Positions 1-64,000 of a stretch of 64,000 nt of DNA are shown one piece after another. The position numbers and the translations under genes were made by a program. Position 1 is the first letter of the stretch. The number at the start of each line of letters is the position of its first letter. The DNA comes from Branchiostoma floridae (lineage: Eukaryota; Chordata; Leptocardii; Amphioxiformes; Branchiostomatidae): positions 10,195,986-10,259,985 of the forward strand of contig NC_049988.1 of the NCBI RefSeq assembly GCF_000003815.2. Reading direction: 5' to 3'. The notes below the pieces were generated by a model. It was not told where the DNA came from. It did no database searches and saw nothing but the letters and a program-made list of their open reading frames with translations.

Positions 1-816
1 CAGTTGATCTTCAACTATACCCCAGTTACCAACTCCCCTGTAGTGCATATGTAGCATGTATGTAACATGCATGTAGCACATCACCAATAAGTGTGCAAGT
101 AGCATGTCTGAAGTACAATTATGAAGGCCCCAGCCATGTGCCTGTGTGTGTCCTCAGCAGCAAGAAAAGGTGCCTGCACCTATAAATACGGTGTTCTATG
201 CAGTGTACAATGTCGATACCTTGTCCACATTGTCGAAGTGCTAGCCTTTGCATAACCCTCCCCACAGCTCATGTAATCCTAAATACAAGTGTGTCTCTAT
301 CTCCAGTATGTCTTAAACTCTATTACAACTTAGTCTATGATAGATATCTGGGGTCCCTCCCATGTTGATTTGTAACGTTTTGAGTTGGTACAACAGCTTG
401 AGTGCCCATGCATGAGGCAGTGTGCTGACAGTGTAGGGAAATAGGTGCACACTACCTACAGTACCAAGACTTGCTCCGAAAATATCCTCCTAAGTTCCTG
501 TGCTGCGTTATCTACTGCAAGACATGTTTCAAATATAGCTCTGGCCATTTAGATGTAATACGTCATCATATGTTACAGGGAATGTCCATTAATAACTAGA
601 TGGGGGGGATAGAGAAAGTAATTGAAAGCTGCATAGTGCTTACAAATGAATGAAAATGGTGGCACTTTTCAATCACTAATTGGAAGATGGGATGATTATA
701 GCATAACATAGATGAGACATGATATGGGGTAAGGCTCCCAGATTTTTTAGGGCTATGTCACCCCTAGAGATATAATGGACATTCCCTGCAGTTTGATGCT
801 GTGCTGCTAGGTGGCG
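1..816. other. 3' flank of the LRRFIP gene
   Basis: No coding exon or RNA gene recognised. This stretch follows the distal stop codon on the minus strand and should hold its 3' UTR. I did not find a clear AATAAA in the minus orientation, so the polyadenylation site is not located. Confidence 0.4.
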
Positions 817-927
817 TTACTTCATGTTCTGAAACTGCTCTCTGTTCCGCCGTAGTTTGTCTAGTCGTTTCTCCAGATGGCTATTCATCATGGCCAGCTC
901 CTCCGCCCGGTCGCTCGCCGATCGCAA
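817..927 (-). CDS. LRRFIP1/2: LRRFIP alternative last exon A (distal)
   Basis: Acceptor tcctgaaaag at 928-929, phase 0, stop TAA at 817-819. Encodes 36 residues beginning [11 protein letters not shown] with the core [15 protein letters not shown], the last coiled-coil heptads of the family (vertebrate LRRFIP2 ends in a very similar NSHLAKRLEKMKANR segment). This is the copy closest to vertebrate C termini. It joins in frame to 1958-2062 and competes with exon B (1480-1599). Confidence 0.85.
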   Translation of the reverse strand: MRSASDRAEELAMMNSHLEKRLDKLRRNREQFQNMK

Positions 928-3900
928 CTTTTCAGGAGAAAAAAAACAAGACATAATGAGTTCCTTTGAAAAAGAACTTTCCATGTTGGAAGTGTGGAAA
1001 AGCATACTGCAAGGTGCAAGACAAGAAACACGACAGTGAGACTTCCAGAGAAAAAAAAATATTGTGTTTGCAAATGAAGTGGTGGACACGGCAAATGCTT
1101 TGGCATCATGTGCTTTCAACAAAAATGAACACATGCTTTTTTTTGTTCCTATTAAACAAACCGTCTGACTGCCTTACTATTATGCTAATGAAACGAAACT
1201 AAAACCTGACATCACGACAAATGTAAACAAATATCAAATCCATACATAACATACATGCAAACATTCAATACAAATGCAGTGCTGTGCTTAACTGCCGTCG
1301 GAAACAATTAAAAATAAGAGCAGCGTGATCACCAAGGGTCAAGTGTGAAGGGTACTAGTTTTAACCATTGCAAATCTGTCTGATAAAACTGTACAGTGGC
1401 AGGGATAAGGAAACAGGTATTAAGAAACCCTTCAAGCTGCCAGGCATGTATGACGTGTGTAGTTATGTAGAAGCTTGCATCACACATATGTACCATTGTG
1501 GCCTCTGTGCTGATAGAAAGACTTAATCTTTTCTATCCTACGCTCTAGACTGGAGTTGCTTTCTTGGAGCTCCTCTACCGTATCCTGAGACTTTCTCAGC
1601 TGGGGAGGGGACAGGGTGTTAGCCAGGAGAATGGTGAGGGAGAGAAGGATGGAAAAACAAGAGGAAATGTAGCAACAATGTGTGAATCCTTCTGATACCA
1701 CAACCTTACATTTCAACATAAAGCCTTACGTTCAACTCTACTCAGTGCAAAGTTGAACCCTGTTGAAATGTAGGTTGTTGGTATCTAGTATGTTTAAAAG
1801 AAAAGAACAAGCAAACCAAGAAGAACACGAAGCATATAGTAGAAAGAGGAAAGCTCTTTTACAAGATAAAGTCAGAACCAAACATGAAAGCCTATATCTC
1901 AAGGAAAAGACAGAAAGACAATGAAAGATGTTGCTCAAGTACGAAACGTTTCCTTACCTCTCGCTCTAATTTTCTTTTCTCTGTCTTGAGTTCATCTTCC
2001 TTCTTCTCGGCTCCCTCAGCAGCTACCCTGTACCTGTTCACCTGGCCTTCAAGTCTTTGGATCTGGTAAAACAGAGTCACAGTGTCACATGTCAATCAAC
2101 TACACAGGCTGTACAGCCATAGCGATGAAAGTATATGTTACTAAAAACAAATCTACCATTAGGTAGAGAATCATCATTACACTATTTTCTAACAGGAAAC
2201 ATCAGAAGCATGAGATGAGGTCTGATATACAAGGACTTCCAATATTCTTTGGGAACAGATTTAGTCAAATTTTCAGTCAGAGGCTATACAGCTTTTTGGA
2301 TCTGTATCTATATAGCTGGTATAACCTCTATTATGTGCAACACACCAACTTTGCAGGTACATGACGAAGTAGGACTGAATGACCTGTTACGCCTAGCCTT
2401 TGCACATCAAACTGTAAATGTTGTAAAAAGCTATCTAAACTGCTCTTACAGTACTTGCTGGCAACAAGTTCCACTCTATGATACTTTTAAGGAAAAACAT
2501 TTGAACACCTCTATTCTAGGTTGATTTCTCTTGACCTGAAAATGAAATACACACACTATAAGTTATAACATAATTTTGCTACATGTATATCCAAGCAGAT
2601 CTATCAGGGACAAAGGGCTAAACTGGCCATAAGCCAATTGGATACTGTTTAGCCCTATAAATACTGCCTTTGCTCTCGATAGATCTGCATGGAGATTATC
2701 TAGCAACAACCAAAGGTCATAGTTTACTCACATTCCCCTCCATAGCTGCAAGGTCCTGCTCTGCTTTCTGTAACCTAAACTTGTAGTTGTTGACCTGTTT
2801 ACTTGCTTCTCCTGAAGGTAAACAAACAACAGGTCATGAGTTTCTTGTGATCCAAGAATGTACAGATCTTATCTTTGCCTTACATGTATCATCTCAAGTT
2901 TTCTCCTACATGTACATTACATTTCCAGCAATTGAAAATGTCTTTGAATATTTTACTGCAGTGTTGTAGTTTTGTGCTTTGTTGTATTTAGCTGGCAGTA
3001 GAAGACACAAATAAGCAATGTTACTCCAAACACTAAACAATTGCTACATCCAGTTTTAGCAGGTACTGCAATATTTTTACCTATAATAAGCATATTTTTA
3101 AGAGATATTCTACAAGACACGTAAAAGCAGTAGTTAGGTTACTAGTAGTTAAGAAAGCTGGTAACTCAAAATAACAATCATGACACCAAAAAATTGGACT
3201 CCAGCCAGAAAATCACAATACAGAGTCNNNNNNNNNNNNNNNNNNNNNNNNNNNNNNNNNNNNNNNNNNNNNNNNNNNNNNNNNNNNNNNNNNNNNNNNN
3301 NNNNNNNNNNNNNNNNNNNNNNNNNNNGAAAGCATTATGTTATGGCTACAAGCTATGCAATTGTTAGTCACTGGTCTCTGGATATCGGACAGCATATGTA
3401 TGTGTATATAAGTTATGAAACATTTCAACTTCATGCAAGTATGCATCTTACATTATACATCATACACTGCCATACTTGGTTATGCTGATTTTGTATCTAT
3501 CTATCTGGCACATGTATGCTAAACGATGCAGATTAAAAAAGACATTGTTGCACATTCATTTGAAATCTACACCCTGCAGTTTCTCCTTGTGTGCTGTTGA
3601 TGCAAACTGGGACAAACTGGGACGGGGGCATACTGAAGGGGTACGTGCTACATGTAAGTACTGGCCTGATTTGAACCCTCTCTCCTTGCCACTTTCATCA
3701 GTCTCTGCTAGAGAGGAAGTTCACACAGGAGTAATTTTCACACTTTCATAATCATTTGTAAAGATAGAGAAACTATCCTTGTATGTGTATCAATGTATAT
3801 AACAGTATCACATGGCTGTTCACAGCTTCAAAATCTACATCTACTTTTTAGTTTTAACAAGCTCGCCATACAGAAGTATCAAGGTACTTTAGGGGATCTT

Positions 3901-6900
3901 TTGTTTGCTACCCTTCCTTATATAGCAGTCTAATTAGAATTTCTGTTTTTCTAGTGATTTGTGTTCTAACAAGGGATAACACACGGTTTTACAAATACAA
4001 TATAAAAAGTAACATACACAGTATATGGGACATGGGTTACTAGGTTTTTAAAAGCAAACACACAAACACGAGTTAGAATTTCCCAAATGCATTATGGCCA
4101 AGAGCAGAATAACAAAATATAGACACTAGTAATGCCACTGTTATTGGATGACAGTACAAAAAGCAGGTTGCAATAGAATTCCAAAAACTTAACACCGNNN
4201 NNNNNNNNNNNNNNNNNNNNNNNNNNNNNNNNNNNNNNNNNNNNNNNNNNNNNNNNNNNNNNNNNNNNNNNNNNNNNNNNNNNNNNNNNNNNNNNNNGAC
4301 TAACACCTATAGAAGACTATCTGTGGTTGGCTCACAGGGATGAACATGGAAGCAGGCAGGGGATTGGCTACAGCATACTTACTGAGATAATTGAATATCT
4401 CATCGGACACGGCCTTGTCACCCTTGGCCAACCTATCCCTCATCCAAATCTTAAACTTGACTGACAAACAGACACAGAACAGATGCAAACACATGCAAAT
4501 TCTGCAAGTGATTTGCATACTGGTAAAGACAGCATGCACACAAAAGGCACACTATACAATACAAACTACTCTAACATAGTAACTAAACAAAACATGATCA
4601 CATTCAGAAATTGTTAGTTCTATCTAGGACGATACCATGGATAACAAAGAGTTAACACATAAAAACAATGCATAGGAACCATAAATGAAAAGAACAAAGA
4701 CTTCAATAATTCTACACTACTATAAAAAAGATCAAGAAGAGCAACAGTGAATTAGATGAGAGACAATGAAAAAACATTGACATAGACATTCAGAGCATGG
4801 TAATACTAGACAATATCACTAACATGATCACTACAGAACAGACAAAAGACTTACTCTGAATGTCCAACAGTTCCATGTCGGGTCCGTTGGCCTCGGCTGT
4901 CCTGTTGGCTTTGCTCTGTAAGGCCTTCGTCCGCTCTTTTTCTTCCTCTAACTCTAGTTTCAATCTTCTAATCTGTGGTCAAATGACAAGAAGTTCAGTA
5001 CCAAGGACAGGGACAACAAGGCATACAAAAGTAAATCTGTAAAATTAGATATTTTAACAAAAAGATATGTTGTAGAATCTGAAGTATATAAAATTGTTTG
5101 CTCTTCAAAAGTACCACATACTATTCACTTTGTCTTCTCTGTACCAAACTTTCACGGTCTAAGAAAATCTAACTCAGAATGAAATGTTCACGGTGGCACC
5201 ATGTGCGTTTAAGGAAAAGGAATTGATTTATTTGTTATCAGTAATGATAAGTTCACGTTACAGTCGTCACCGTGAAAACCGTGAACTTGAAAGTACATTG
5301 AAAAAATCAGGAATTACAGTACATCTTTTGTCTAAAACTTGCTAGTATCTTTCAGAAAACTAGACTTACTTGATCTACAAGGTCTTCTTTTTCTTCTGCC
5401 ATTCTCTTAAGTCTTTCATCTGCAAAAGGATAATAACTTCATTAGTGATCTCATATCATAAAATGATTATAACATAACTAAGAAGTTAGCAAAGGATGAA
5501 ATTGGCAAACAATATTCAGAAGAGTACATATAGATGTATAGTTAATAAGAAATATTCACATTCACTTTTAACTATTGCCTATCTACCTCAAGGGAATATA
5601 GGTGAAATATTATAATATACTAAACCATTTAAATACAGTTTTTGTGCTTTTCCTTCTATCTATATCTTATGCATGCTTAGCCTGTCACATACACATGCAG
5701 ACATTGTTGGAAAAATTTGAGAATTTGTATATAACGTTCCTTCTTGGACATAAAGACTTACACTGAAATATATCATTTTGCCATAGAAAATTCTTTTTGG
5801 AAAAGTTAAGTTTGTATTCAAACTTAAGTGAAATTCAATAGTGTTGTGTTGTTTAAAAAATTTGGAACTTTAAACAAAGATGATCATTGTCAAACACTCC
5901 AAACAATTATGTGCCATACTTATCATGAGTGAAAATCTTTGTTTTAATCAAAAGACACAACATGCTCAAAACACATAAGGCTTTACACAATCCAAATCTT
6001 CACTTCATGGAGAAATCAGACCTATCTTCTTTGCCTTCATCAATCTGGACATGTGTTACAACATTATTGCTCAAAACACATATTTCCACTGTTTAACTGT
6101 GTTTAGAGACACAACTTCACACATGTTATCTGTGAAAATGATGGTGCATCCTAGTCTCTGGTAAAATGTTTTCAATGTTTCCTGGTCATTTCAGGTACAA
6201 AATTCAGGCTAAGACTCCTAACACACGATCATTAGGCCCAAGGGCTTACTTAGGAGGTTCAAAATAATGTGTTCAACCACGATACCAAATTTTTCTTGTG
6301 GGTCCTTGGATATTTCGAGTCATACTGTCTCTTTCCAGTTGCTTCACAACAACGTTAACATAAATTTTGAATAAAGATCAATCTTTTAAGATTCTGCAAA
6401 TTTGTTTATCTAGGATGCACACACGTTGGTGGCCTTATCAGCCAAGACTACAGAGCAATGACAGACAAAGAGTAGTGAGGAAATGTTAGGAAAGAGTTGT
6501 GATAGTGATAGTCTATGTATGGGTCCTCTGTGCTCATGACGTTAGATAGAACGTGGCAGACATCCTTGCTCGTGTTGTTACTGAAAAAAAAGCTTGATCC
6601 CACGGACACACAGGCGCGAGATTTACCGTAGAACATTGCCATGGCGTATTCAGTGTTGGGCTGCGGTTGGTCGGAGCCTTGCTTCTTTGCCTGCAGTGTT
6701 TTTACGTCTAAACGTCCCATACAGGACGTAAATGTAGCGTAAGTAGGTGAGAAACGACAGAAGAACCACAGTGTGGGTACATGTCTGTACCGGGACACTG
6801 TGTGGTGGAGAATGATGGGAAAAAACAAGAGGAACAAGGAAAGAAACAGTACACTGGGGAGGTAAAGTATGATGTCACACAAGTTAACCCCATTTCAAAG

Positions 6901-9900
6901 TCAACAGCCCATAGTAACATCCTTGGACAAGGAGATAAGTCATCCTGCAGTTCTAACATCAGATGAAAGAGGGAGTAAATGAACTTTCTAGAAGTAAGCA
7001 CAAATGAGGGCCATGGCCAAATTGTGTCTAATGTACTGAACAGTAACAAAACCCTTCTAAAGTCTATAGATGTATCAATATGTTCAAGGGGCACCAGTAT
7101 GTTGAAGATTCAAGAGAAATACTTGACAATACGAGTGATCGCTGTTGTTGTTTACACCCGGAGTATTCGACGGCTGGTGCCTACCAGGACGTCAGTAGAT
7201 TGGATTAAGAATTGATATCTAAATTAGCAGATCAAACTACTGGTTTATATGTAAATCAATCTTTTGCCAAACACCTGCTTTTTGCCTACCACTGCATCAC
7301 CATGACATCATCGCGATCGTTTGTATGCAACATAAAACAACTGTAACTCACAGAGAAGTAAAATTTGGCAAGAACATCTACGTTGGCACTATCCACTACA
7401 CAACCACTTGCAAGCTAACACTTTGGTATCTCCCTTCCTCACCTAATGTTCCCTCGCCTGCCTGTTCCAACATCTGTGCAGCCTCCGGCGTTACCAAGGC
7501 AACCTTCGTCTTCTTCTCCCCCGTTTCCGCCTCTCCATTGGCCGTCCCGACTAGAACCAAACCTTGTTCCTGGGGATGAAGAGAAGCAAAAATTATCAGT
7601 AACTGTCAGAGCTCTGCTTCAACCAATCAGCTGTGAGTAGCAGGAGGAAGACCTTCCCAGCATGCACTCTGTTCCAGCCATCACCACAGGAGGAGACCAC
7701 AACAGGAGAAGTGCTCGGCAGAGACGTCTGGAGCGAGGAACAGGTAGAGAAAGGAGGCTTGTCAACCTTAAAGACATTAGTGTTTCTTATCATGGGATGA
7801 AGAATGAACATTTCCACACAAAGATTTAAAAAGGTTTAAAGTGTAGATACTGAAGAGCCCCTTTGTGCTATCATATTATGCTTCAGATGTTCTTGGCAAG
7901 TCAATATATATCAAAATTCAGTCCTCTTCTTCCCATAACTTTGCACTATTGTTCCAAATTTGCTGGCTTAAAGCTGCTCTCAGAAGTTCTTGGTGAGGAA
8001 GGGGGGGGGGGCATTTTCCAACCCAACAAATTTACGTTGGATTTGTCTCACATCCATAAGATATTTCTCCTAACAGCTTTTAGCCAGCTTTTTACAAACA
8101 AGACAACAATTGAGACAACGATTACAAGGAAACAGTAATCCACGTCCACAAAGCTAGAGGAGAGAAATGAGAGAGAAGAGAGAGTGTCCATTATACACCA
8201 GAGAGAGAGGAGTGCCTTTCCCATACTACTGTAGACTTCTGTACCCACCAGGAGTGGCCTCAGTCCATGTTCCTGAACGGCAGGGGAGAAAATCAAACAA
8301 ACATTCAATCTACAGACTATGATAAAACTCTACATGGACAATTGTGTTCAATCATGACACTCAACAAGCAAATTAAACTTGAGCTTGATAAATAACAGCA
8401 CAGGTAACAAAGTCAGATGGTCAACAGAATAATGTAATGTTCAGGAGTTATAGACAGACAGACACAGATATACTCTCTCTCTGTCAGTCAGTCTATACAG
8501 ACTATGACACTATGACAAAGACAGATGGTCAACATAATAATGTAATGTTCAGGAGTTATAGAAGTACAAATATAGACAGACAGACACAGATATACACATA
8601 TCTACAAACACAATGACAAATGAGCATTCCATTAACATTAGTATACATTAACATTTCAGGAATAAGACTTGGACAGCAGGGCCCGAAATACTGTTTTCGG
8701 CCAGGTTGTGCAAGTGGCAACATGAGTCAAAAGCCAGGTTGCGCCATCAACATTTCAGCTTGCCCCACTTTCAAGTTGTTACTTTCTTCAAATCAGCTAC
8801 TTATCCATTCTTTTCCTCCAGTTATATGTAACTATGTAAAATGTTTTATGTTATCAAAAAATAAATACAAAAGCTTATGCATGTAGGTGGGGAAAAAGCA
8901 GTGTTCCAACAGCAAAATTTCAGGTTGCTCAGTGTGCAACCTGGGTTTAAAATTAAGTTGCGCAAAGCAAAATGTGGTTGCATTTTCAAGTGGGCAAGTG
9001 GGTATTTCGAGCCCTGTGGACAGTATCAAATCATTTTACAAGTTTCACATCAGCAGTCAGGAATAGTGAATGTACATGGAAAGAAATCCTTTACTTTAAC
9101 AATTATAGTTCATACTTTGTGGGAATATTCCAAAGCTCCACTCACCTCTATAAGCTCGTCACGTTGCCTTAGTGCTTCCTTCAGCTCTGCAACATTGTGT
9201 TCTAAGATGCCATAGGCATGCTTTTGTCTTTCTAACTCCTGCAGCAAAAAAAGAAGAGGACATTTGGTACACTCTAAGCAACCAAAAGACTACTGAATAC
9301 AGTACTACAATACACAAGTTACTTCAGTAATTGGATTGATTTTGGTACAGATAGGTGTTTTAAGTAGCATCCACGGTCTTTCTTCAATGACTGTATCCTA
9401 CCTGAAATGTCTAACAGTCATCAACATACTACAATTCGTACGTTTTATGTTCTAACTTAATGTGCTAGTGGCACACGCTAAGTTACTATAGACATTTAGC
9501 AAAAGATGTTAATATGCCTATATATCAATACAGATTTACTATGCATTAGCACTTCTAATCAGTAAGTTCCTTACTCTACATCAACTGAAAAAATCCAGGA
9601 GAAAACCTACCCTGCATTTCTCTTTGTACTCCCTCTGTAGTTCGTTCATAGATTCTTCCTGGATTTCTAACTTGTCCTTAAGGATGTCCACCTGGTACTG
9701 TAGTGTGGTTTTCTCATTGTCTAGCTGCGCGTTGGACACCATCGCTTTCTTGTACTTTTCTTCTGATTCACTTAATGCATCCTGAAGACAAGAAGGAGCA
9801 ATAACTTCAGAAAATACACTTCACTCATTATCATACCTTCGAGTTCAAGTCGTTTACAGTACTACGTTTTCATCTATCTGAAACACATCTTTCTTGGTTG

Positions 9901-12900
9901 TTTTTTTTCTTTCTTATCACCCCTGCCCTCTCCTTAATGGTTTGTTCCTAAGGTCAATGTGTTGTCAACTTGTGATTAATGATAAACAACAGAACCCTGG
10001 GGTCAATCTTTTACTTTTTCACAGTCAAAATAAACAGTCACAGGTCTTAAAGGGCATTAGGACAGCTTCGGTGTTAACAGCTATTCATCTCAAGATGACC
10101 ATGACTTTGTTGTACTAAGGAAATGTCAAGTAGAGTTGCATGTCCAATAACTGACCTGGTATTTCAGAGCAAGAAAAACTATCAATAACACTGATGATAG
10201 ATTTATGGGAACTAGTGCCTTTCTCAGGAACATTATGGGGACAAGCTGTGTCAGGAGGGTCTGTATATTTGTCTGGAGGTTACAACAGCTGTGACAATAA
10301 TAAACACTACATGTACATTTTTCCTATACATGTAAAGAGCTGGTAAGAACAGGGGGTGTTGGTCAAAGGTATTACAGCAAATCCCATGTTATGATCAGGA
10401 ATTTTACATCTGGTATCGGGTTTTATGTGACCTTTACTATCTTTTTATAAGATTAGGGTTTGTATATACAATCTTAATAGGGAATAAACCTCTCCATAAA
10501 TGCTGAACATCTTGTACTACAAGTTCACTACCCCTATTGGGCAAGTGAAAGTGCTGTTCCGACAAGTGTATGCCCTACCCCACTTGCCTGATTTGGCAAG
10601 TAAGATTTTTCCATTGATTGAGTGCAATTTTGATATACTCGTTACTTTTTACAGTCATAACATCAAGCAATGGTCAACAGAGAATTCCATTGCTAGAAGT
10701 GAAAATGCATATACAAATGTACTACTAACAGCGACATTTGAATTTTGGGCGAGTGAAAAATTGGTTCGGGCAAGTTAATTCCTAATGTGTTTACCCTATA
10801 GGACAAGTGAATTTCAGAAAACTCGTCCAACCCTGCACCACATTCAGAAGTCCAGACCATATATAATTACATGTATACAAGGAATACTGCTGACATTGGC
10901 AATGACATAGCACATTGTTATCATGGAAAGAGCCATATGAATGATACTAGAATTATGTTCTATGAAGATATTCAGTTTTAGGCATGCAAGAATAGCAGAA
11001 AGGAAATAATCACTGTTGCATCTGATTGTGACAGAACCTCCTACCTTCAACACTTTCAAGTCTGTCATGTATTTCTGCTCTACATCGAATAGTGCATCTT
11101 GTAAGGCCTGGAAGGTACGCAGTGTGCAGCGAAACACCGCGAGAAGTTATTAAAGGAGAAAAAGCAAGAGAAAGTATGCAAGAAATCAGTTAGCAAACAA
11201 TTAATATATGCAAAGTGAAAGCAGCAACCTCAACCTCATAAACAACTTCTTAAAATGAAAGAGAACATTGTATTAAAACACTAAACATGAGTATTAAATG
11301 ATAGGACAATGTGAAAGCAAAGACCACTAGCTACAAACAAAAGTTGAAAGCTTTAAACCCAAACTCCACCACCAGAGAAAGTCACACCAATGCCATGTGG
11401 TTTGTAAGGACATCTGGTGTTCCCTTGCTTTGTATTGTACCTTTCCTGATGTTCTTTGAACTTGTCCTGCTCAATATTTCCTTGTTACGGTATCCCAATT
11501 TCACTTCAATGTCCCACTTTATTTGACTGTCATGTTTTCATATACACTATTCTTTGTCCTTAATCTTTTACAAAGTCCCCATTTTGCCTTGTGTGGAACA
11601 GACCATACATTGTCTGCCCTGACAGTGAGATATCTGCTTGCCTTGGTAACAATGACTATTGCCAGTCACAAACCCTACCTTTTCCAGTGGAATTATATAC
11701 CACAGAGTTCTGTGACTGGGAATGAGATACTTCTATCAGACTGCTGAAAGGCATCACAAGGATCCAATTTTGTCATACATTGTTAGTCAGGCTTCTCTCT
11801 AACGTACCTTGAGTTCCCGAATGGAGGCTTCGGAGGAGGAAGACCCAGCATCATCATCGCTGCCTCTTCTGGACGAAGATCCGCCGAGCGCCGACAAACT
11901 AGCGAACGATAATACTGAACCCCCTGCTCCTCTCTGCAACAACATGGCGAGAAAATACGCGGTTAGATGTCAATCATGTAACTGCCAACTAAGTATAGAT
12001 GCTGAGGGAAATGATCCTACAGGTGCATAACGTGCATACATACACATATGCTTCTCACTTCACTCTCAATATAGAACCTATAGTTGCTAATGAAGACCCA
12101 AGAGACGTAAGACGACAATTAGACTAAACTTCAAAGACAGTTGACATAATTGGCAATTGCAACTTGTACTTGTTACTTTCAGGCGGCTGTTGTCTGTGTG
12201 CCAAGATAATACACTTGGCCAGGGAGACGTCTAAACACTCTGCTGTCCTTACAAGGGAGAGTACTGTTCTTTTGATAACTGGATTATTTTTACAAAGAAA
12301 CACAACCTACACCCTGTCTATGTTGTTGTAATCTTAACAAGCTGACTACATGCAAATGTCATGCTACACTTTAACTGCCAAATGTCACATTCGTACACTT
12401 GACACTAGTATTAAGGATGGACTTACAACTCCATGTACCTGAATAAAACCAGTTGAAACATGAACAAGTTTATTTTATTCGAATAATAGTAAAAAGATCT
12501 TTAAAATTTTGAAACTTTCAAATGATGAATGACATTCAGGTTATCTTTCATATTTTCTTGTACCTTCATAATTGGAACGATCCTTTCAGAATTTTTTTTG
12601 TCACTAGCTAAAAATCTGTTTAGTATCTCATTACCACCTCATTAACACCTGTTCCACAGTTTACATAGTCATGCCCCCTAACTTCACACCATGTAATTAC
12701 AGGCCCCCAGGGAGTCAGGTTCTGAATAGGGTTTACATAATCAGTTTAATGACTACAACAAAGACGTTCTCACCCTTGCTTTGTCATTTGTGCCAATCTC
12801 ATCTCCTTCTGCCTGCAATGGACAAAAAACAAACAGTCAGTCTTTGCATGTCAATTAATTTCTTCAGTATGTACAAACCTTTTGTGTGAACAACAACTTT

Positions 12901-15900
12901 TTCACACCTGTAGCATGGATTCACCATGAGTTATTGTCATTTTGTACACTTTATCATGTGTAACGTTAGAAACATTTTTCTTAACATTTTGTGCAGTATT
13001 TAGTTCAAATACTAAAGAAGTCATCACAACAAATACAATTCATTGCATTTGCCAACTTTCTTATTCAAACTCTATATTTGTACCAGAACATAATGTAGTC
13101 CCATGTACAAATATATCATGACATGAAAAATATGAAATCATCGTTCTTCTGTGAAAGGTTTTAAAGATGCTGGAAATGGAGATACTGAAGGCGAGAAACA
13201 TGGTATACATGTACGCATCTGTATGTTAGTAGGCACATATTCATACTACAGGTTAGACAGCATATCCAGAAAATTCAATGCAGAGTAACATCATATCATC
13301 CACATAATTCTACAACAGACGACGCTATACCTAGCTGGAAAAAACTGACAGGCAACATGTAATGTTAGATAATGTAACATGGCTGTACTATGTCTGAAGT
13401 ATCTAGACTGTTGCATACATGTATCTGTAAAACATGCAAACTCATGCGTTAGTACATGATGCTCGCTAAGTACACACTGCTCACAATACAAGTAGACGTA
13501 CTAAGTGATCGTTAAGTACACTAACTGTGAAAGCAACCTCCTCCTAACTGTGTACACTCTTCCTTTTTCTTGCCATAACCTGGCATTCAGTGTAACAGTA
13601 CAGGGAAATGCCGGTCTGAGAAAACTGTCTAATCATGGTTTGTTTCAGCTGAAAATGGAGTCACAATCTTGACCTTGCAAATTCCTCTCCAGGCAGACAA
13701 AACATATCATTTGTCTGCTTGGGGCAGGTTTTGACTGGCAGTGGGGCTCATCTGGTTCCTGTTAGCCCCAGTATTGCAGTGAGTAGTGACAGGAGGGGAG
13801 GGAAAACCCTGCCCTATGGCAGCCAGGCATGGCAGCAGTGTTAGTGTAGGCTAACAAAGTAAACACTACCACAGAATAAGTGGCTTGTGGAGAGGAATGC
13901 AAGGGAAAAATGAATGGAAAGTCAAGACTTCCCTTGCAGATAAACTTGGCCTCTGACAACTTGGAGAAAAGACTAGCAAACATGTAGTAAATCCCTTTTA
14001 AATGTATTACATAATCAGTCTTCCACTTGTAAGTAGGGTAGTCTTCCGATGTTTAAAACTTCTAACATTTTTCAACCATATCCAAAGCAGGGATGCATCA
14101 TTAAATGACAACACGCGCCAAAAGAGAAAGCTGTTCTCCTATCTCTAAGTTACTCCTATGAGTTAGACATACATTAACACTGGGGTTATGTGGTAGATTC
14201 AGAAATCGAGCGGACTGACAGTTTGACAAACATGGCTGAGCAACATGTAACATCCTCATCTCTAACACTGTATAAACCAACAATTTTAAAAAAATACTAC
14301 TGAGATTAGTAGGAAGCAATCCTAGACACTGTTAATCCAGTAAGCTAATTGTTTACAAGCCCTGACAGTCTTCCGAAGTTCCGTGAAAAAAAACATGAGT
14401 ACAAGCTTACCCACAGAGCAGCAAGGAAGGCAGCAGCCATTTTTGTAAAGGTTAAAGTTGAAAGGCCAAGTTTTAGGTGACCCTTACTATCACTAACTAG
14501 AATTTATGAACCACTTAACTGGGTTAACTGTCCGCTCAGAATTTATTCTATAGGGTAAGAAAACACTAAAAGCTAACACTGTGACAATAAGAACTGAATG
14601 TTGTGATTTGCTGTTGATTTTGGGTCAGTCGTTGCCATTTCACTGTAACAGGAAGGTGGTAATACCGGTTGGGAATGTTTGTACCAAAATTCCCATCTTA
14701 GAATCATGTTCATTATACATGCCAGTTAGAGATTAGTAAGACAAATCCTCACAACAAAACAGTTTGACATAAACAAGAATTAACTTAGGGACTGTCCATT
14801 AAATAAGAGGGATGGGATGCCTCCTGATAGAAGGCATCAATTCAAAATAATTGTTTATTTCAAGTACTAGTACTTGTTTTTCAGGAGAGACTTCCATGAT
14901 CCACAATGAATAATTTAAAAGTGTATAAAGCGAATAAAATTTTGCTGGCATTTCAGACAATGAAACAGAAAGAAAGTTAGATAAAGCCAGGTATCAGAAA
15001 CAGGTGTAAATGTTGTTTTCACATCCATCCTTCTCAACTAATAACAATCAGTCCCTACAGACAAAGTTAGTACAGTATAAACTACATGTATCTAGCCATG
15101 CTCTCTAAAGCTAAGTGGTTGCCGGCCGCTACACTTTAGTCTGTGGAACTAAACACAAACATGCGGTGAGTGAGACAGGTGTGTCCGTGGTGGCACTTAC
15201 ATCTTCACTGATGGCTCCTATGTAAATCTCAGAGCCCTGAAATGGGTGGCAATATGGCATGGGATCAGTACAATGTCTTGGAATGGAAACATTTCCTAAC
15301 AGTGGCACCCTGTTAGTATGTAGTATATGTTGAAAATGTATACAATGTGCATTGTCCTAACCAAATACATGTAACACTGTATTGCGTAAAGCTACAATAA
15401 TGAGTACCAAAGGATATAAAAGACTACATAAGACCCTTTATCCAAAGATACAAAATGCTTCAGTCCCACTGTGACATACACATATAGATTTATAGCTTTC
15501 AGATCAATTTTTGGGACAGTTATAGATCATAGTTACAAAATTCACAGAAGTCTGCAAATTCTGAGTATATATCACGAGATGAGAGGTAACAAGGAAAGGT
15601 ATGGAGGTGTTAGCACATTTGCATGCTTGACGAGGACAATATAAACTAACTGTATTTTCTGTTTTCATCTTGGTCCAAGACATGTAGGACCTTCGACTAT
15701 AAGTTACCACAGAATATAACCTGCTGATCCAGATGTATCTATAATACACATGTATACAGAAGCAGGGAGACAGATGAGAGAGAGGAGATGACACAGCTTA
15801 CATGTACATGATGCAAACACTTACAGACAGGGAACCATAACTGCTTCTCCGAGACGAGTCCTGACGGGAACACGTACAGGTACATGTCACCAGCATCACC

Positions 15901-18900
15901 ATAGCAACAAACAAAACTTAAACATGCGCATACATTATTGGCAGGGGCAAAACTGTGCAAAATCTTTCCATCTTCGTTCATAGCTTTAGAGTGTAGTTTG
16001 TGATTGATAAACTTCATTGTATCAATGTCTTTAAGCTGACTGAGCAGAAGAGCTGTGTACACCGAATCAGAAGCACAGAGAAAATACTGAATTGCATAAT
16101 TGGGTACAGTATTACACATGTTTTGGTAGATAAGAAAAAAATAGCAGTGATCTGACACTGAAAATGGTGGGTGATTACAATTGCAAATGTGCGAGGGACG
16201 CTATTGGGGAGGGGAAATGGCCATTACACAAAATGCATGATGAAATAAAACATGATAAAACAACTAATGTATAATATCAGTACTTGCAGACTCCTGGTTT
16301 AACTTACAAATTTTATAGTAACATACTTCAAGTACAATTTGTAACAGTTCAGAAGTTGAAAAACATATTCAAAGCTGGAAAAAAATTAATCAGACAGTAC
16401 AGACAACCACAACTTCAACAAGTATCAAAACAAACTCAAGACTGAAAATAAAACAGTTTGACAAAAATTCAGACAGGACTGTTAAAACAAACAAGACGTC
16501 ACTACAGACTTCTACTAGACAATCAGGACATCTTGGGAACGGGCAGAGAGAAAAATCACGCAAAACAGGAGGCCAGAAAATCACACAAAGGACGAAACAA
16601 CGCAGAGGGACACGTAGGTACCAACCGAACTACTGCGGTCACTCCGACGGGACGACAGATCTTCCTGTGTTTGGAACATAGTGAGGCAGTCAGCAAACGC
16701 TTGGGTTGGGCCGGGACATGTTCAAGTCAGTCTTCATACTCGACATGCTCACATAGTCATACTGGGATTCTCTAGTTTTCGAGACACTCTGTGTCCAATA
16801 TAGCAGTCACCCCTGATACTTGTTGTAGATGTTACAGCTGGTAAAATACTACAATACATACTAACCAAGAGAACATGCAGACAGGACAGTGCAAGAGATG
16901 ACAGGACAGTGAACTATCTCCTAATCAATCTAATATTTGTTACTAGTGCTACAAAGACACTGCTCAAATGCCTTTATAGATCTGTTCGCTGCTGCACTGA
17001 GGAGATAGTGACTTAACCAGTGTGTTCATACCATCTTACTGGGTGAGCATGCTTTCTAACAAAATGTGCACTACAGTGACTATAACACGATACAGTTAGA
17101 GACAGGGAGGGTGGTGCTTACAGACTACACAGGACATGTATACAAGGACAACCAACTACACTACCCTCACTGGGCCATGCTGCTAGAGTATAGAACATGT
17201 TTTAGCTACTCATGCTCTACACGTGTGGACTTAAGACACAGTCGGTAAATCTAGCGACAAAACGTCACGGCTAGAATACGAACCGCGCTGCCCCAGCGCT
17301 GCACTGGGGGGATCTGTGAGGCAGAGGAGTATGCATCCCAGGGCTGGAAAGGTACGGATTGGAACATCGTCAAAATTACGTCATAAAGCCTGCAAAATCC
17401 ACACACATATCTCATATCTGTCATGATAAACATAGGCCTAAAGAAAACATGCTGCACTCTGTAGCTCATATCGTGGATCACTGTTGGAAAGCAACAATAG
17501 GTCACGGGGGCGAGCTATTTAATAACCAGACGTAAAGGTGTCAACTCCTACATTACAATATACAGTTCATCCTTAATCATTTATATTAAATCATAAATAC
17601 AAGAGCATATATACATATAGCACTGTATAACAGAGAGCAGTTTTCCCACTCAAATTTGGACCAGATCTGTCCACCATGAAAACTATTACACAAATCTGAA
17701 GACACTGGCACTCAGCATGCTTGCAGAATAGAACACAATGTTAGAGTTTTCATCAATGCACTGTTTTTCATTGCCATCATCCAATAAGCTATGTATGGCA
17801 TACCCTGTTCCGGGCTCCCTTCCATGAAAAGATATCAGATGCCTGAAAAAAAGAGTCCGATTAGGAATTTTCTATAACATAGGATGGGTTAATGGTTAAT
17901 GTGCAAAATTCCTGTGATCATGCACATAACAGAACACCTGTGATCATCCATTGTCCTGAAATCTGTTAGAAGTGCAAAAGATTCGGCAAAATTAATGCTG
18001 TCATACAAGTCATACATGTACCATATTTCATAGGTACAAGCATGCGCAACTGTGCAAGTATGTTAATCCACTGTTGGCTATTGCCACCAGTACAAATATC
18101 TGTGTGCACACCTTATATCGTAATTCAAGCCCTGGGTACAAGTGGTACACTTGCTGTTAGTACATCATGAATGATAAAAAAATATGACCACTATTAGTAC
18201 ATCATGCCCATTAAAATCCATCCTCTGACCCAAGGAATATGGTCCATTTTATCAAAATTTCTTCATATCTTGATATTGCATGTACACTTATATAATATAC
18301 GTGCAAGACTTGGGATCCTCTCATTGGAAGGGACTTTTCTCCAAGCCATTTTGATGTAGAATTACATGTTACTGATGATACCAAGAATCAAATGCAAGAC
18401 ATACAGTCATGCATGTGTTACTGTTAGTATACGGCACTGCACGTTCTGTGGGACTCACGGCACTGGTTGTTCTGGGTGCCGGTTCCTTGTACACCTTAAG
18501 GTACTAAAGTGAAGAATGGATAGAGTCTTAATGTCACTACTACATGTCTTAATATCACTACTACATGATGACATAACCAACTCAACAGTAAGGCCAAGAA
18601 TGACGTTGAAGTTACAATGTGGGGAGACATGGAAAAAGCAATGGAATAGCAATGAAAGAATGAAGTTGTCTACAAAGAGGTACAATCAATGCAGGTTAAT
18701 ATGAGTGTATAGCATGCAAGCAATAAGGAAATGAAAGATTTGTTTAGGGTTTGTACAACTTAATAAAATTTTGGAGCAAAAGGCAAATTAACATATAGTT
18801 TGTCACACTTTCCATATATCACAATGTATCCCTTTACTTAATTCCTTTTGTACAGTAGATATAGTTGGCCAGGCATTTTCAAGTCAGTTTTATCATAGAA

Positions 18901-21900
18901 GTTTTACAAGTTGTACAGATCCTAGTTGTTAGAAAAGGAAGCAGTGAGTACCGACCCCCTGTCCCCCTCGCCATGACACCTCAGAGCGCACATCCCAATC
19001 CTACAACACCACAGCAAGTGGAGACAGAGCAGGGTGAAGACATCGCAGAGTGAAGGTTAGATATGGCAACACCCCAGTGGCATTGCCAAAAATGCAGGTA
19101 AAAAGGTTTGACTAACATGAAACAACACTGCACTGTTAATGAAGAAATAAAATCAGAATCTACATCTCGAATACAGACAATAACTTTGTATTGTTCCATA
19201 TGTCTATGTCTACAGAGACCGTAATTCAATGAATCCTATATCAGCAAGTTTTTTTTTTTCACTATCATAAATTAATATTCATGCAAAACCTACATCATTA
19301 TCTCTGGCAGAGGAATATGCAGAGTCCTACAGTAGAGAGAAAGAAGAAAAGAATTGAGACACATTCTATAAGTATAAGGAAAAGAAACAATTGTACATAA
19401 TTTTCACCAAAAAGCTGCAAACACTCAGAAGTATACAAAAATCAGGAAAGAAACAAAGAGGGACAAAGGGAAACAGGACAGATAAAAGGATATCATAACA
19501 GTTGAAATTCAGGTACATATTACAGTAATGGAATACCTAATACTCACTGTAGCTTTTGGATCAGAATACTCACTGTAGCTTTTTGATCAGAAAGCAATTC
19601 TAAGAAATCATGAAAATTGAGAAGGAAGAAAAAAGACACAACAGAAAGAAAGAAATGATAGTGCTTGTTTATACCAACCCGGTATCTACCTCCCCTGCTA
19701 CTGCTACCTTCATACAGGCTAGCTGAGCTCTGTTTAGGGTGAGACAAACCCATCATTTACTAATTACACACACAAAAAGGTAAAGCTACGCATCCACTTC
19801 AGAATGTCACTGCAGTACACTAAGCGTAACCCTTTTCAGTTGTCACCATTGTACTACAAACATCTGTTGTTAGGCCATCATGCAAGGTTTGTGTCTGAGT
19901 TTTCTCACTGACAATAGTCTTTAGAATGCTGGAAAATCCCAATCGATAAGTTTATGAACGTTGCCAATGTAAAAATGATATCTGCTTAGCATTTTGTTCT
20001 CCGATGACTGTATATTGATTAACAACAGATGTTTGTTGAAGTACAATGCAATGTTAACCTACCCTCTGGTGGTGAGGTACTCTATTCATGTACCTATCCT
20101 ATGTTGGGTTATGTGTTCATCTTGGTTACATAATGGTTATGTATAGCTATACACTTCAAAAGTCAATGTACAGCCATACTTCAAAACTTCACTGTTAGAT
20201 ATTTAGATGTAGATTTGGGATTAGATTTATGATGAGAACTACTTTTAATTCATATTCATAGTAAATTCCTGAACCATTTATATTTCATTGATGATTAAGC
20301 AACCTTGTTATTAATTATTATATTTGATTATGTAACATACTTTTAACAACTGTGTTTTATTTGGAAGTTATGTCAACTTCAAGTGATCACACGGGCAAAC
20401 TCTTTACACACCTGCCTCCTTGGGGTAGAGTTGTAGACATAATCAGAGGCTGCCTGTATACAATAAATACGGGGGAACCATTCCATTCAGAGATAGCCAG
20501 AACACATTCCTACATCTATAGAAATTGACAACACATGCCCTACATGACATGGTGCATTCTGCATTGAAAATAATTCCATACACATACGTCTAAATGCACA
20601 AACTGTTGCCTACAATAATCTATGGGTGCTTTTACAAACAAATTTTAGTTTTAGTTCTAGTTCTAGTAGTTTAATATTTAGAAACATGTCTAACTCTGTC
20701 AACAGAGGTATCACTTATCTAAAGACAAGACAATCAAAGTGTAAGTTAAAGGACAAAGTTGCAAATTTAGGTCTGGAAGCAAGTATACAAGTGCACAAGA
20801 GCATACTAAGCACCAACCATGAAGCTCCAGATTAAAACATGAGAATTTATGTTCTAACAAATATTAAAGACAGGTGAAACATTTTAACAATCATGTGAGG
20901 CTAGACTCAAATGTACGTCAATTAATGACAATATGTAATTAATGACTGATGATTGCAAGATATAATTAATGAAGTCATGAAATCATGATTTGGACTTTAT
21001 TTTTCCACACTTAAAATCTATTATTTTTGACAGTCTATCTTTGAATTCTGTGTCATTAGAACCCTACAATGTACTGAGTACACCATCCTAGTAAATTTCT
21101 ACTGTTAATTTGAATCTTCATGTTTTACCAGGTAAATTGAGTATTAAAAGAACTTTTATGCATGTAACAATGACACAGATTCAAAGTAGACTGCTTTTGG
21201 ACATGTTAAAACAAAATAAAGATGACACGGTTGTTTCAGTTAGTTTCATGCAATGAGATATTGTTATTTTCAATGACACAATTGCAATGTTTCAGTTAAG
21301 TTTAAACCATGATTGAACACATCACGCCACTGCAAATTTATGTTACATCTGTCTGCTTTTGTGTATATACCAACCGATACACTGTGTCGAGAGGATAGCG
21401 CAGATGATCTCTATTATGTGGGAGGAAAGCAAGAGCAACGTGGAAGTTACATCATCAGGATATGGCAGGTCAGGAGCAGAAATGCAATGCACACAGCATC
21501 AGATAGGAGGCGCCGCACTTCAATCACCATCCAATGTTGGGACTACCATATTATCCATCACAAATAAAGAAGCTTTGATTTTTATACTTAAATGACAACC
21601 ATATGGCTTAAGGTATTACTTTGAAATAATCCTATATGAACTTATCTTTTTGAATTGTTTAAACATTAACTATTCCTTTATTGAAGCCAAAGCACATGAC
21701 TTGCAAGTATAGTTTCTTCGTTTTAATGGACTTGCAGAAAAACAGAAAGTAAAGAAGCAAGAGGCAAAAAGATGCAAGGTTAAAGAGCATGGACAATATT
21801 ACTGACCCCGCTTCGCATGGAGTAAACATCTGACCCCTGAGAAAAACACAAATATAAACACAATATTCCTTTATGCCAATGAGTACATGTATCTTTGTAT

Positions 21901-24900
21901 GAAAGAAGTGTGAAGTGTTGGTATGACATATACATGTTGCTTGAAGCAGACCAGAACTCAAAGTAGAGCGATTCCAACAAAAGATACACAAATGAATTCA
22001 GGAAAAATATGAAATCATACAGAAATGGAAGGGAAGCACACAAGAAGCAAGAGAAGTACAAACCGCTGAGCTGTATTTGCTGGAGTGAGGTCTGCTCACA
22101 AAATCCCATGTCTACAATATTACAAGAGGGAAACACAGGAAAAGAAACAAAAAGATAAGACAAAAGAAATACACAAAAAGGGGAAACAAACGAAAACAAT
22201 AACAATAATCTAGTGATACAAAGCTTCATTTGTAGTGCTTAGTACGTCACTAAACAAGAAAGAAATATATTTCTATTATGTAGGTCTTTTTAGAGACTAT
22301 AGTGTCATCAAATTAAATAACATAGCTTACTGTAAAATTTTATTCTTGAACTCAAAAGAGAGTAAAGACATTATAACCATTCTTTATGGAAAGACTTTAT
22401 CATGTTATTGCTTTGTTGTTTAGCAAAGTAAAAGCTTTTGCTGGACATTGCAAATGAAGACGGCACACTCTTAGTCAGAAGCAAAGTGATTGACAAGTTT
22501 TGGAAGGAGTGATTTAGCAAGCAAGCACAGAAACTCACAGAAGAGGCAGCGGAAGAAGTGGGTCTTCTAGTAAAGATCTCATTTCCAGTCACAGGACCAC
22601 GGTCAAAGAAAGATTTCTGTTGGAGATGGTGTGTGTAAGACCAGCGATGAGGAAAGTTAGAAATAAAGCCGTTCAGGGTTATGAGATGAAGAATGTACAA
22701 AAGATGTAAAATGAGTTGTCATTTGTATCAGACGATACTAACGACAAAATCAGCATTGTACAGTCTTGTAAGGTCTTATGGCAGTAACAGGAAGAAATTA
22801 CTCAATGTCTACATGTCCATGTACCTATAGATGAGTAACATCATTAGCAAAAGAACACAGCACATGTAATGATGCATCATCAATATGAATTTGCAAAAGA
22901 AAGTGAAGCGTGTATGATGTATCACTATGCTTATCCAAACAGCTATAATATACAACATGTAGCGTGCCTCCTCCACACATATCTCTGTACCAGGTCGTAT
23001 ACCTGAAATGTAGAACACTTGGGTGATTAGCAACCAGAGTGGACAATAAACAGAGCAGGTCAACACTGAGAACAAACCCCTGCTGGTAAAGTGCCTGATG
23101 ATAGAGCAAAACTGGGTCTGGACACCCAGATGGGAGAGGGGGCAGCCAGGTTTGAAATACTGTAAATGCAGAAATGTTCGCGGTGGATTAATGTTCGCGG
23201 TTTTCGCGGTGACCACTTCACCGCGAATTTAAAACCACCGCGAACATTTTTCTATGATGATATTAGATGGCAGTCTATGGTGTTACCGCGAACTTAAATC
23301 CACCGCGAAAAGTCCTTTTTCCCGCTACCGCGAAATTAAATCCCCGCGAACTTAAAAACATTTACAGTACACAAACTGGCTTATACATGTACACATATTT
23401 TAGAAAAAGGACCATAATCCAATTTCAACTTAAAACTAAGAAATCATCTTGAATATCGATGAATTGCAGCATATGTACCACCAAATTCCATCAACTTGCA
23501 GCTACATTCATTGTACAAGATGTTAGATTCAGAGGAGTTCAAGAAGACAAATGCTGTAAACAGTGCCGACAAACAGGCCCTATGTATCTTCACTGTGTAC
23601 AAACTTGCTGTTTCTTTCTCCTTCTTTTGCCAGAAAGCAGGTTGGATGTTGCAGGTGACAGGTCAGAAGTATTTCCTGTTTTCTTGAAAGATAGAGGTCA
23701 ACCTGCCAGTCAAGAGGCATACATTAACTCTTCAACATGTCCACTTCACACAACGTCGGATATTCCATTCAACCTTTTATTCCCTCGTATTGAACATATC
23801 TATCAGTTGTTTCATATTCAAAGAAACAAGGTTGATAACAAGTTTACAACATGCAATTGTAGGCTTGTTCCCCGGTTGCGTGGCATCAACAACAAATATA
23901 AACCAACTATCATAACATGTCATAAAAGGAACCTTATCATAGACATCATTGGTTCTTGGTGCCAGTTTTTATCATTCTTTGATAATTATGAAACAACCAG
24001 AGGGGCGAGTAAGAACAGAAAGAAACAACACCCCGACTCCCGGGATTCGAACCCGCGCCGAACCCGGGCAGCCGGATCACAAATCGAACGTGCAAACCGT
24101 TCGGCCAAAAGGCTTAAGCCGTTAGGCGTCTTCGGTTTAGCAGTCCTTGAACACCACTGTTACACTACTCCCCCTTTTCTTTTCAAGATTCGTCCTCGAA
24201 TCTCCGAGATCGACATCCCTGTGTGGCACATACTAGCCTGTTAATCACAGGGCCGGCGTGGGAACCAGTGAAACAACCAGAGGGGCGAGTAAGAACAGAA
24301 AGAAACAACACCCCGACTCCCGGGATTCGAACCCGCGCCGAACCCGGGCAGCCGGATCACAAATCGAACGTGCAAACCGTTCGGCCAAAAGGCTTAAGCC
24401 GTTAGGCGTCTTCGGTTTAGCAGTCCTTGAACACCACTGTTACACTTACTTAGTTACAATGAATTTGTCTTCATGTCCAGAATAATGCAGTACTTTTGTG
24501 GTAGTTTACTTGGAAAATAAGTTTTCGCTACGGTTTGAAATTTACTGTCAAACAATTTTGTAGTTTGGCAGTAATAACTGTACACTGAAAATGCATCTTT
24601 GATGTGTCATGAACTGGCAGTGGCAATGTCACTGTGAACATAAAACTGCAAAAGTTTAAATAACTTACAGTACTAATATTGCAGCTCTAGAAATGTTAAC
24701 ATTAACCTCAACGATTCAGGTAAATTCAGGTAAAATTCATTGAAATTAAAAGGTCATCATTGCACTATTTATGGGACATTACTCATAATAAGTGTTAAAG
24801 ATGTTGGGGTCTGTTTCTGTACATTAGTTCCAAACTTGACCTTGCCCCCCTCCCCCGACCTTGCCCCCCCTCCCCCCTGACCTGTACATCATGAGACATG

Positions 24901-27900
24901 AAGACCTACTGATCCCACCACCCAGGGGAGGGGGGGATAACACAGGGTCTGAGGTAACTCTCTTGGTATAAAACCCTTCCAGAGATGTCCCAGTTCCTCA
25001 TGCATAACATGAACCATGTGGACTCTTTGCCACAGGCCCAGTAAAACTGAGATTTCTGCATCATAAATTGAACAGAGGAATGCTCTGCTTGGCTAATTAC
25101 TAGCTTACAAGATTCTGGGAACTAATAATAAAATGGGGGATGAAAATTCCAGAGGCTTTACCGACAGTCAAAAAGCATATACATGTATACCGAAGAGAGC
25201 ATAGACTTTTTGCTTATGGGGAGGGGGTGAAAGACATATGCATGTCAACAACATCTTCTTACCAATGTTTTGCCCTGAAGAGACAATATGAGAAGCTACC
25301 GGTATTATTGGAATGGTTAGGATACCAGCTGTGCATGATAATTACTTTACATAAGAAAGGACAAAACATAGGGCTATAAGTATACCAGATAAGATTAAAG
25401 TACAATGACAGTTTGGTTAAGAACCTATAACAATCATCTTCACAAAAGCCCTACTCTGATTCTGAATCCTCTTTTCTGAGAAGTCTGTACTACTGATTTA
25501 TTATAAAGCCTACATAATGTCATATTATCTCTTCTTTGTTTCCATATGGCTTATTTCACCCATGGGGCATTGAATGACTAATAGAAACTAAAAGACACTG
25601 TAACAACTTTGGATTGACCCTGCATACCTTGATGTGCCATTCTACGCAGTTCAAAGGACTTTGATATTTCTCTCCTTTGAATCTTAGCCAATAATTCAAC
25701 AAAAGAAACTGAATACCGATTATGTATCCCTTATCATACCTTCGCCATCCATCAAGAGATCCAAGCTGACAAGATTACTACCTGCTAATAAGGAAGGGTC
25801 AGGAACTGCACTGGGAAAGATACAACAGTATGGTTTTCATTTGTGAAGGGCTTCAGGCCCACATGGTAGTCAAGATCGGCCATATTGGACAAATTGCAGA
25901 GTAGCAATCTCTTGACCTGTTGTTGTGAAAGCAGCATGCAATGACGACAATCACTCTCCGTACCGGTACGCTCTCTTCACGACTTCCGTTCTGGGAGATA
26001 ACTTACAACTGGAAGAGAAACATAAATACAGCACCTCATCCTGTCAGTGTTTCTGGAAGAGAGGAATCTTGTGGTCAGGATGAACCCTTCAGCCTTGGCC
26101 TCTCTGGCCACTGTACACCATGTACATACACCACATGTCAGGCAAACATGTTAGGTGACAAGTCACCCCTCCTGTGACCAAACAAAAAGATTTCCTTTTG
26201 CTCAGCAACAACAAATGTAGGAATAATTTTAAGGGTACAAAGCAGCGGTTTACCTCTCTTTGTTGTCTCTCCAGTTCCTGCATGCGTAGCGCTCTCGCCT
26301 CGGCACGTGCTGCTCGTTTCGCCGCCAACCGCTGCTCTGCCTGCGAAGGAAACAAGAAAGCACATTAGTCAAAAAGTGCTGCCGCCAAAAGAACATACAG
26401 CAAAAAACAACTAGTCAAATCTTGACTCAATACCTATAATATTTTGTATGTGACACCCCCCTCCCCCTCACATGTAGGCTTTCTTATCATATCATCTCGC
26501 ATCTAGTCTCACAACATACTGATAACTCATGATACATTGACCCCCCTCCCCATAGACCTTGAGTACTAAGAAAGACTTGAACTTCAAGTTGAAGATGAGC
26601 CATAAAGATGATTATAACCACATGTTTACCTTGCTATAGACTTCCACAGTCCATACAAAAGAGCTGAAGGCCAGGTACTTGCACTGGTTCAGGCTATAGT
26701 GCATCCTGACCACTTGATTTGTGACCACTTCAGTTTTAGATCCAGCCTGCTGGATCATTGCCCCCGGAACGTACCACTCATCTTCAAGGGGTGATCACAA
26801 GAAATGTGTATTCGGAATCATCTTTTTTCGACAAAAATTTAATGTGTATTAGGTAAAGCATTGTACTTTTTCGTATGTGTATTTACCTAATCAAATGTAT
26901 GACTTATTGTTGTGTCGTACATCCCGATAATTTGCTAATAAACAATACTAAAGACCCCTAAAAATTGGAGCATTCCAGATGCACAATAAAGAATGTGAAT
27001 TCCCAGAGCTGCCTATTTACCCTCCTGTAGTTGACAAACAGGGGTTGTTGACTACTCCAACAGGGGGGTGCCAATAAAGCCCCATTTACAAGCGCCATCC
27101 TTTTATCCTGTGGACGGCAACGTGAGATAAACACCCCTTCCCCTCAGCCCCCACCCAGGGAATGGCCACAGACGGCCCAGGAAATTGGAGTGGGGAAATT
27201 CCTCAGTATCAAGAGATTCACGCATTTCCCTAGTTGTGGCCAAGGGGGTAGCCGCAGTTCAGGATTCCCAGACACTGGTGAGTGGCTTTCCACAGATCTT
27301 CTTTCTTCTCCACCACTTTTTTTTATAAACTGAGGATTGACCAGGCTATTTTGAAGAGCTGAGTATATTTGCTGACAACCAGAACAGAGAATGAGGATCT
27401 AGATAAGATGGAAGTCTTTCAAAAGGAAACCATGATAGGAAACGTAAGGTAAGAGTGGCAAATTTCCTGACTAGGTTTTCACAATTTCCTGATGACAAAA
27501 TGTTTTAGAAGGATGTTTATAGATGATTTAGGCTGAACCAGATGATGGCATGCCTACCTGAAACTGTATTTCCAGTGTTCTATTACACTTCTAACTTGGC
27601 ACAAAGCCAGAGAACTCTTATAGGTTACAAATGGGCCAGAAATACTTTTGACCTTTGCCTTGTTCAAGGCAGTATATGTGAAAAGTGATGCAAGAAGAGT
27701 TTCTTTTAATTACAGTACCAGTAATATGAGTATAAGTCTTATCTTATGAGCAATGTATAAATCATACTTGTCATCAGCTGTGAGTATTGTCATGAGTATT
27801 GTTATAAATTATATACAACTATGTAGAAAGAGTCACTTTTTTTAAAACATGGCCTGGTTGACAACCAAGAGAATACAGTGAGGTTTACCTAGGCTTTCCT

Positions 27901-30900
27901 TGTTACAAGTTGTACCAGAATTTTCTCCATTTGTTATGGCTACTGGAAAACAGACAGGATCTGAGCCCAGTACAAGACGCTGACAAAAACACTGGCCTTA
28001 CGTTTTCAACACTTCCCCCCAGAAAGTAGCACACACTAATTGACCGACATTTTACACGTTAATCCTTTTCTGGTATGAAAAGAAACGCAGCTGTTTAATG
28101 CTCACTTCAGTAAGGGACAGGGGAAGATATCTCAAGTTACATCTTATCTATCAATTTAATCAAGACATATCAAGAGTGAGAAAAGTCAACAATGAGTTTA
28201 TCTCTGAATCTACATCATAGTATATGTAAAGATCTAAACCTCATTAGGGAATCTTTAAGTCATTATCAGACATTTCAACACTGAAGTTCAAGAGACACTT
28301 GATAAAGCGTTTATGATTGTCATTCAATGACAGGATTTTTGTGTATTTTGTTGTTTGTCTGTATCATATTTTACAGCAATGTGCCAAAACAAACACAAAG
28401 GAATTTACATAAGAATAATCTATTGGTCAATTACAACATAGGTGAGAAATGGCATGTCTGTATAATCTCTATTTATGCTGTGTTTTCTTTTCTTTTATTC
28501 CATCTTTGATGCAAATCAGCACCAGTGTTCCTGTTCAAATGACCACAGAGTAGTGTAAAATGTTTGTTTTTGCAAGTTTATATAGCATCATAATTAAAGT
28601 CACCCACAAGAGAAAAGTTAGAAATTTATGTTCAGTCCACTGCTGAATGATAAGAACTTATTGCAGTTCGACAAAAATTATGACACAACCAAGGAAGCTA
28701 AACCTTGACAACCATTACACTGATATCCACGTGTTTTACTTCAAACAGTGAGACAAAAAGGTTCTTTTTTTCAACCTCGATAAGCGTGGGAAGTTGGCAA
28801 TTTTGGCTGTGAATAAGATACTAAATACAAGGGCAGTATGGTTGAAAGAATAAATCACACGCTTGTCTTGTTTTCTAAACATACTAACTGCCCAAGTTGT
28901 TAAAGGGTCACAAGACTCACATCGGGTCTCTTCCTCAATTTTATCTCTCGGTTACGGACAAACTACTGGTGGTCTGGTTCTAAGTACTTAAAGTAGGATC
29001 TTTCTGGATGAATGCTGTTGGCACAAATCCTAGACAAAACTGGATCTAGACATCTCAAGTGAGTCATGGTCCAGAAATGTGAACTTGTCAGGCATGTCTA
29101 TAGACCTGGATATTGCTGTGCTCCCCCTTGTGGCGGGTTTCAGTATTACACCTGAAATCAATCCCCAAGAGCAGGGCTAACAGCACCCCCTATTGTCAGT
29201 TTGATGCATTGCAAGCAAAAATAACCAGTTCTTTGTCAAGTTTTGTGTTTCTTTTCAACATGACAAAGGGGCAAAATTAAGCCTTACCGCTAGTACTAAT
29301 ATTTCAAGCCCAAATTTGCATCCAAAACAATGCCCAAACATTTGCAACCCAGAATAAGATGAATTTTCTTCCAGGCTTCTTTATTTTACCAATACCATCT
29401 TAATAATTGTTAACCTTTCCAAAATAGTCATCAAGATTCCATAGACAAAAATTTCATTGCATAGAAGGCTGACAACAATGAAATCAATTACCAAAAAACA
29501 ATGCAGTACATCTCTTTCTCATTGTTTTGTATTCATGAATAGAACCTGTACAAGGGCATAGACAAAACTACAATGCTACTGATACTTGAACAGTGAATCC
29601 CTTTTAGAAAGATTGATAATGTTTCCATAGCTGTTATACTTGGATAAGACTCGTACACTTGAGAAAAAATGAACCAATACCTTCCAGTCTTTGCCAGAGG
29701 AGCGGACAAGTGCACCACAATAGGCAGCCATGTTGGTTGGAAACTAAACGCCAGGACAGATGTGGACCATTTGGGAAAATGGCCCTCCCCGCCAACTTAC
29801 GCACAATGGGCACTATGAATAATTCCATGTCTGCGACTGATTTCATTAAATTGCAGATAAAGTGGAACACAAACTTTTTTCCTTTCAATTGACAAAAGAC
29901 ACATCATTCTTCCATCCTTTTGTTCTGAATACAATTTTTTAAAGTTTGAATATAACTCTTACAGAAAAATTACCAACTAAAATTTGACAGAAAATATAGA
30001 ATGAAAATTTACCCTTAATTTGTACTTCCTCCATTATTTTCCAGCCATATAAATATGCCAGTGTGCAAACATTGAGATACAATGTATGCATGTTAATATT
30101 TTATCAGCAAAAGGGACTTTGCCTCTTGATAACAATTATCGGAAAATGACTTATCACTATTTTTCAAATCTGCATTTTACTGTCCAATGATTTATCAGAC
30201 AGTACAATAAGTGCTTTCACACCAGGGAAAGATAATCTATATCTGACAACCTTGCCAATATGGAAGGTTGTACATCTGAGTGGACAGCTTGGTGCAGATG
30301 AGTCCCAGTAGCCATCTATGATGTCATGTACATAATGCAGATAGGTGACCTCTGAACTTGTATAGGCAGGGCAAGCTGTTTTACACACAAAATCTTTTTC
30401 TGAATGGTTCAGGGTTCAAGATTTGACCTACAGTACAGAGTAGATTTTGAAAGATGACAAATCACTATAAAGCCATCTGTCATCAACGAAAAGTAATCAT
30501 TTTTACTTTGAGTGTGTGTATCAATGGATGACTGGCAGATTTGGGTTAGAGCAGTTCAAATAATCAGCCGTATTAATTTGGTAGTTTTCAAAATTGGAAC
30601 TGAAAGTATTGGACAAATACATGAACAACTTGACACTTTGAAAATTTGTTTCCTCTACTTGAAATTATGGATGTTTATGATAATGTGTGTCCTGTGACCT
30701 ATATTTTATTGTCAATCATATTTTTTTCACAAATCTGAAGCTTCAAAGGAAATGAACTGAAAGTATGCTGTAGTGTATTCATTTGCCAATGGTCACTATT
30801 TCATGTGTGCCGCACATTGATGTAAAGGTCTACTGTAATGCTGCCCCTGGCTGAAAGGAGGCGCTGTAGTTTACATCTGCCTTTTCAGTAATTAGACCAG

Positions 30901-33900
30901 TTGACAACAAACGGTTTCATATTCATAAAAAGACAGAAGATAAATGTACAATTCCATGTCATCAAACAAACTGCTGACTGGACAAGAACTGTATCCATCC
31001 ATTCATAAGGGCTGACCAAGCATTCTATTTATAGCCTAACCCTCATGAATGAAAAATCACCCCTGCCATAAAAATGCTGACTATTTGTCTCCTCCTTTTG
31101 ACCTGCCTTCTATTTTTATCATGGGGTGTTGAATTTCAATAAACTAGTAACCTTCGAACTTGACATTTTGTCCTGGTACTAAACTGCGACTGTCAAAGAC
31201 AACAGCAAATCCTAATCTGTTAGATGATGGAAAAATAAAACTACCAATAAAAGTCTTATGTGTTTGCCCCTTTCTGCCTTAAGAACAGCTGCAAAAAGAT
31301 GTTCTGTGCAAAGAAAATTAAGACGGATGGCTTACATTATGTTTTGCTGTATCATTAACACTATGCCAAGGCCTATATAATACCTTCAGTACATGAAAGA
31401 GAATACCTCAGGTTATTTAGTACTGTTTACATTGCCACTGGACTTTCCCTGAAGAACAAATCACCCATTCAAACAGCTAATTCCACTAAGGTAGTTGACC
31501 TAATTAGTATGACTTCAGTCTTCAAAGCATCTGTCCATGTACAATCTTACAACTAATCAGAAACTGCATAATAGTGCACTAAATACATATCATTTTCTTG
31601 CAACCTATATTCATGCCAATATAAAAGGCTAGGTAGGTTGAAGAGAAATACAAGGAAGTTTTCTCATTTGCTGGAAACACATATTGCACAGGGAATGTTT
31701 TATTTGTTATCCAATTTTCAAGTGGTCTGGCTCAATTTTCATAACACAGTACCTTCACCCATCAAAACAAGAGGGGCTAAAAAATATCTTGACACTCACT
31801 ACTATTCAAGATCTGATTCAACATCCCTTCATAAAAATTATTACATATTTAAGACAAAGGCTTCCAGTGAAGAATGACTTCTATCCATCCTCAAGACATG
31901 AATACCATTGTGTTCTTGCCAGGCTTTTTCAGCGTGGGGGACCTCTATGCTGTGATTTGGATCCCCTATGCTGTGATTTGGATCCCCTATGCTGTGATTT
32001 GGATCCCCTATGCTGTGATTTGGATCCCCTATGCTGTGATTTGGATCCCCTATGCTGTGATTTGGTCCCCTTTACTGTGTTTCAACTAACAAATGGGAGT
32101 TTTCTAACAAAGGTAAGATAAAGTTGGCTATATTTCCCTATATTTGGCCCTCAAAATGCAGGAAATAGTGTTTCAGGGGTTAAAGCAGATTTAAAAATTT
32201 TCAAGTAGAGGATTCCCCCAGACCCCTTACAATGATCACACCTCCACCGTGTAACACATAGCTTTGCTGTGCTATGAAAAACATTCTGGTGAGACCACTG
32301 ATTGACACTATAGGGTCCGTCCATATGGTGATGACATATGGCTACAGGGTTAGAACTTGTTTTATTGACATAAGGCTTTTCACTCACAAATGTTACACCT
32401 AACACTTAGCAGGGTGGACCTTATGAGAGGTCATAGGTCACGACCCTGAGAGGAAGAGGAAGGGACCCTTGTATGTTTTGTAAATAGCTGGGAGTCAGAT
32501 TTTCTCTTCACCGTGAAAGTTCCTCTTTTGATGCATATCCCTGTGCTAAAATGACCAAATTGGTATCTTTCAATAACCTGCCATTTATAATCCATATTGA
32601 CTAGTAAAAGCAAAATTGCACAAATCATCATGGATAATGGAAGTTTTTGTCAGTAAAAGCTTTGTTTGTTTCAAACCCTATTCATTCCTAATGCTCTGTC
32701 TACCAGAAAATCAAATATTTGCTGTCTAAAATCTACTTAAAAGACAACCAACCTACCTTGTCATTAGTGTGGGTTTTGGAGATTAAAACATGGTTATCAT
32801 GGAAAGGAAGCAAAACCAGTTGTACTGAGTATGGTTTTACGAAATGTTTTTACACCATCATTTGTAAAAACATACATGTATATCATTAGAATTGCTAGAA
32901 CATGTACAGTATAGTCTATAGATACGGAAGAGTTGTTAGATACTGGTATATTCAAACCTGAGTGTTTTTACGTAGTATAACATTCTTCCTACAAAATCAC
33001 AGGCTTCAGTCGGTATAACAAGCAGCTACATCAACAGTATCATCTCCTTTCATCACAGATAATACATAGATATTATCCTGACCAGACACATGGTTGAGAT
33101 TACAGACAACAGGCAGGTGTGCAGGGGTGGTCACACCCAGGGTAGTAACCTATGATACACAATCTCCCACTGTCAGGCTCTGACTGGGTATCCTATAGGC
33201 CTGACCAGTGGCATCACTTGGCATAATGGTACATGGTGTTTGGCCTAGAGCCTCAATACAAGCAGAAAAGGCTGCTATAGGTATGGTATAGTCAGACTAG
33301 GTGTTATCCTGCTAGAATCCCTCCCCACATACCAGGTGACTAAGTCTCCTGAACAGACAGCACTACTCAGGTATGTCAGGTATACAGGAGGGGCCACACC
33401 AGCTAGCCTGCAGGGCCACATGAGCATTGTCTCTCTATACTTGGCTAAACTCCAAGCAGATAGGTACAATGTATCTATATTCGTTCAGCATTCATGGGAG
33501 GCTTTATAAACTTTACATAGTTTTCAATTTGGTGTTGATGTTTTTTAACAAAATGCATAAAATGGTACTTTGCTATAGTATGTTACAAAATGATAAGTGA
33601 CAAGGCATAGGTTACAAAAATGAGGTGAAACTATATATCTGCTTGGAGATTACCCATGGCACCATCCATGACGGTCTTGCAGAAAAATTGAACAAAAACT
33701 GGAAACTGAAGATAAAATGTAAATCTTGAAACTTTCGTGGTATTTCATATTTTCATGATTTTCGCGATGATCCCTCCAGTGCAAATTTGTGATGCCAAAA
33801 ATATGCTCCTTTGTATAACTCCATACTGTACTAAAAATTGTTTCAATCAATCATTCAATGACAAATTTAAAACACAGCAAAACCTTCTTAACTACTGGTA

Positions 33901-36900
33901 TAAAATTAAATGAATTTACAGTAAGCAGATTCCACAGTGCCATTCTGTTCTAATTGGATTCACAGAGCACACAGATAAGGTTGACTGGAACTCAGGAGAA
34001 ACCCAAGGTTACATTGTGGCATAGTTTTAGTGGTCTGCTGCCAAGGTTTTCAGATCCTCAACCACACAGACACCTTCTTGAAATTCCACTCTTAACTGTC
34101 AAATGTTTGAAATCTTTGGAAAGACAACAACTGTCAAATGACATTTACAGTATTTGTATAAACATTTTCAAATATGTTTAAAAGCGATACTCAGGCTGCC
34201 TGCTAGACTCTATTATAGAAGTGTTGGAAATTAAATTAGTACAACTACAAGATCATGGCAGGTGAATCTTCCCGGAGACAGTAGTCTAACAAGCATATAG
34301 ATTTTCAGCCATGACAATTGGATTTTCTTGTATGGTCTTCTGGGCAATGTACACAGATCTTACTGATGCTTCCCTGGCAGAAAGATGACCAAGTAAAATG
34401 CACAGGTTTGTGCAAGGCAATCTTAACGTATGTTATAGACACTTTTCATTGCTATCCATTTTATACAGCAAAAATACATTTTTCTACCTTCTTTATTACT
34501 TTCACATAAGTAAAGATCTGCTTAGGGATGTGGTAACATTAAGTGTCAAATGTAAATACTACTTGTTTTTCCCTTTCTTTAACTTTCATCAAATCAAGTG
34601 GTCCTCAGAACAGCTTTGTCGATTGTAAAGACTTTTGATAAAGAGCTCCTTCAGTACAGGGAAACCGGCATCCTTAAAACCAAGCGTTCCATTGAGTGGT
34701 ATTTGTTACGGCCCACATTCTCACAAAGGTGTTGAAAAGGGTCGCTTTAGGCCTAAACATAAACAAGACTTCAAGAATCAAATTTCTCCTAGGGACCACC
34801 AAGTTGTTGCAGCATCTGTAATCATTCGCTCATTCTGCGTTTCCTGACAAAAATAAAACGGGTGAACCCATGACGCAACAGGCAAGTACAGGAAGGAAAT
34901 AGCATGGATCGTGTTGCAAATTACGTAAATGACAGAAACAGATATGCCACTGTACTAGCTCACATTAGGTACAAAATACATTTGACATTCGGTAAGAATG
35001 CTGTCTGCCCACGTGCACTATTAACAGACAAAACCCAGGCTTTGCAATAGAACTCCGCGAAATTCTGATTCTAGAAAAATGTAATCGAAGATGGCCAAAT
35101 CCAACCTTTGTGGTCTATATTCACATTTGTGAAACTCTGCCCCACCCACCATTTTGTTCTTTGTTGATCTTGAAGCCATTTGTCAATAGGAAACCTTATA
35201 TGCCTGTTAGAGTTAGTTTACATGACAATTAGCTGTCTCTGTAAATAATACTTTAATGGACCTCGGCATCATTACAATGTTATTACCCTAAATATCTTAT
35301 TAGTTTAGCCAGCCTTATAATGGATAAATTGGTCATTACCTGTGCAAATAACTAGTGACATGTTAGAATAAGGCAATAGTAATATGGCGATCCACAAAAA
35401 TATAATGGTTTAGTAATAACTTCCACTACTTTCATGTAGAAACTACAGGGGTCGCCTACTTTACATTATTTCCTTGTCAGAAAACGGAGAATTTGGAATT
35501 TCAATCTTTAAGTATGGTGTGCAAAAAGTGATGCATTTCCAACTTGAAAGTACAGAATTCTATAATAAATGTGCAGACAAGAAATCTAGTATTATAAAAT
35601 GTGATATTAGAAACAACAGGCAGATTTAAGGCACTGATGGTATAGTACATTACTAGTAGTACAGTAGTAGTCAGCACAACAATACAATTATGAGCGCTAA
35701 TGTTTACACACATGTGAATCAGGATATAATCTATATCATACCCCTTCCATTTATTGACCAATACATGGCCTAAGGGTATATCCACAGGTCTGCAAATAAA
35801 TGGAAATCAAGGCTCAGTACTCCCTCTAATGAAAACTGTGGTGCGGGTACTTTGACATTGCCCTGCCACACGCCGCAAATCACATCCACAGTAATGCAAT
35901 AACAGCATTCCTGCACGCAATCTAGCCTTGTAACTCACAGCCAAATGCAATAAATGTGCGATTGCCCACTGTACACTGCATTCAAAACACCATTTTGTGA
36001 AATGAACAATCCCTCATTGAGCCAATCTAATGGATTCTGGCAGCATTCATACTATATTCTTGTTACTTTTTATTCCATTGCTAAATACATTTATTCTGAT
36101 ATATACAACGTGAAATATGCCCTGTTTCATGAGAATTTATGTCTTCTATAGAAAGTAGGAGGTGGCAGATATTGATTTTTCCGGTTAAGGACAAAACGTT
36201 TGTCAGACTATTCATCAGTTCAAGGTTACAACAATACCTCTACATGGGACACATGACATGAATATTAACCAGAATACAAAGCGTTCCTCATGCACAAGTT
36301 TTGGTAACGTCAGAAATGTTGGTTAGAATTTATGATAGCGTACAGATAGCGGAACTGTAGATGTATGTGAATATACAAGCTTTCCTGGTTCTAAATGTAG
36401 AAAGACAAATAAAACTAGAAAGGCCGACATTTGCTTGAGAGCAAATACAGCATATTTCAGCCATCTCCCTCCCCATGCAACAAATAAAACAAAATGTAGA
36501 AAATGTTGAACTGCATGAAAAGTTGCCTAAACAATTTTTGATATCATACCAATCATTTCCAGTCATTCCCTTAATATCCAAGACAATTCAATCTCTACAA
36601 ATGGATAAGATATGGGATTACTACATGCTTCCGGATATTTCGAGTGACACCCATCACTCTGATCTTCTTTAGCATCACTAAAAATAGACTGTCACTCAGT
36701 GTCAGAATGATTGGTTGAAAATGGCTAAAAATGATGAAGTCACCAACTTCTTATGATCCCAGGTAAATGTCACTGATCTAACATTTATCAATATTTCTTA
36801 ATATAGTTTCTATATTTTTAGTTGATGTCCAGTAATATTCAACACTTTCTTAGCATCCTACTAGAAGGATACTACCTGTGACCTACGCTATGCCAGGTAT

Positions 36901-39900
36901 TGTAATTGTTATCAACACCATCTGTAGTGGTGGAGAATGGACATGTGTTTCAGTCTATCTACAGTTGGAGGCCAAGTCTGTACCTGAAACAAACCTCTAT
37001 AAATCTGGACTCCAGACAAACCTTAGTGTTGGCAACATCCTTCATCTAATTTACAACATACGCCGGTAAAGCCTCTTAAGGACTTACATTCCCATTTAAG
37101 TCCTAAAAGGTTTATCCTGTGTCTGATTCACTTTAGGCAAGTGTAGAGGAAAGCAGTGTTTTCATCTTTTCACTCTGTAGCTTAATTTGCTTTCTTACAC
37201 TTGCTCAAAAAGCAAAATTATTTCTGTGGTAGTAACGTTTCTATATTATGTATCTATAATTAATTTAGATTCAGATGAAGATACAGATGCACATCCTTTT
37301 TAGGTGCTTCTTTGCTGTTCTTTTTGTAGCTTGTGTATACTGGGCTTTCTGAACTGAAAAATAAGATGCGACTTTATTTCAAAGCAGTTTCATTGTGCTT
37401 GCAAAAATGACTTTGGCTTTGAATGTTGTCATTCATGTTTAATCATTGCTACAATTGGTCCACATGCACTGTGACAGTCACTGATAGTGATACCGAAAAA
37501 CTGTACCCATACCAAACAGGGGCATACCCAACATTGGAGAGAATGTTTACAAACATAGTGGATCTAATTAGGTCCAGTCTCAGAACTGGGCCAAGATCTG
37601 ATGCCTGACATTTTCTTCCAACAACTACTCAAAGTCTCAAATTTATTTTAGTAGATCTAAATGATCTTTTGCTTTTCAGCCTTCTTGTATAAAGTAACAG
37701 TTTACAATACAGAGGTTTTACAGTATTCTCCAGTCTTAACAGTATACTGTAGGCTCATTGATGACATGCAGGTAATGATGTACCAAATAGCAGTTACTAA
37801 TGCAACTGGATATGATTTTGAATACCAAAAGGTTTGCAGTTAGTAATTTGTACTTTTATTTTGGCAAATGCATCTGAAGGTACCATAAAGAACAACAAGC
37901 AATAGCATACAGCTAAATATGACTTCCATTAAACTCCTTTTGTCCGAAAAGCACAGCAGAGATGGCGCAATGACGAGGTGTTCCAATACTGGATAAAATA
38001 TGGATGACAAAGTTGGTCAAAACGTGCACTGACTGGAGAACTGGTTATGTAAAACTGCACACCCAATATTGAGAACGTCTCACATCATATAGAGATTTCT
38101 AGGCATAAGAAGCTTAATGGGGTGAATGTATCATGACACTGAAAGATTAACACTGGCCTAAGTTCTAACATAGCATGACCTGCTGCCACTTAACAATAAA
38201 TGCTGACCTAATGTATATAACACCAGAGGATGCTTACATCAGTTATACATGTCAGATTCAGATGGAAGCCAAACAGGTACAGTTATGATCACAATTATGG
38301 ATTCATGTTATATTTTCATTTCAATATAAATCTAAAACCACAAATATCTGCAATACTTCTAAAGGCGAGAAATGATCAAAAAGGTAGCCAATCTTATCTT
38401 ATATAAGCTATGATAATGTGTAATGTTCAGCACAGGGGGGTATCTATCCATTAAGCTGGTTGTGTCAGGAGGGGGCCAGTTGTAACCTTAGCCCTCATCC
38501 ACTTAAACTATGGCTGGTCAGATCATGCCCACTGATTAAAGCCCACAGGATCCCCCTCTAACACCTGACCTTCTCCAACATACTTGGTAATTATGTACAT
38601 GAGGAGAACAGAAGGCAGATGTGATGCACTTGACCTCTGACCGGGTCAGGCCGGGTCACTGCCACCTGGTACAACTGTATGTCACCACTCTGGTAGGACT
38701 CCTGCTATGGTTTGCATGCTGGTCTGGTAATAGAATTCAGCCATGAAGGTTATGTTTTACCAGGGTTTGTTGGTTGACTGATAAGGATAACTAGAAAGAT
38801 TTTAAAACATTCTAAGGTTGTCATGTTCAACAAAGAAAATGCCGAATTTTTAAGGATCCAAATCAAAAACTTTCTAATTTTTTTTTTACTAAAGCAAGGC
38901 AGCTGGGCCAAATGTTGTTGGGGTCATGAAGCTTCCCTTTTCCTTTATGTTGTATGTAACATATTAAGATTCTTAGGTATACTACTAGTAGTATACAAGC
39001 CTAATAAGCATATTGTCTGTACTGGATATATCTTTCCCTCTTGCCTAAGTACTAGAAACAGTGGCAATTTTTTTTCAAGAGGTAGACACACATTTCATTT
39101 CTTTTCAGTTATACGAAAGATCAATANNNNNNNNNNNNNNNNNNNNNNNNNNNNNNNNNNNNNNNNNNNNNNNNNNNNNNNNNNNNNNNNNNNNNNNNNN
39201 NNNNNNNNNNNNNNNNNNNNNNNNNNGTATAGACTGGCATACAGCTTGGTGGGGACTCTGGGGTTCCATTTCTAGACTGTTCCTGGGGGAGGAAATCACT
39301 ACCTTATGCTGCATGTTACTGTGTGTATACTGCAACTGTGGGGTGACACTTTAACCCCAGAATCGGATCATCAAAATGTACAGGCTTGTGCAATGTAGGG
39401 CTTGAAATACTGGGTACATGTGCACTATTGTACATCCAAAACTGGAGCTGTGCACATAGATATAAAAATATATTTGCGTAGGGTTACATACTTCAAGCTA
39501 ATATGTACAGTAGAATACAGAATAGCTTTTCAGTACTTAAAAATTGTAAATGCCTTACAATTATGTTTAAGTTAGCAATGGAATTTGGGCTCATTTTAAT
39601 TATTCAAAACACAAAACTGTAAAAATATTTTCTGACATTCTACTTATTCAATGCTGTGCTCACAGAGTTTTTTCTGTGTATTTTTTGTATTGTTTGGTGC
39701 AGCAGTGAGTTTCAAGCCCTGTAATGCATTTACCTGTGTACTACACAGTATGATTTACAAGCCTTACAGGAAATGAGAGAGATCTAGCTGTGATTACATG
39801 TTGTGCTGCTATTCCCTACAGTGAATATAGGTCACCTCTGATCAACATTGTCTATATATTCACCCCTCAACACACCAGTAAAATTGATCCTAGCTTTTAC

Positions 39901-41867
39901 AACTACAGAAGAGCTAGTAATTCAGAGTATATTTCCTCAATACAAGTTGTAAGTCCCTACAATACAGTGTGAATAAAGGTTGTAATTTTGTCACAAATTA
40001 GACAGATAACCACTTGACATGTCAGGAGACTCTCTGATGGTGGAGCTGCTTTTATTTTGGGAGTCTCCTGGCTACAGCCCCTACAAGCAATCACAGGAAC
40101 AATTAATCATGCTCTACCGACTATAAACCTTACAGGGAAGATTGTGGATGTGCTCCGAACATAACATAAATATTTAAGAAGGAAGGACGTTCCGAATCCA
40201 TTTCATTGATTTTGAGAAGCGCTAGAATACTTGTAACCCAAAATGAGTATACTGACAGTAGTCTTCGACCACAAAGGACAACCAAAATGACTTTACTTTA
40301 AATATACCAGAACTCCTACTTTTCATACTTACAGAAAACATGATATAGTAAATTGAGTAATGCAACAATAGATGAAATAGTCAAAACATTCATATTCCCC
40401 CAAACTATGCCAAACATCATTTCCCCAATGGTGAATTCTCTACGGGAAGCTTTTAGATTTACCATCTAGATGTTAGTCTATTTGTAAATGCTTACTCAAG
40501 GTCATCCCTTGGCAAACATGTGTGTATTTGTTTGGTCATGGTCAAGTACATAAGTCTTACTCAGTTACTGGGATGCTCTCCAATGTGTCTACAAGTTCCT
40601 TCACCATAAGTGAAAGTACTCCTGTAAATCCAACCAGGAATTCCAAAGTGGGTATTAATTTAATCAGATATAAACAACAACAACACAGAACAGTAACTAT
40701 CTTACCACAAAAATACTGGTATCAATGGTAACATGAGAAATCTTTACAGTAACACTGGAAGATTTTCAAGAATGTTTTACTTCAGCGGATGTTGACAATA
40801 GTCATGGTTTAATAATCAACTTTGTGTTAAACTCTGTAATCTTTATTCCATCAATTAGAGCATGTCAATAAGGACAGGTAGATTGTGCAATACTGGTCCT
40901 GCTTGTCAATAAAGATTTATACTATAGAAACTCTGGGTTCTTTCTCTGGTGTGTCTGTCTACTGTTATAGTTCACAGTTGGTGGTGACGGTGAACTAAAA
41001 TATCTCTTGTGTTCTCAGGCTGCGTCACTAGCCTGGATGCTAGAGCGAAAGGTATGTAACCAAATATGCAGATCGTCGCTGGCTATTCTTAGTAGGACAT
41101 TGGGGAGGGGGGCAGCGGATAAAATCACGTACTATTCCTTCCATGGCGAGAGATTGAGATCTTGCCGTGGTGATAATAATAGATCGGGCGTGAGTTTCTA
41201 GGGACAAGGTTGTCATTTTGTTATCTTGAGTAGATTGGGGAGAAATTGTGGGTTAAAAACAGGCATTACACGAGCCACTTCCGCGGGCTTGAGTCATCCC
41301 GGTCTACCGGCCAGGCGGGGTGACATATCAGCTGTGTCATAATTTCATCACACGGAATTTGAATTGTTTGGCCTTTCGGGTCTGGGTCTTTTTAACTTTA
41401 GATACTATGTCTGTCAACGACGGTTCTACAAAATACTGTAAAAATCGAGCCAAGTGTTTAAAAGTAAACGGAGACAAACACCGACACAAACGTCATTCGG
41501 TTGGTACTTGGGGAGGGGCAAACTGCCGGAAATATAATGAGATGTCGTCTGATCATCAGGACAAGGACCATCTCGCCTGTGGACATCAAAGGATGTCTTC
41601 TGATCGCCTGAGGGTCTGACTAAATGTCAAAGTAAATATGAAAACAAAGGCGATCAGCAAAACTTGATATCAGCCGACTTTTTTCTCTCCCGCAGGCTAA
41701 ATCAATTGCACAAACTTGGGACTCGGATTTCGAACATACCATGTTCGCAGCCAACACTATGTTACGTGATCTTCCTACTAACATACCTCACGAGCGATGT
41801 TGTTCAGGGCCTGGTCTTCAGCCGAGTACATCCGTGTCGTGCTCCTCTTTCTCCCTGGTGTGGCCAT
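817..41867 (-). CDS. LRRFIP1/2: LRRFIP1/LRRFIP2-family gene, complete, about 30 exons
   Basis: Flightless-I LRR-interacting family: cytoplasmic coiled-coil proteins reported to bind Flightless-I and MyD88/Dishevelled partners and to act in innate immune and Wnt signalling (family knowledge). Seen here: start exon MATPGRKR...[13 protein letters not shown], then [16 protein letters not shown]...ELERQQRE, a Ser-rich middle, [36 protein letters not shown]...[32 protein letters not shown] and [14 protein letters not shown], all collinear with vertebrate LRRFIP2. Core exons: 41787-41867, 26254-26340, 22539-22616, 22064-22111, 21807-21836, 21375-21410, 20412-20453, 19679-19729, 19294-19326, 18956-19000, 18459-18503, 17804-17842, 17284-17343, 16699-16788, 16626-16664, 15825-15860, 15201-15236, 12774-12812, 11808-11933, 11045-11107, 9611-9781, 9146-9238, 7443-7569, 5370-5419, 4855-4972, 2732-2811, 1958-2062, then 1480-1599 or 817-927. 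The joined frame is open: about 652 aa against roughly 720 in long vertebrate LRRFIP2. A single copy before the vertebrate LRRFIP1/2 split is inferred. Confidence 0.9.
1480..1599 (-). CDS. LRRFIP1/2: LRRFIP alternative last exon B (proximal)
   Basis: Strong acceptor ccctcccccag-type tract (cccctccccag), phase 0, stop TGA at 1480-1482. Encodes [20 protein letters not shown] followed by a divergent tail ending HNGTYV. It is paralogous to exon A (shared LR...D..EEL...NS.LE.R..K) and replaces it, giving a different C terminus. Both follow the same phase-0 donor at 1958. The open frame of 39 codons and the heptad pattern argue against a chance match. Confidence 0.8.
   Translation of the reverse strand: MRKSQDTVEELQESNSSLERRIEKIKSFYQHRGHNGTYV
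1958..2062 (-). CDS. LRRFIP1/2: LRRFIP coiled-coil exon ([14 protein letters not shown])
   Basis: 105 nt, phase 0 in and out; acceptor tgttttaccag, donor gtaagg. Encodes 35 residues [20 protein letters not shown] to KRKLERE, almost residue for residue the family's RLEGQV.RYK.AAENAEK..DELKAEKRKL segment. It is the common splice donor for both last exons. Confidence 0.92.
2595..2688. repeat. Small foldback (inverted-repeat) element
   Basis: The arms gcagatctatc and gatagatctgc, with inner gggctaaac / gtttagccc, pair across a roughly 20-bp spacer. It looks like a miniature inverted-repeat element or stable hairpin. It lies 43 bp into the intron after exon 2732-2811 in transcript orientation. 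Confidence 0.7.
2732..2811 (-). CDS. LRRFIP1/2: LRRFIP coiled-coil exon ([12 protein letters not shown])
   Basis: 80 nt, phase 1 in, 0 out; acceptor gtttaccttcag, donor gtgagt. Reads (R)[20 protein letters not shown] to AAMEGN, matching the family's [21 protein letters not shown] segment. The split Arg codon is completed by the final A of exon 4855-4972, which fixes the start. Confidence 0.9.
3228..3327. other. Assembly gap (100 N)
   Basis: Exactly 100 N within an LRRFIP intron; a placeholder of unknown true size. ORFs drawn through it are meaningless. Confidence 1.
4198..4297. other. Assembly gap (100 N)
   Basis: Exactly 100 N, 85 bp downstream in transcript orientation of the candidate cassette exon at 4383-4460. 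Sequence hidden here could include part of an alternative exon. Confidence 1.
4383..4460 (-). CDS. Candidate LRRFIP cassette exon (phase 1-1)
   Basis: 78 nt between acceptor tgtctgtttgtcag and donor gtaagt. It is symmetric (phase 1 both sides), so inclusion between 4855-4972 and 2732-2811 keeps the frame and inserts 26 residues, [20 protein letters not shown] and on to IFNYL. I do not recognise this segment from vertebrate LRRFIP, and it lacks clear heptads. Splice signals and phase are good but no homology supports it. Confidence 0.4.
4855..4972 (-). CDS. LRRFIP1/2: LRRFIP coiled-coil exon ([11 protein letters not shown])
   Basis: 118 nt, phase 0 in, 1 out; acceptor catttgaccacag, donor gtaagt. 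Encodes [20 protein letters not shown] then [19 protein letters not shown], corresponding to the family's IRKLKLQLEEERQKCSR...NGSDLQFIEMQ stretch. Confidence 0.9.
5151..5321. repeat. Diverged 'ttcacggt' TIR element
   Basis: Contains repeated tcacggt / accgtga words in inverted arrangement and ends in ttacagta, like the better-preserved element at 23158-23369. Probably an older copy of the same small TIR family; the left edge is uncertain. Confidence 0.45.
5370..5419 (-). CDS. LRRFIP1/2: LRRFIP short coiled-coil exon ([13 protein letters not shown])
   Basis: 50 nt, phase 1 in, 0 out; acceptor atccttttgcag, donor gtaagt. Reads (D)[16 protein letters not shown], matching vertebrate DVRLRKLAGEKDELLSQ. 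The Asp is split: its G is the last base of exon 7443-7569. Confidence 0.9.
6627..6707 (-). CDS. Candidate LRRFIP cassette exon (phase 1-1)
   Basis: 81 nt, acceptor gggacgtttag, donor gtaaat. Symmetric phase 1, so it would insert 27 residues ([26 protein letters not shown]) between exons 7443-7569 and 5370-5419 without breaking the frame. The polypyrimidine tract lies somewhat far upstream and I know no homologous segment, so this is a tentative alternative exon. Confidence 0.35.
7443..7569 (-). CDS. LRRFIP1/2: LRRFIP linker exon ([11 protein letters not shown]...AGEGTL)
   Basis: 127 nt, phase 0 in, 1 out; acceptor cttcatccccag, donor gtgagg. Encodes [20 protein letters not shown] then [20 protein letters not shown]..., corresponding to the vertebrate LRRFIP2 linker HGLVIIPDGTPNG...QEAAQVLESAGEGPL between coiled-coil blocks. 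Confidence 0.9.
8249..8272 (-). CDS. Candidate 24-nt LRRFIP microexon (EHGLRPLL)
   Basis: Acceptor cccctgccgttcag and donor gtgggt flank eight codons, EHGLRPLL, phase 0-0. The first four residues repeat the start of exon 7443-7569 (EQGL), and EHGL is closer to the vertebrate KHGL. It may be a duplicated alternative exon start. Very short, so a chance match is possible. Confidence 0.35.
8408..8595. repeat. Imperfect tandem duplication, about 107-bp period
   Basis: The block cagatggtcaaca...aatgtaatgttcaggagttata...gacagacagacacagatatac occurs at 8408-8473 and again at 8516-8595 with small differences. Intronic; no function evident. Confidence 0.75.
8678..9015. repeat. TIR element, agggcccgaaatac family
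   Basis: Begins agggcccgaaatac and ends gtatttcgagccct, giving near-perfect terminal inverted repeats around about 310 bp of noncoding sequence with recurrent ttgtgcaagtggcaac-like words. It resembles a nonautonomous DNA transposon; relatives are at 39397-39720 and near 18124-18133. Confidence 0.65.
9146..9238 (-). CDS. LRRFIP1/2: LRRFIP coiled-coil exon (ELERQKH...LRQRDELIE)
   Basis: 93 nt, phase 0-0; acceptor tttttttgctgcag, donor gtgagt. Encodes 31 residues [20 protein letters not shown] then [11 protein letters not shown], very close to vertebrate ELERQKHMCSVLQHKMEELK / [11 protein letters not shown]. Confidence 0.93.
9611..9781 (-). CDS. LRRFIP1/2: LRRFIP coiled-coil core exon ([14 protein letters not shown])
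   Basis: 171 nt, phase 0-0; acceptor cttcttgtcttcag, donor gtaggt. The 57 residues include [18 protein letters not shown] and [15 protein letters not shown], the most conserved signature of LRRFIP1/2 proteins. The coiled coil is thought to mediate dimerisation and the Flightless-I LRR interaction (family knowledge). Confidence 0.95.
11045..11107 (-). CDS. LRRFIP1/2: LRRFIP coiled-coil exon ([13 protein letters not shown])
   Basis: 63 nt, phase 0-0; acceptor gcgtaccttccag, donor gtagga. Encodes [21 protein letters not shown], matching the vertebrate EVEDRYMQGLKELK heptads directly before the [14 protein letters not shown] core. Some vertebrate LRRFIP1 isoforms lack this repeat unit, so the exon may be optional. 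Confidence 0.88.
11808..11933 (-). CDS. LRRFIP1/2: LRRFIP serine-rich exon ([13 protein letters not shown])
   Basis: 126 nt, phase 0-0; acceptor ccatgttgttgcag, donor gtacgt. Encodes [20 protein letters not shown] then [10 protein letters not shown]...[10 protein letters not shown]. Vertebrate LRRFIP1 has LASLGGTSSRRGSGD...TEASIREIK at the same place, immediately before the coiled coil. RRGS is a possible basophilic-kinase site (inference). Confidence 0.93.
12774..12812 (-). CDS. LRRFIP1/2: LRRFIP small exon [13 protein letters not shown]
   Basis: 39 nt, phase 0-0; acceptor gtccattgcag, donor gtgaga. Thirteen acidic/polar residues just before the conserved Ser-rich exon. Supported by splice signals and phase, not by clear homology. 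Confidence 0.6.
14411..14440 (-). CDS. Candidate alternative LRRFIP start exon ([10 protein letters not shown])
   Basis: An ATG in good context (aaaATGG) opens ten codons, [10 protein letters not shown], ending at a consensus donor gtaagc in phase 0, so it could splice to 12774-12812 or 11808-11933 and give a short N-terminally truncated isoform. No promoter motif was recognised; tentative. Confidence 0.25.
15201..15236 (-). CDS. LRRFIP1/2: LRRFIP small exon [12 protein letters not shown]
   Basis: 36 nt, phase 0-0; acceptor cccatttcag, donor gtaagt (the best donor in this cluster). Tyr/Ser-containing acidic peptide typical of the variable middle region. Confidence 0.65.
15825..15860 (-). CDS. 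LRRFIP1/2: LRRFIP small exon [12 protein letters not shown]
   Basis: 36 nt, phase 0-0; acceptor cgtgttcccgtcag, donor gtaagt. The [10 protein letters not shown] sequence resembles the Ser/Arg/Tyr-rich repeats in vertebrate LRRFIP2 (for example SRGSSYGGS). Confidence 0.75.
16626..16664 (-). CDS. LRRFIP1/2: LRRFIP small exon [13 protein letters not shown]
   Basis: 39 nt, phase 0-0; acceptor ccaaacacag, weak donor gttggt. Ser/Arg-rich peptide characteristic of the family's variable region; only 34 bp separates it from the upstream exon 16699-16788, so one of the two may be skipped or the pair used alternatively. Confidence 0.65.
16699..16788 (-). CDS. LRRFIP1/2: LRRFIP exon [19 protein letters not shown]...
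   Basis: 90 nt, phase 0-0; acceptor tattggacacag, weak donor gtttgc. Encodes 30 residues [20 protein letters not shown] then [10 protein letters not shown]. The following intron would be only 34 bp to exon 16626-16664, below usual minimum length, so the two are probably not spliced to each other directly and may be mutually exclusive. Confidence 0.55.
17284..17343 (-). CDS. LRRFIP1/2: LRRFIP small exon [20 protein letters not shown]
   Basis: 60 nt, phase 0-0; acceptor gtacctttccag with a good pyrimidine tract, weak donor gttcgt. The W-D-x-Y-S-S pattern recurs in other exons of the cluster (TWDFVS..., GSDVYS, DSAYSS). An internal donor could shorten it. Confidence 0.5.
17804..17842 (-). CDS. 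LRRFIP1/2: LRRFIP small exon [13 protein letters not shown]
   Basis: 39 nt, phase 0-0; excellent acceptor ctctttttttcag, donor gtatgc. Short polar peptide in line with neighbouring alternative exons. Confidence 0.65.
18459..18503 (-). CDS. LRRFIP1/2: LRRFIP small exon [15 protein letters not shown]
   Basis: 45 nt, phase 0-0; acceptor cattcttcactttag, donor gtgagt. Good splice signals on both sides; peptide not recognised from vertebrates. Confidence 0.55.
18956..19000 (-). CDS. LRRFIP1/2: LRRFIP small exon [15 protein letters not shown]
   Basis: 45 nt, phase 0-0; acceptor gctgtggtgttgtag, weak donor gtcggt. Using the next GT (gtactc, 4 nt further) would break the frame. Moderate support from phase and composition. 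Confidence 0.45.
19294..19326 (-). CDS. LRRFIP1/2: LRRFIP small exon [11 protein letters not shown]
   Basis: 33 nt, phase 0-0; acceptor ctctctactgtag, donor gtaggt. Ser/Tyr-rich peptide matching the style of the vertebrate variable region. Confidence 0.65.
19679..19729 (-). CDS. LRRFIP1/2: LRRFIP small exon [17 protein letters not shown]
   Basis: 51 nt, phase 0-0; acceptor gtctcaccctaaacag, weak donor gttggt. [16 protein letters not shown] strongly resembles vertebrate LRRFIP2 repeats of the form SASLYSDSL and SRGYRYG. Confidence 0.78.
20412..20453 (-). CDS. LRRFIP1/2: LRRFIP small exon [14 protein letters not shown]
   Basis: 42 nt, phase 0-0; acceptor tttattgtatacag, donor gtgtgt. Tyr/Ser/Arg-rich peptide. 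Confidence 0.65.
21375..21410 (-). CDS. LRRFIP1/2: LRRFIP small exon [12 protein letters not shown]
   Basis: 36 nt, phase 0-0; acceptor ctcccacataatag, weak donor gttggt (the same hexamer as two other exons of this cluster). Ser/Arg-rich. Confidence 0.65.
21807..21836 (-). CDS. LRRFIP1/2: LRRFIP 30-nt exon [10 protein letters not shown]
   Basis: 30 nt, phase 0-0; acceptor gtgtttttctcag, donor gtcagt. Ten codons, [10 protein letters not shown], again with the D-x-Y-S pattern. Confidence 0.6.
22064..22111 (-). CDS. LRRFIP1/2: LRRFIP small exon [16 protein letters not shown]
   Basis: 48 nt, phase 0-0; acceptor cttgtaatattgtag, weak donor gtttgt. Encodes [16 protein letters not shown]; the W-D and K-Y-S-S features recur across the cluster. 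Confidence 0.65.
22539..22616 (-). CDS. LRRFIP1/2: LRRFIP exon [20 protein letters not shown]...
   Basis: 78 nt, phase 0-0; acceptor accatctccaacag, donor gtgagt. Encodes [20 protein letters not shown] then SSAASS. Largest of the N-terminal cluster exons apart from 16699-16788. Confidence 0.65.
22979..23002 (-). CDS. Candidate 24-nt LRRFIP microexon VYDLVQRY
   Basis: Excellent acceptor tgttctacatttcag followed by eight codons and a weak donor gtgtgg, phase 0-0. An earlier GT (gtacag) would leave only 12 nt. The acceptor is convincing, the exact exon is not. Confidence 0.35.
23158..23369. mobile_element. Small TIR element rich in ttcgcggt / accgcgaa
   Basis: Bounded by tactgtaaatg and its inverse catttacagta, probably with a TA target duplication (Tc1/mariner-like). 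The inside repeats ttcgcggt and accgcgaa many times in both orientations. Noncoding, nonautonomous. I recall similar sequences as abundant in several marine invertebrate genomes; unverified here. Confidence 0.75.
23989..24444 (-). mobile_element. Miniature LTR retrotransposon (TRIM-like), minus orientation
   Basis: Two identical 176-bp direct repeats (23989-24164 and 24269-24444; identity extends 2 bp further) flank about 104 bp. Read on the minus strand each repeat begins TGTAACAG and ends TTGTTTCA (TG...CA). One base after the first repeat comes TGGTTCCCACGCCGG, the complement of a tRNA 3' end reading GTGGGAACCA (tRNA-Glu-like), i.e. a primer-binding site. Just before the second repeat is a polypurine tract GAAAAGAAAAGGGGGAG. 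No coding capacity, as in TRIM elements. I saw no clean target-site duplication. Identical repeats imply a recent insertion. A SINE dimer is the alternative, but would not explain both PBS and PPT. Confidence 0.7.
24269..24444 (-). repeat. Terminal repeat containing tRNA-like Pol III boxes (second copy 23989-24164)
   Basis: Within the repeat, minus strand, TGGCCGAACGG matches a Ser/Leu-type A box and GGTTCGAATCC a perfect B box at tRNA spacing, with a possible long variable arm between. The anticodon stem has mismatches and the acceptor ends do not pair, so this is a tRNA-derived promoter-like module, not a functional tRNA gene. Confidence 0.65.
24838..24895. repeat. C-rich low-complexity tract
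   Basis: Repeated gaccttgcccccctccccc units, two to three copies, in an LRRFIP intron. Confidence 0.8.
26254..26340 (-). CDS. LRRFIP1/2: LRRFIP conserved exon 2 ([13 protein letters not shown])
   Basis: 87 nt, phase 0-0; acceptor tgtttccttcgcag, donor gtaaac. Encodes [20 protein letters not shown] then QELERQQRE. The family hallmark (A)[26 protein letters not shown] is essentially identical in vertebrate LRRFIP1 and LRRFIP2, and this exon identifies the gene unambiguously. Confidence 0.97.
31944..32070. repeat. 21-bp tandem repeat, six copies
   Basis: Six near-perfect copies of ctatgctgtgatttggatccc, the last with a 1-bp deletion. Because 21 is a multiple of 3 it leaves open frames, but no gene context exists. 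Confidence 0.95.
39127..39226. other. Assembly gap (100 N)
   Basis: Exactly 100 N inside LRRFIP intron 1. Confidence 1.
39397..39720. repeat. TIR element, agggcttgaaatac family
   Basis: Begins agggcttgaaatac and ends gtttcaagccct; same terminal design and length (324 bp) as 8678-9015, with gtacatgtgcac-like words inside. Noncoding; nonautonomous DNA transposon by appearance. Confidence 0.6.
40023..40070. repeat. Short hairpin (caggagactc / gagtctcctg)
   Basis: Perfect 10-bp inverted repeats separated by 28 bp. Could be a foldback remnant; no further evidence. Confidence 0.5.
41787..41867 (-). CDS. LRRFIP1/2: LRRFIP first coding exon
   Basis: ATG at 41867 in good context (A at -3, G at +4); 27 codons to a consensus donor gtatgt, phase 0. 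Reads [20 protein letters not shown] then LNNIARE. Vertebrate LRRFIP2 begins MGTPASGRKRTP...FSAEDEALSNIARE, so start and border are both supported by homology. Confidence 0.95.
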
Positions 41868-42330
41868 GATTGTTGTTTCCTCGGTCTTACAGCGGTGGAA
41901 TAGTCAGTCGCTGGATGCTTGCTTACTACTTCCAAAATTACTGAACGTTGTGATCCGCACACGAAAATCAACAACTTTCTCGGACGTTCAAAACAAAACC
42001 TCCACTATTACTGTGCCGCAGACTTTTACACGAGCTCCCTACGAGTATCCCCTCGGCTCTCGGCTGTTTATAACGGAATTTGCCGTTCTTACAGCGCTGT
42101 AGGGACGGAGAAACTAGCGGCTGGAGGGATGTGTGAAGGTTTGTGGCAGCGCCGCCTCCATCTTGGGTGCAGGGCAAGTCGGGGACCCGGATGTTAGGGC
42201 ACGGCGCGCACGGCACCACGGGAAGGAAAGTAAAAGGATCGTCTCAACTGACTTGAGTCACAATGTAAAGTCTTAGGCGCTTGTGACGTCATAAAGTCAC
42301 CAGGGACTTATGTTGTGGTTTCGTTAGATT
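41868..42330 (-). promoter_or_regulatory. LRRFIP 5' UTR and GC-rich promoter region
   Basis: Sequence immediately 5' of the start exon is GC- and CpG-richer than the surrounding introns. On the minus strand it contains CCAAGATGGAGGCGGC around 42152-42167, like a YY1-type initiator motif, and a perfect cAMP-response palindrome TGACGTCA further upstream. The transcription start is inferred near 42160. Confidence 0.5.
42284..42291. promoter_or_regulatory. Perfect CRE palindrome TGACGTCA
   Basis: Consensus CREB/ATF site about 417 bp upstream of the LRRFIP ATG and about 120 bp upstream of the inferred start site. Position fits a proximal promoter element; functional use is inferred. Confidence 0.45.
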
Positions 42331-42507
42331 TCTATACTTGATAAACAAATGCACCCGTTAAGCTCAATGTCTTGTCTATCTGTCGGTCTTTTAGCCCTTG
42401 AGAAATCATCAGCGGCAGAAGAAAGTCGACCAAGTAATCAACACTTTAATACAGGGTGTTACAGTAAACCCACATGCAATAGGATCATCGGGCTATGGGT
42501 GAGTTTT

Positions 42508-42529
42508 ACGTTATAAGATCTTATAACGT
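42508..42529. repeat. Perfect 22-bp palindrome
   Basis: The 22 bases centred on agatct, running from acgttataag to cttataacgt, are their own reverse complement. Located about 640 bp upstream of the LRRFIP start codon. Could be chance or a binding site. Confidence 0.8.
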
Positions 42530-42951
42530 CCTTGATTTTACAGAGCCCGTTTATGCTTTCATTTTATCTGGGAATTCTTGTTGTTTCAGGCTGAAACATT
42601 GCTTGAAGAAAGTGTACAATCGAGCACTGACGAATGTATTGTTCCGACTCTGGAACGAGAATATTATGACAAATCTGTCACTTTTCTCAATCTAAAATTT
42701 TATTTAGGGATGGGGTTTGTTTACCTGCCCAATCTTGAGTATGCCCCTGTTACCGGTGATGTGATAGTTACTAGTATTTCTAGTGAATTTGACTGTCAAT
42801 GGGTCTAGGACAGCTGTAGGACGCAAACGAGTCGCTAGATGCTGCTTCTGCCAAATGCCAGTTTCTCGTTGAACAACTTGAATTACCCGTGAAGAACATT
42901 GCATTTGACATAGACTCACGACAGGCCCATATGATAGACTAGGGTGTAAAA

Positions 42952-43168
42952 GTAACGTTACTGTAACCTTTATTCACGGGGTAACCCATATCCGTTGCTT
43001 TTAAAAACAGAGTATTTAGGGAAGTCGACAGACGGTGGTTTAAAACTGGACATTTCAAAAATATTGCAATTTGAAACCATGTCCTTAGAATTGATATCCC
43101 TAAATATCCAGTTCTTTTTTAAACAACGGATATAGGTTACTCCGCGGATAAAGGTGAACTACTGTTAC
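42952..43168. mobile_element. Long-TIR miniature element (217 bp)
   Basis: Imperfect inverted arms of about 70 bp: left gtaacgtta...acctttattcacgggg... and right ...ccgcggataaaggtgaac...gttac, also sharing atatccgttg and tatttaggga. No coding capacity; foldback-type nonautonomous transposon. Confidence 0.75.
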
Positions 43169-46100
43169 ATAGAGGCACAACAACAATGACGATTTGGAAC
43201 CTTTCAAGTCTCTACCGGCTTCCCTGTATTAAAGGATGTTGCAACCTATTCTCTAACGTGATTTTAGGCCATAACTTATTATCTCTTGTGCCCGCGCCGG
43301 TTACTCACTTCGCCCCCGGCAGTGTAGGCGATAGACCACAGTCGTAAATTTTATGGATAACATCCATTGATCTTCCCCTGGTTTCTTAAAAAAAGAAATT
43401 TTGTTGCCTTTCGGTGATGGTCCACTTGACAAGAACACAGCGAGAGTCAGTATGATTGTAAATGTAGTAATACAGGGTTACGACTACAGAATAATGTCAC
43501 AGCTACTGACGTGCTTTTGTCGCTTTCCATGCTTCTTGAATACAAAAATTGAATACAGTTCGGTCGTCAGACAAAGTTGCCTCAATTCTTGTTACAACGT
43601 TTACGGTCTGTACTTCCAAAATTTAGGCAACATTTTTCCCCATCTTGTGTTTGCTTTTTTGTTTGTTTGATTTTGTGCCTGCGCATTAGATCAAGATTTG
43701 GAGTCTGTATGGGATCATCCATGTACTCGCTGTGGCCTTGTGTGATTGGAACAGCATCTCTTAAGCCACTTTTGGATTGTATTTATACTACGAGACTGTA
43801 TATATGTTAGATACGATTTCATATATGTCTATGTCATGTAACATGCGAAGAAGTAGGCCATGCACACATTAACACCAGACAAGAAGTAGCATTTCCATTT
43901 TTATTGATTCCATGTCTTGATTTTATGCCTTTTTATTGGAAAGTACATACATGTAGTGTACGCGGAGCATTCGATGCTATCTTTGGTGATCACACAGACA
44001 GGTGTCTCAAGCTTACTGCATTCTGTACTGATCGGACTATGTGTAACCCTTAACTATTTCTGCCTACAAGCAACTTTACCCTATCGTGCCAAGACATAGA
44101 GCCGACATATTTTGTTGCGGACTTCTGTGCAAGAGTCATTTTATAGCAAAATCTTTCCTACCTGCGATTTTTTTGTATCTATCCAGAATATTCCGCACTG
44201 TCCAAGTAGAGCTGTTATGACTCGTTTCTTTATAAAATGTGGCTATTTGAGTGGCATACTGGTATCAGCATCTGTACATTTTGTCATTTCTGATGGGCCT
44301 TGGAGAAAGATAGCACAGGTGTTGGCAATGACTAAAAACAAACAGAATATTGGATGAATTTTATCAATATGGTACATGTTGGTTTGCTACAGTAAAAGTG
44401 TGCAATTTGCAAATAGTAAATGATAATGACTTCTCCATTTCTCTCAACGTAATATTCCGGTGTTCTAGAATGCAAACGATAATTCGAACCAAACCGGAAA
44501 AAAAAATGGCATCAACATGGTATCGTTTCCGAATTGTACCCATATTTGCCATTTTCTGCGAAGACGATAAAAAAATTGACAATGCAGTAAATAAGTCTAT
44601 GTGCCCTTGTATCTTTCCCTATTGCCCTATCTACTCGTATTGGTATAGCTGACATAGAAAACAATTAGCCTTATCTTATACGTTTCAGCTCTTCCTAAGT
44701 TTGCTTTGTACAAAGGTTTCCCTGCTGCACAGGAAAGAGTAAGCACTACATGTCCTGGATAGTAAGTTACAGCACACGGTCACACTGAGTACAAAGAACA
44801 GCGTCCCGTACTGGTCTAAACCGCAGCCTGTGATATGTGAACTTTCAACATCGCTCAAGTCAAAGGCAATGCATATTACATAATTTATATGTACTTCATA
44901 ATGTTCCCATACGTTAGAACCAATCTGAAATTATGATTTGTACCATAAGGCAGTTTTTAAGTACTATAGACCCAACATTCGTCAATGATTATTATCATTT
45001 CCTTCTTTTTCCATGGAAGATCTGATAAAATCATATGCATTTCCAGCAATTTTTTAAAATATATTTTGTAAGCGTCGGGACCATACACAGAGATCTGTTC
45101 CATTTTCAGTGCCCTTTTGTTTTCTACATGTGAGACACACAATTGTTCATAGCACACAATGTTGATCATGGATAGTACATAAAGTATTGCGTTGGAATAG
45201 ACTTCATGCAAAATGTTACATATAGACTTGGTAAAAAAAAGTGACAACTATCTCCTCAAACTTTTTGGAACTAAAGTTTCAAATAACTTCGCAGAAGGTA
45301 CGTAACAGTCAATGGTAGATGTTACATATTTTGGCGTTAGAAATGTCTTTCCATCATCTTAGGCAAAGGAAAACTTGCAGAACATTTGCAGAACTATCCT
45401 GAACATTTATGATATGTTATTTTTCATATACAGATGTTATTATTGCATAGTTATGTTTTATACAATGCTTTTATAAATAGAAATTTGTACAAGAAGCAAA
45501 CAGGAAGATATACACATGCATAAAAGATGCTGTACAATCTGAAAATACAGTTTTGAAAACAAGATGAACGTCATACGCTCAGAACCACAGTATATCAGTA
45601 GCGTAAAAGGCAGAATGCTGAATATTTAATCATATACACATACTGTATCATTATGTCAGACACGAAAGAGAATCAGATTACGTCAAGCTTTGTAAGTTGT
45701 GTTGATAGTGGTGTGGTTATCGTATATTGACAAAGGTGGGGCTTTTTGAAAACCATCATTAGATGTAGCCTCCTAAAAGATTATAGAAGGAATTCCAGCC
45801 TCTGTATCTTGCTAAGCTGAGCTTTCTAGTTAGGTTACGTCTTCCTCATTTGAACATTTGAGATAATCAGCAACAACAGGACCGTTCCATACACGTATGC
45901 CCTTAAACATGATTTGATAGTTACCTATCTTGTCCTTTAGAATCGGCTATAGCCGCTATAGCATGGCCACTATCTATGAATGCTTTGATCTCGTCTTACA
46001 ATAAAATGGTTTAAACCTTTTTTGTCGGGAAAAAAATCAGTTTCATTGCGTGTTTCAAGTCTGTGATCATTTTCTTATCAGATGAGATGGTCACTTGTAC

Positions 46101-46248
46101 AAATATAATAAGCTAATGATGTGGATAATCATCAGCACATTGCGGCAGTAGAAGCCGCTAACGACATTTTGTACCTGTGGTAACTCATCAAGTACAGCTT
46201 CGACTCCTAGATCTGAGACCGTTATAACCTTCGTTGAATAACATTACA
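43169..46248. other. Intergenic stretch, no gene recognised
   Basis: AT-rich, only short unrelated ORFs on both strands, no splice-consistent exon chain and no RNA gene seen. Confidence 0.5.
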
Positions 46249-46366
46249 CTAACAGACCGCTGGTTGTCTTGAAGGATGCACAGAGTCGGGGGGGGGGGGG
46301 CGTACTGTTTCTGGCTGCCATGCCAGGTTATAGAAACCACACATTGTCACCTTTGGATGTTCACCA

Positions 46367-46603
46367 TCAACAATCAATGCTGAAATCCTGTGGCAAAATG
46401 TGAAGACGTCGCCTGGCCTTCCTGATGTCCAATACCACATACAGGAACGAACTGTCCTCATTGCAAGTGTACAGCAATGCCCGGAGGAGAAACTGTAACT
46501 GGTGGACGAAATCAAAGTGTTGGTGGGCACAAGTACTTGTACAGAGTTGTTCCATTTTGTCCGAGTTGATCCTTGCTCTCAGGCAATGACATTGGCGCAG
46601 CAA
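46367..46603 (-). other. Coding-like open frame, unassigned
   Basis: A 78-codon minus-strand frame includes HFDFVHQLQFLLRALLYTC and FLYVVLDIRKARRRLH, which look helical and protein-like, but a second open frame overlaps it and I recognise no family. It may be a transposon-protein fragment, an exon of an unseen gene, or chance. Confidence 0.2.
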
Positions 46604-47154
46604 TAGCGTGGATATCCTCTACATGTCATTCTTCTGAGAAGTTTTGATGTGGAGACATTCAAACGGCTAGGGTTGTCCATGTGAAGCTCTTTCATACACG
46701 TTTTCTCACCGTACACGCCCAGTCTTCAGATTTTCACTATATACGCTTCCAGTAAATATTAGGTGAGGGATATAATATTGCCACATACTATTTCTGTAAT
46801 GTCTGGGGTCTGCGGTTGGTGACAGTGGGCAATGTGATCAATTTTGGTTATGTATTATGTCAGTCAATCAAGTTGTCGGTTAACCGGGAAAGGTCAGAGG
46901 CCATGGGTCAACGCCATGGCTACCAAAGTTCAACTATTCGGTTAGGGCGTACTATGGTCTTCGGGCTGGCACACCCAAGTTCATATTCCAAACGACTTAT
47001 CTGGACAATGATGTCACATACACGTATAGTGCTTGATATAACAAAGGTCACTTGAGTCGATAGAAGTAACAGTGTATTTATGATTCATGCATAGAGATAA
47101 AAAGATGCTGCTACTCAGCTTCCCACGCAGGTAACCATCAGAGAAGTTCACGTT

Positions 47155-47491
47155 TCAGCGACTCAGGCAACGACAAAAGATCCGTTTTGAAATCGCGTGT
47201 TTGAAATACGTTATGCAGTCACTGTACGTGGGATGTTCACAACATCGTGTGGAGAAAAGGTGCCTCATCCCCGGACGTGCGCTCATAGATGGAGATGGGT
47301 ACGGTAAGCAGATATGATGTTGACTACGTTCCTGAGCATATCCCCTCGGCATAGGCAGCGGTTTGTTCTCTCTCGCGCAGTCAGCATGCCACGTGACCTC
47401 TGCGCGAGTTGACGCGGTTTCCAAGGAAAAGAAGAGTCTATATTCACTGGGATCAGGTCTGTAGTAGCTATCATATTGAGGTCTCCCAAAG
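47155..47491 (-). CDS. Candidate terminal exon of the ADAM gene
   Basis: Acceptor catacgtttctag, phase-2 entry, open for 111 codons to TGA at 47155-47157; begins (S)FGRPQYDSYYRPDPSEYRLF. It would join in frame to the phase-2 donor gtaaac at 50807-50808 of exon 50805-50967. The rest of the frame is Cys- and Arg-rich and not recognisable. Overlapping open frames weaken it. Confidence 0.25.
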
Positions 47492-50400
47492 CTAGAAACG
47501 TATGAAGAAGAAAAGATGGAATTAAGTAATGTTGATGCTTGACCCCTGCAGCTTGAACATTCTGGTGAAATCCTTCATATTTATTTTTTCGTTGTTTCAA
47601 TAATATAAGATCTCTCCTTAAACGCTGAGGAAAAAAAGAACTCCATTTCGTTTGGGCAGGTTAATTTGGTGCATAAAACAGATTCTGCAGCCATGTTGAT
47701 GACCTCTTGCCTCTGACCTCTACCAAGTTACATTGTACATTGATTATCATCACGTAAAGATGCAACAAAACCGCAATGATACTCAGGGGTGTGGCAGAAG
47801 GGCAGATGTACGGGGTTGGGTACTGATGGGACGCTTGGTATGGGATATGTGTTATGTTGAACTGAAACTGGATACAAATGTTGGAAGGGTAAGGCTTAAT
47901 GATTATGGTGGTAGGCTGGGGAGGGTAGACACAGGGTTACGGCAGCATGTAAGGAAGGTCTTGATCATGCAGATGAATATTATCCTCTGCTTCGCGAAGT
48001 GTACGGCGAACTAAAGCAAACGTACTAACAAAGCTGGTCTGGTATATATCAAAATGGTCGGCAAAGTACATCCAACTAAATGGAAAAGGTGGAACCAATA
48101 TCAAATATGTCTACGAAAGTACATGTGTATGATGCAGCTGTATGATGTAAATGGACAGCTTATGATAAAAGTGATCAATATATACCCTTACGTAACTCGT
48201 AAATCACGCACCAAAGTATGAAATCATTACACCAAAGTGGAAGAGCATCAAATATAGCAAGTCCTGCAGATGAAGTTTTCATTTAAACACGAAAGGACAG
48301 TTGGTGAAGATCATTTAAAGTGGTATTTCAGAATTGCAGTAGTCATACTGTACTGATGTGCTCAGAATATCATTATCGTTGTGGAATATTTTGACACCCA
48401 TCGGGTAAATCTTTCTTGTTGAAAGTTCGGCGTTGATTCCAAGACGCTGGTCGCTGCAACAGAGTTTGAATTCCCTCCACTAGAACTTACGTAATGAAAA
48501 GAAAACAAGACACGAAAACGGGAATGTTATAAGCATGCATGCCAGAGGACAGGAGGTAGCCAACAGTGCTGCCGGCAATTTCAGTATTTTCTACAAGACA
48601 AGTTAGTTGACCCTCCTGGCCTGCTTGCTTTATTCATCCATATTTGACCTTCAACAGCCATATTCAACCTTCAATCGTATGAAAGCTGATCATATTCATT
48701 AGAAAAGTAAAGCTTTGTCAATCGATTTACAAATAAGGTAATAAAATTGCAAATATCATCTATGAATACTAAGAGTTCTTGAAGACGTACAATTGTTCAT
48801 TACATCATTGCTTGAGTATATAAATGGGGTAAATGAAATACGTACAACGCTAACTGTGCGATCATAGAAGACGGCATATTCATTAGGCTCGCATTATAAT
48901 TAGGTAATATCAATTGTTCACGTAGTATAAAAGCAATAATTGGTGGTATCGAACAATGTTACAATGTACATCGCAATATAGATCGTTTGATATGTCTTAA
49001 GCCAACTCCTATGGCGAGATCTTCGAGCTTCAGTGCCAATAATATGTCGTTTTGTAGCTCCAGAATCTAGCTAGGTTCTTACTGGTACATAGTTCAATAC
49101 ACTACAGTCTTTGATCGATCTTCTAGATGCTTCCTTTTAGGCCCTTTTGCTGCTACAGTCTTGAATGAATTGCGTCTTTCTTAATCGCTACTCGCCAGCT
49201 ACTTGTACTGTAGTCATACAATATCATAGATACCGTGCATATATCATACAGATTGTGTAAATTGCACTTGAATACGCAGGCAGTCCAGTTCATGAATGCC
49301 TTAGAACCTAAGTACTGTGAAATCGTCTGTCCATGTCCATCGCATTGATATGAATATTGTTTTCTGGTATGCATTCCTGGCGCAGTATATACAAGCCTGT
49401 TGTATCTCCGTACCCTTCGCCTGGCCCCATCGCTAATGACACTGCTCCGTTTTCGGCCTGACGTAGGCTCTTTAAGGCTAATGGTACTAGTACATGTATC
49501 TGGTAAAATATGCTATTACATGCACTAGCAATCTATGGGCAGAACAGCCATGAAGGCAAGCAACTGAAAAGGACGGATACAAAATATACTATTATTACGA
49601 GACAACGATATGCAGGTTAGCATATTTGTGAACACATTCTTGGGAAAATAAACAGACTTAGGAAAAGCGACAACAACGGAGTAATCAAGACCATTTCTAA
49701 AACCATTTCTAAAATCCAAGATGGTGGACGCGCTACCACATCAACATGCTCTACCGGAATGTTCATCAAGCATTCTACAATACAGATGTGATGAGTAGAA
49801 AACACTTTTATAAAGGCATTACGTTACTATTATCGTTTTGAACTCAGGTCGACTACGGGTACGGGTGTCACTGTCAGGCTCGTAAACGTGGATGAAACCC
49901 CGGGAAGGGCACGGATACACAACGTACAGGCCAATGCACGGGCTCGTCTGGTCTGAAGTCTATAGTATGAATAACGTGTGTTGCACTATGCATGCCTAGT
50001 GGGTACACGTTAACTTTTAAGTATTGAAGCTGTGCTGATATACAGTATTGAGCCAGTCGAGCTGAGACGATTTGCACCACGGCCGACCTAACCCGGGAGA
50101 TACAAGTTACTCTCGGGCTGCTTTCTGTCTGGGAACAGACCAATTTGAAGCATTGTCCATGCTTGTCGTGGTATTCGAGTCTTGCGTTCGCCACAAAGTC
50201 TCGCAATTTCTCAGTATTGTCACGATATCTATGTGTTTATCACTTACCGTATCCATCTTGGGTATCAAAACTACTTATTCAATCTATTCTTATTCGTTCT
50301 CCTATATCGATTGTTTTCATGATGTCAATAGTATAGCCGTGACGGTGCCATACTGACGCACACAGAAGATCGCACACTGTCATGTCGTGCGATGCTCACG

Positions 50401-50804
50401 GTTCCACCACTGTTTACACACGAAAGCGAAAGACAGAGCAGTAGAACACGTCAGCGGTGGCCAAAGACGTGCCACACTTCACTATGCCCTCCCACACTAA
50501 CCTGACATGTTTCGGACATGTTGTACCCTACACGATTTCTCCTGAAATACCATAACCAATCAGTTCATAATTCATAATCATAGAAACCAGAACTCAGATT
50601 TCATGTCCAGTGATCACCATGCGTAAAACAAGTTTGTTCAGGATTGACCGTGAGTTACCTCCTTACCATTATTCTCCAAGTCCCTTGTGATGACAGACAC
50701 GTGTCATTCAGAAAATAAGCAATGCGGGGCTGCGATCCACAGTCGGTCCGCTCCATGGGTCATACCCTCATCCTAGCTCCCCATCCTTTGCTTCGGTTAA
50801 GCGT
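47492..50804. other. Probable 3' region or intron of the ADAM gene
   Basis: No supported exon. It is either the 3' flank after the stop at 50805 or the last intron if the 47155-47491 exon is real. No polyadenylation site was located with confidence. Confidence 0.4.
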
Positions 50805-50967
50805 TTACCTAGTGAACGGGTTCGGTTTTTCTTTGGGCCTGATTTTGAGGCCAGCTGTTCCACTAGAGGAAAGAGAGGAGTCGGATTTGCGCACCTTTAA
50901 GGTCTGAGGCCTACGTATTGGCTCCGGGCTGGCCGACATTTTCACCTTGTGCTTCGGGCTGTCCGAC
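50805..50967 (-). CDS. ADAM22/23-like: ADAM cytoplasmic exon (Ser/Lys-rich) with stop TAA
   Basis: Acceptor gacgtttttccacag, phase-2 entry (R split), 53 codons then TAA at 50805-50807. Reads SDSPKHKVKMSASPEPIRRP, LKVRKSDSSLSSSGTAG and ends KEKPNPFTR. RKSDSS is a 14-3-3/basophilic-kinase-like motif; ADAM22 tails are known 14-3-3 ligands (family knowledge; site use inferred). The stop overlaps a possible donor AG|gtaaac, so this exon may be terminal or internal. Confidence 0.65.
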
Positions 50968-53900
50968 CTGTGGAAAAACGTCCGTCCATCATTGAAACAT
51001 GGCATCTTATTCTGACATTGTGTAAAGCAGAAATCAAGAAAACACGTAAATAAAGGTGGTCTTTTAAGAATTTAGAAATGGTGATTTAAATGCATGATGC
51101 ACTTGCTTGCAGTATAGATTGTCTTTAACCAATACCATCAAAATTTCATAATGCCCAACAAGAAATCAAATTGGAGTCACATATTAAATACGCATACTCA
51201 CCTAACAAACCTAGGCGGAGGGGGGCCGTCGTGCTTGTTGTAGTTTACATCCTCTATCCACTTCGCCACGAAGTTTCGCTTGTCCCCTTTCCTAGTCGAG
51301 TGTGGCGAGTGCCCCGTCGCATTGTGCTCTGCTGCATTGACATGCGTTTCGTGGGACGGTGGTGGTGGGGGTCCCCGCCTAACTTTGTTTTCGTGCCTAG
51401 TCACGGTGTTAAAATTAACGTAAGAAATAACAAGGGGCCAACATAACTACGAGGAGAAGGGCCATGTAATTACTTATTCGTACGGGACTGTGGCGGATGA
51501 AACCCAACGAAACATTCATTTGAACGTCATCAGAAGACTTTCAACAAAATACTAAAAACTGTAGAAACGGCTCAACATTATTACATCATATAGATATACC
51601 CCATGTTACAGAGAACTTGTGTTATTGCTATCGTGTACTCATTAACGTCGCAAATAATTTCCAACGTTTAGTTAGGTTACACGGGTTAAGAGCTCATTTG
51701 GTTTCTTCTTATTAAAAATAAAACAATGCAAGTTTGCCAGATGCAATTTTGCCATGATCATTTTGTTACACCGAGATACAAAACTGTAGATATCCTTGTT
51801 GCGTTTATGTAACATGTGATTATTTTTTTAAAGAAGGCATTTTTTTGCCAATGTTTCCACATGGAATGCTATTTTTTCTCATTTTGGATACTTTTGTCTT
51901 TGCCTACAACTGAGGCCTGGCATCATCTGGTTCACTACGGTTTTCGGCGATTCGCGATAGTTGATTGAGTCACCTTGTTGTCTTATGAGCTTCAATTAAG
52001 ACAATCAACATTTTTTTCTGTACAAAAGCTCTCCAGTTTTATTCACTGTCAGGTCCTTATCCTTAGGCGGTCTTTAGTTCTGAAACTACTGCACTTAGAT
52101 TCGTCATAGGCAGAGCGTTTATTTAGTTGTGAGCAAGATGATCCGAGTTAAGTCATAGAAGGTACAATACAAGGTTTGCTGCCTAAAAGGGCAACAAGTA
52201 AAAGTAACAAAAATGTTTTTGTGTCCTCTTTTTTCCTTTTCACTGGGTGACATGCATCGTGCAGTAGACTGAATAGGCGAGTTACTTCTCTGGAAATATT
52301 CCGTTTTACACCTGCGCAGAGTACGCTTGCTTACGAAGCGTCCTAGGAAGACAGACTTGTCCACTGAGCATGAAGCCTTTTACTGCTGCTCGAATTTGCT
52401 GTATTCGTCCATGTACAAGGCCTTGAGAAAGATGATAAGATATGGCTGACCAATGTCTTGAATAATGCCATCGTGCCATATATGTTTACATTCCTCTACT
52501 AACCGTTATCTATCATGCATGCATCAAAGCGTGCCATTGTCCTTTCTTTGCTTTGCTAGAATGTTCCTGTGGAGTGGACATGTTCTTGCGTTAAGATGTG
52601 AGTTAGGTCGAAGTTTCTGTGGATGCATAGTGGATTTGACTGCACCAGCTTCTCGACTTCGCATTGTCCGTACAAAAGTGGCTGAAAAGAAGATCCCTGG
52701 TCTTGGTTATCGTTGCATGGTCAGGATTATACTTGGTACAACGGTTTAGTATAGTTTAGTATAAGTTCCAATTTGCTACATTTCAATCTTCTGTATTTTG
52801 TATTTTCTCACTGACCGACAGTTTGTCTGCTCCTCTGGCTATACATGAAAGAGGCAGTCTTGACTCTGACCTCTTCCACGGTACCACAAAAGGATTTTGA
52901 ACCTAGATAACGGTTACGCCCCTTGTACCTACTCTCGTTGAACTAGAAGCCACAGCAGGAGGTGAGGTCAGAGGTCAGGTTCGTTGTGTCCTGATTAGTC
53001 AATCGTGCTCCACCATATCGTTACCCAGATAGGTCCTTTAAAGGTCGACAATATCATAAAAGTTGAACCCATTCATCTAGTTCGAGGACACAGTTCGGGT
53101 TGCGTTTTCTGACGTAGTAAGGCAATGATGAGATCAATGAAGGCAAAAAGAAACGTCACATTTCAACTTTGGGAGCCCCTCCTAAGTAAGCCTAGTTAAA
53201 AATTCCGCGTCAAGATGTTCGGATTCCCTTGGAATCGACGACCAGCGAATCTCCGGGTCGTTGAGCGAAACTGGTCCCAGCAAATGGCCCAACGACGCCG
53301 AAGACATGGCTCCCGTGAGTCGTGTGCACAGCCTCCGTCCGTTTCCGTGCTAGTCTTGAGAGGCAAGGTAGAAGGCAGGACACAAACCTTTCCGTCATTG
53401 TCTGATGCTCTCAAAACCCTATTTGTTACCGGCATAATGTCAGCAGTACGGATTCCCTCTGCCATCATGACAGTCCATCCTGTCCCCTATAGATAAACAG
53501 ATTCACGGAGTATAACTGATGGTGATGACAACAATGTAGCACAGCACAAATGGGCGACAATATTCCGTCATTATTCCAGAACGCTATCAATCTTACAAGT
53601 CATCATACATGCGGTATTGAATCTGACAAGAACGTTACAGAATGGCACAGCCGGTCAGCTGGCGTGTCTTCACATGGTAAAATATTGGACAAGTCTTTGT
53701 CGTAAACGGTCTGTTCTATTTTCATGGGTGCAAGTCGGGGTATGTCATCGGAAGGACGCACTTTAGGGAGAGGAAGCAGGAAGCTTATAATCAAGTGACA
53801 GGTCCTACCTGGGAGTAAGGAGGGACCGAGATGATGAGGAAGTGCAAAGACTTGAAAATTGTAGAGATCAGCAGGTAGGGGACAGCTAAACGAGGGAGGG

Positions 53901-56900
53901 CAGATGTGCACTGCTGACGGATGGAGGAAGTTGGATGTATGAACGGGAGGTGCCCTGTTCTCACGCGGCGAACGTTCTCTTTTCTCACGAGAGCATGCGA
54001 GAGTACACGCATCAACATGAAGGGAAAGACCCAAACCATGACGTAAGTACGGTGAACACAAAGGAGGGAGGGAAGAACGAAACGATACCCATGATAATTA
54101 CTGGGACGACAAAGCTCGTCAGTTTACATCAAATGCAGGGGAAACTCATGAAAGCGACGAGCGATTTTAGTTATTGGTGATCGTGCTTCATTTTGATCTG
54201 AAGACCTCACCATCCTGCCTTCGCTTCAGGGTTGCTTCTACGAGAGAGGTACCGCGGGAGCTCATCAGGCTGCGTTATGGTTTCATAACCAAATAAGATT
54301 TTGTCTGGAGGCTGACAGCGGTAGACATAGTTCAGGTATTCACTTCTCTCCGAGGACCCAAACGTTAAGGTTTTTAGCGACAGTATTGGGCAACCGGGAT
54401 CGTAAAAGTCTTGTACATATCATACATTGAAACAAATGCTATCTTTGGAGTACTTGCGGTACTTGTATTTGTAGTAGTAATTATTTTGTTGCCTTTGTTT
54501 CTTTGAGTTCCTTGAAATTTATAACTCTTACTCGAAGTTAGTCGTTTGGATGTTGCTCGAAATTTGTTGTAGAACACCAATTCATCTTTTGGGCTTTTGT
54601 TTCCTTTCGTAGCTGAGCTCAGAAGAAAGACTTTAGTCCTTGTCGAAATTATTTGCGACGTCCTTCATTTTATAGTACTTACGTTTTAATCTCCATAAAA
54701 TTGCATGATGCATCACGATGACCCTCAAGCAACTGGTAAACAGGTCTTTCATTAAAAAAAAAGATAGATACGGAGTACCGTGCGCAATTTGACATACGTA
54801 CGTCAGCTGCAGTGAAGTGATATACTGGATATTGAGTCTAAGGTTATGGTTTAGCTGGCATGGTGCACAAGAGCTTGTTGATTGGCTGCTGCGATGACTT
54901 ACTCATGGTCGTGATGAGGTCTTCTCTGACTCTGTTTGGATTTATCCTGCTCGGTCGGGCCATCGGCATCTTTGTTTGTATGTTTCTTTCTGCCCGATCG
55001 CCTGCTTCGCTTGCTTTTGCTTGGCTGTGTATCGGAATTAGCGTCTCCCTCTGCATGCAAGTGCGCGTGCCCGTCCGCCTGTGCATAGCCATTCCTCTGT
55101 GTGTGACCGTTGGCTTGCACGTGGGGAGCGTGTCCGTTCAAATACAGGATGGGGTTAATTTCGCCACTGGTGTGGTCGTCATCACTCGTGTGTATGACGC
55201 CATTTGCTTGGGGCGTGGACTTTGAAGTTTCGTCACGTGGCATAGCAACTGTTACGGTCATGTGGCCCTCACTGCCCACGCAGACGTCCCCATCCGAGCA
55301 CGGGGCCGGGCTATTCGGGGATGTGGTGTTGCCGCCTCCTTTCCCGTCCGCCGTCTTGCCGTCTCCCTGCGTGTCCTTCTCCTCAGTCGGGCTTGTCTTG
55401 GGCGTGGACTTACCACTCCTCTTTCTATATATGAAACAATATTAATTGAAAAAAAGCTGCTCAGGTCTACGCCCTTTCGTGCTACTTTACAGTCCAGCAA
55501 CATGGAAAATGTACTCCTCGCGTATTCATGACACCACGTTACACGACAACGAGTAAATCAACAATGACGTCACATCAAAGAACAATGATGTCAACATCCA
55601 CGAGATCGCACGGGACAATGAGTTATGGGATTGCACTCAAACTTGTCTCAGCATCGACAGGGGTTCCATTCCATGGAAGCATGTTCCAGAATATGTCATA
55701 CAGGGAGCCGCGCTGGAGTCTGCTTTGTGAGAATTCAAATGGTAGTATTTCATTTTCCAGCGCAGCATATATCCAAAAACAAGCCATATTTTTCAATAGC
55801 CACGTGAATGACAGTAAGAGTGAGAGAGAGAGGGGGGAGGGAGAGAGGGAGGGAGGAGGAGAGAGAGATAGAGAGGGAGAGAGACAGACAGAGAGAGAGA
55901 AGGAGACAGTAACTTCTTGAAGGTAGGTTTTCACGACAACTGAGTTGACACTTTTGTATGGCAGATTCTGGAACTGCTTCAGGGGACTGGGATGCATGAG
56001 TGCCGGGGCGCAATGGTAAACTGTTGGGAAGTTCCGCTGTGGTAGTTCAGGTAGGTAAAGGAGCATGCACGAGCGTTGAAGATGTCGGATCGGAAGATGT
56101 GATGATGGTTACTTGTATGTATGTATGTACGTAGGCATGTATGTATGTATGTATGTGTGTTAGTTACTTAGTTAGGTTGCTAGCTGATTCTATGTAACAA
56201 TGGTAGGCGTCTCTGATAGGCCGCTTTAGTGAGTGTGGTTTGGAATCATTTACAAAATTTTGTAACGAACATAACGGTCTGTGCCCCTTACATTCTTCAG
56301 GTATGGTCCATACCATATAACACATTTCATTTCTTTTTAGGCAGTCAGTCAGCTGATATCAGATGTTGGCATTGTCCTTTACATTCATATAAAACGATCA
56401 CTCGCATAATGAGGACATATGAATAAGACAAATGCAGGGGCACAACGGCTCAGTTTGTTCGTAAAAGAGAAGAAGGCACAGGGCAGATACAATAGCAAGA
56501 CACGTCCCAATGTCATCGAGGAGGCAGAGACAAAGAAACGTCTACAAAATATCTTGAAAATTTATTTACATATTGATATTCCTTAAATAAACCGCATTAG
56601 GTAGGAAATCAATTGGCAGTCCATGTCCATTATGTTTTCCATATCGATGATTTGAATAAAATTTATTTGAATGAGCCACTTGTTTGTGGGTATATCTATG
56701 TGTTCAGTCCAATGACAGCCAAAGCCTGACGATTTTACGCTGAATGGTGGCTTCGGTATATGATAGCTGTTACTTCTCAATCTCTACCTTATAGGATTTG
56801 TAAGACACTGGGTATTGTGGTCAAACAACAACCACCTGACATGCTGGCCAGAGAATGCTATATGTTTTTTTTCATGCTTTCACACGCTGTGATAAATGTC

Positions 56901-59900
56901 GTCGCAGTAGTCTTCAATATTTTCGTGGGTACACAATAGAGTTTTATCATTTGTAGAGGTTATTTCTTTACATGTACAAAATTCGGGCATAGTTCTAGAG
57001 ACGCTTTGTCGCTGCTTTGCAGTTCCTTTCTTACTCAGTACAGTGTCAGTACAGATGAAGAAGCCAGAGAGTGAACAGCAGTACACGGAAGGCACGTTAT
57101 GCACACACGGGGTGTTGGAGGGATGGAGGGGAGAGGACATGAAAAGGAAAGGAATTATACAGCATGCGCTGAGTACTTCTGGAATCCGTACAGTGATGCC
57201 AGAATAGTCTCCCTCCTTTAGATGTTTTGATATAGAAATCAACTGGGAATCAATTTTGCTTAATTGCACATTTTCCCTTCTGCATCTGCAAATGGTACTT
57301 GTATGTTGAAGCTTTTTTTTTTCAGTGGGGCTGTTTGGAACTAATCATTGTCCAACCGAAATTCCTTCCAAAATCCCGCGCACGCGCCAGGATACAGCTT
57401 ATTACATATTCTAGCCTATCGGAAGTCATCCCGGAGAAGACCTTTTGTGAGATGCTTGGCTGTCCCAGTGATCGCTGGTGAAACGATTATTGATCCTCAT
57501 AATGACGTCACAACCTTACAGGCAACATTAGATGGCAGAAACGGCGGGAAGCCCTTGTTGGAGCACCAGCTGCGCGCTCTCGGCTGAAACATGTTCCATA
57601 AATGATGCAACTGAGGAATGCATTTCCGTCTGATTCTGACAGTACAGTCCACATGTGACGAGCAGCAGCGCCACCTGCCGGCGTCCATTGACGCGACAAC
57701 AGCTGCAGAGAGGTTTTCCACTGTACAGCTCAAAGTTCTCAACTCTTTTGGACAGTTCAGGTGAGGGCCATGTCCTTCGTGATTTCAGACAGAGCCATTG
57801 CAGGTCGCACGAAATTTTGGAAGCCTCGCGGGCCCATGAGCTCAGTTTGTTCATGCTTTTAATGAGTTCAAGCATGGTTAACGCCGCCCGGTCCCGCTCA
57901 AACTCGAGCTGCGTCCGCCTCCAGGACCACCGCCCTCTTGCGGTCTAGAAGGTGCATAGGAAATCGGAAGGTTTTCGGGCTTGAGTAGCTATTCCAGGAA
58001 TTGCGAGTATTGCATTCACCACGACACGAGCCGAACTTTAAGATATGAAAGTTACAACAGGACCATGCATGAGTATAAGTCCTTTCCCGGGTGGGAGAGG
58101 AGAGAAAGCTCTATGGGAAGCAAGCGTCGTGAATTTGTTCAGAGGCGAAAGGGAGAGGGAATAGTGACGTAGTGACGTGTGTAATTGGAAGGGAATGCGT
58201 CAGGCATAGCGAAGAGGATAAACAGTGACAAGTGACGAACAACCGATGCACTTGAACAGTAGTTGTTTCTTGTAACAAAGAACACCGTGAGCATGAACAC
58301 TCATGTCATGTATACCTCAACAAGCCACCTTAGTTAGAGACACACCCATACAAAAAAACTGTCCTACTTACCCTCTGCGGACCGCACTCCTTTAAAAAGG
58401 CGACATGGTGGAGAAGAAAAGACGTTAAGGTACCGGAAAGGGGTGGGTGTACGATAGGTGCGACTTGCATGCACGTGTGATGATGTAGCATTCATGCGTT
58501 CACGTTCACATCTTGTACACTCACAGAAAGGCGACTGGAGACCCCCTAGGTACCGTTGCTGGTCAAATCAGCCACATAAGATTGTTGGATAGACCCATGT
58601 TTTAGCAAAGCAGTAGGTAGCTTTCTAAATGATGATCAGTGAACCAGTTTCATATTAGGTTAAATCGTTACTTCATCAGGCAACAAAGAGAAATGAAGTA
58701 AGCTGAAACTATTGCCGTAGTTAGCGTCAGATTCTGCAGACCAATTTCAGGTCAGAGGTTGCCTGATAAGTGTGTGAAAAGCTAACGTCAGACGAAGATA
58801 GCCCACACAATGAATTACAATGCAGGACAGAAGTGAGAACATGCCCATGCCCAGACTTTGGTAAGTATGCCCGACCAGAACAAAGTGAGCAAGGCGTACA
58901 CTTGCGGCCAGGCATACGTCATGCAGGCATCATCAGTTCATCAGCTGCCTACAGGTCTGAGATAGGCACCTGATGATTGCCACAGCAGCGACAGTCAGAG
59001 GAACAAAAGCCATCAGGCACCTCTTCACGTGTACCTAGGGGGTCTTTTGGTATCGCATGAGCCAAGCTTACATGATGGTCAAGAATGAACAGGTGTCATT
59101 TTAGGTCATGACTGGTACGTCTTTGCGAACTTTGGTTTGCATTCAAGAATTTTGTGTCGACAATGATAGAGTAAATTCTCTATTCAACTGCCAATTTGAG
59201 CAAACTTCTTTTATGTTTGTAACCAGTCGACCCATGCACCAAGACAATAGTACTATGACATACATGCAGACACACATGGTATACATACTTATTCCCCAAC
59301 CCATATGCACCAAAGCAACATGCATACACAAGTACTGACGTCATCACTGCTCCTAGGATACGATTAGCCGTGAATGACCGGCCTAAGTAAAGACAGACAT
59401 GAAAGCACAGGTCATGGGTAATAAGTTACGGATCATGTCTGAAGCCACACCTTCCCCTCCCTTGGTTGACGTGGGATACATGTCATGACGCTCCGAGCAA
59501 ATCAAACACAATTTCTTGGTACTGTCCCTGGTCTACCTCTGCGACATTGAAGAGACAAGGTGGCAGGAATCCACTCAACAGACAGGAATAAACAGTCACT
59601 TCAACCAGTAAGACGATCTTAGGAACACAGCCGATTCGATCTATCTCACCGTCCAGCTTTTTTCTTTTGTTTGAAACGTAGTCAAAAGGACAAATTTAGG
59701 ATTAGGGACTTTATGGTCGTATAGATCAGCGACATGCCCTCAAAGTTAGAAATAAAAACAAACAAAAAGCATAGTTTTCCTAACAACCTGGCAGGGTAGG
59801 TGCAACTTGTAACGTTCATTACCATGCAGACAAATGGAAGTAATTTGGAAGATGTTCCTTACTGGAATCCCCACCCGGTGCCACCGAATATTATTGCAAG

Positions 59901-62900
59901 GCCGAGAATGGTTCCTGCGACTATCCCAATGATTGTGCTAGACATACCACCTGGGCGGCGTGTGAGGAGAGAACGAAACTCTATCAGAATTTCTGAAATG
60001 TGGAACACTTTTAGCCTGAGGAAGATAGTCATGAAAAAAGTGTTATTGTTTTGAAATAAAGATGAAAGGGAGAACTGTTGGCGCAGGAAGATAAGAGGGA
60101 AGGAAGTTGGGCGATTTGCCATGGAGGAGGGCACATCCTAGCCAAAGAAGTACATGATGTTGAATGTTAGGTCTAAGCTTTTGTCTCTGAAAGGTGGACC
60201 GTTGATTTTAAACTATTCCAAAGCCTAGTTTCTTTAAGATGAAGATGTTAACTCAGTGGGATGAAGGAAGATTTAAGGAGACTTAAGGTGTTTAGTGGTA
60301 CAGTTCGGTGAAATCTAATCTTTCTTGAGGGTGGGTCACTTGCAACAATCATGCCTAGAGTTACGTATGATGACGCTGGAACTGGACAGGAGTTAGAGCG
60401 GCTGCCTTGATGTTTCTACTTTCTACAGAAGCAGAACTGGTCAATGAACGTTTCAAAGGCAGCCACTGAACATGCAGAAATCAGCAACGTATGATTTGCC
60501 ATGATGAAAATTGACATGCAGCGGGATGGAGACAGCGTGAGGGATGGAACAGAACGTCACATGCAGCGTACGTCAGAGTTGGGACGACTTGGGGCACTAC
60601 AGGGTGCAGCGAATGAAAGAAACCCTTAGGGTGATGGTCAAAAGCAGAGGTAGACAATATGGCGACCGTTGGTATGTTTTACTGCCAATGAACGAACGTC
60701 ATGCAACATCCGGGGTATTCATGCTTTGCGCATGCCTAATATCCCACGCAACCAGGTGCATTACGGGATAAGAGGTGGGGCTTTGTCATGAATGAACAAA
60801 TGGCACAATGTCCTAAGATATGATCAAGAATGCATACCCTTCGACGGCTTAAAGTTAAGGAAAATCGGCCTAGGAAAAATGAAAAATTGTTGTGACTTTA
60901 CGTAGATGAAACAGCAAAAATCAGTGCTGGGTATTTAGGGAATAAGGACGAGCAGTGGCAATAGGTAAGGGCATGGAGGAAACGATAGAAGGATATGCAG
61001 TCCTGAGCCAAACTTCAACTAGACACGGCACGAATGCATTGAAAGTGCTTACTGAAATCCCCACCCCAGTCCACCGAATACAATAGCAATGGCTAGCAAT
61101 GTACCCGCCATGGAACCTATGATTGCGTTAGTTGTACCTGGGGGGACAGGAGTGGGAACAGGCGGTGAACAAGCTGGTTAAAACGCGGGATCAGAACCAG
61201 AGTGCGGGGTCATATTCATAACAAAGATTAGTCAAGTTAGTCAAACAAACCAATTAAAACAATGTGGAGACAGGTAACGAAGGACAGTTCAGGTAGACCC
61301 ATATAGTGCTGAAAGCGAATCATCGATATTTTTCTACATAAAATGTAATTGAAGTAAGTAAGCCAACTTTACAAAAAAGATGATAATGACAAGTGCACCA
61401 GCGATAAGCACGTGAAAAAGCAGATGTTGTAAAAGATTACAATGATGTTACTCATGTATATATATATATATATATAAAATATTATATCATACACCACTTT
61501 CTAGCTGTGATGTTTTCATCTTACTCTCTGATCGTGAATGTACCAAAGTTACATTAATCCAATTTTTACTATATCAAAGAAAACACTGATATAATATTTG
61601 ATTTTATCTCATAGAAAAAACGATAATTACTTTCAGACATTTAAAAATGGGAGAGGTTACGTTTTGAAAATAAAAATGATTTGAAGTGAGAGCGAATGAA
61701 GGTAGGTAAAACGAAAATGCGCACATCCAAAGGGAACTTTAGTAAATGGACACACATTCTACACATGATATCACCTGATGTATGTTTTGAAGTTTTGACT
61801 GATTGCTGACAATAGCGTGTCATAGTTCACCTTGGTTTCCAAGCATACCATCTCCGTTGTTCGCTGGGGGGACATAGTTACCGCAGTCCCTGCCCCTCCA
61901 CTCCTTCGTGTCACACAGGCATCTGTCTTCATTCGTGCAATTCTGGAGGAACAGTGATGAGTACAACAGAACATTCAAATCGAGTAAGAACACTTGTAGT
62001 TGGAAAACTTACTTTGGTTCGTGGTAGGCAATCTCATTAAATCAATATTTAAGAATAATGAAATCCATACCAAAGACATTGTAAATTATGATAATGCTGT
62101 TCATTAATAGTTAGGGAATATGTTATGCTTATTGACTAATGCAATAATTAATACCAAAACAAATTCACGGGTCTTTAATAGTGTGCAAGTGTGCAGATGT
62201 TGACACACTGGCAGCACCAAATCCGTAGGTGTTTTGGGCACCTTTAGACAGATTAGCCGTGAGGCTCGGTCGGCGTCACTCCACCGTCATTGGGGCAGGG
62301 GCATGGTGAGTATCGAACTCAGGACCTACTGATTCTGTTTCCAATGCTCTAGCCGTTATGCCACACAGATATTAGCGTTCACACATGTCAAAGACCAGGA
62401 AGTTTTGAAGCTGGTTCGTATAGGACATCTAGTTAAGCATTTATTTTCCTGAAACGTTGACCTGAGTTGTCCACTTACTCCATGTCCAGAACAGGGCAGC
62501 CCATTGACGCCTACAGGACAGGGCGTGATGTTGAAGCTGGAGACCTCCACACACCGCCCACTGTGGCACATCTTGTTGGTGCCGCAGGTTGTCCCGTCCT
62601 GGACATATCCGATGTTATTACTGTCATCCAGTAGCACGTGGCCACCCCTAGCAAACATGAAAAACACACTGCATTTCATCTATAATTGGCAGTTTCACAT
62701 GAACCTCGTTGGTTGAGGAGAATCGTCGCTTTGATATACAGATTCTATTGGTGTTCAATGATATCACATTTTTATATGTCCTTAAGGTTTGATCAGATAT
62801 TAGAAGAAGTAGATGACACATGGCCATTGCATCATCTCTATTCCATCTATCTATTCTGTGTTCTCGACAAAGCCTGATTTCTGCTAATGATGATGGCTTG

Positions 62901-63637
62901 CTTGATCCCTAGCTAGCTCGGGTTGTTGCGACGTCCATAATGGGTTCTCAGCTTACAATAGTCAAGGAATTCCCGCCCACATGTACAGAAGTTCTTACTT
63001 GCAGTGCATAGTCTTGCCAGTCCTTGGGTAACTCTTGGACGTCAGTGAGCCGTCCAGAACGCCGACCCGGGGGACTGTCACGTTACCGTCGCACAGAAGG
63101 TAGCCACAGAAAATGTCTCTGAAACATCACCAAATATGTCAACATTTGCCGTAGGGTGAGACAATAAAAAACGTACATGCCATTATCGAACATGGTGCAA
63201 TAGTGGGTACACAAAAAGGAAAATTCTATGAAGGTTAGACATCTAGGTAATAAGATACGCAGCTACTCAAGAGCAACTGGATATGATTGTGGACACGGTC
63301 AGACGTTTCAGACAACATCTGTTGTCTTTCGTCAGTGACACTGGAGAGATCTTTTTGTACAGCAGGTTTTCATATCTAAGCTATGAAATAATCTCCTTTG
63401 CATATCAATTCATGGCTAGGATATAAAAAAAGGGCTCTCAAATGAGATCTCTCCAGTGTCACTGACGAAAGACAACGGATATTGTCTGAAATGTCTGACC
63501 ATTTCCAAGAAGGAAACTATTGACATACTTTGGTTCACATTTGTCCCAACCGCCATCTTCGCTTTTCCCGCAGTTGCCATCCCGGTTTCCATTGATGTTG
63601 AGCCTCTGATAACAGACGTCATCTGCTGTGTACACAT
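50805..63637 (-). CDS. ADAM22/23-like: ADAM11/22/23-family gene, 3' half (5' end outside window)
   Basis: Type I membrane 'disintegrin and metalloprotease' family; vertebrate ADAM11/22/23 lack protease activity and act as neuronal LGI receptors (family knowledge). In order: cysteine-rich exons 63529-63637 (CYQRLNINGNRDGNCGK), 62999-63118 (DIFCGYLLCDGNV) and 62479-62647 (GGHVLLDDSNNIGYVQDGT), EGF-like 61831-61942, a TM exon (61053-61137 or 59863-59950, both ending G.GWGF), 18-nt exon 58372-58389, and cytoplasmic exons 54903-55424, 51202-51396 and 50805-50967. [19 protein letters not shown] and IVLGGTGWGF of vertebrate ADAM23 align closely. The long tail recalls ADAM22, so a pre-duplication member is inferred. 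Phases agree at every junction. The C terminus is the least certain part, with alternative ends possible. Confidence 0.88.
51202..51396 (-). CDS. ADAM22/23-like: ADAM cytoplasmic proline-rich exon
   Basis: 195 nt, phase 2-2; acceptor aacaccgtgactag, donor gtgagt. Encodes (E)HENKVRRGPPPPPSHET near its start and KHDGPPPPRFV at its end: two polyproline blocks with flanking basic residues, typical SH3- or EVH1-domain ligands. The intervening part is His/Asn-rich with FVAKWIEDVNYN. Phase matches both neighbours. Confidence 0.7.
51397..54902 (-). other. ADAM intron, no firm exon
   Basis: Open minus frames at 53210-53398 (a phase-2-compatible acceptor ccttgcctctcaag, ends IRTS) and 53603-54061 (152 codons, no acceptor) are noted, but neither has homology. 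Nothing else recognised. Confidence 0.35.
54903..55424 (-). CDS. ADAM22/23-like: ADAM long cytoplasmic exon (charged, NGH repeats)
   Basis: 522 nt, phase 2-2; acceptor gtttcatatatag, donor gtaagt. Reads (G)KRSGKSTPKTSPTEEKDTQ, then Gly/Thr/Asp-rich sequence, repeated NGH / NGY / DGHAH units (LNGHAPHVQANGHTQRNGYA), and the basic block KSKRSRRSGRKKH before QRRPHHDH. A disordered, low-complexity cytosolic tail. A perfect donor (G|gtaagt) also occurs after its first 11 nt, and TAA at 54899-54901 ends the frame at once if the intron is retained. Confidence 0.75.
55826..55910. repeat. GA-rich low-complexity tract
   Basis: Purine-only gagagagaggg-type sequence of about 85 bp in an ADAM intron; generates spurious Glu/Arg or Leu/Ser frames. 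Confidence 0.95.
56115..56160. repeat. (TATG)n microsatellite
   Basis: Interrupted tgta/tatg repeats with two variant units. Confidence 0.9.
56880..57033 (-). CDS. Candidate alternative last exon of the ADAM gene
   Basis: Acceptor ctgacactgtactgag, phase-2 entry, 50 codons then TGA at 56880-56882. Would follow the 18-nt exon as (G)KKGTAKQRQSVSRTMPEF and end ENIEDYCDDIYHSV, replacing the long tail by a short one. The start KKGTAK resembles KRSGKS of the main exon. Phase is right and the frame is open for 129 codons, but there is no homology proof and the acceptor is only fair. Confidence 0.4.
57480..57960. other. GC-rich block with several open frames
   Basis: Locally GC-rich sequence, open in all three minus frames and partly on plus. 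No family recognised and no phase-consistent splice pair. It could be a CpG-rich regulatory region or a transposon remnant. Confidence 0.3.
58372..58389 (-). CDS. ADAM22/23-like: ADAM 18-nt juxtamembrane microexon
   Basis: Acceptor gcctttttaaag and donor gtaagt enclose six codons' worth, phase 2-2, reading GWGF-Q-SAVRR-G across the junctions. Vertebrate ADAM22/23 have K-N-(V/I)-(K/R)-(K/R) directly after GWGF, so the basic stop-transfer residues are supplied here. Skipping keeps the frame (Q-KRSGK). Confidence 0.65.
58390..59862 (-). other. ADAM intron after the second TM exon
   Basis: No exon, RNA gene or clear mobile element recognised. Confidence 0.5.
59863..59950 (-). CDS. ADAM22/23-like: ADAM transmembrane exon B (distal)
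   Basis: 88 nt, phase 1 in, 2 out; acceptor acacgccgcccag, donor gtaagg. Reads (G)GMSSTIIGIVAGTILGLAII then FGGTGWGF(Q). The hydrophobic helix ends in GGTGWGF exactly as in vertebrate ADAM23. One codon longer than exon A, same phases. Confidence 0.92.
61053..61137 (-). CDS. ADAM22/23-like: ADAM transmembrane exon A (proximal)
   Basis: 85 nt, phase 1 in, 2 out; acceptor cctgtccccccag, donor gtaagc. Reads (G)TTNAIIGSMAGTLLAIAIV then FGGLGWGF(Q), closely matching vertebrate ATNLIIGSIAGAILVAAIV-LGGTGWGF. Paralogous to exon B and mutually exclusive by phase: joining A to B would shift the frame. Confidence 0.93.
61459..61480. repeat. (TA)n microsatellite
   Basis: About ten TA units in the intron between the EGF exon and TM exon A. 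Confidence 0.9.
61831..61942 (-). CDS. ADAM22/23-like: ADAM EGF-like exon
   Basis: 112 nt, phase 0 in, 1 out; acceptor cactgttcctccag, donor gtgaac. Reads NCTNEDRCLCDTKEWRGRDC then GNYVPPANNGDGMLGNQ. With PCSGHG of the preceding exon it makes the ADAM EGF-like module (CSGHGVC...C.C...W.G.DC). NCT is a potential N-glycosylation site. The GNNGDG-type spacer leads to the membrane. Confidence 0.92.
62230..62370 (-). mobile_element. tRNA-derived SINE
   Basis: On the minus strand TGGCATAACGGCTAGAGC (A box) and GAGTTCGATAC (B box) lie at tRNA spacing, followed by a non-tRNA part. The flanking stems do not form a full cloverleaf, so this is a SINE head, not a tRNA gene. It sits in the intron just after exon 62479-62647. 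Edges approximate. Confidence 0.6.
62479..62647 (-). CDS. ADAM22/23-like: ADAM cysteine-rich exon (GGHVLLDDSNNIGYVQDGT)
   Basis: 169 nt, phase 2 in, 0 out; acceptor catgtttgctag, donor gtaagt. Reads GGHVLLDDSNNIGYVQDGTT, CGTNKMCHSGRCVEVSSFNI and TPCPVGVNGLPCSGHG. Vertebrate ADAM23 has [28 protein letters not shown] here. NIT is a potential glycosylation site. Confidence 0.95.
62999..63118 (-). CDS. ADAM22/23-like: ADAM cysteine-rich exon (DIFCGYLLCDGNV)
   Basis: 120 nt, phase 2 in, 2 out; acceptor tggtgatgtttcag, donor gtaaga. Reads (K)DIFCGYLLCDGNVTVPRVG then VLDGSLTSKSYPRTGKTMHC(K), aligning with vertebrate DVFCGFLLCTNLTRAPRIG. NVT is a potential N-glycosylation site. Confidence 0.95.
63297..63500. 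mobile_element. Foldback element (inverted arms of about 60 bp)
   Basis: Starts ggtcagacgtttcagacaa and ends ttgtctgaaatgtctgacc; the arms also share ctttcgtcagtgacac and ctccagtgtcactgacgaaa in inverse order, around about 75 bp of loop. Nonautonomous foldback/MITE. Its edge is only 28 bp from the donor of exon 63529-63637. Confidence 0.8.
63529..63637 (-). CDS. ADAM22/23-like: ADAM cysteine-rich exon (CYQRLNINGNRDGNCGK)
   Basis: 109 nt, phase 1 in, 2 out; acceptor gtctttccctcctag, donor gtatgt. Reads VYTADDVCYQRLNINGNRDG then NCGKSEDGGWDKCEP(K). C-Y-x-x-L-N-x-x-G-x-x-x-G-N-C-G is a hallmark of the ADAM cysteine-rich domain. This is the most 5' exon in the window; upstream exons lie beyond base 64000. 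Confidence 0.95.
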
Positions 63638-64000
63638 CTAGGAGGGAAAGACGCCATTATTGGGTTAGTAGAACTTTATGGATCTTGATCTGATTTCATG
63701 TTATTTTATGTCTTGTTTTTAACAGTCGAGGAAGATTAGCTGCATGCATTTTGATGTAACGTTATGTGGCTAATGGGCTGAATAAAGTTTCCAAGTTTCC
63801 ACCCATGCTTTTCCTCAATTCTATCTTTCTGGTGTATTAGAGGTGTCTATTAGAAGCAAGGCATAACTTTCATTTAATATGACGTTTGAAAATATATGGA
63901 AAACATTGCAGGGAAACAAGTCAGTACCAATACAGATTGAAACTTTATACCCTTTTTCATCATCTCACGTATGGCTAATATATAGTCGACATGAAATCCA

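Follow-up and report, generated by a model that had tools for sequence, protein, structure and literature searches.

It is likely that a Branchiostoma floridae gene for an ADAM11/22/23-type receptor carries its membrane-anchor exon in at least two old copies (A and B), probably three (C), with one copy included by virtue of the reading frame and the choice among them probably set by Rbfox. The window analyzed here is a 64,000-nt stretch of contig NC_049988.1, and the gene is encoded on its minus strand.

Gene identity

Judged by its matches and domains, the gene encodes a non-proteolytic cell-surface receptor of the ADAM11/22/23 family, to which the earlier note had assigned it. ADAM22 and ADAM23 serve as receptors for LGI1, a ligand linked to epilepsy. 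In a comparison limited to proteins with solved structures, without a tree, the best match of the protein is ADAM22 (E 2e-101, 343 bits, query residues 14-364), followed by a relative at 156 bits; the matched ADAM22 chains in the PDB stop near the EGF-like region. The reprolysin-like, disintegrin, and ADAM_CR domains (PF01421, PF00200, and PF08516) score above the Pfam cut-offs. EGF_2 stays under its cut-off (17.2 vs 22.1 bits), and a Pfam search with 30 residues of the EGF exon returned no match.

The protein resembles the vertebrate LGI receptors ADAM11, ADAM22, and ADAM23, which are likewise non-proteolytic, in its succession of metalloprotease-like, disintegrin, cysteine-rich, EGF-like, transmembrane (TM), and tail regions and in the missing catalytic Glu. 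Unlike in these proteins, the active-site histidines are retained (HQLGHNLGMHDD, encoded just upstream of the window). The tail also lacks the PDZ-binding end that is present in ADAM22. The replacement of the Glu abolishes the protease consensus HExGHxxGxxHD, which is given, with a list of the ADAMs lacking it, in the consulted part of PMC5316459. A single LGI gene is said to exist in B. floridae in the consulted part of PMC3691968, and the amphioxus receptor gene is probably the single pre-duplication one.

Exon organization around the membrane anchor

The exons and motifs are listed in Table 1. Exons A and B lie on the minus strand where the earlier note had placed them, open and with proper borders, which confirms its observation at the sequence level; its count of two is probably one too low, given candidate exon C. 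Absent from that note were exon C, the donor after 61849, the 18-nt microexon as a unit, and the TGCATG cluster; each of its outer coordinates, 61831 and 58372, immediately precedes a possible donor. The EGF-like/stalk exon can end at either of two donors, the one after 61849 or a second one after 61831, which adds 18 nt in frame (GMLGNQ). Among the sites compared, the pyrimidine fraction before the acceptor is highest for exon A.

Table 1. Exons and motifs on the minus strand around the membrane anchor (positions counted from the first letter of the window)
Feature	Position	Strand	Length and phase	Remarks
Cysteine-rich exon	63529..63637	-	phase 1 in, 2 out	VYTADDVCYQRLNINGNRDGNCGKSEDGGWDKCEP
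Cysteine-rich exon	62999..63118	-	phase 2 in, 2 out	DIFCGYLLCDGNVTVPRVGVLDGSLTSKSYPRTGKTMHC
Cysteine-rich/EGF exon	62479..62647	-	phase 2 in, 0 out	GGHVLLDDSNNIGYVQDGTTCG...CSGHG
EGF-like and stalk exon	61849..61942	-	phase 0 in, 1 out	NCTNEDRCLCDTKEWRGRDCGNYVPPANNGD-G
TM exon A	61053..61137	-	85 nt, phase 1 in, 2 out	AG/GT borders; TTNAIIGSMAGTLLAIAIVFGGLGWGF
TM exon B	59863..59950	-	88 nt, phase 1 in, 2 out	AG/GT borders; GMSSTIIGIVAGTILGLAIIFGGTGWGF
Probable TM exon C	59289..59382	-	94 nt, phase 1 in, 2 out	AG/GT borders; RSFTANRILGAVMTSVLVYACCFGAYGLGN
Candidate optional microexon	58372..58389	-	18 nt, phase 2 to 2	SAVRRG; from splice sites and phase only
Large presumed terminal coding exon	54899..55424	-	phase 2 in	from phase and splice sites only; cytoplasmic tail KRSGKSTPKTSPTEEK...HHDHE, then stop
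TGCATG (10 copies in the 3.5-kb stretch 58372..61830)	first bases 60705, 60565, 60520, 60476, 59828, 59324, 59268, 59238, 58925, 58473	-		

Relationship of exons A and B

Over their last 23 codons, A and B specify identical amino acids at 16 of 23 sites, with 17/23, 20/23, and 9/23 identities in the first, second, and third codon positions, respectively. Their ungapped BLOSUM62 score of 93 was reached in none of 20,000 fixed-register shuffles, and the best score against either exon in a 200-kb background (7,598 candidate exons) was 30. The relatedness of the two helices, proposed earlier together with their identical phases, is therefore far above chance. Because third positions are so much less conserved than the other two, the duplication looks old, which makes a recent species-specific copy unlikely on this evidence. 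With the three exons and the shifted registers of A and C set aside, the best local segment scored 6, and other hydrophobic open stretches, starting from 61496, 59640, and 57208, were unlike A or B.

Reading-frame consequences of exon choice

All eight ways of including or omitting A, B, and C were spliced virtually from donor 1, once with the microexon and once lacking it. One long frame results when either A or B is the only TM exon included. When A and B are joined, translation stops three codons past the first of them. If every TM exon is omitted, the protein has no TM segment, and its shifted, Arg-rich tail ends at a stop at 55260, inside the presumed last exon. At the sequence level, these outcomes bear out two proposals of the earlier note, that joint inclusion shifts the frame and so makes A and B mutually exclusive, and that skipping both also shifts it and could yield a secreted form. 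As in mutually exclusive homologous exons, A and B (and C) are adjacent, have the same phase, and measure 85 and 88 (and 94) nt, not divisible by 3; since each copy is 3n+1 nt long, the frame can be expected to enforce a single TM exon. Dual coding of the Arg-rich tail was considered and rejected: in 83% of 5000 synonymous permutations the shifted frame was open for at least the same length, and the tail thus bears no sign of selection.

The TGCATG cluster

TGCATG, the DNA form of the Rbfox-type motif UGCAUG, is the most enriched hexamer among those present on the minus strand of 58372..61830 (10 copies vs 1.33 expected, P 1.5e-6). The motif had been noticed by eye before testing, and eight patterns were tried, the hexamer ranking being the fairer test. 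The enrichment is strand-specific (the reverse complement CATGCA occurs once vs 1.2 expected), and the count was reached in none of 1000 dinucleotide shuffles of the region. Across 144 kb, the gene-strand windows richest in the motif overlap this stretch; in the background, none of 560 overlapping windows exceeds 8 copies, the maximum there. Exon B is followed by one copy at a distance of 35 nt and exon C by two, at 21 and 51 nt; the first 300 nt after A contain none. Four of the ten are located 526-755 nt upstream of B, where either effect is possible, and one is inside exon C.

Sense-strand enrichment of (U)GCAUG near exons, as in Rbfox targets, is thus present in this gene. According to the consulted part of PMC12435732, experiments in mouse have shown that (U)GCAUG clusters in introns act as a splicing signal; the amphioxus gene resembles the Rbfox-controlled exons treated there in its dense cluster on the transcribed strand around putative alternative exons and differs in its short introns, with putative sites both proximal and distal. 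In the titles and abstract openings searched, no Rbfox control of Adam23 splicing was recognized, nor, mostly in the same kinds of text, anything on an amphioxus ADAM22/23 gene with mutually exclusive exons. Motifs of Nova (YCAY) and MBNL (YGCY) exceed the genomic background, but their counts are explained by composition, as 127 and 202 of 1000 dinucleotide shuffles, respectively, reach them. Among the eight patterns, PTB, CELF, and QKI motifs showed no significant enrichment; that of TGCT was marginal (P 0.04).

Proposed mechanism and alternative explanations

From the exons, their phases, the frame outcomes, and the motif cluster, all visible in the DNA, we infer the following course of splicing, decay, and tissue-dependent Rbfox action. 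Exactly one TM exon would be included per mRNA, as enforced by the frame. With two, translation would stop within a few codons of the first helix, exposing the mRNA to nonsense-mediated decay; with none, a TM-less ectodomain would remain whose shifted tail ends in the presumed last exon. In tissue that expresses Rbfox (nerve, muscle), the GCAUG sites shortly after B and C would promote the use of these exons; A would serve as the default anchor and B, perhaps also C, as the Rbfox-dependent alternative. Such an arrangement suggests that alternative splicing may let cells select one anchor or another, or release the receptor.

Several parts of this scheme can be read differently. Exon C is probably a third interchangeable TM exon, and there is an appreciable, if smaller, chance that only A and B are real alternatives and that C is a decayed copy or a fortuitous hydrophobic open stretch. 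Its diverged helix core matches A at only 8 of 23 residues and B at 9 of 23, the GWGF end is missing, gapped nucleotide alignments do no better than shuffles (22% of 1000 reach the value for A and 77% that for B), and an unrelated candidate elsewhere in the 144-kb gene region, 130612-130474, ties its score of 36. Against this, none of the 4,259 distinct segments from the 7,598 background candidates reaches 36, fixed-register shuffles give P 5e-5 and 2e-4, and the probability of such a match arising by chance in the local introns is estimated at ~0.01; C also shares the phases of A and B, has AG/GT borders, and is followed shortly by two TGCATG copies. Nearly as probable as its opposite is an amphioxus lineage-specific origin of the A/B pair, independent of every alternative exon of vertebrate ADAM23. 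It agrees with the identity of B, at 16 of 23 residues, to provisional versions of both the ADAM22-type and the ADAM23-type human TM core. The old split indicated by the third codon positions speaks against it, as does the greater similarity of A to the ADAM23-type core (16/23) than to the ADAM22-type core (11/23), both again in provisional form; fragments of such vertebrate TM sequences had no match in the literature searched.

We regard it as unlikely that the main role of the TM exons is instead to switch secretion of the ectodomain on or off, A and B having equivalent functions. The skip-all frame is open into the terminal exon, and a stop at that place could escape decay; soluble ADAM23gamma is in use in the consulted part of PMC9997507, and that of PMC3055250 describes a Xenopus ADAM22 isoform without the TM region (ISO3) beside TM forms with differing tails. 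However, the tail of the skipped form shows no sign of selection, and a plain switch would hardly need two conserved, distinct helices. More improbable still is that A and B are joined or picked at random and kept apart only by the decay of faulty products. Whenever two or three TM exons are combined (four cases), the frame stops 78-190 nt short of the terminal exon, and the A-B and B-C introns (1102 and 480 nt) are not short enough for steric exclusion and have GT-type donors, so that no built-in barrier to joint splicing is visible; the TGCATG sites directly after B and C, within the cluster, point instead to a regulated choice. Exclusion by steric hindrance or splice-site class, one known mechanism but not a required one, is accordingly unsupported. 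Intron-intron RNA pairing is a weak candidate for a barrier: a perfect 15-nt inverted repeat (58539-58553/59031-59045) is one of two such pairs counted in the region, but at least one arose in 18 of 300 shuffles. Six further inverted repeats are 76-94% complementary.

Comparison with vertebrate isoforms

Mammalian ADAM23 has an alternative TM exon and reportedly occurs as alpha, beta, and gamma isoforms, said to be the subject of "Two novel isoforms of Adam23" by Sun et al. in 2004. The amphioxus gene has, like it, a putative alternative TM exon and a possible soluble form and differs in the probable third TM exon and the GCAUG cluster. With Xenopus ADAM22 it has in common a TM-less form, which in amphioxus is predicted; the consulted part of PMC3055250 mentions no duplicated TM exon.

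If a pre-duplication chordate gene swapped anchors under Rbfox, the diversity of synaptic receptors may predate the separate genes in the form of splice variants. That the single ADAM11/22/23 ancestor could already choose among three anchors under Rbfox control and also make a soluble form, the anchors being later partitioned among the vertebrate paralogues, is quite a speculative extension and improbable as it stands; if true, it would trace the synaptic receptor types that today have a gene each back to splice variants of a single gene. The arrangement also raises a rarely asked question, namely, the effect of changing the membrane helix alone. By eye, the helices of A and B both keep a GxxxG motif; that of C is without it and has a Cys pair.

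Gene identity

The gene carrying the transmembrane (TM) exons lies on the minus strand and extends upstream beyond the window; 80 kb of upstream sequence from the source genome (513 Mb in 431 contigs) were added to the analysis. A 369-residue query, joined at approximate junctions from exon translations of the window and of the upstream locus (L002), had as its best match among solved structures the ADAM22 chains 5y31, 5y2z, and 3g5c (E ~2e-101, 343 bits, query residues 14-364), with snake-venom metalloproteinases the next relatives (156 bits). In the joined translation, Pfam recognized Reprolysin, Disintegrin, and ADAM_CR above the cut-off and EGF_2 below it, and phases chain correctly for the three window exons preceding the EGF-like/stalk exon. 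Judged by these sequence features, the gene appears to be of the ADAM11/22/23 type. Its active-site motif, HQLGHNLGMHDD, has the catalytic Glu replaced by Gln. The zinc-binding histidines are retained, and this sole loss of the catalytic Glu is perhaps an early step toward protease inactivity. PMC5316459 names ADAM11, 22, and 23 among several ADAMs that lack the HExGHxxGxxHD consensus.

Transmembrane exons and their splicing

The two TM exons that the earlier note had proposed as mutually exclusive, A and B, were found again by a sequence scan, with the positions and features described there. Their alignment score of 93 was reached by none of 20,000 shuffles. They share 16 of 23 amino acids, with the same codon at 6 of the 16 (one being the single-codon Trp), and nucleotide identity over the 23 aligned codons is 17, 20, and 9 at the first, second, and third positions, respectively, a codon pattern that is indicative of old duplication and protein-level selection. 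The pyrimidine fraction before the acceptor is highest in A (0.86, versus 0.77 in B and C), which fits A as the default exon.

Virtual splicing from the first donor of the EGF-like exon to the terminal exon, with or without the microexon, gave one long frame, with a stop at 54901, whenever A, B, or C was included singly. When two or three TM exons were joined (four combinations), the frame in each case ran into a stop 3 to 5 codons past the Gln ending the first of them, 78 to 190 nt upstream of the terminal exon; omission of all TM exons shifted the frame, which closed at 55260, within that exon. The second donor gave the same outcomes for A and for complete skipping. The predicted frame breaks, for A joined to B and for skipping of both, were thereby borne out. 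If the terminal exon is the last, as presumed, double inclusion should yield a decay substrate and complete skipping should not. With 17 Arg among 54 residues, the shifted tail is Arg-rich, but its openness is no greater than chance (P 0.83). Reading through the first EGF-exon donor adds GMLGNQGEL before a stop; a soluble form could therefore also arise if the intron is retained or polyadenylation occurs early. The open stretch at 57896-57988 could be an alternative terminal exon.

Exon C, first spotted on reading the sequence, was also returned by the scan for open AG...GT stretches of phase 1 in and phase 2 out with a hydrophobic segment, which yielded A, B, C, and three hydrophobic stretches unlike them. 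In gap-free comparisons assessed by fixed-register shuffling of aligned residues, C scored 36 with the A helix (8/23 identical, P 5e-5) and 35 with the B helix (9/23, P 2e-4). No score of at least 36 occurred among 4,259 distinct segments (7,598 candidates) taken, on either strand, from another 20 stretches of 10 kb each, where the maximum was 30. There are 108 candidates (60 segments) in the local introns, counting A, B, and C, and the chance of a C-like match there is estimated at roughly 0.01. Over the 144 kb surrounding the gene, where the minus strand gave 2,620 candidates and the plus strand 2,245 (again counting all three), one unrelated segment also scores 36. Counted against C are its gapped nucleotide alignments, no better than shuffles (22% reach the score with A, 77% with B), and its identities by codon position (11, 13, and 12 of 23 with A; 12, 12, and 7 with B). 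On balance, C is probably a diverged TM exon; A and B stand, but a set of two is probably too small, with C the likely third. The gene appears to hold a well-formed, apparently old set of alternative exons.

Features in and near the TM exon region
Feature	Position	Strand	Remarks
Active-site motif	~66105-66248		L002; window-extended coordinates
EGF-like/stalk exon	61942-61849	minus	second donor after 61831 adds 18 nt in frame
Read-through stop	61820-61849
TM exon A	61137-61053	minus
TM exon B	59950-59863	minus
Probable TM exon C	59382-59289	minus	RSFTANRILGAVMTSVLVYACCFGAYGLGN; phase/hydrophobicity scan
Candidate microexon	58389-58372	minus	18 nt
Open stretch	57896-57988		AG border, phase 2 in; YSSPKTFRFPMHLLDRKRAVVLEADAARV, then stop
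Presumed terminal exon	55424-54899	minus
TGCATG upstream of B			four sites, 526-755 nt away
TGCATG after B			35 nt past exon end
TGCATG in C			one site inside exon
TGCATG after C			21 and 51 nt past exon end
TGCATG between C and microexon			two more sites, besides the two after C

A candidate control element

Between 61830 and 58372, the sense strand contains 10 copies of TGCATG (1.33 expected), a count of at least 10 being seen in 0 of 1,000 dinucleotide shuffles. Among the hexamers that occur there, TGCATG ranks first in enrichment (P 1.5e-6, or ~0.006 when corrected for 4,096 hexamers), and its reverse complement is at background level (1 versus 1.2 expected). When the 144 kb were scanned for density on the gene strand, the top eight windows listed all overlapped this stretch, with up to 11 copies; in the background, the maximum over 560 overlapping windows was 8. 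The hexamer is absent from the 300 nt following A. Rbfox sites downstream of an exon usually favor its inclusion. The cluster is likely a splicing control element for the TM exons; Rbfox binds (U)GCAUG, intronic clusters of which govern exon choice in mouse Ntrk2 (PMC12435732).

Comparison with vertebrate genes

An alternative TM exon also exists in mammalian ADAM23, and the amphioxus set resembles this vertebrate arrangement; beyond the earlier view, the set is probably larger and the control element is testable. Against what we take to be the human ADAM23-type and ADAM22-type cores, identities of 16/23 and 11/23 for A, 16/23 and 16/23 for B, and 8/23 and 7/23 for C are a lead, not a test. 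PMC9997507 cites Sun et al. 2004 for a soluble ADAM23gamma. PMC3055250 describes a Xenopus ADAM22 isoform that lacks the TM region and states that, up to its date, there had been no report of a soluble form of ADAM22 in mammals.

Repeats

A perfect 15-nt inverted repeat (AGACCCCCTAGGTAC / GTACCTAGGGGGTCT, 477 nt apart) lies between C and the microexon at 58539-59045, possibly marking an RNA loop or the ends of an element. Directly past a cysteine-rich exon, an inverted repeat at 63290-63507 (81-nt arms, 84% complementary, 56 nt apart) resembles a MITE-like intronic element. At 31945-32071, a 21-bp unit is repeated in tandem (6.1 copies, 99% matches).
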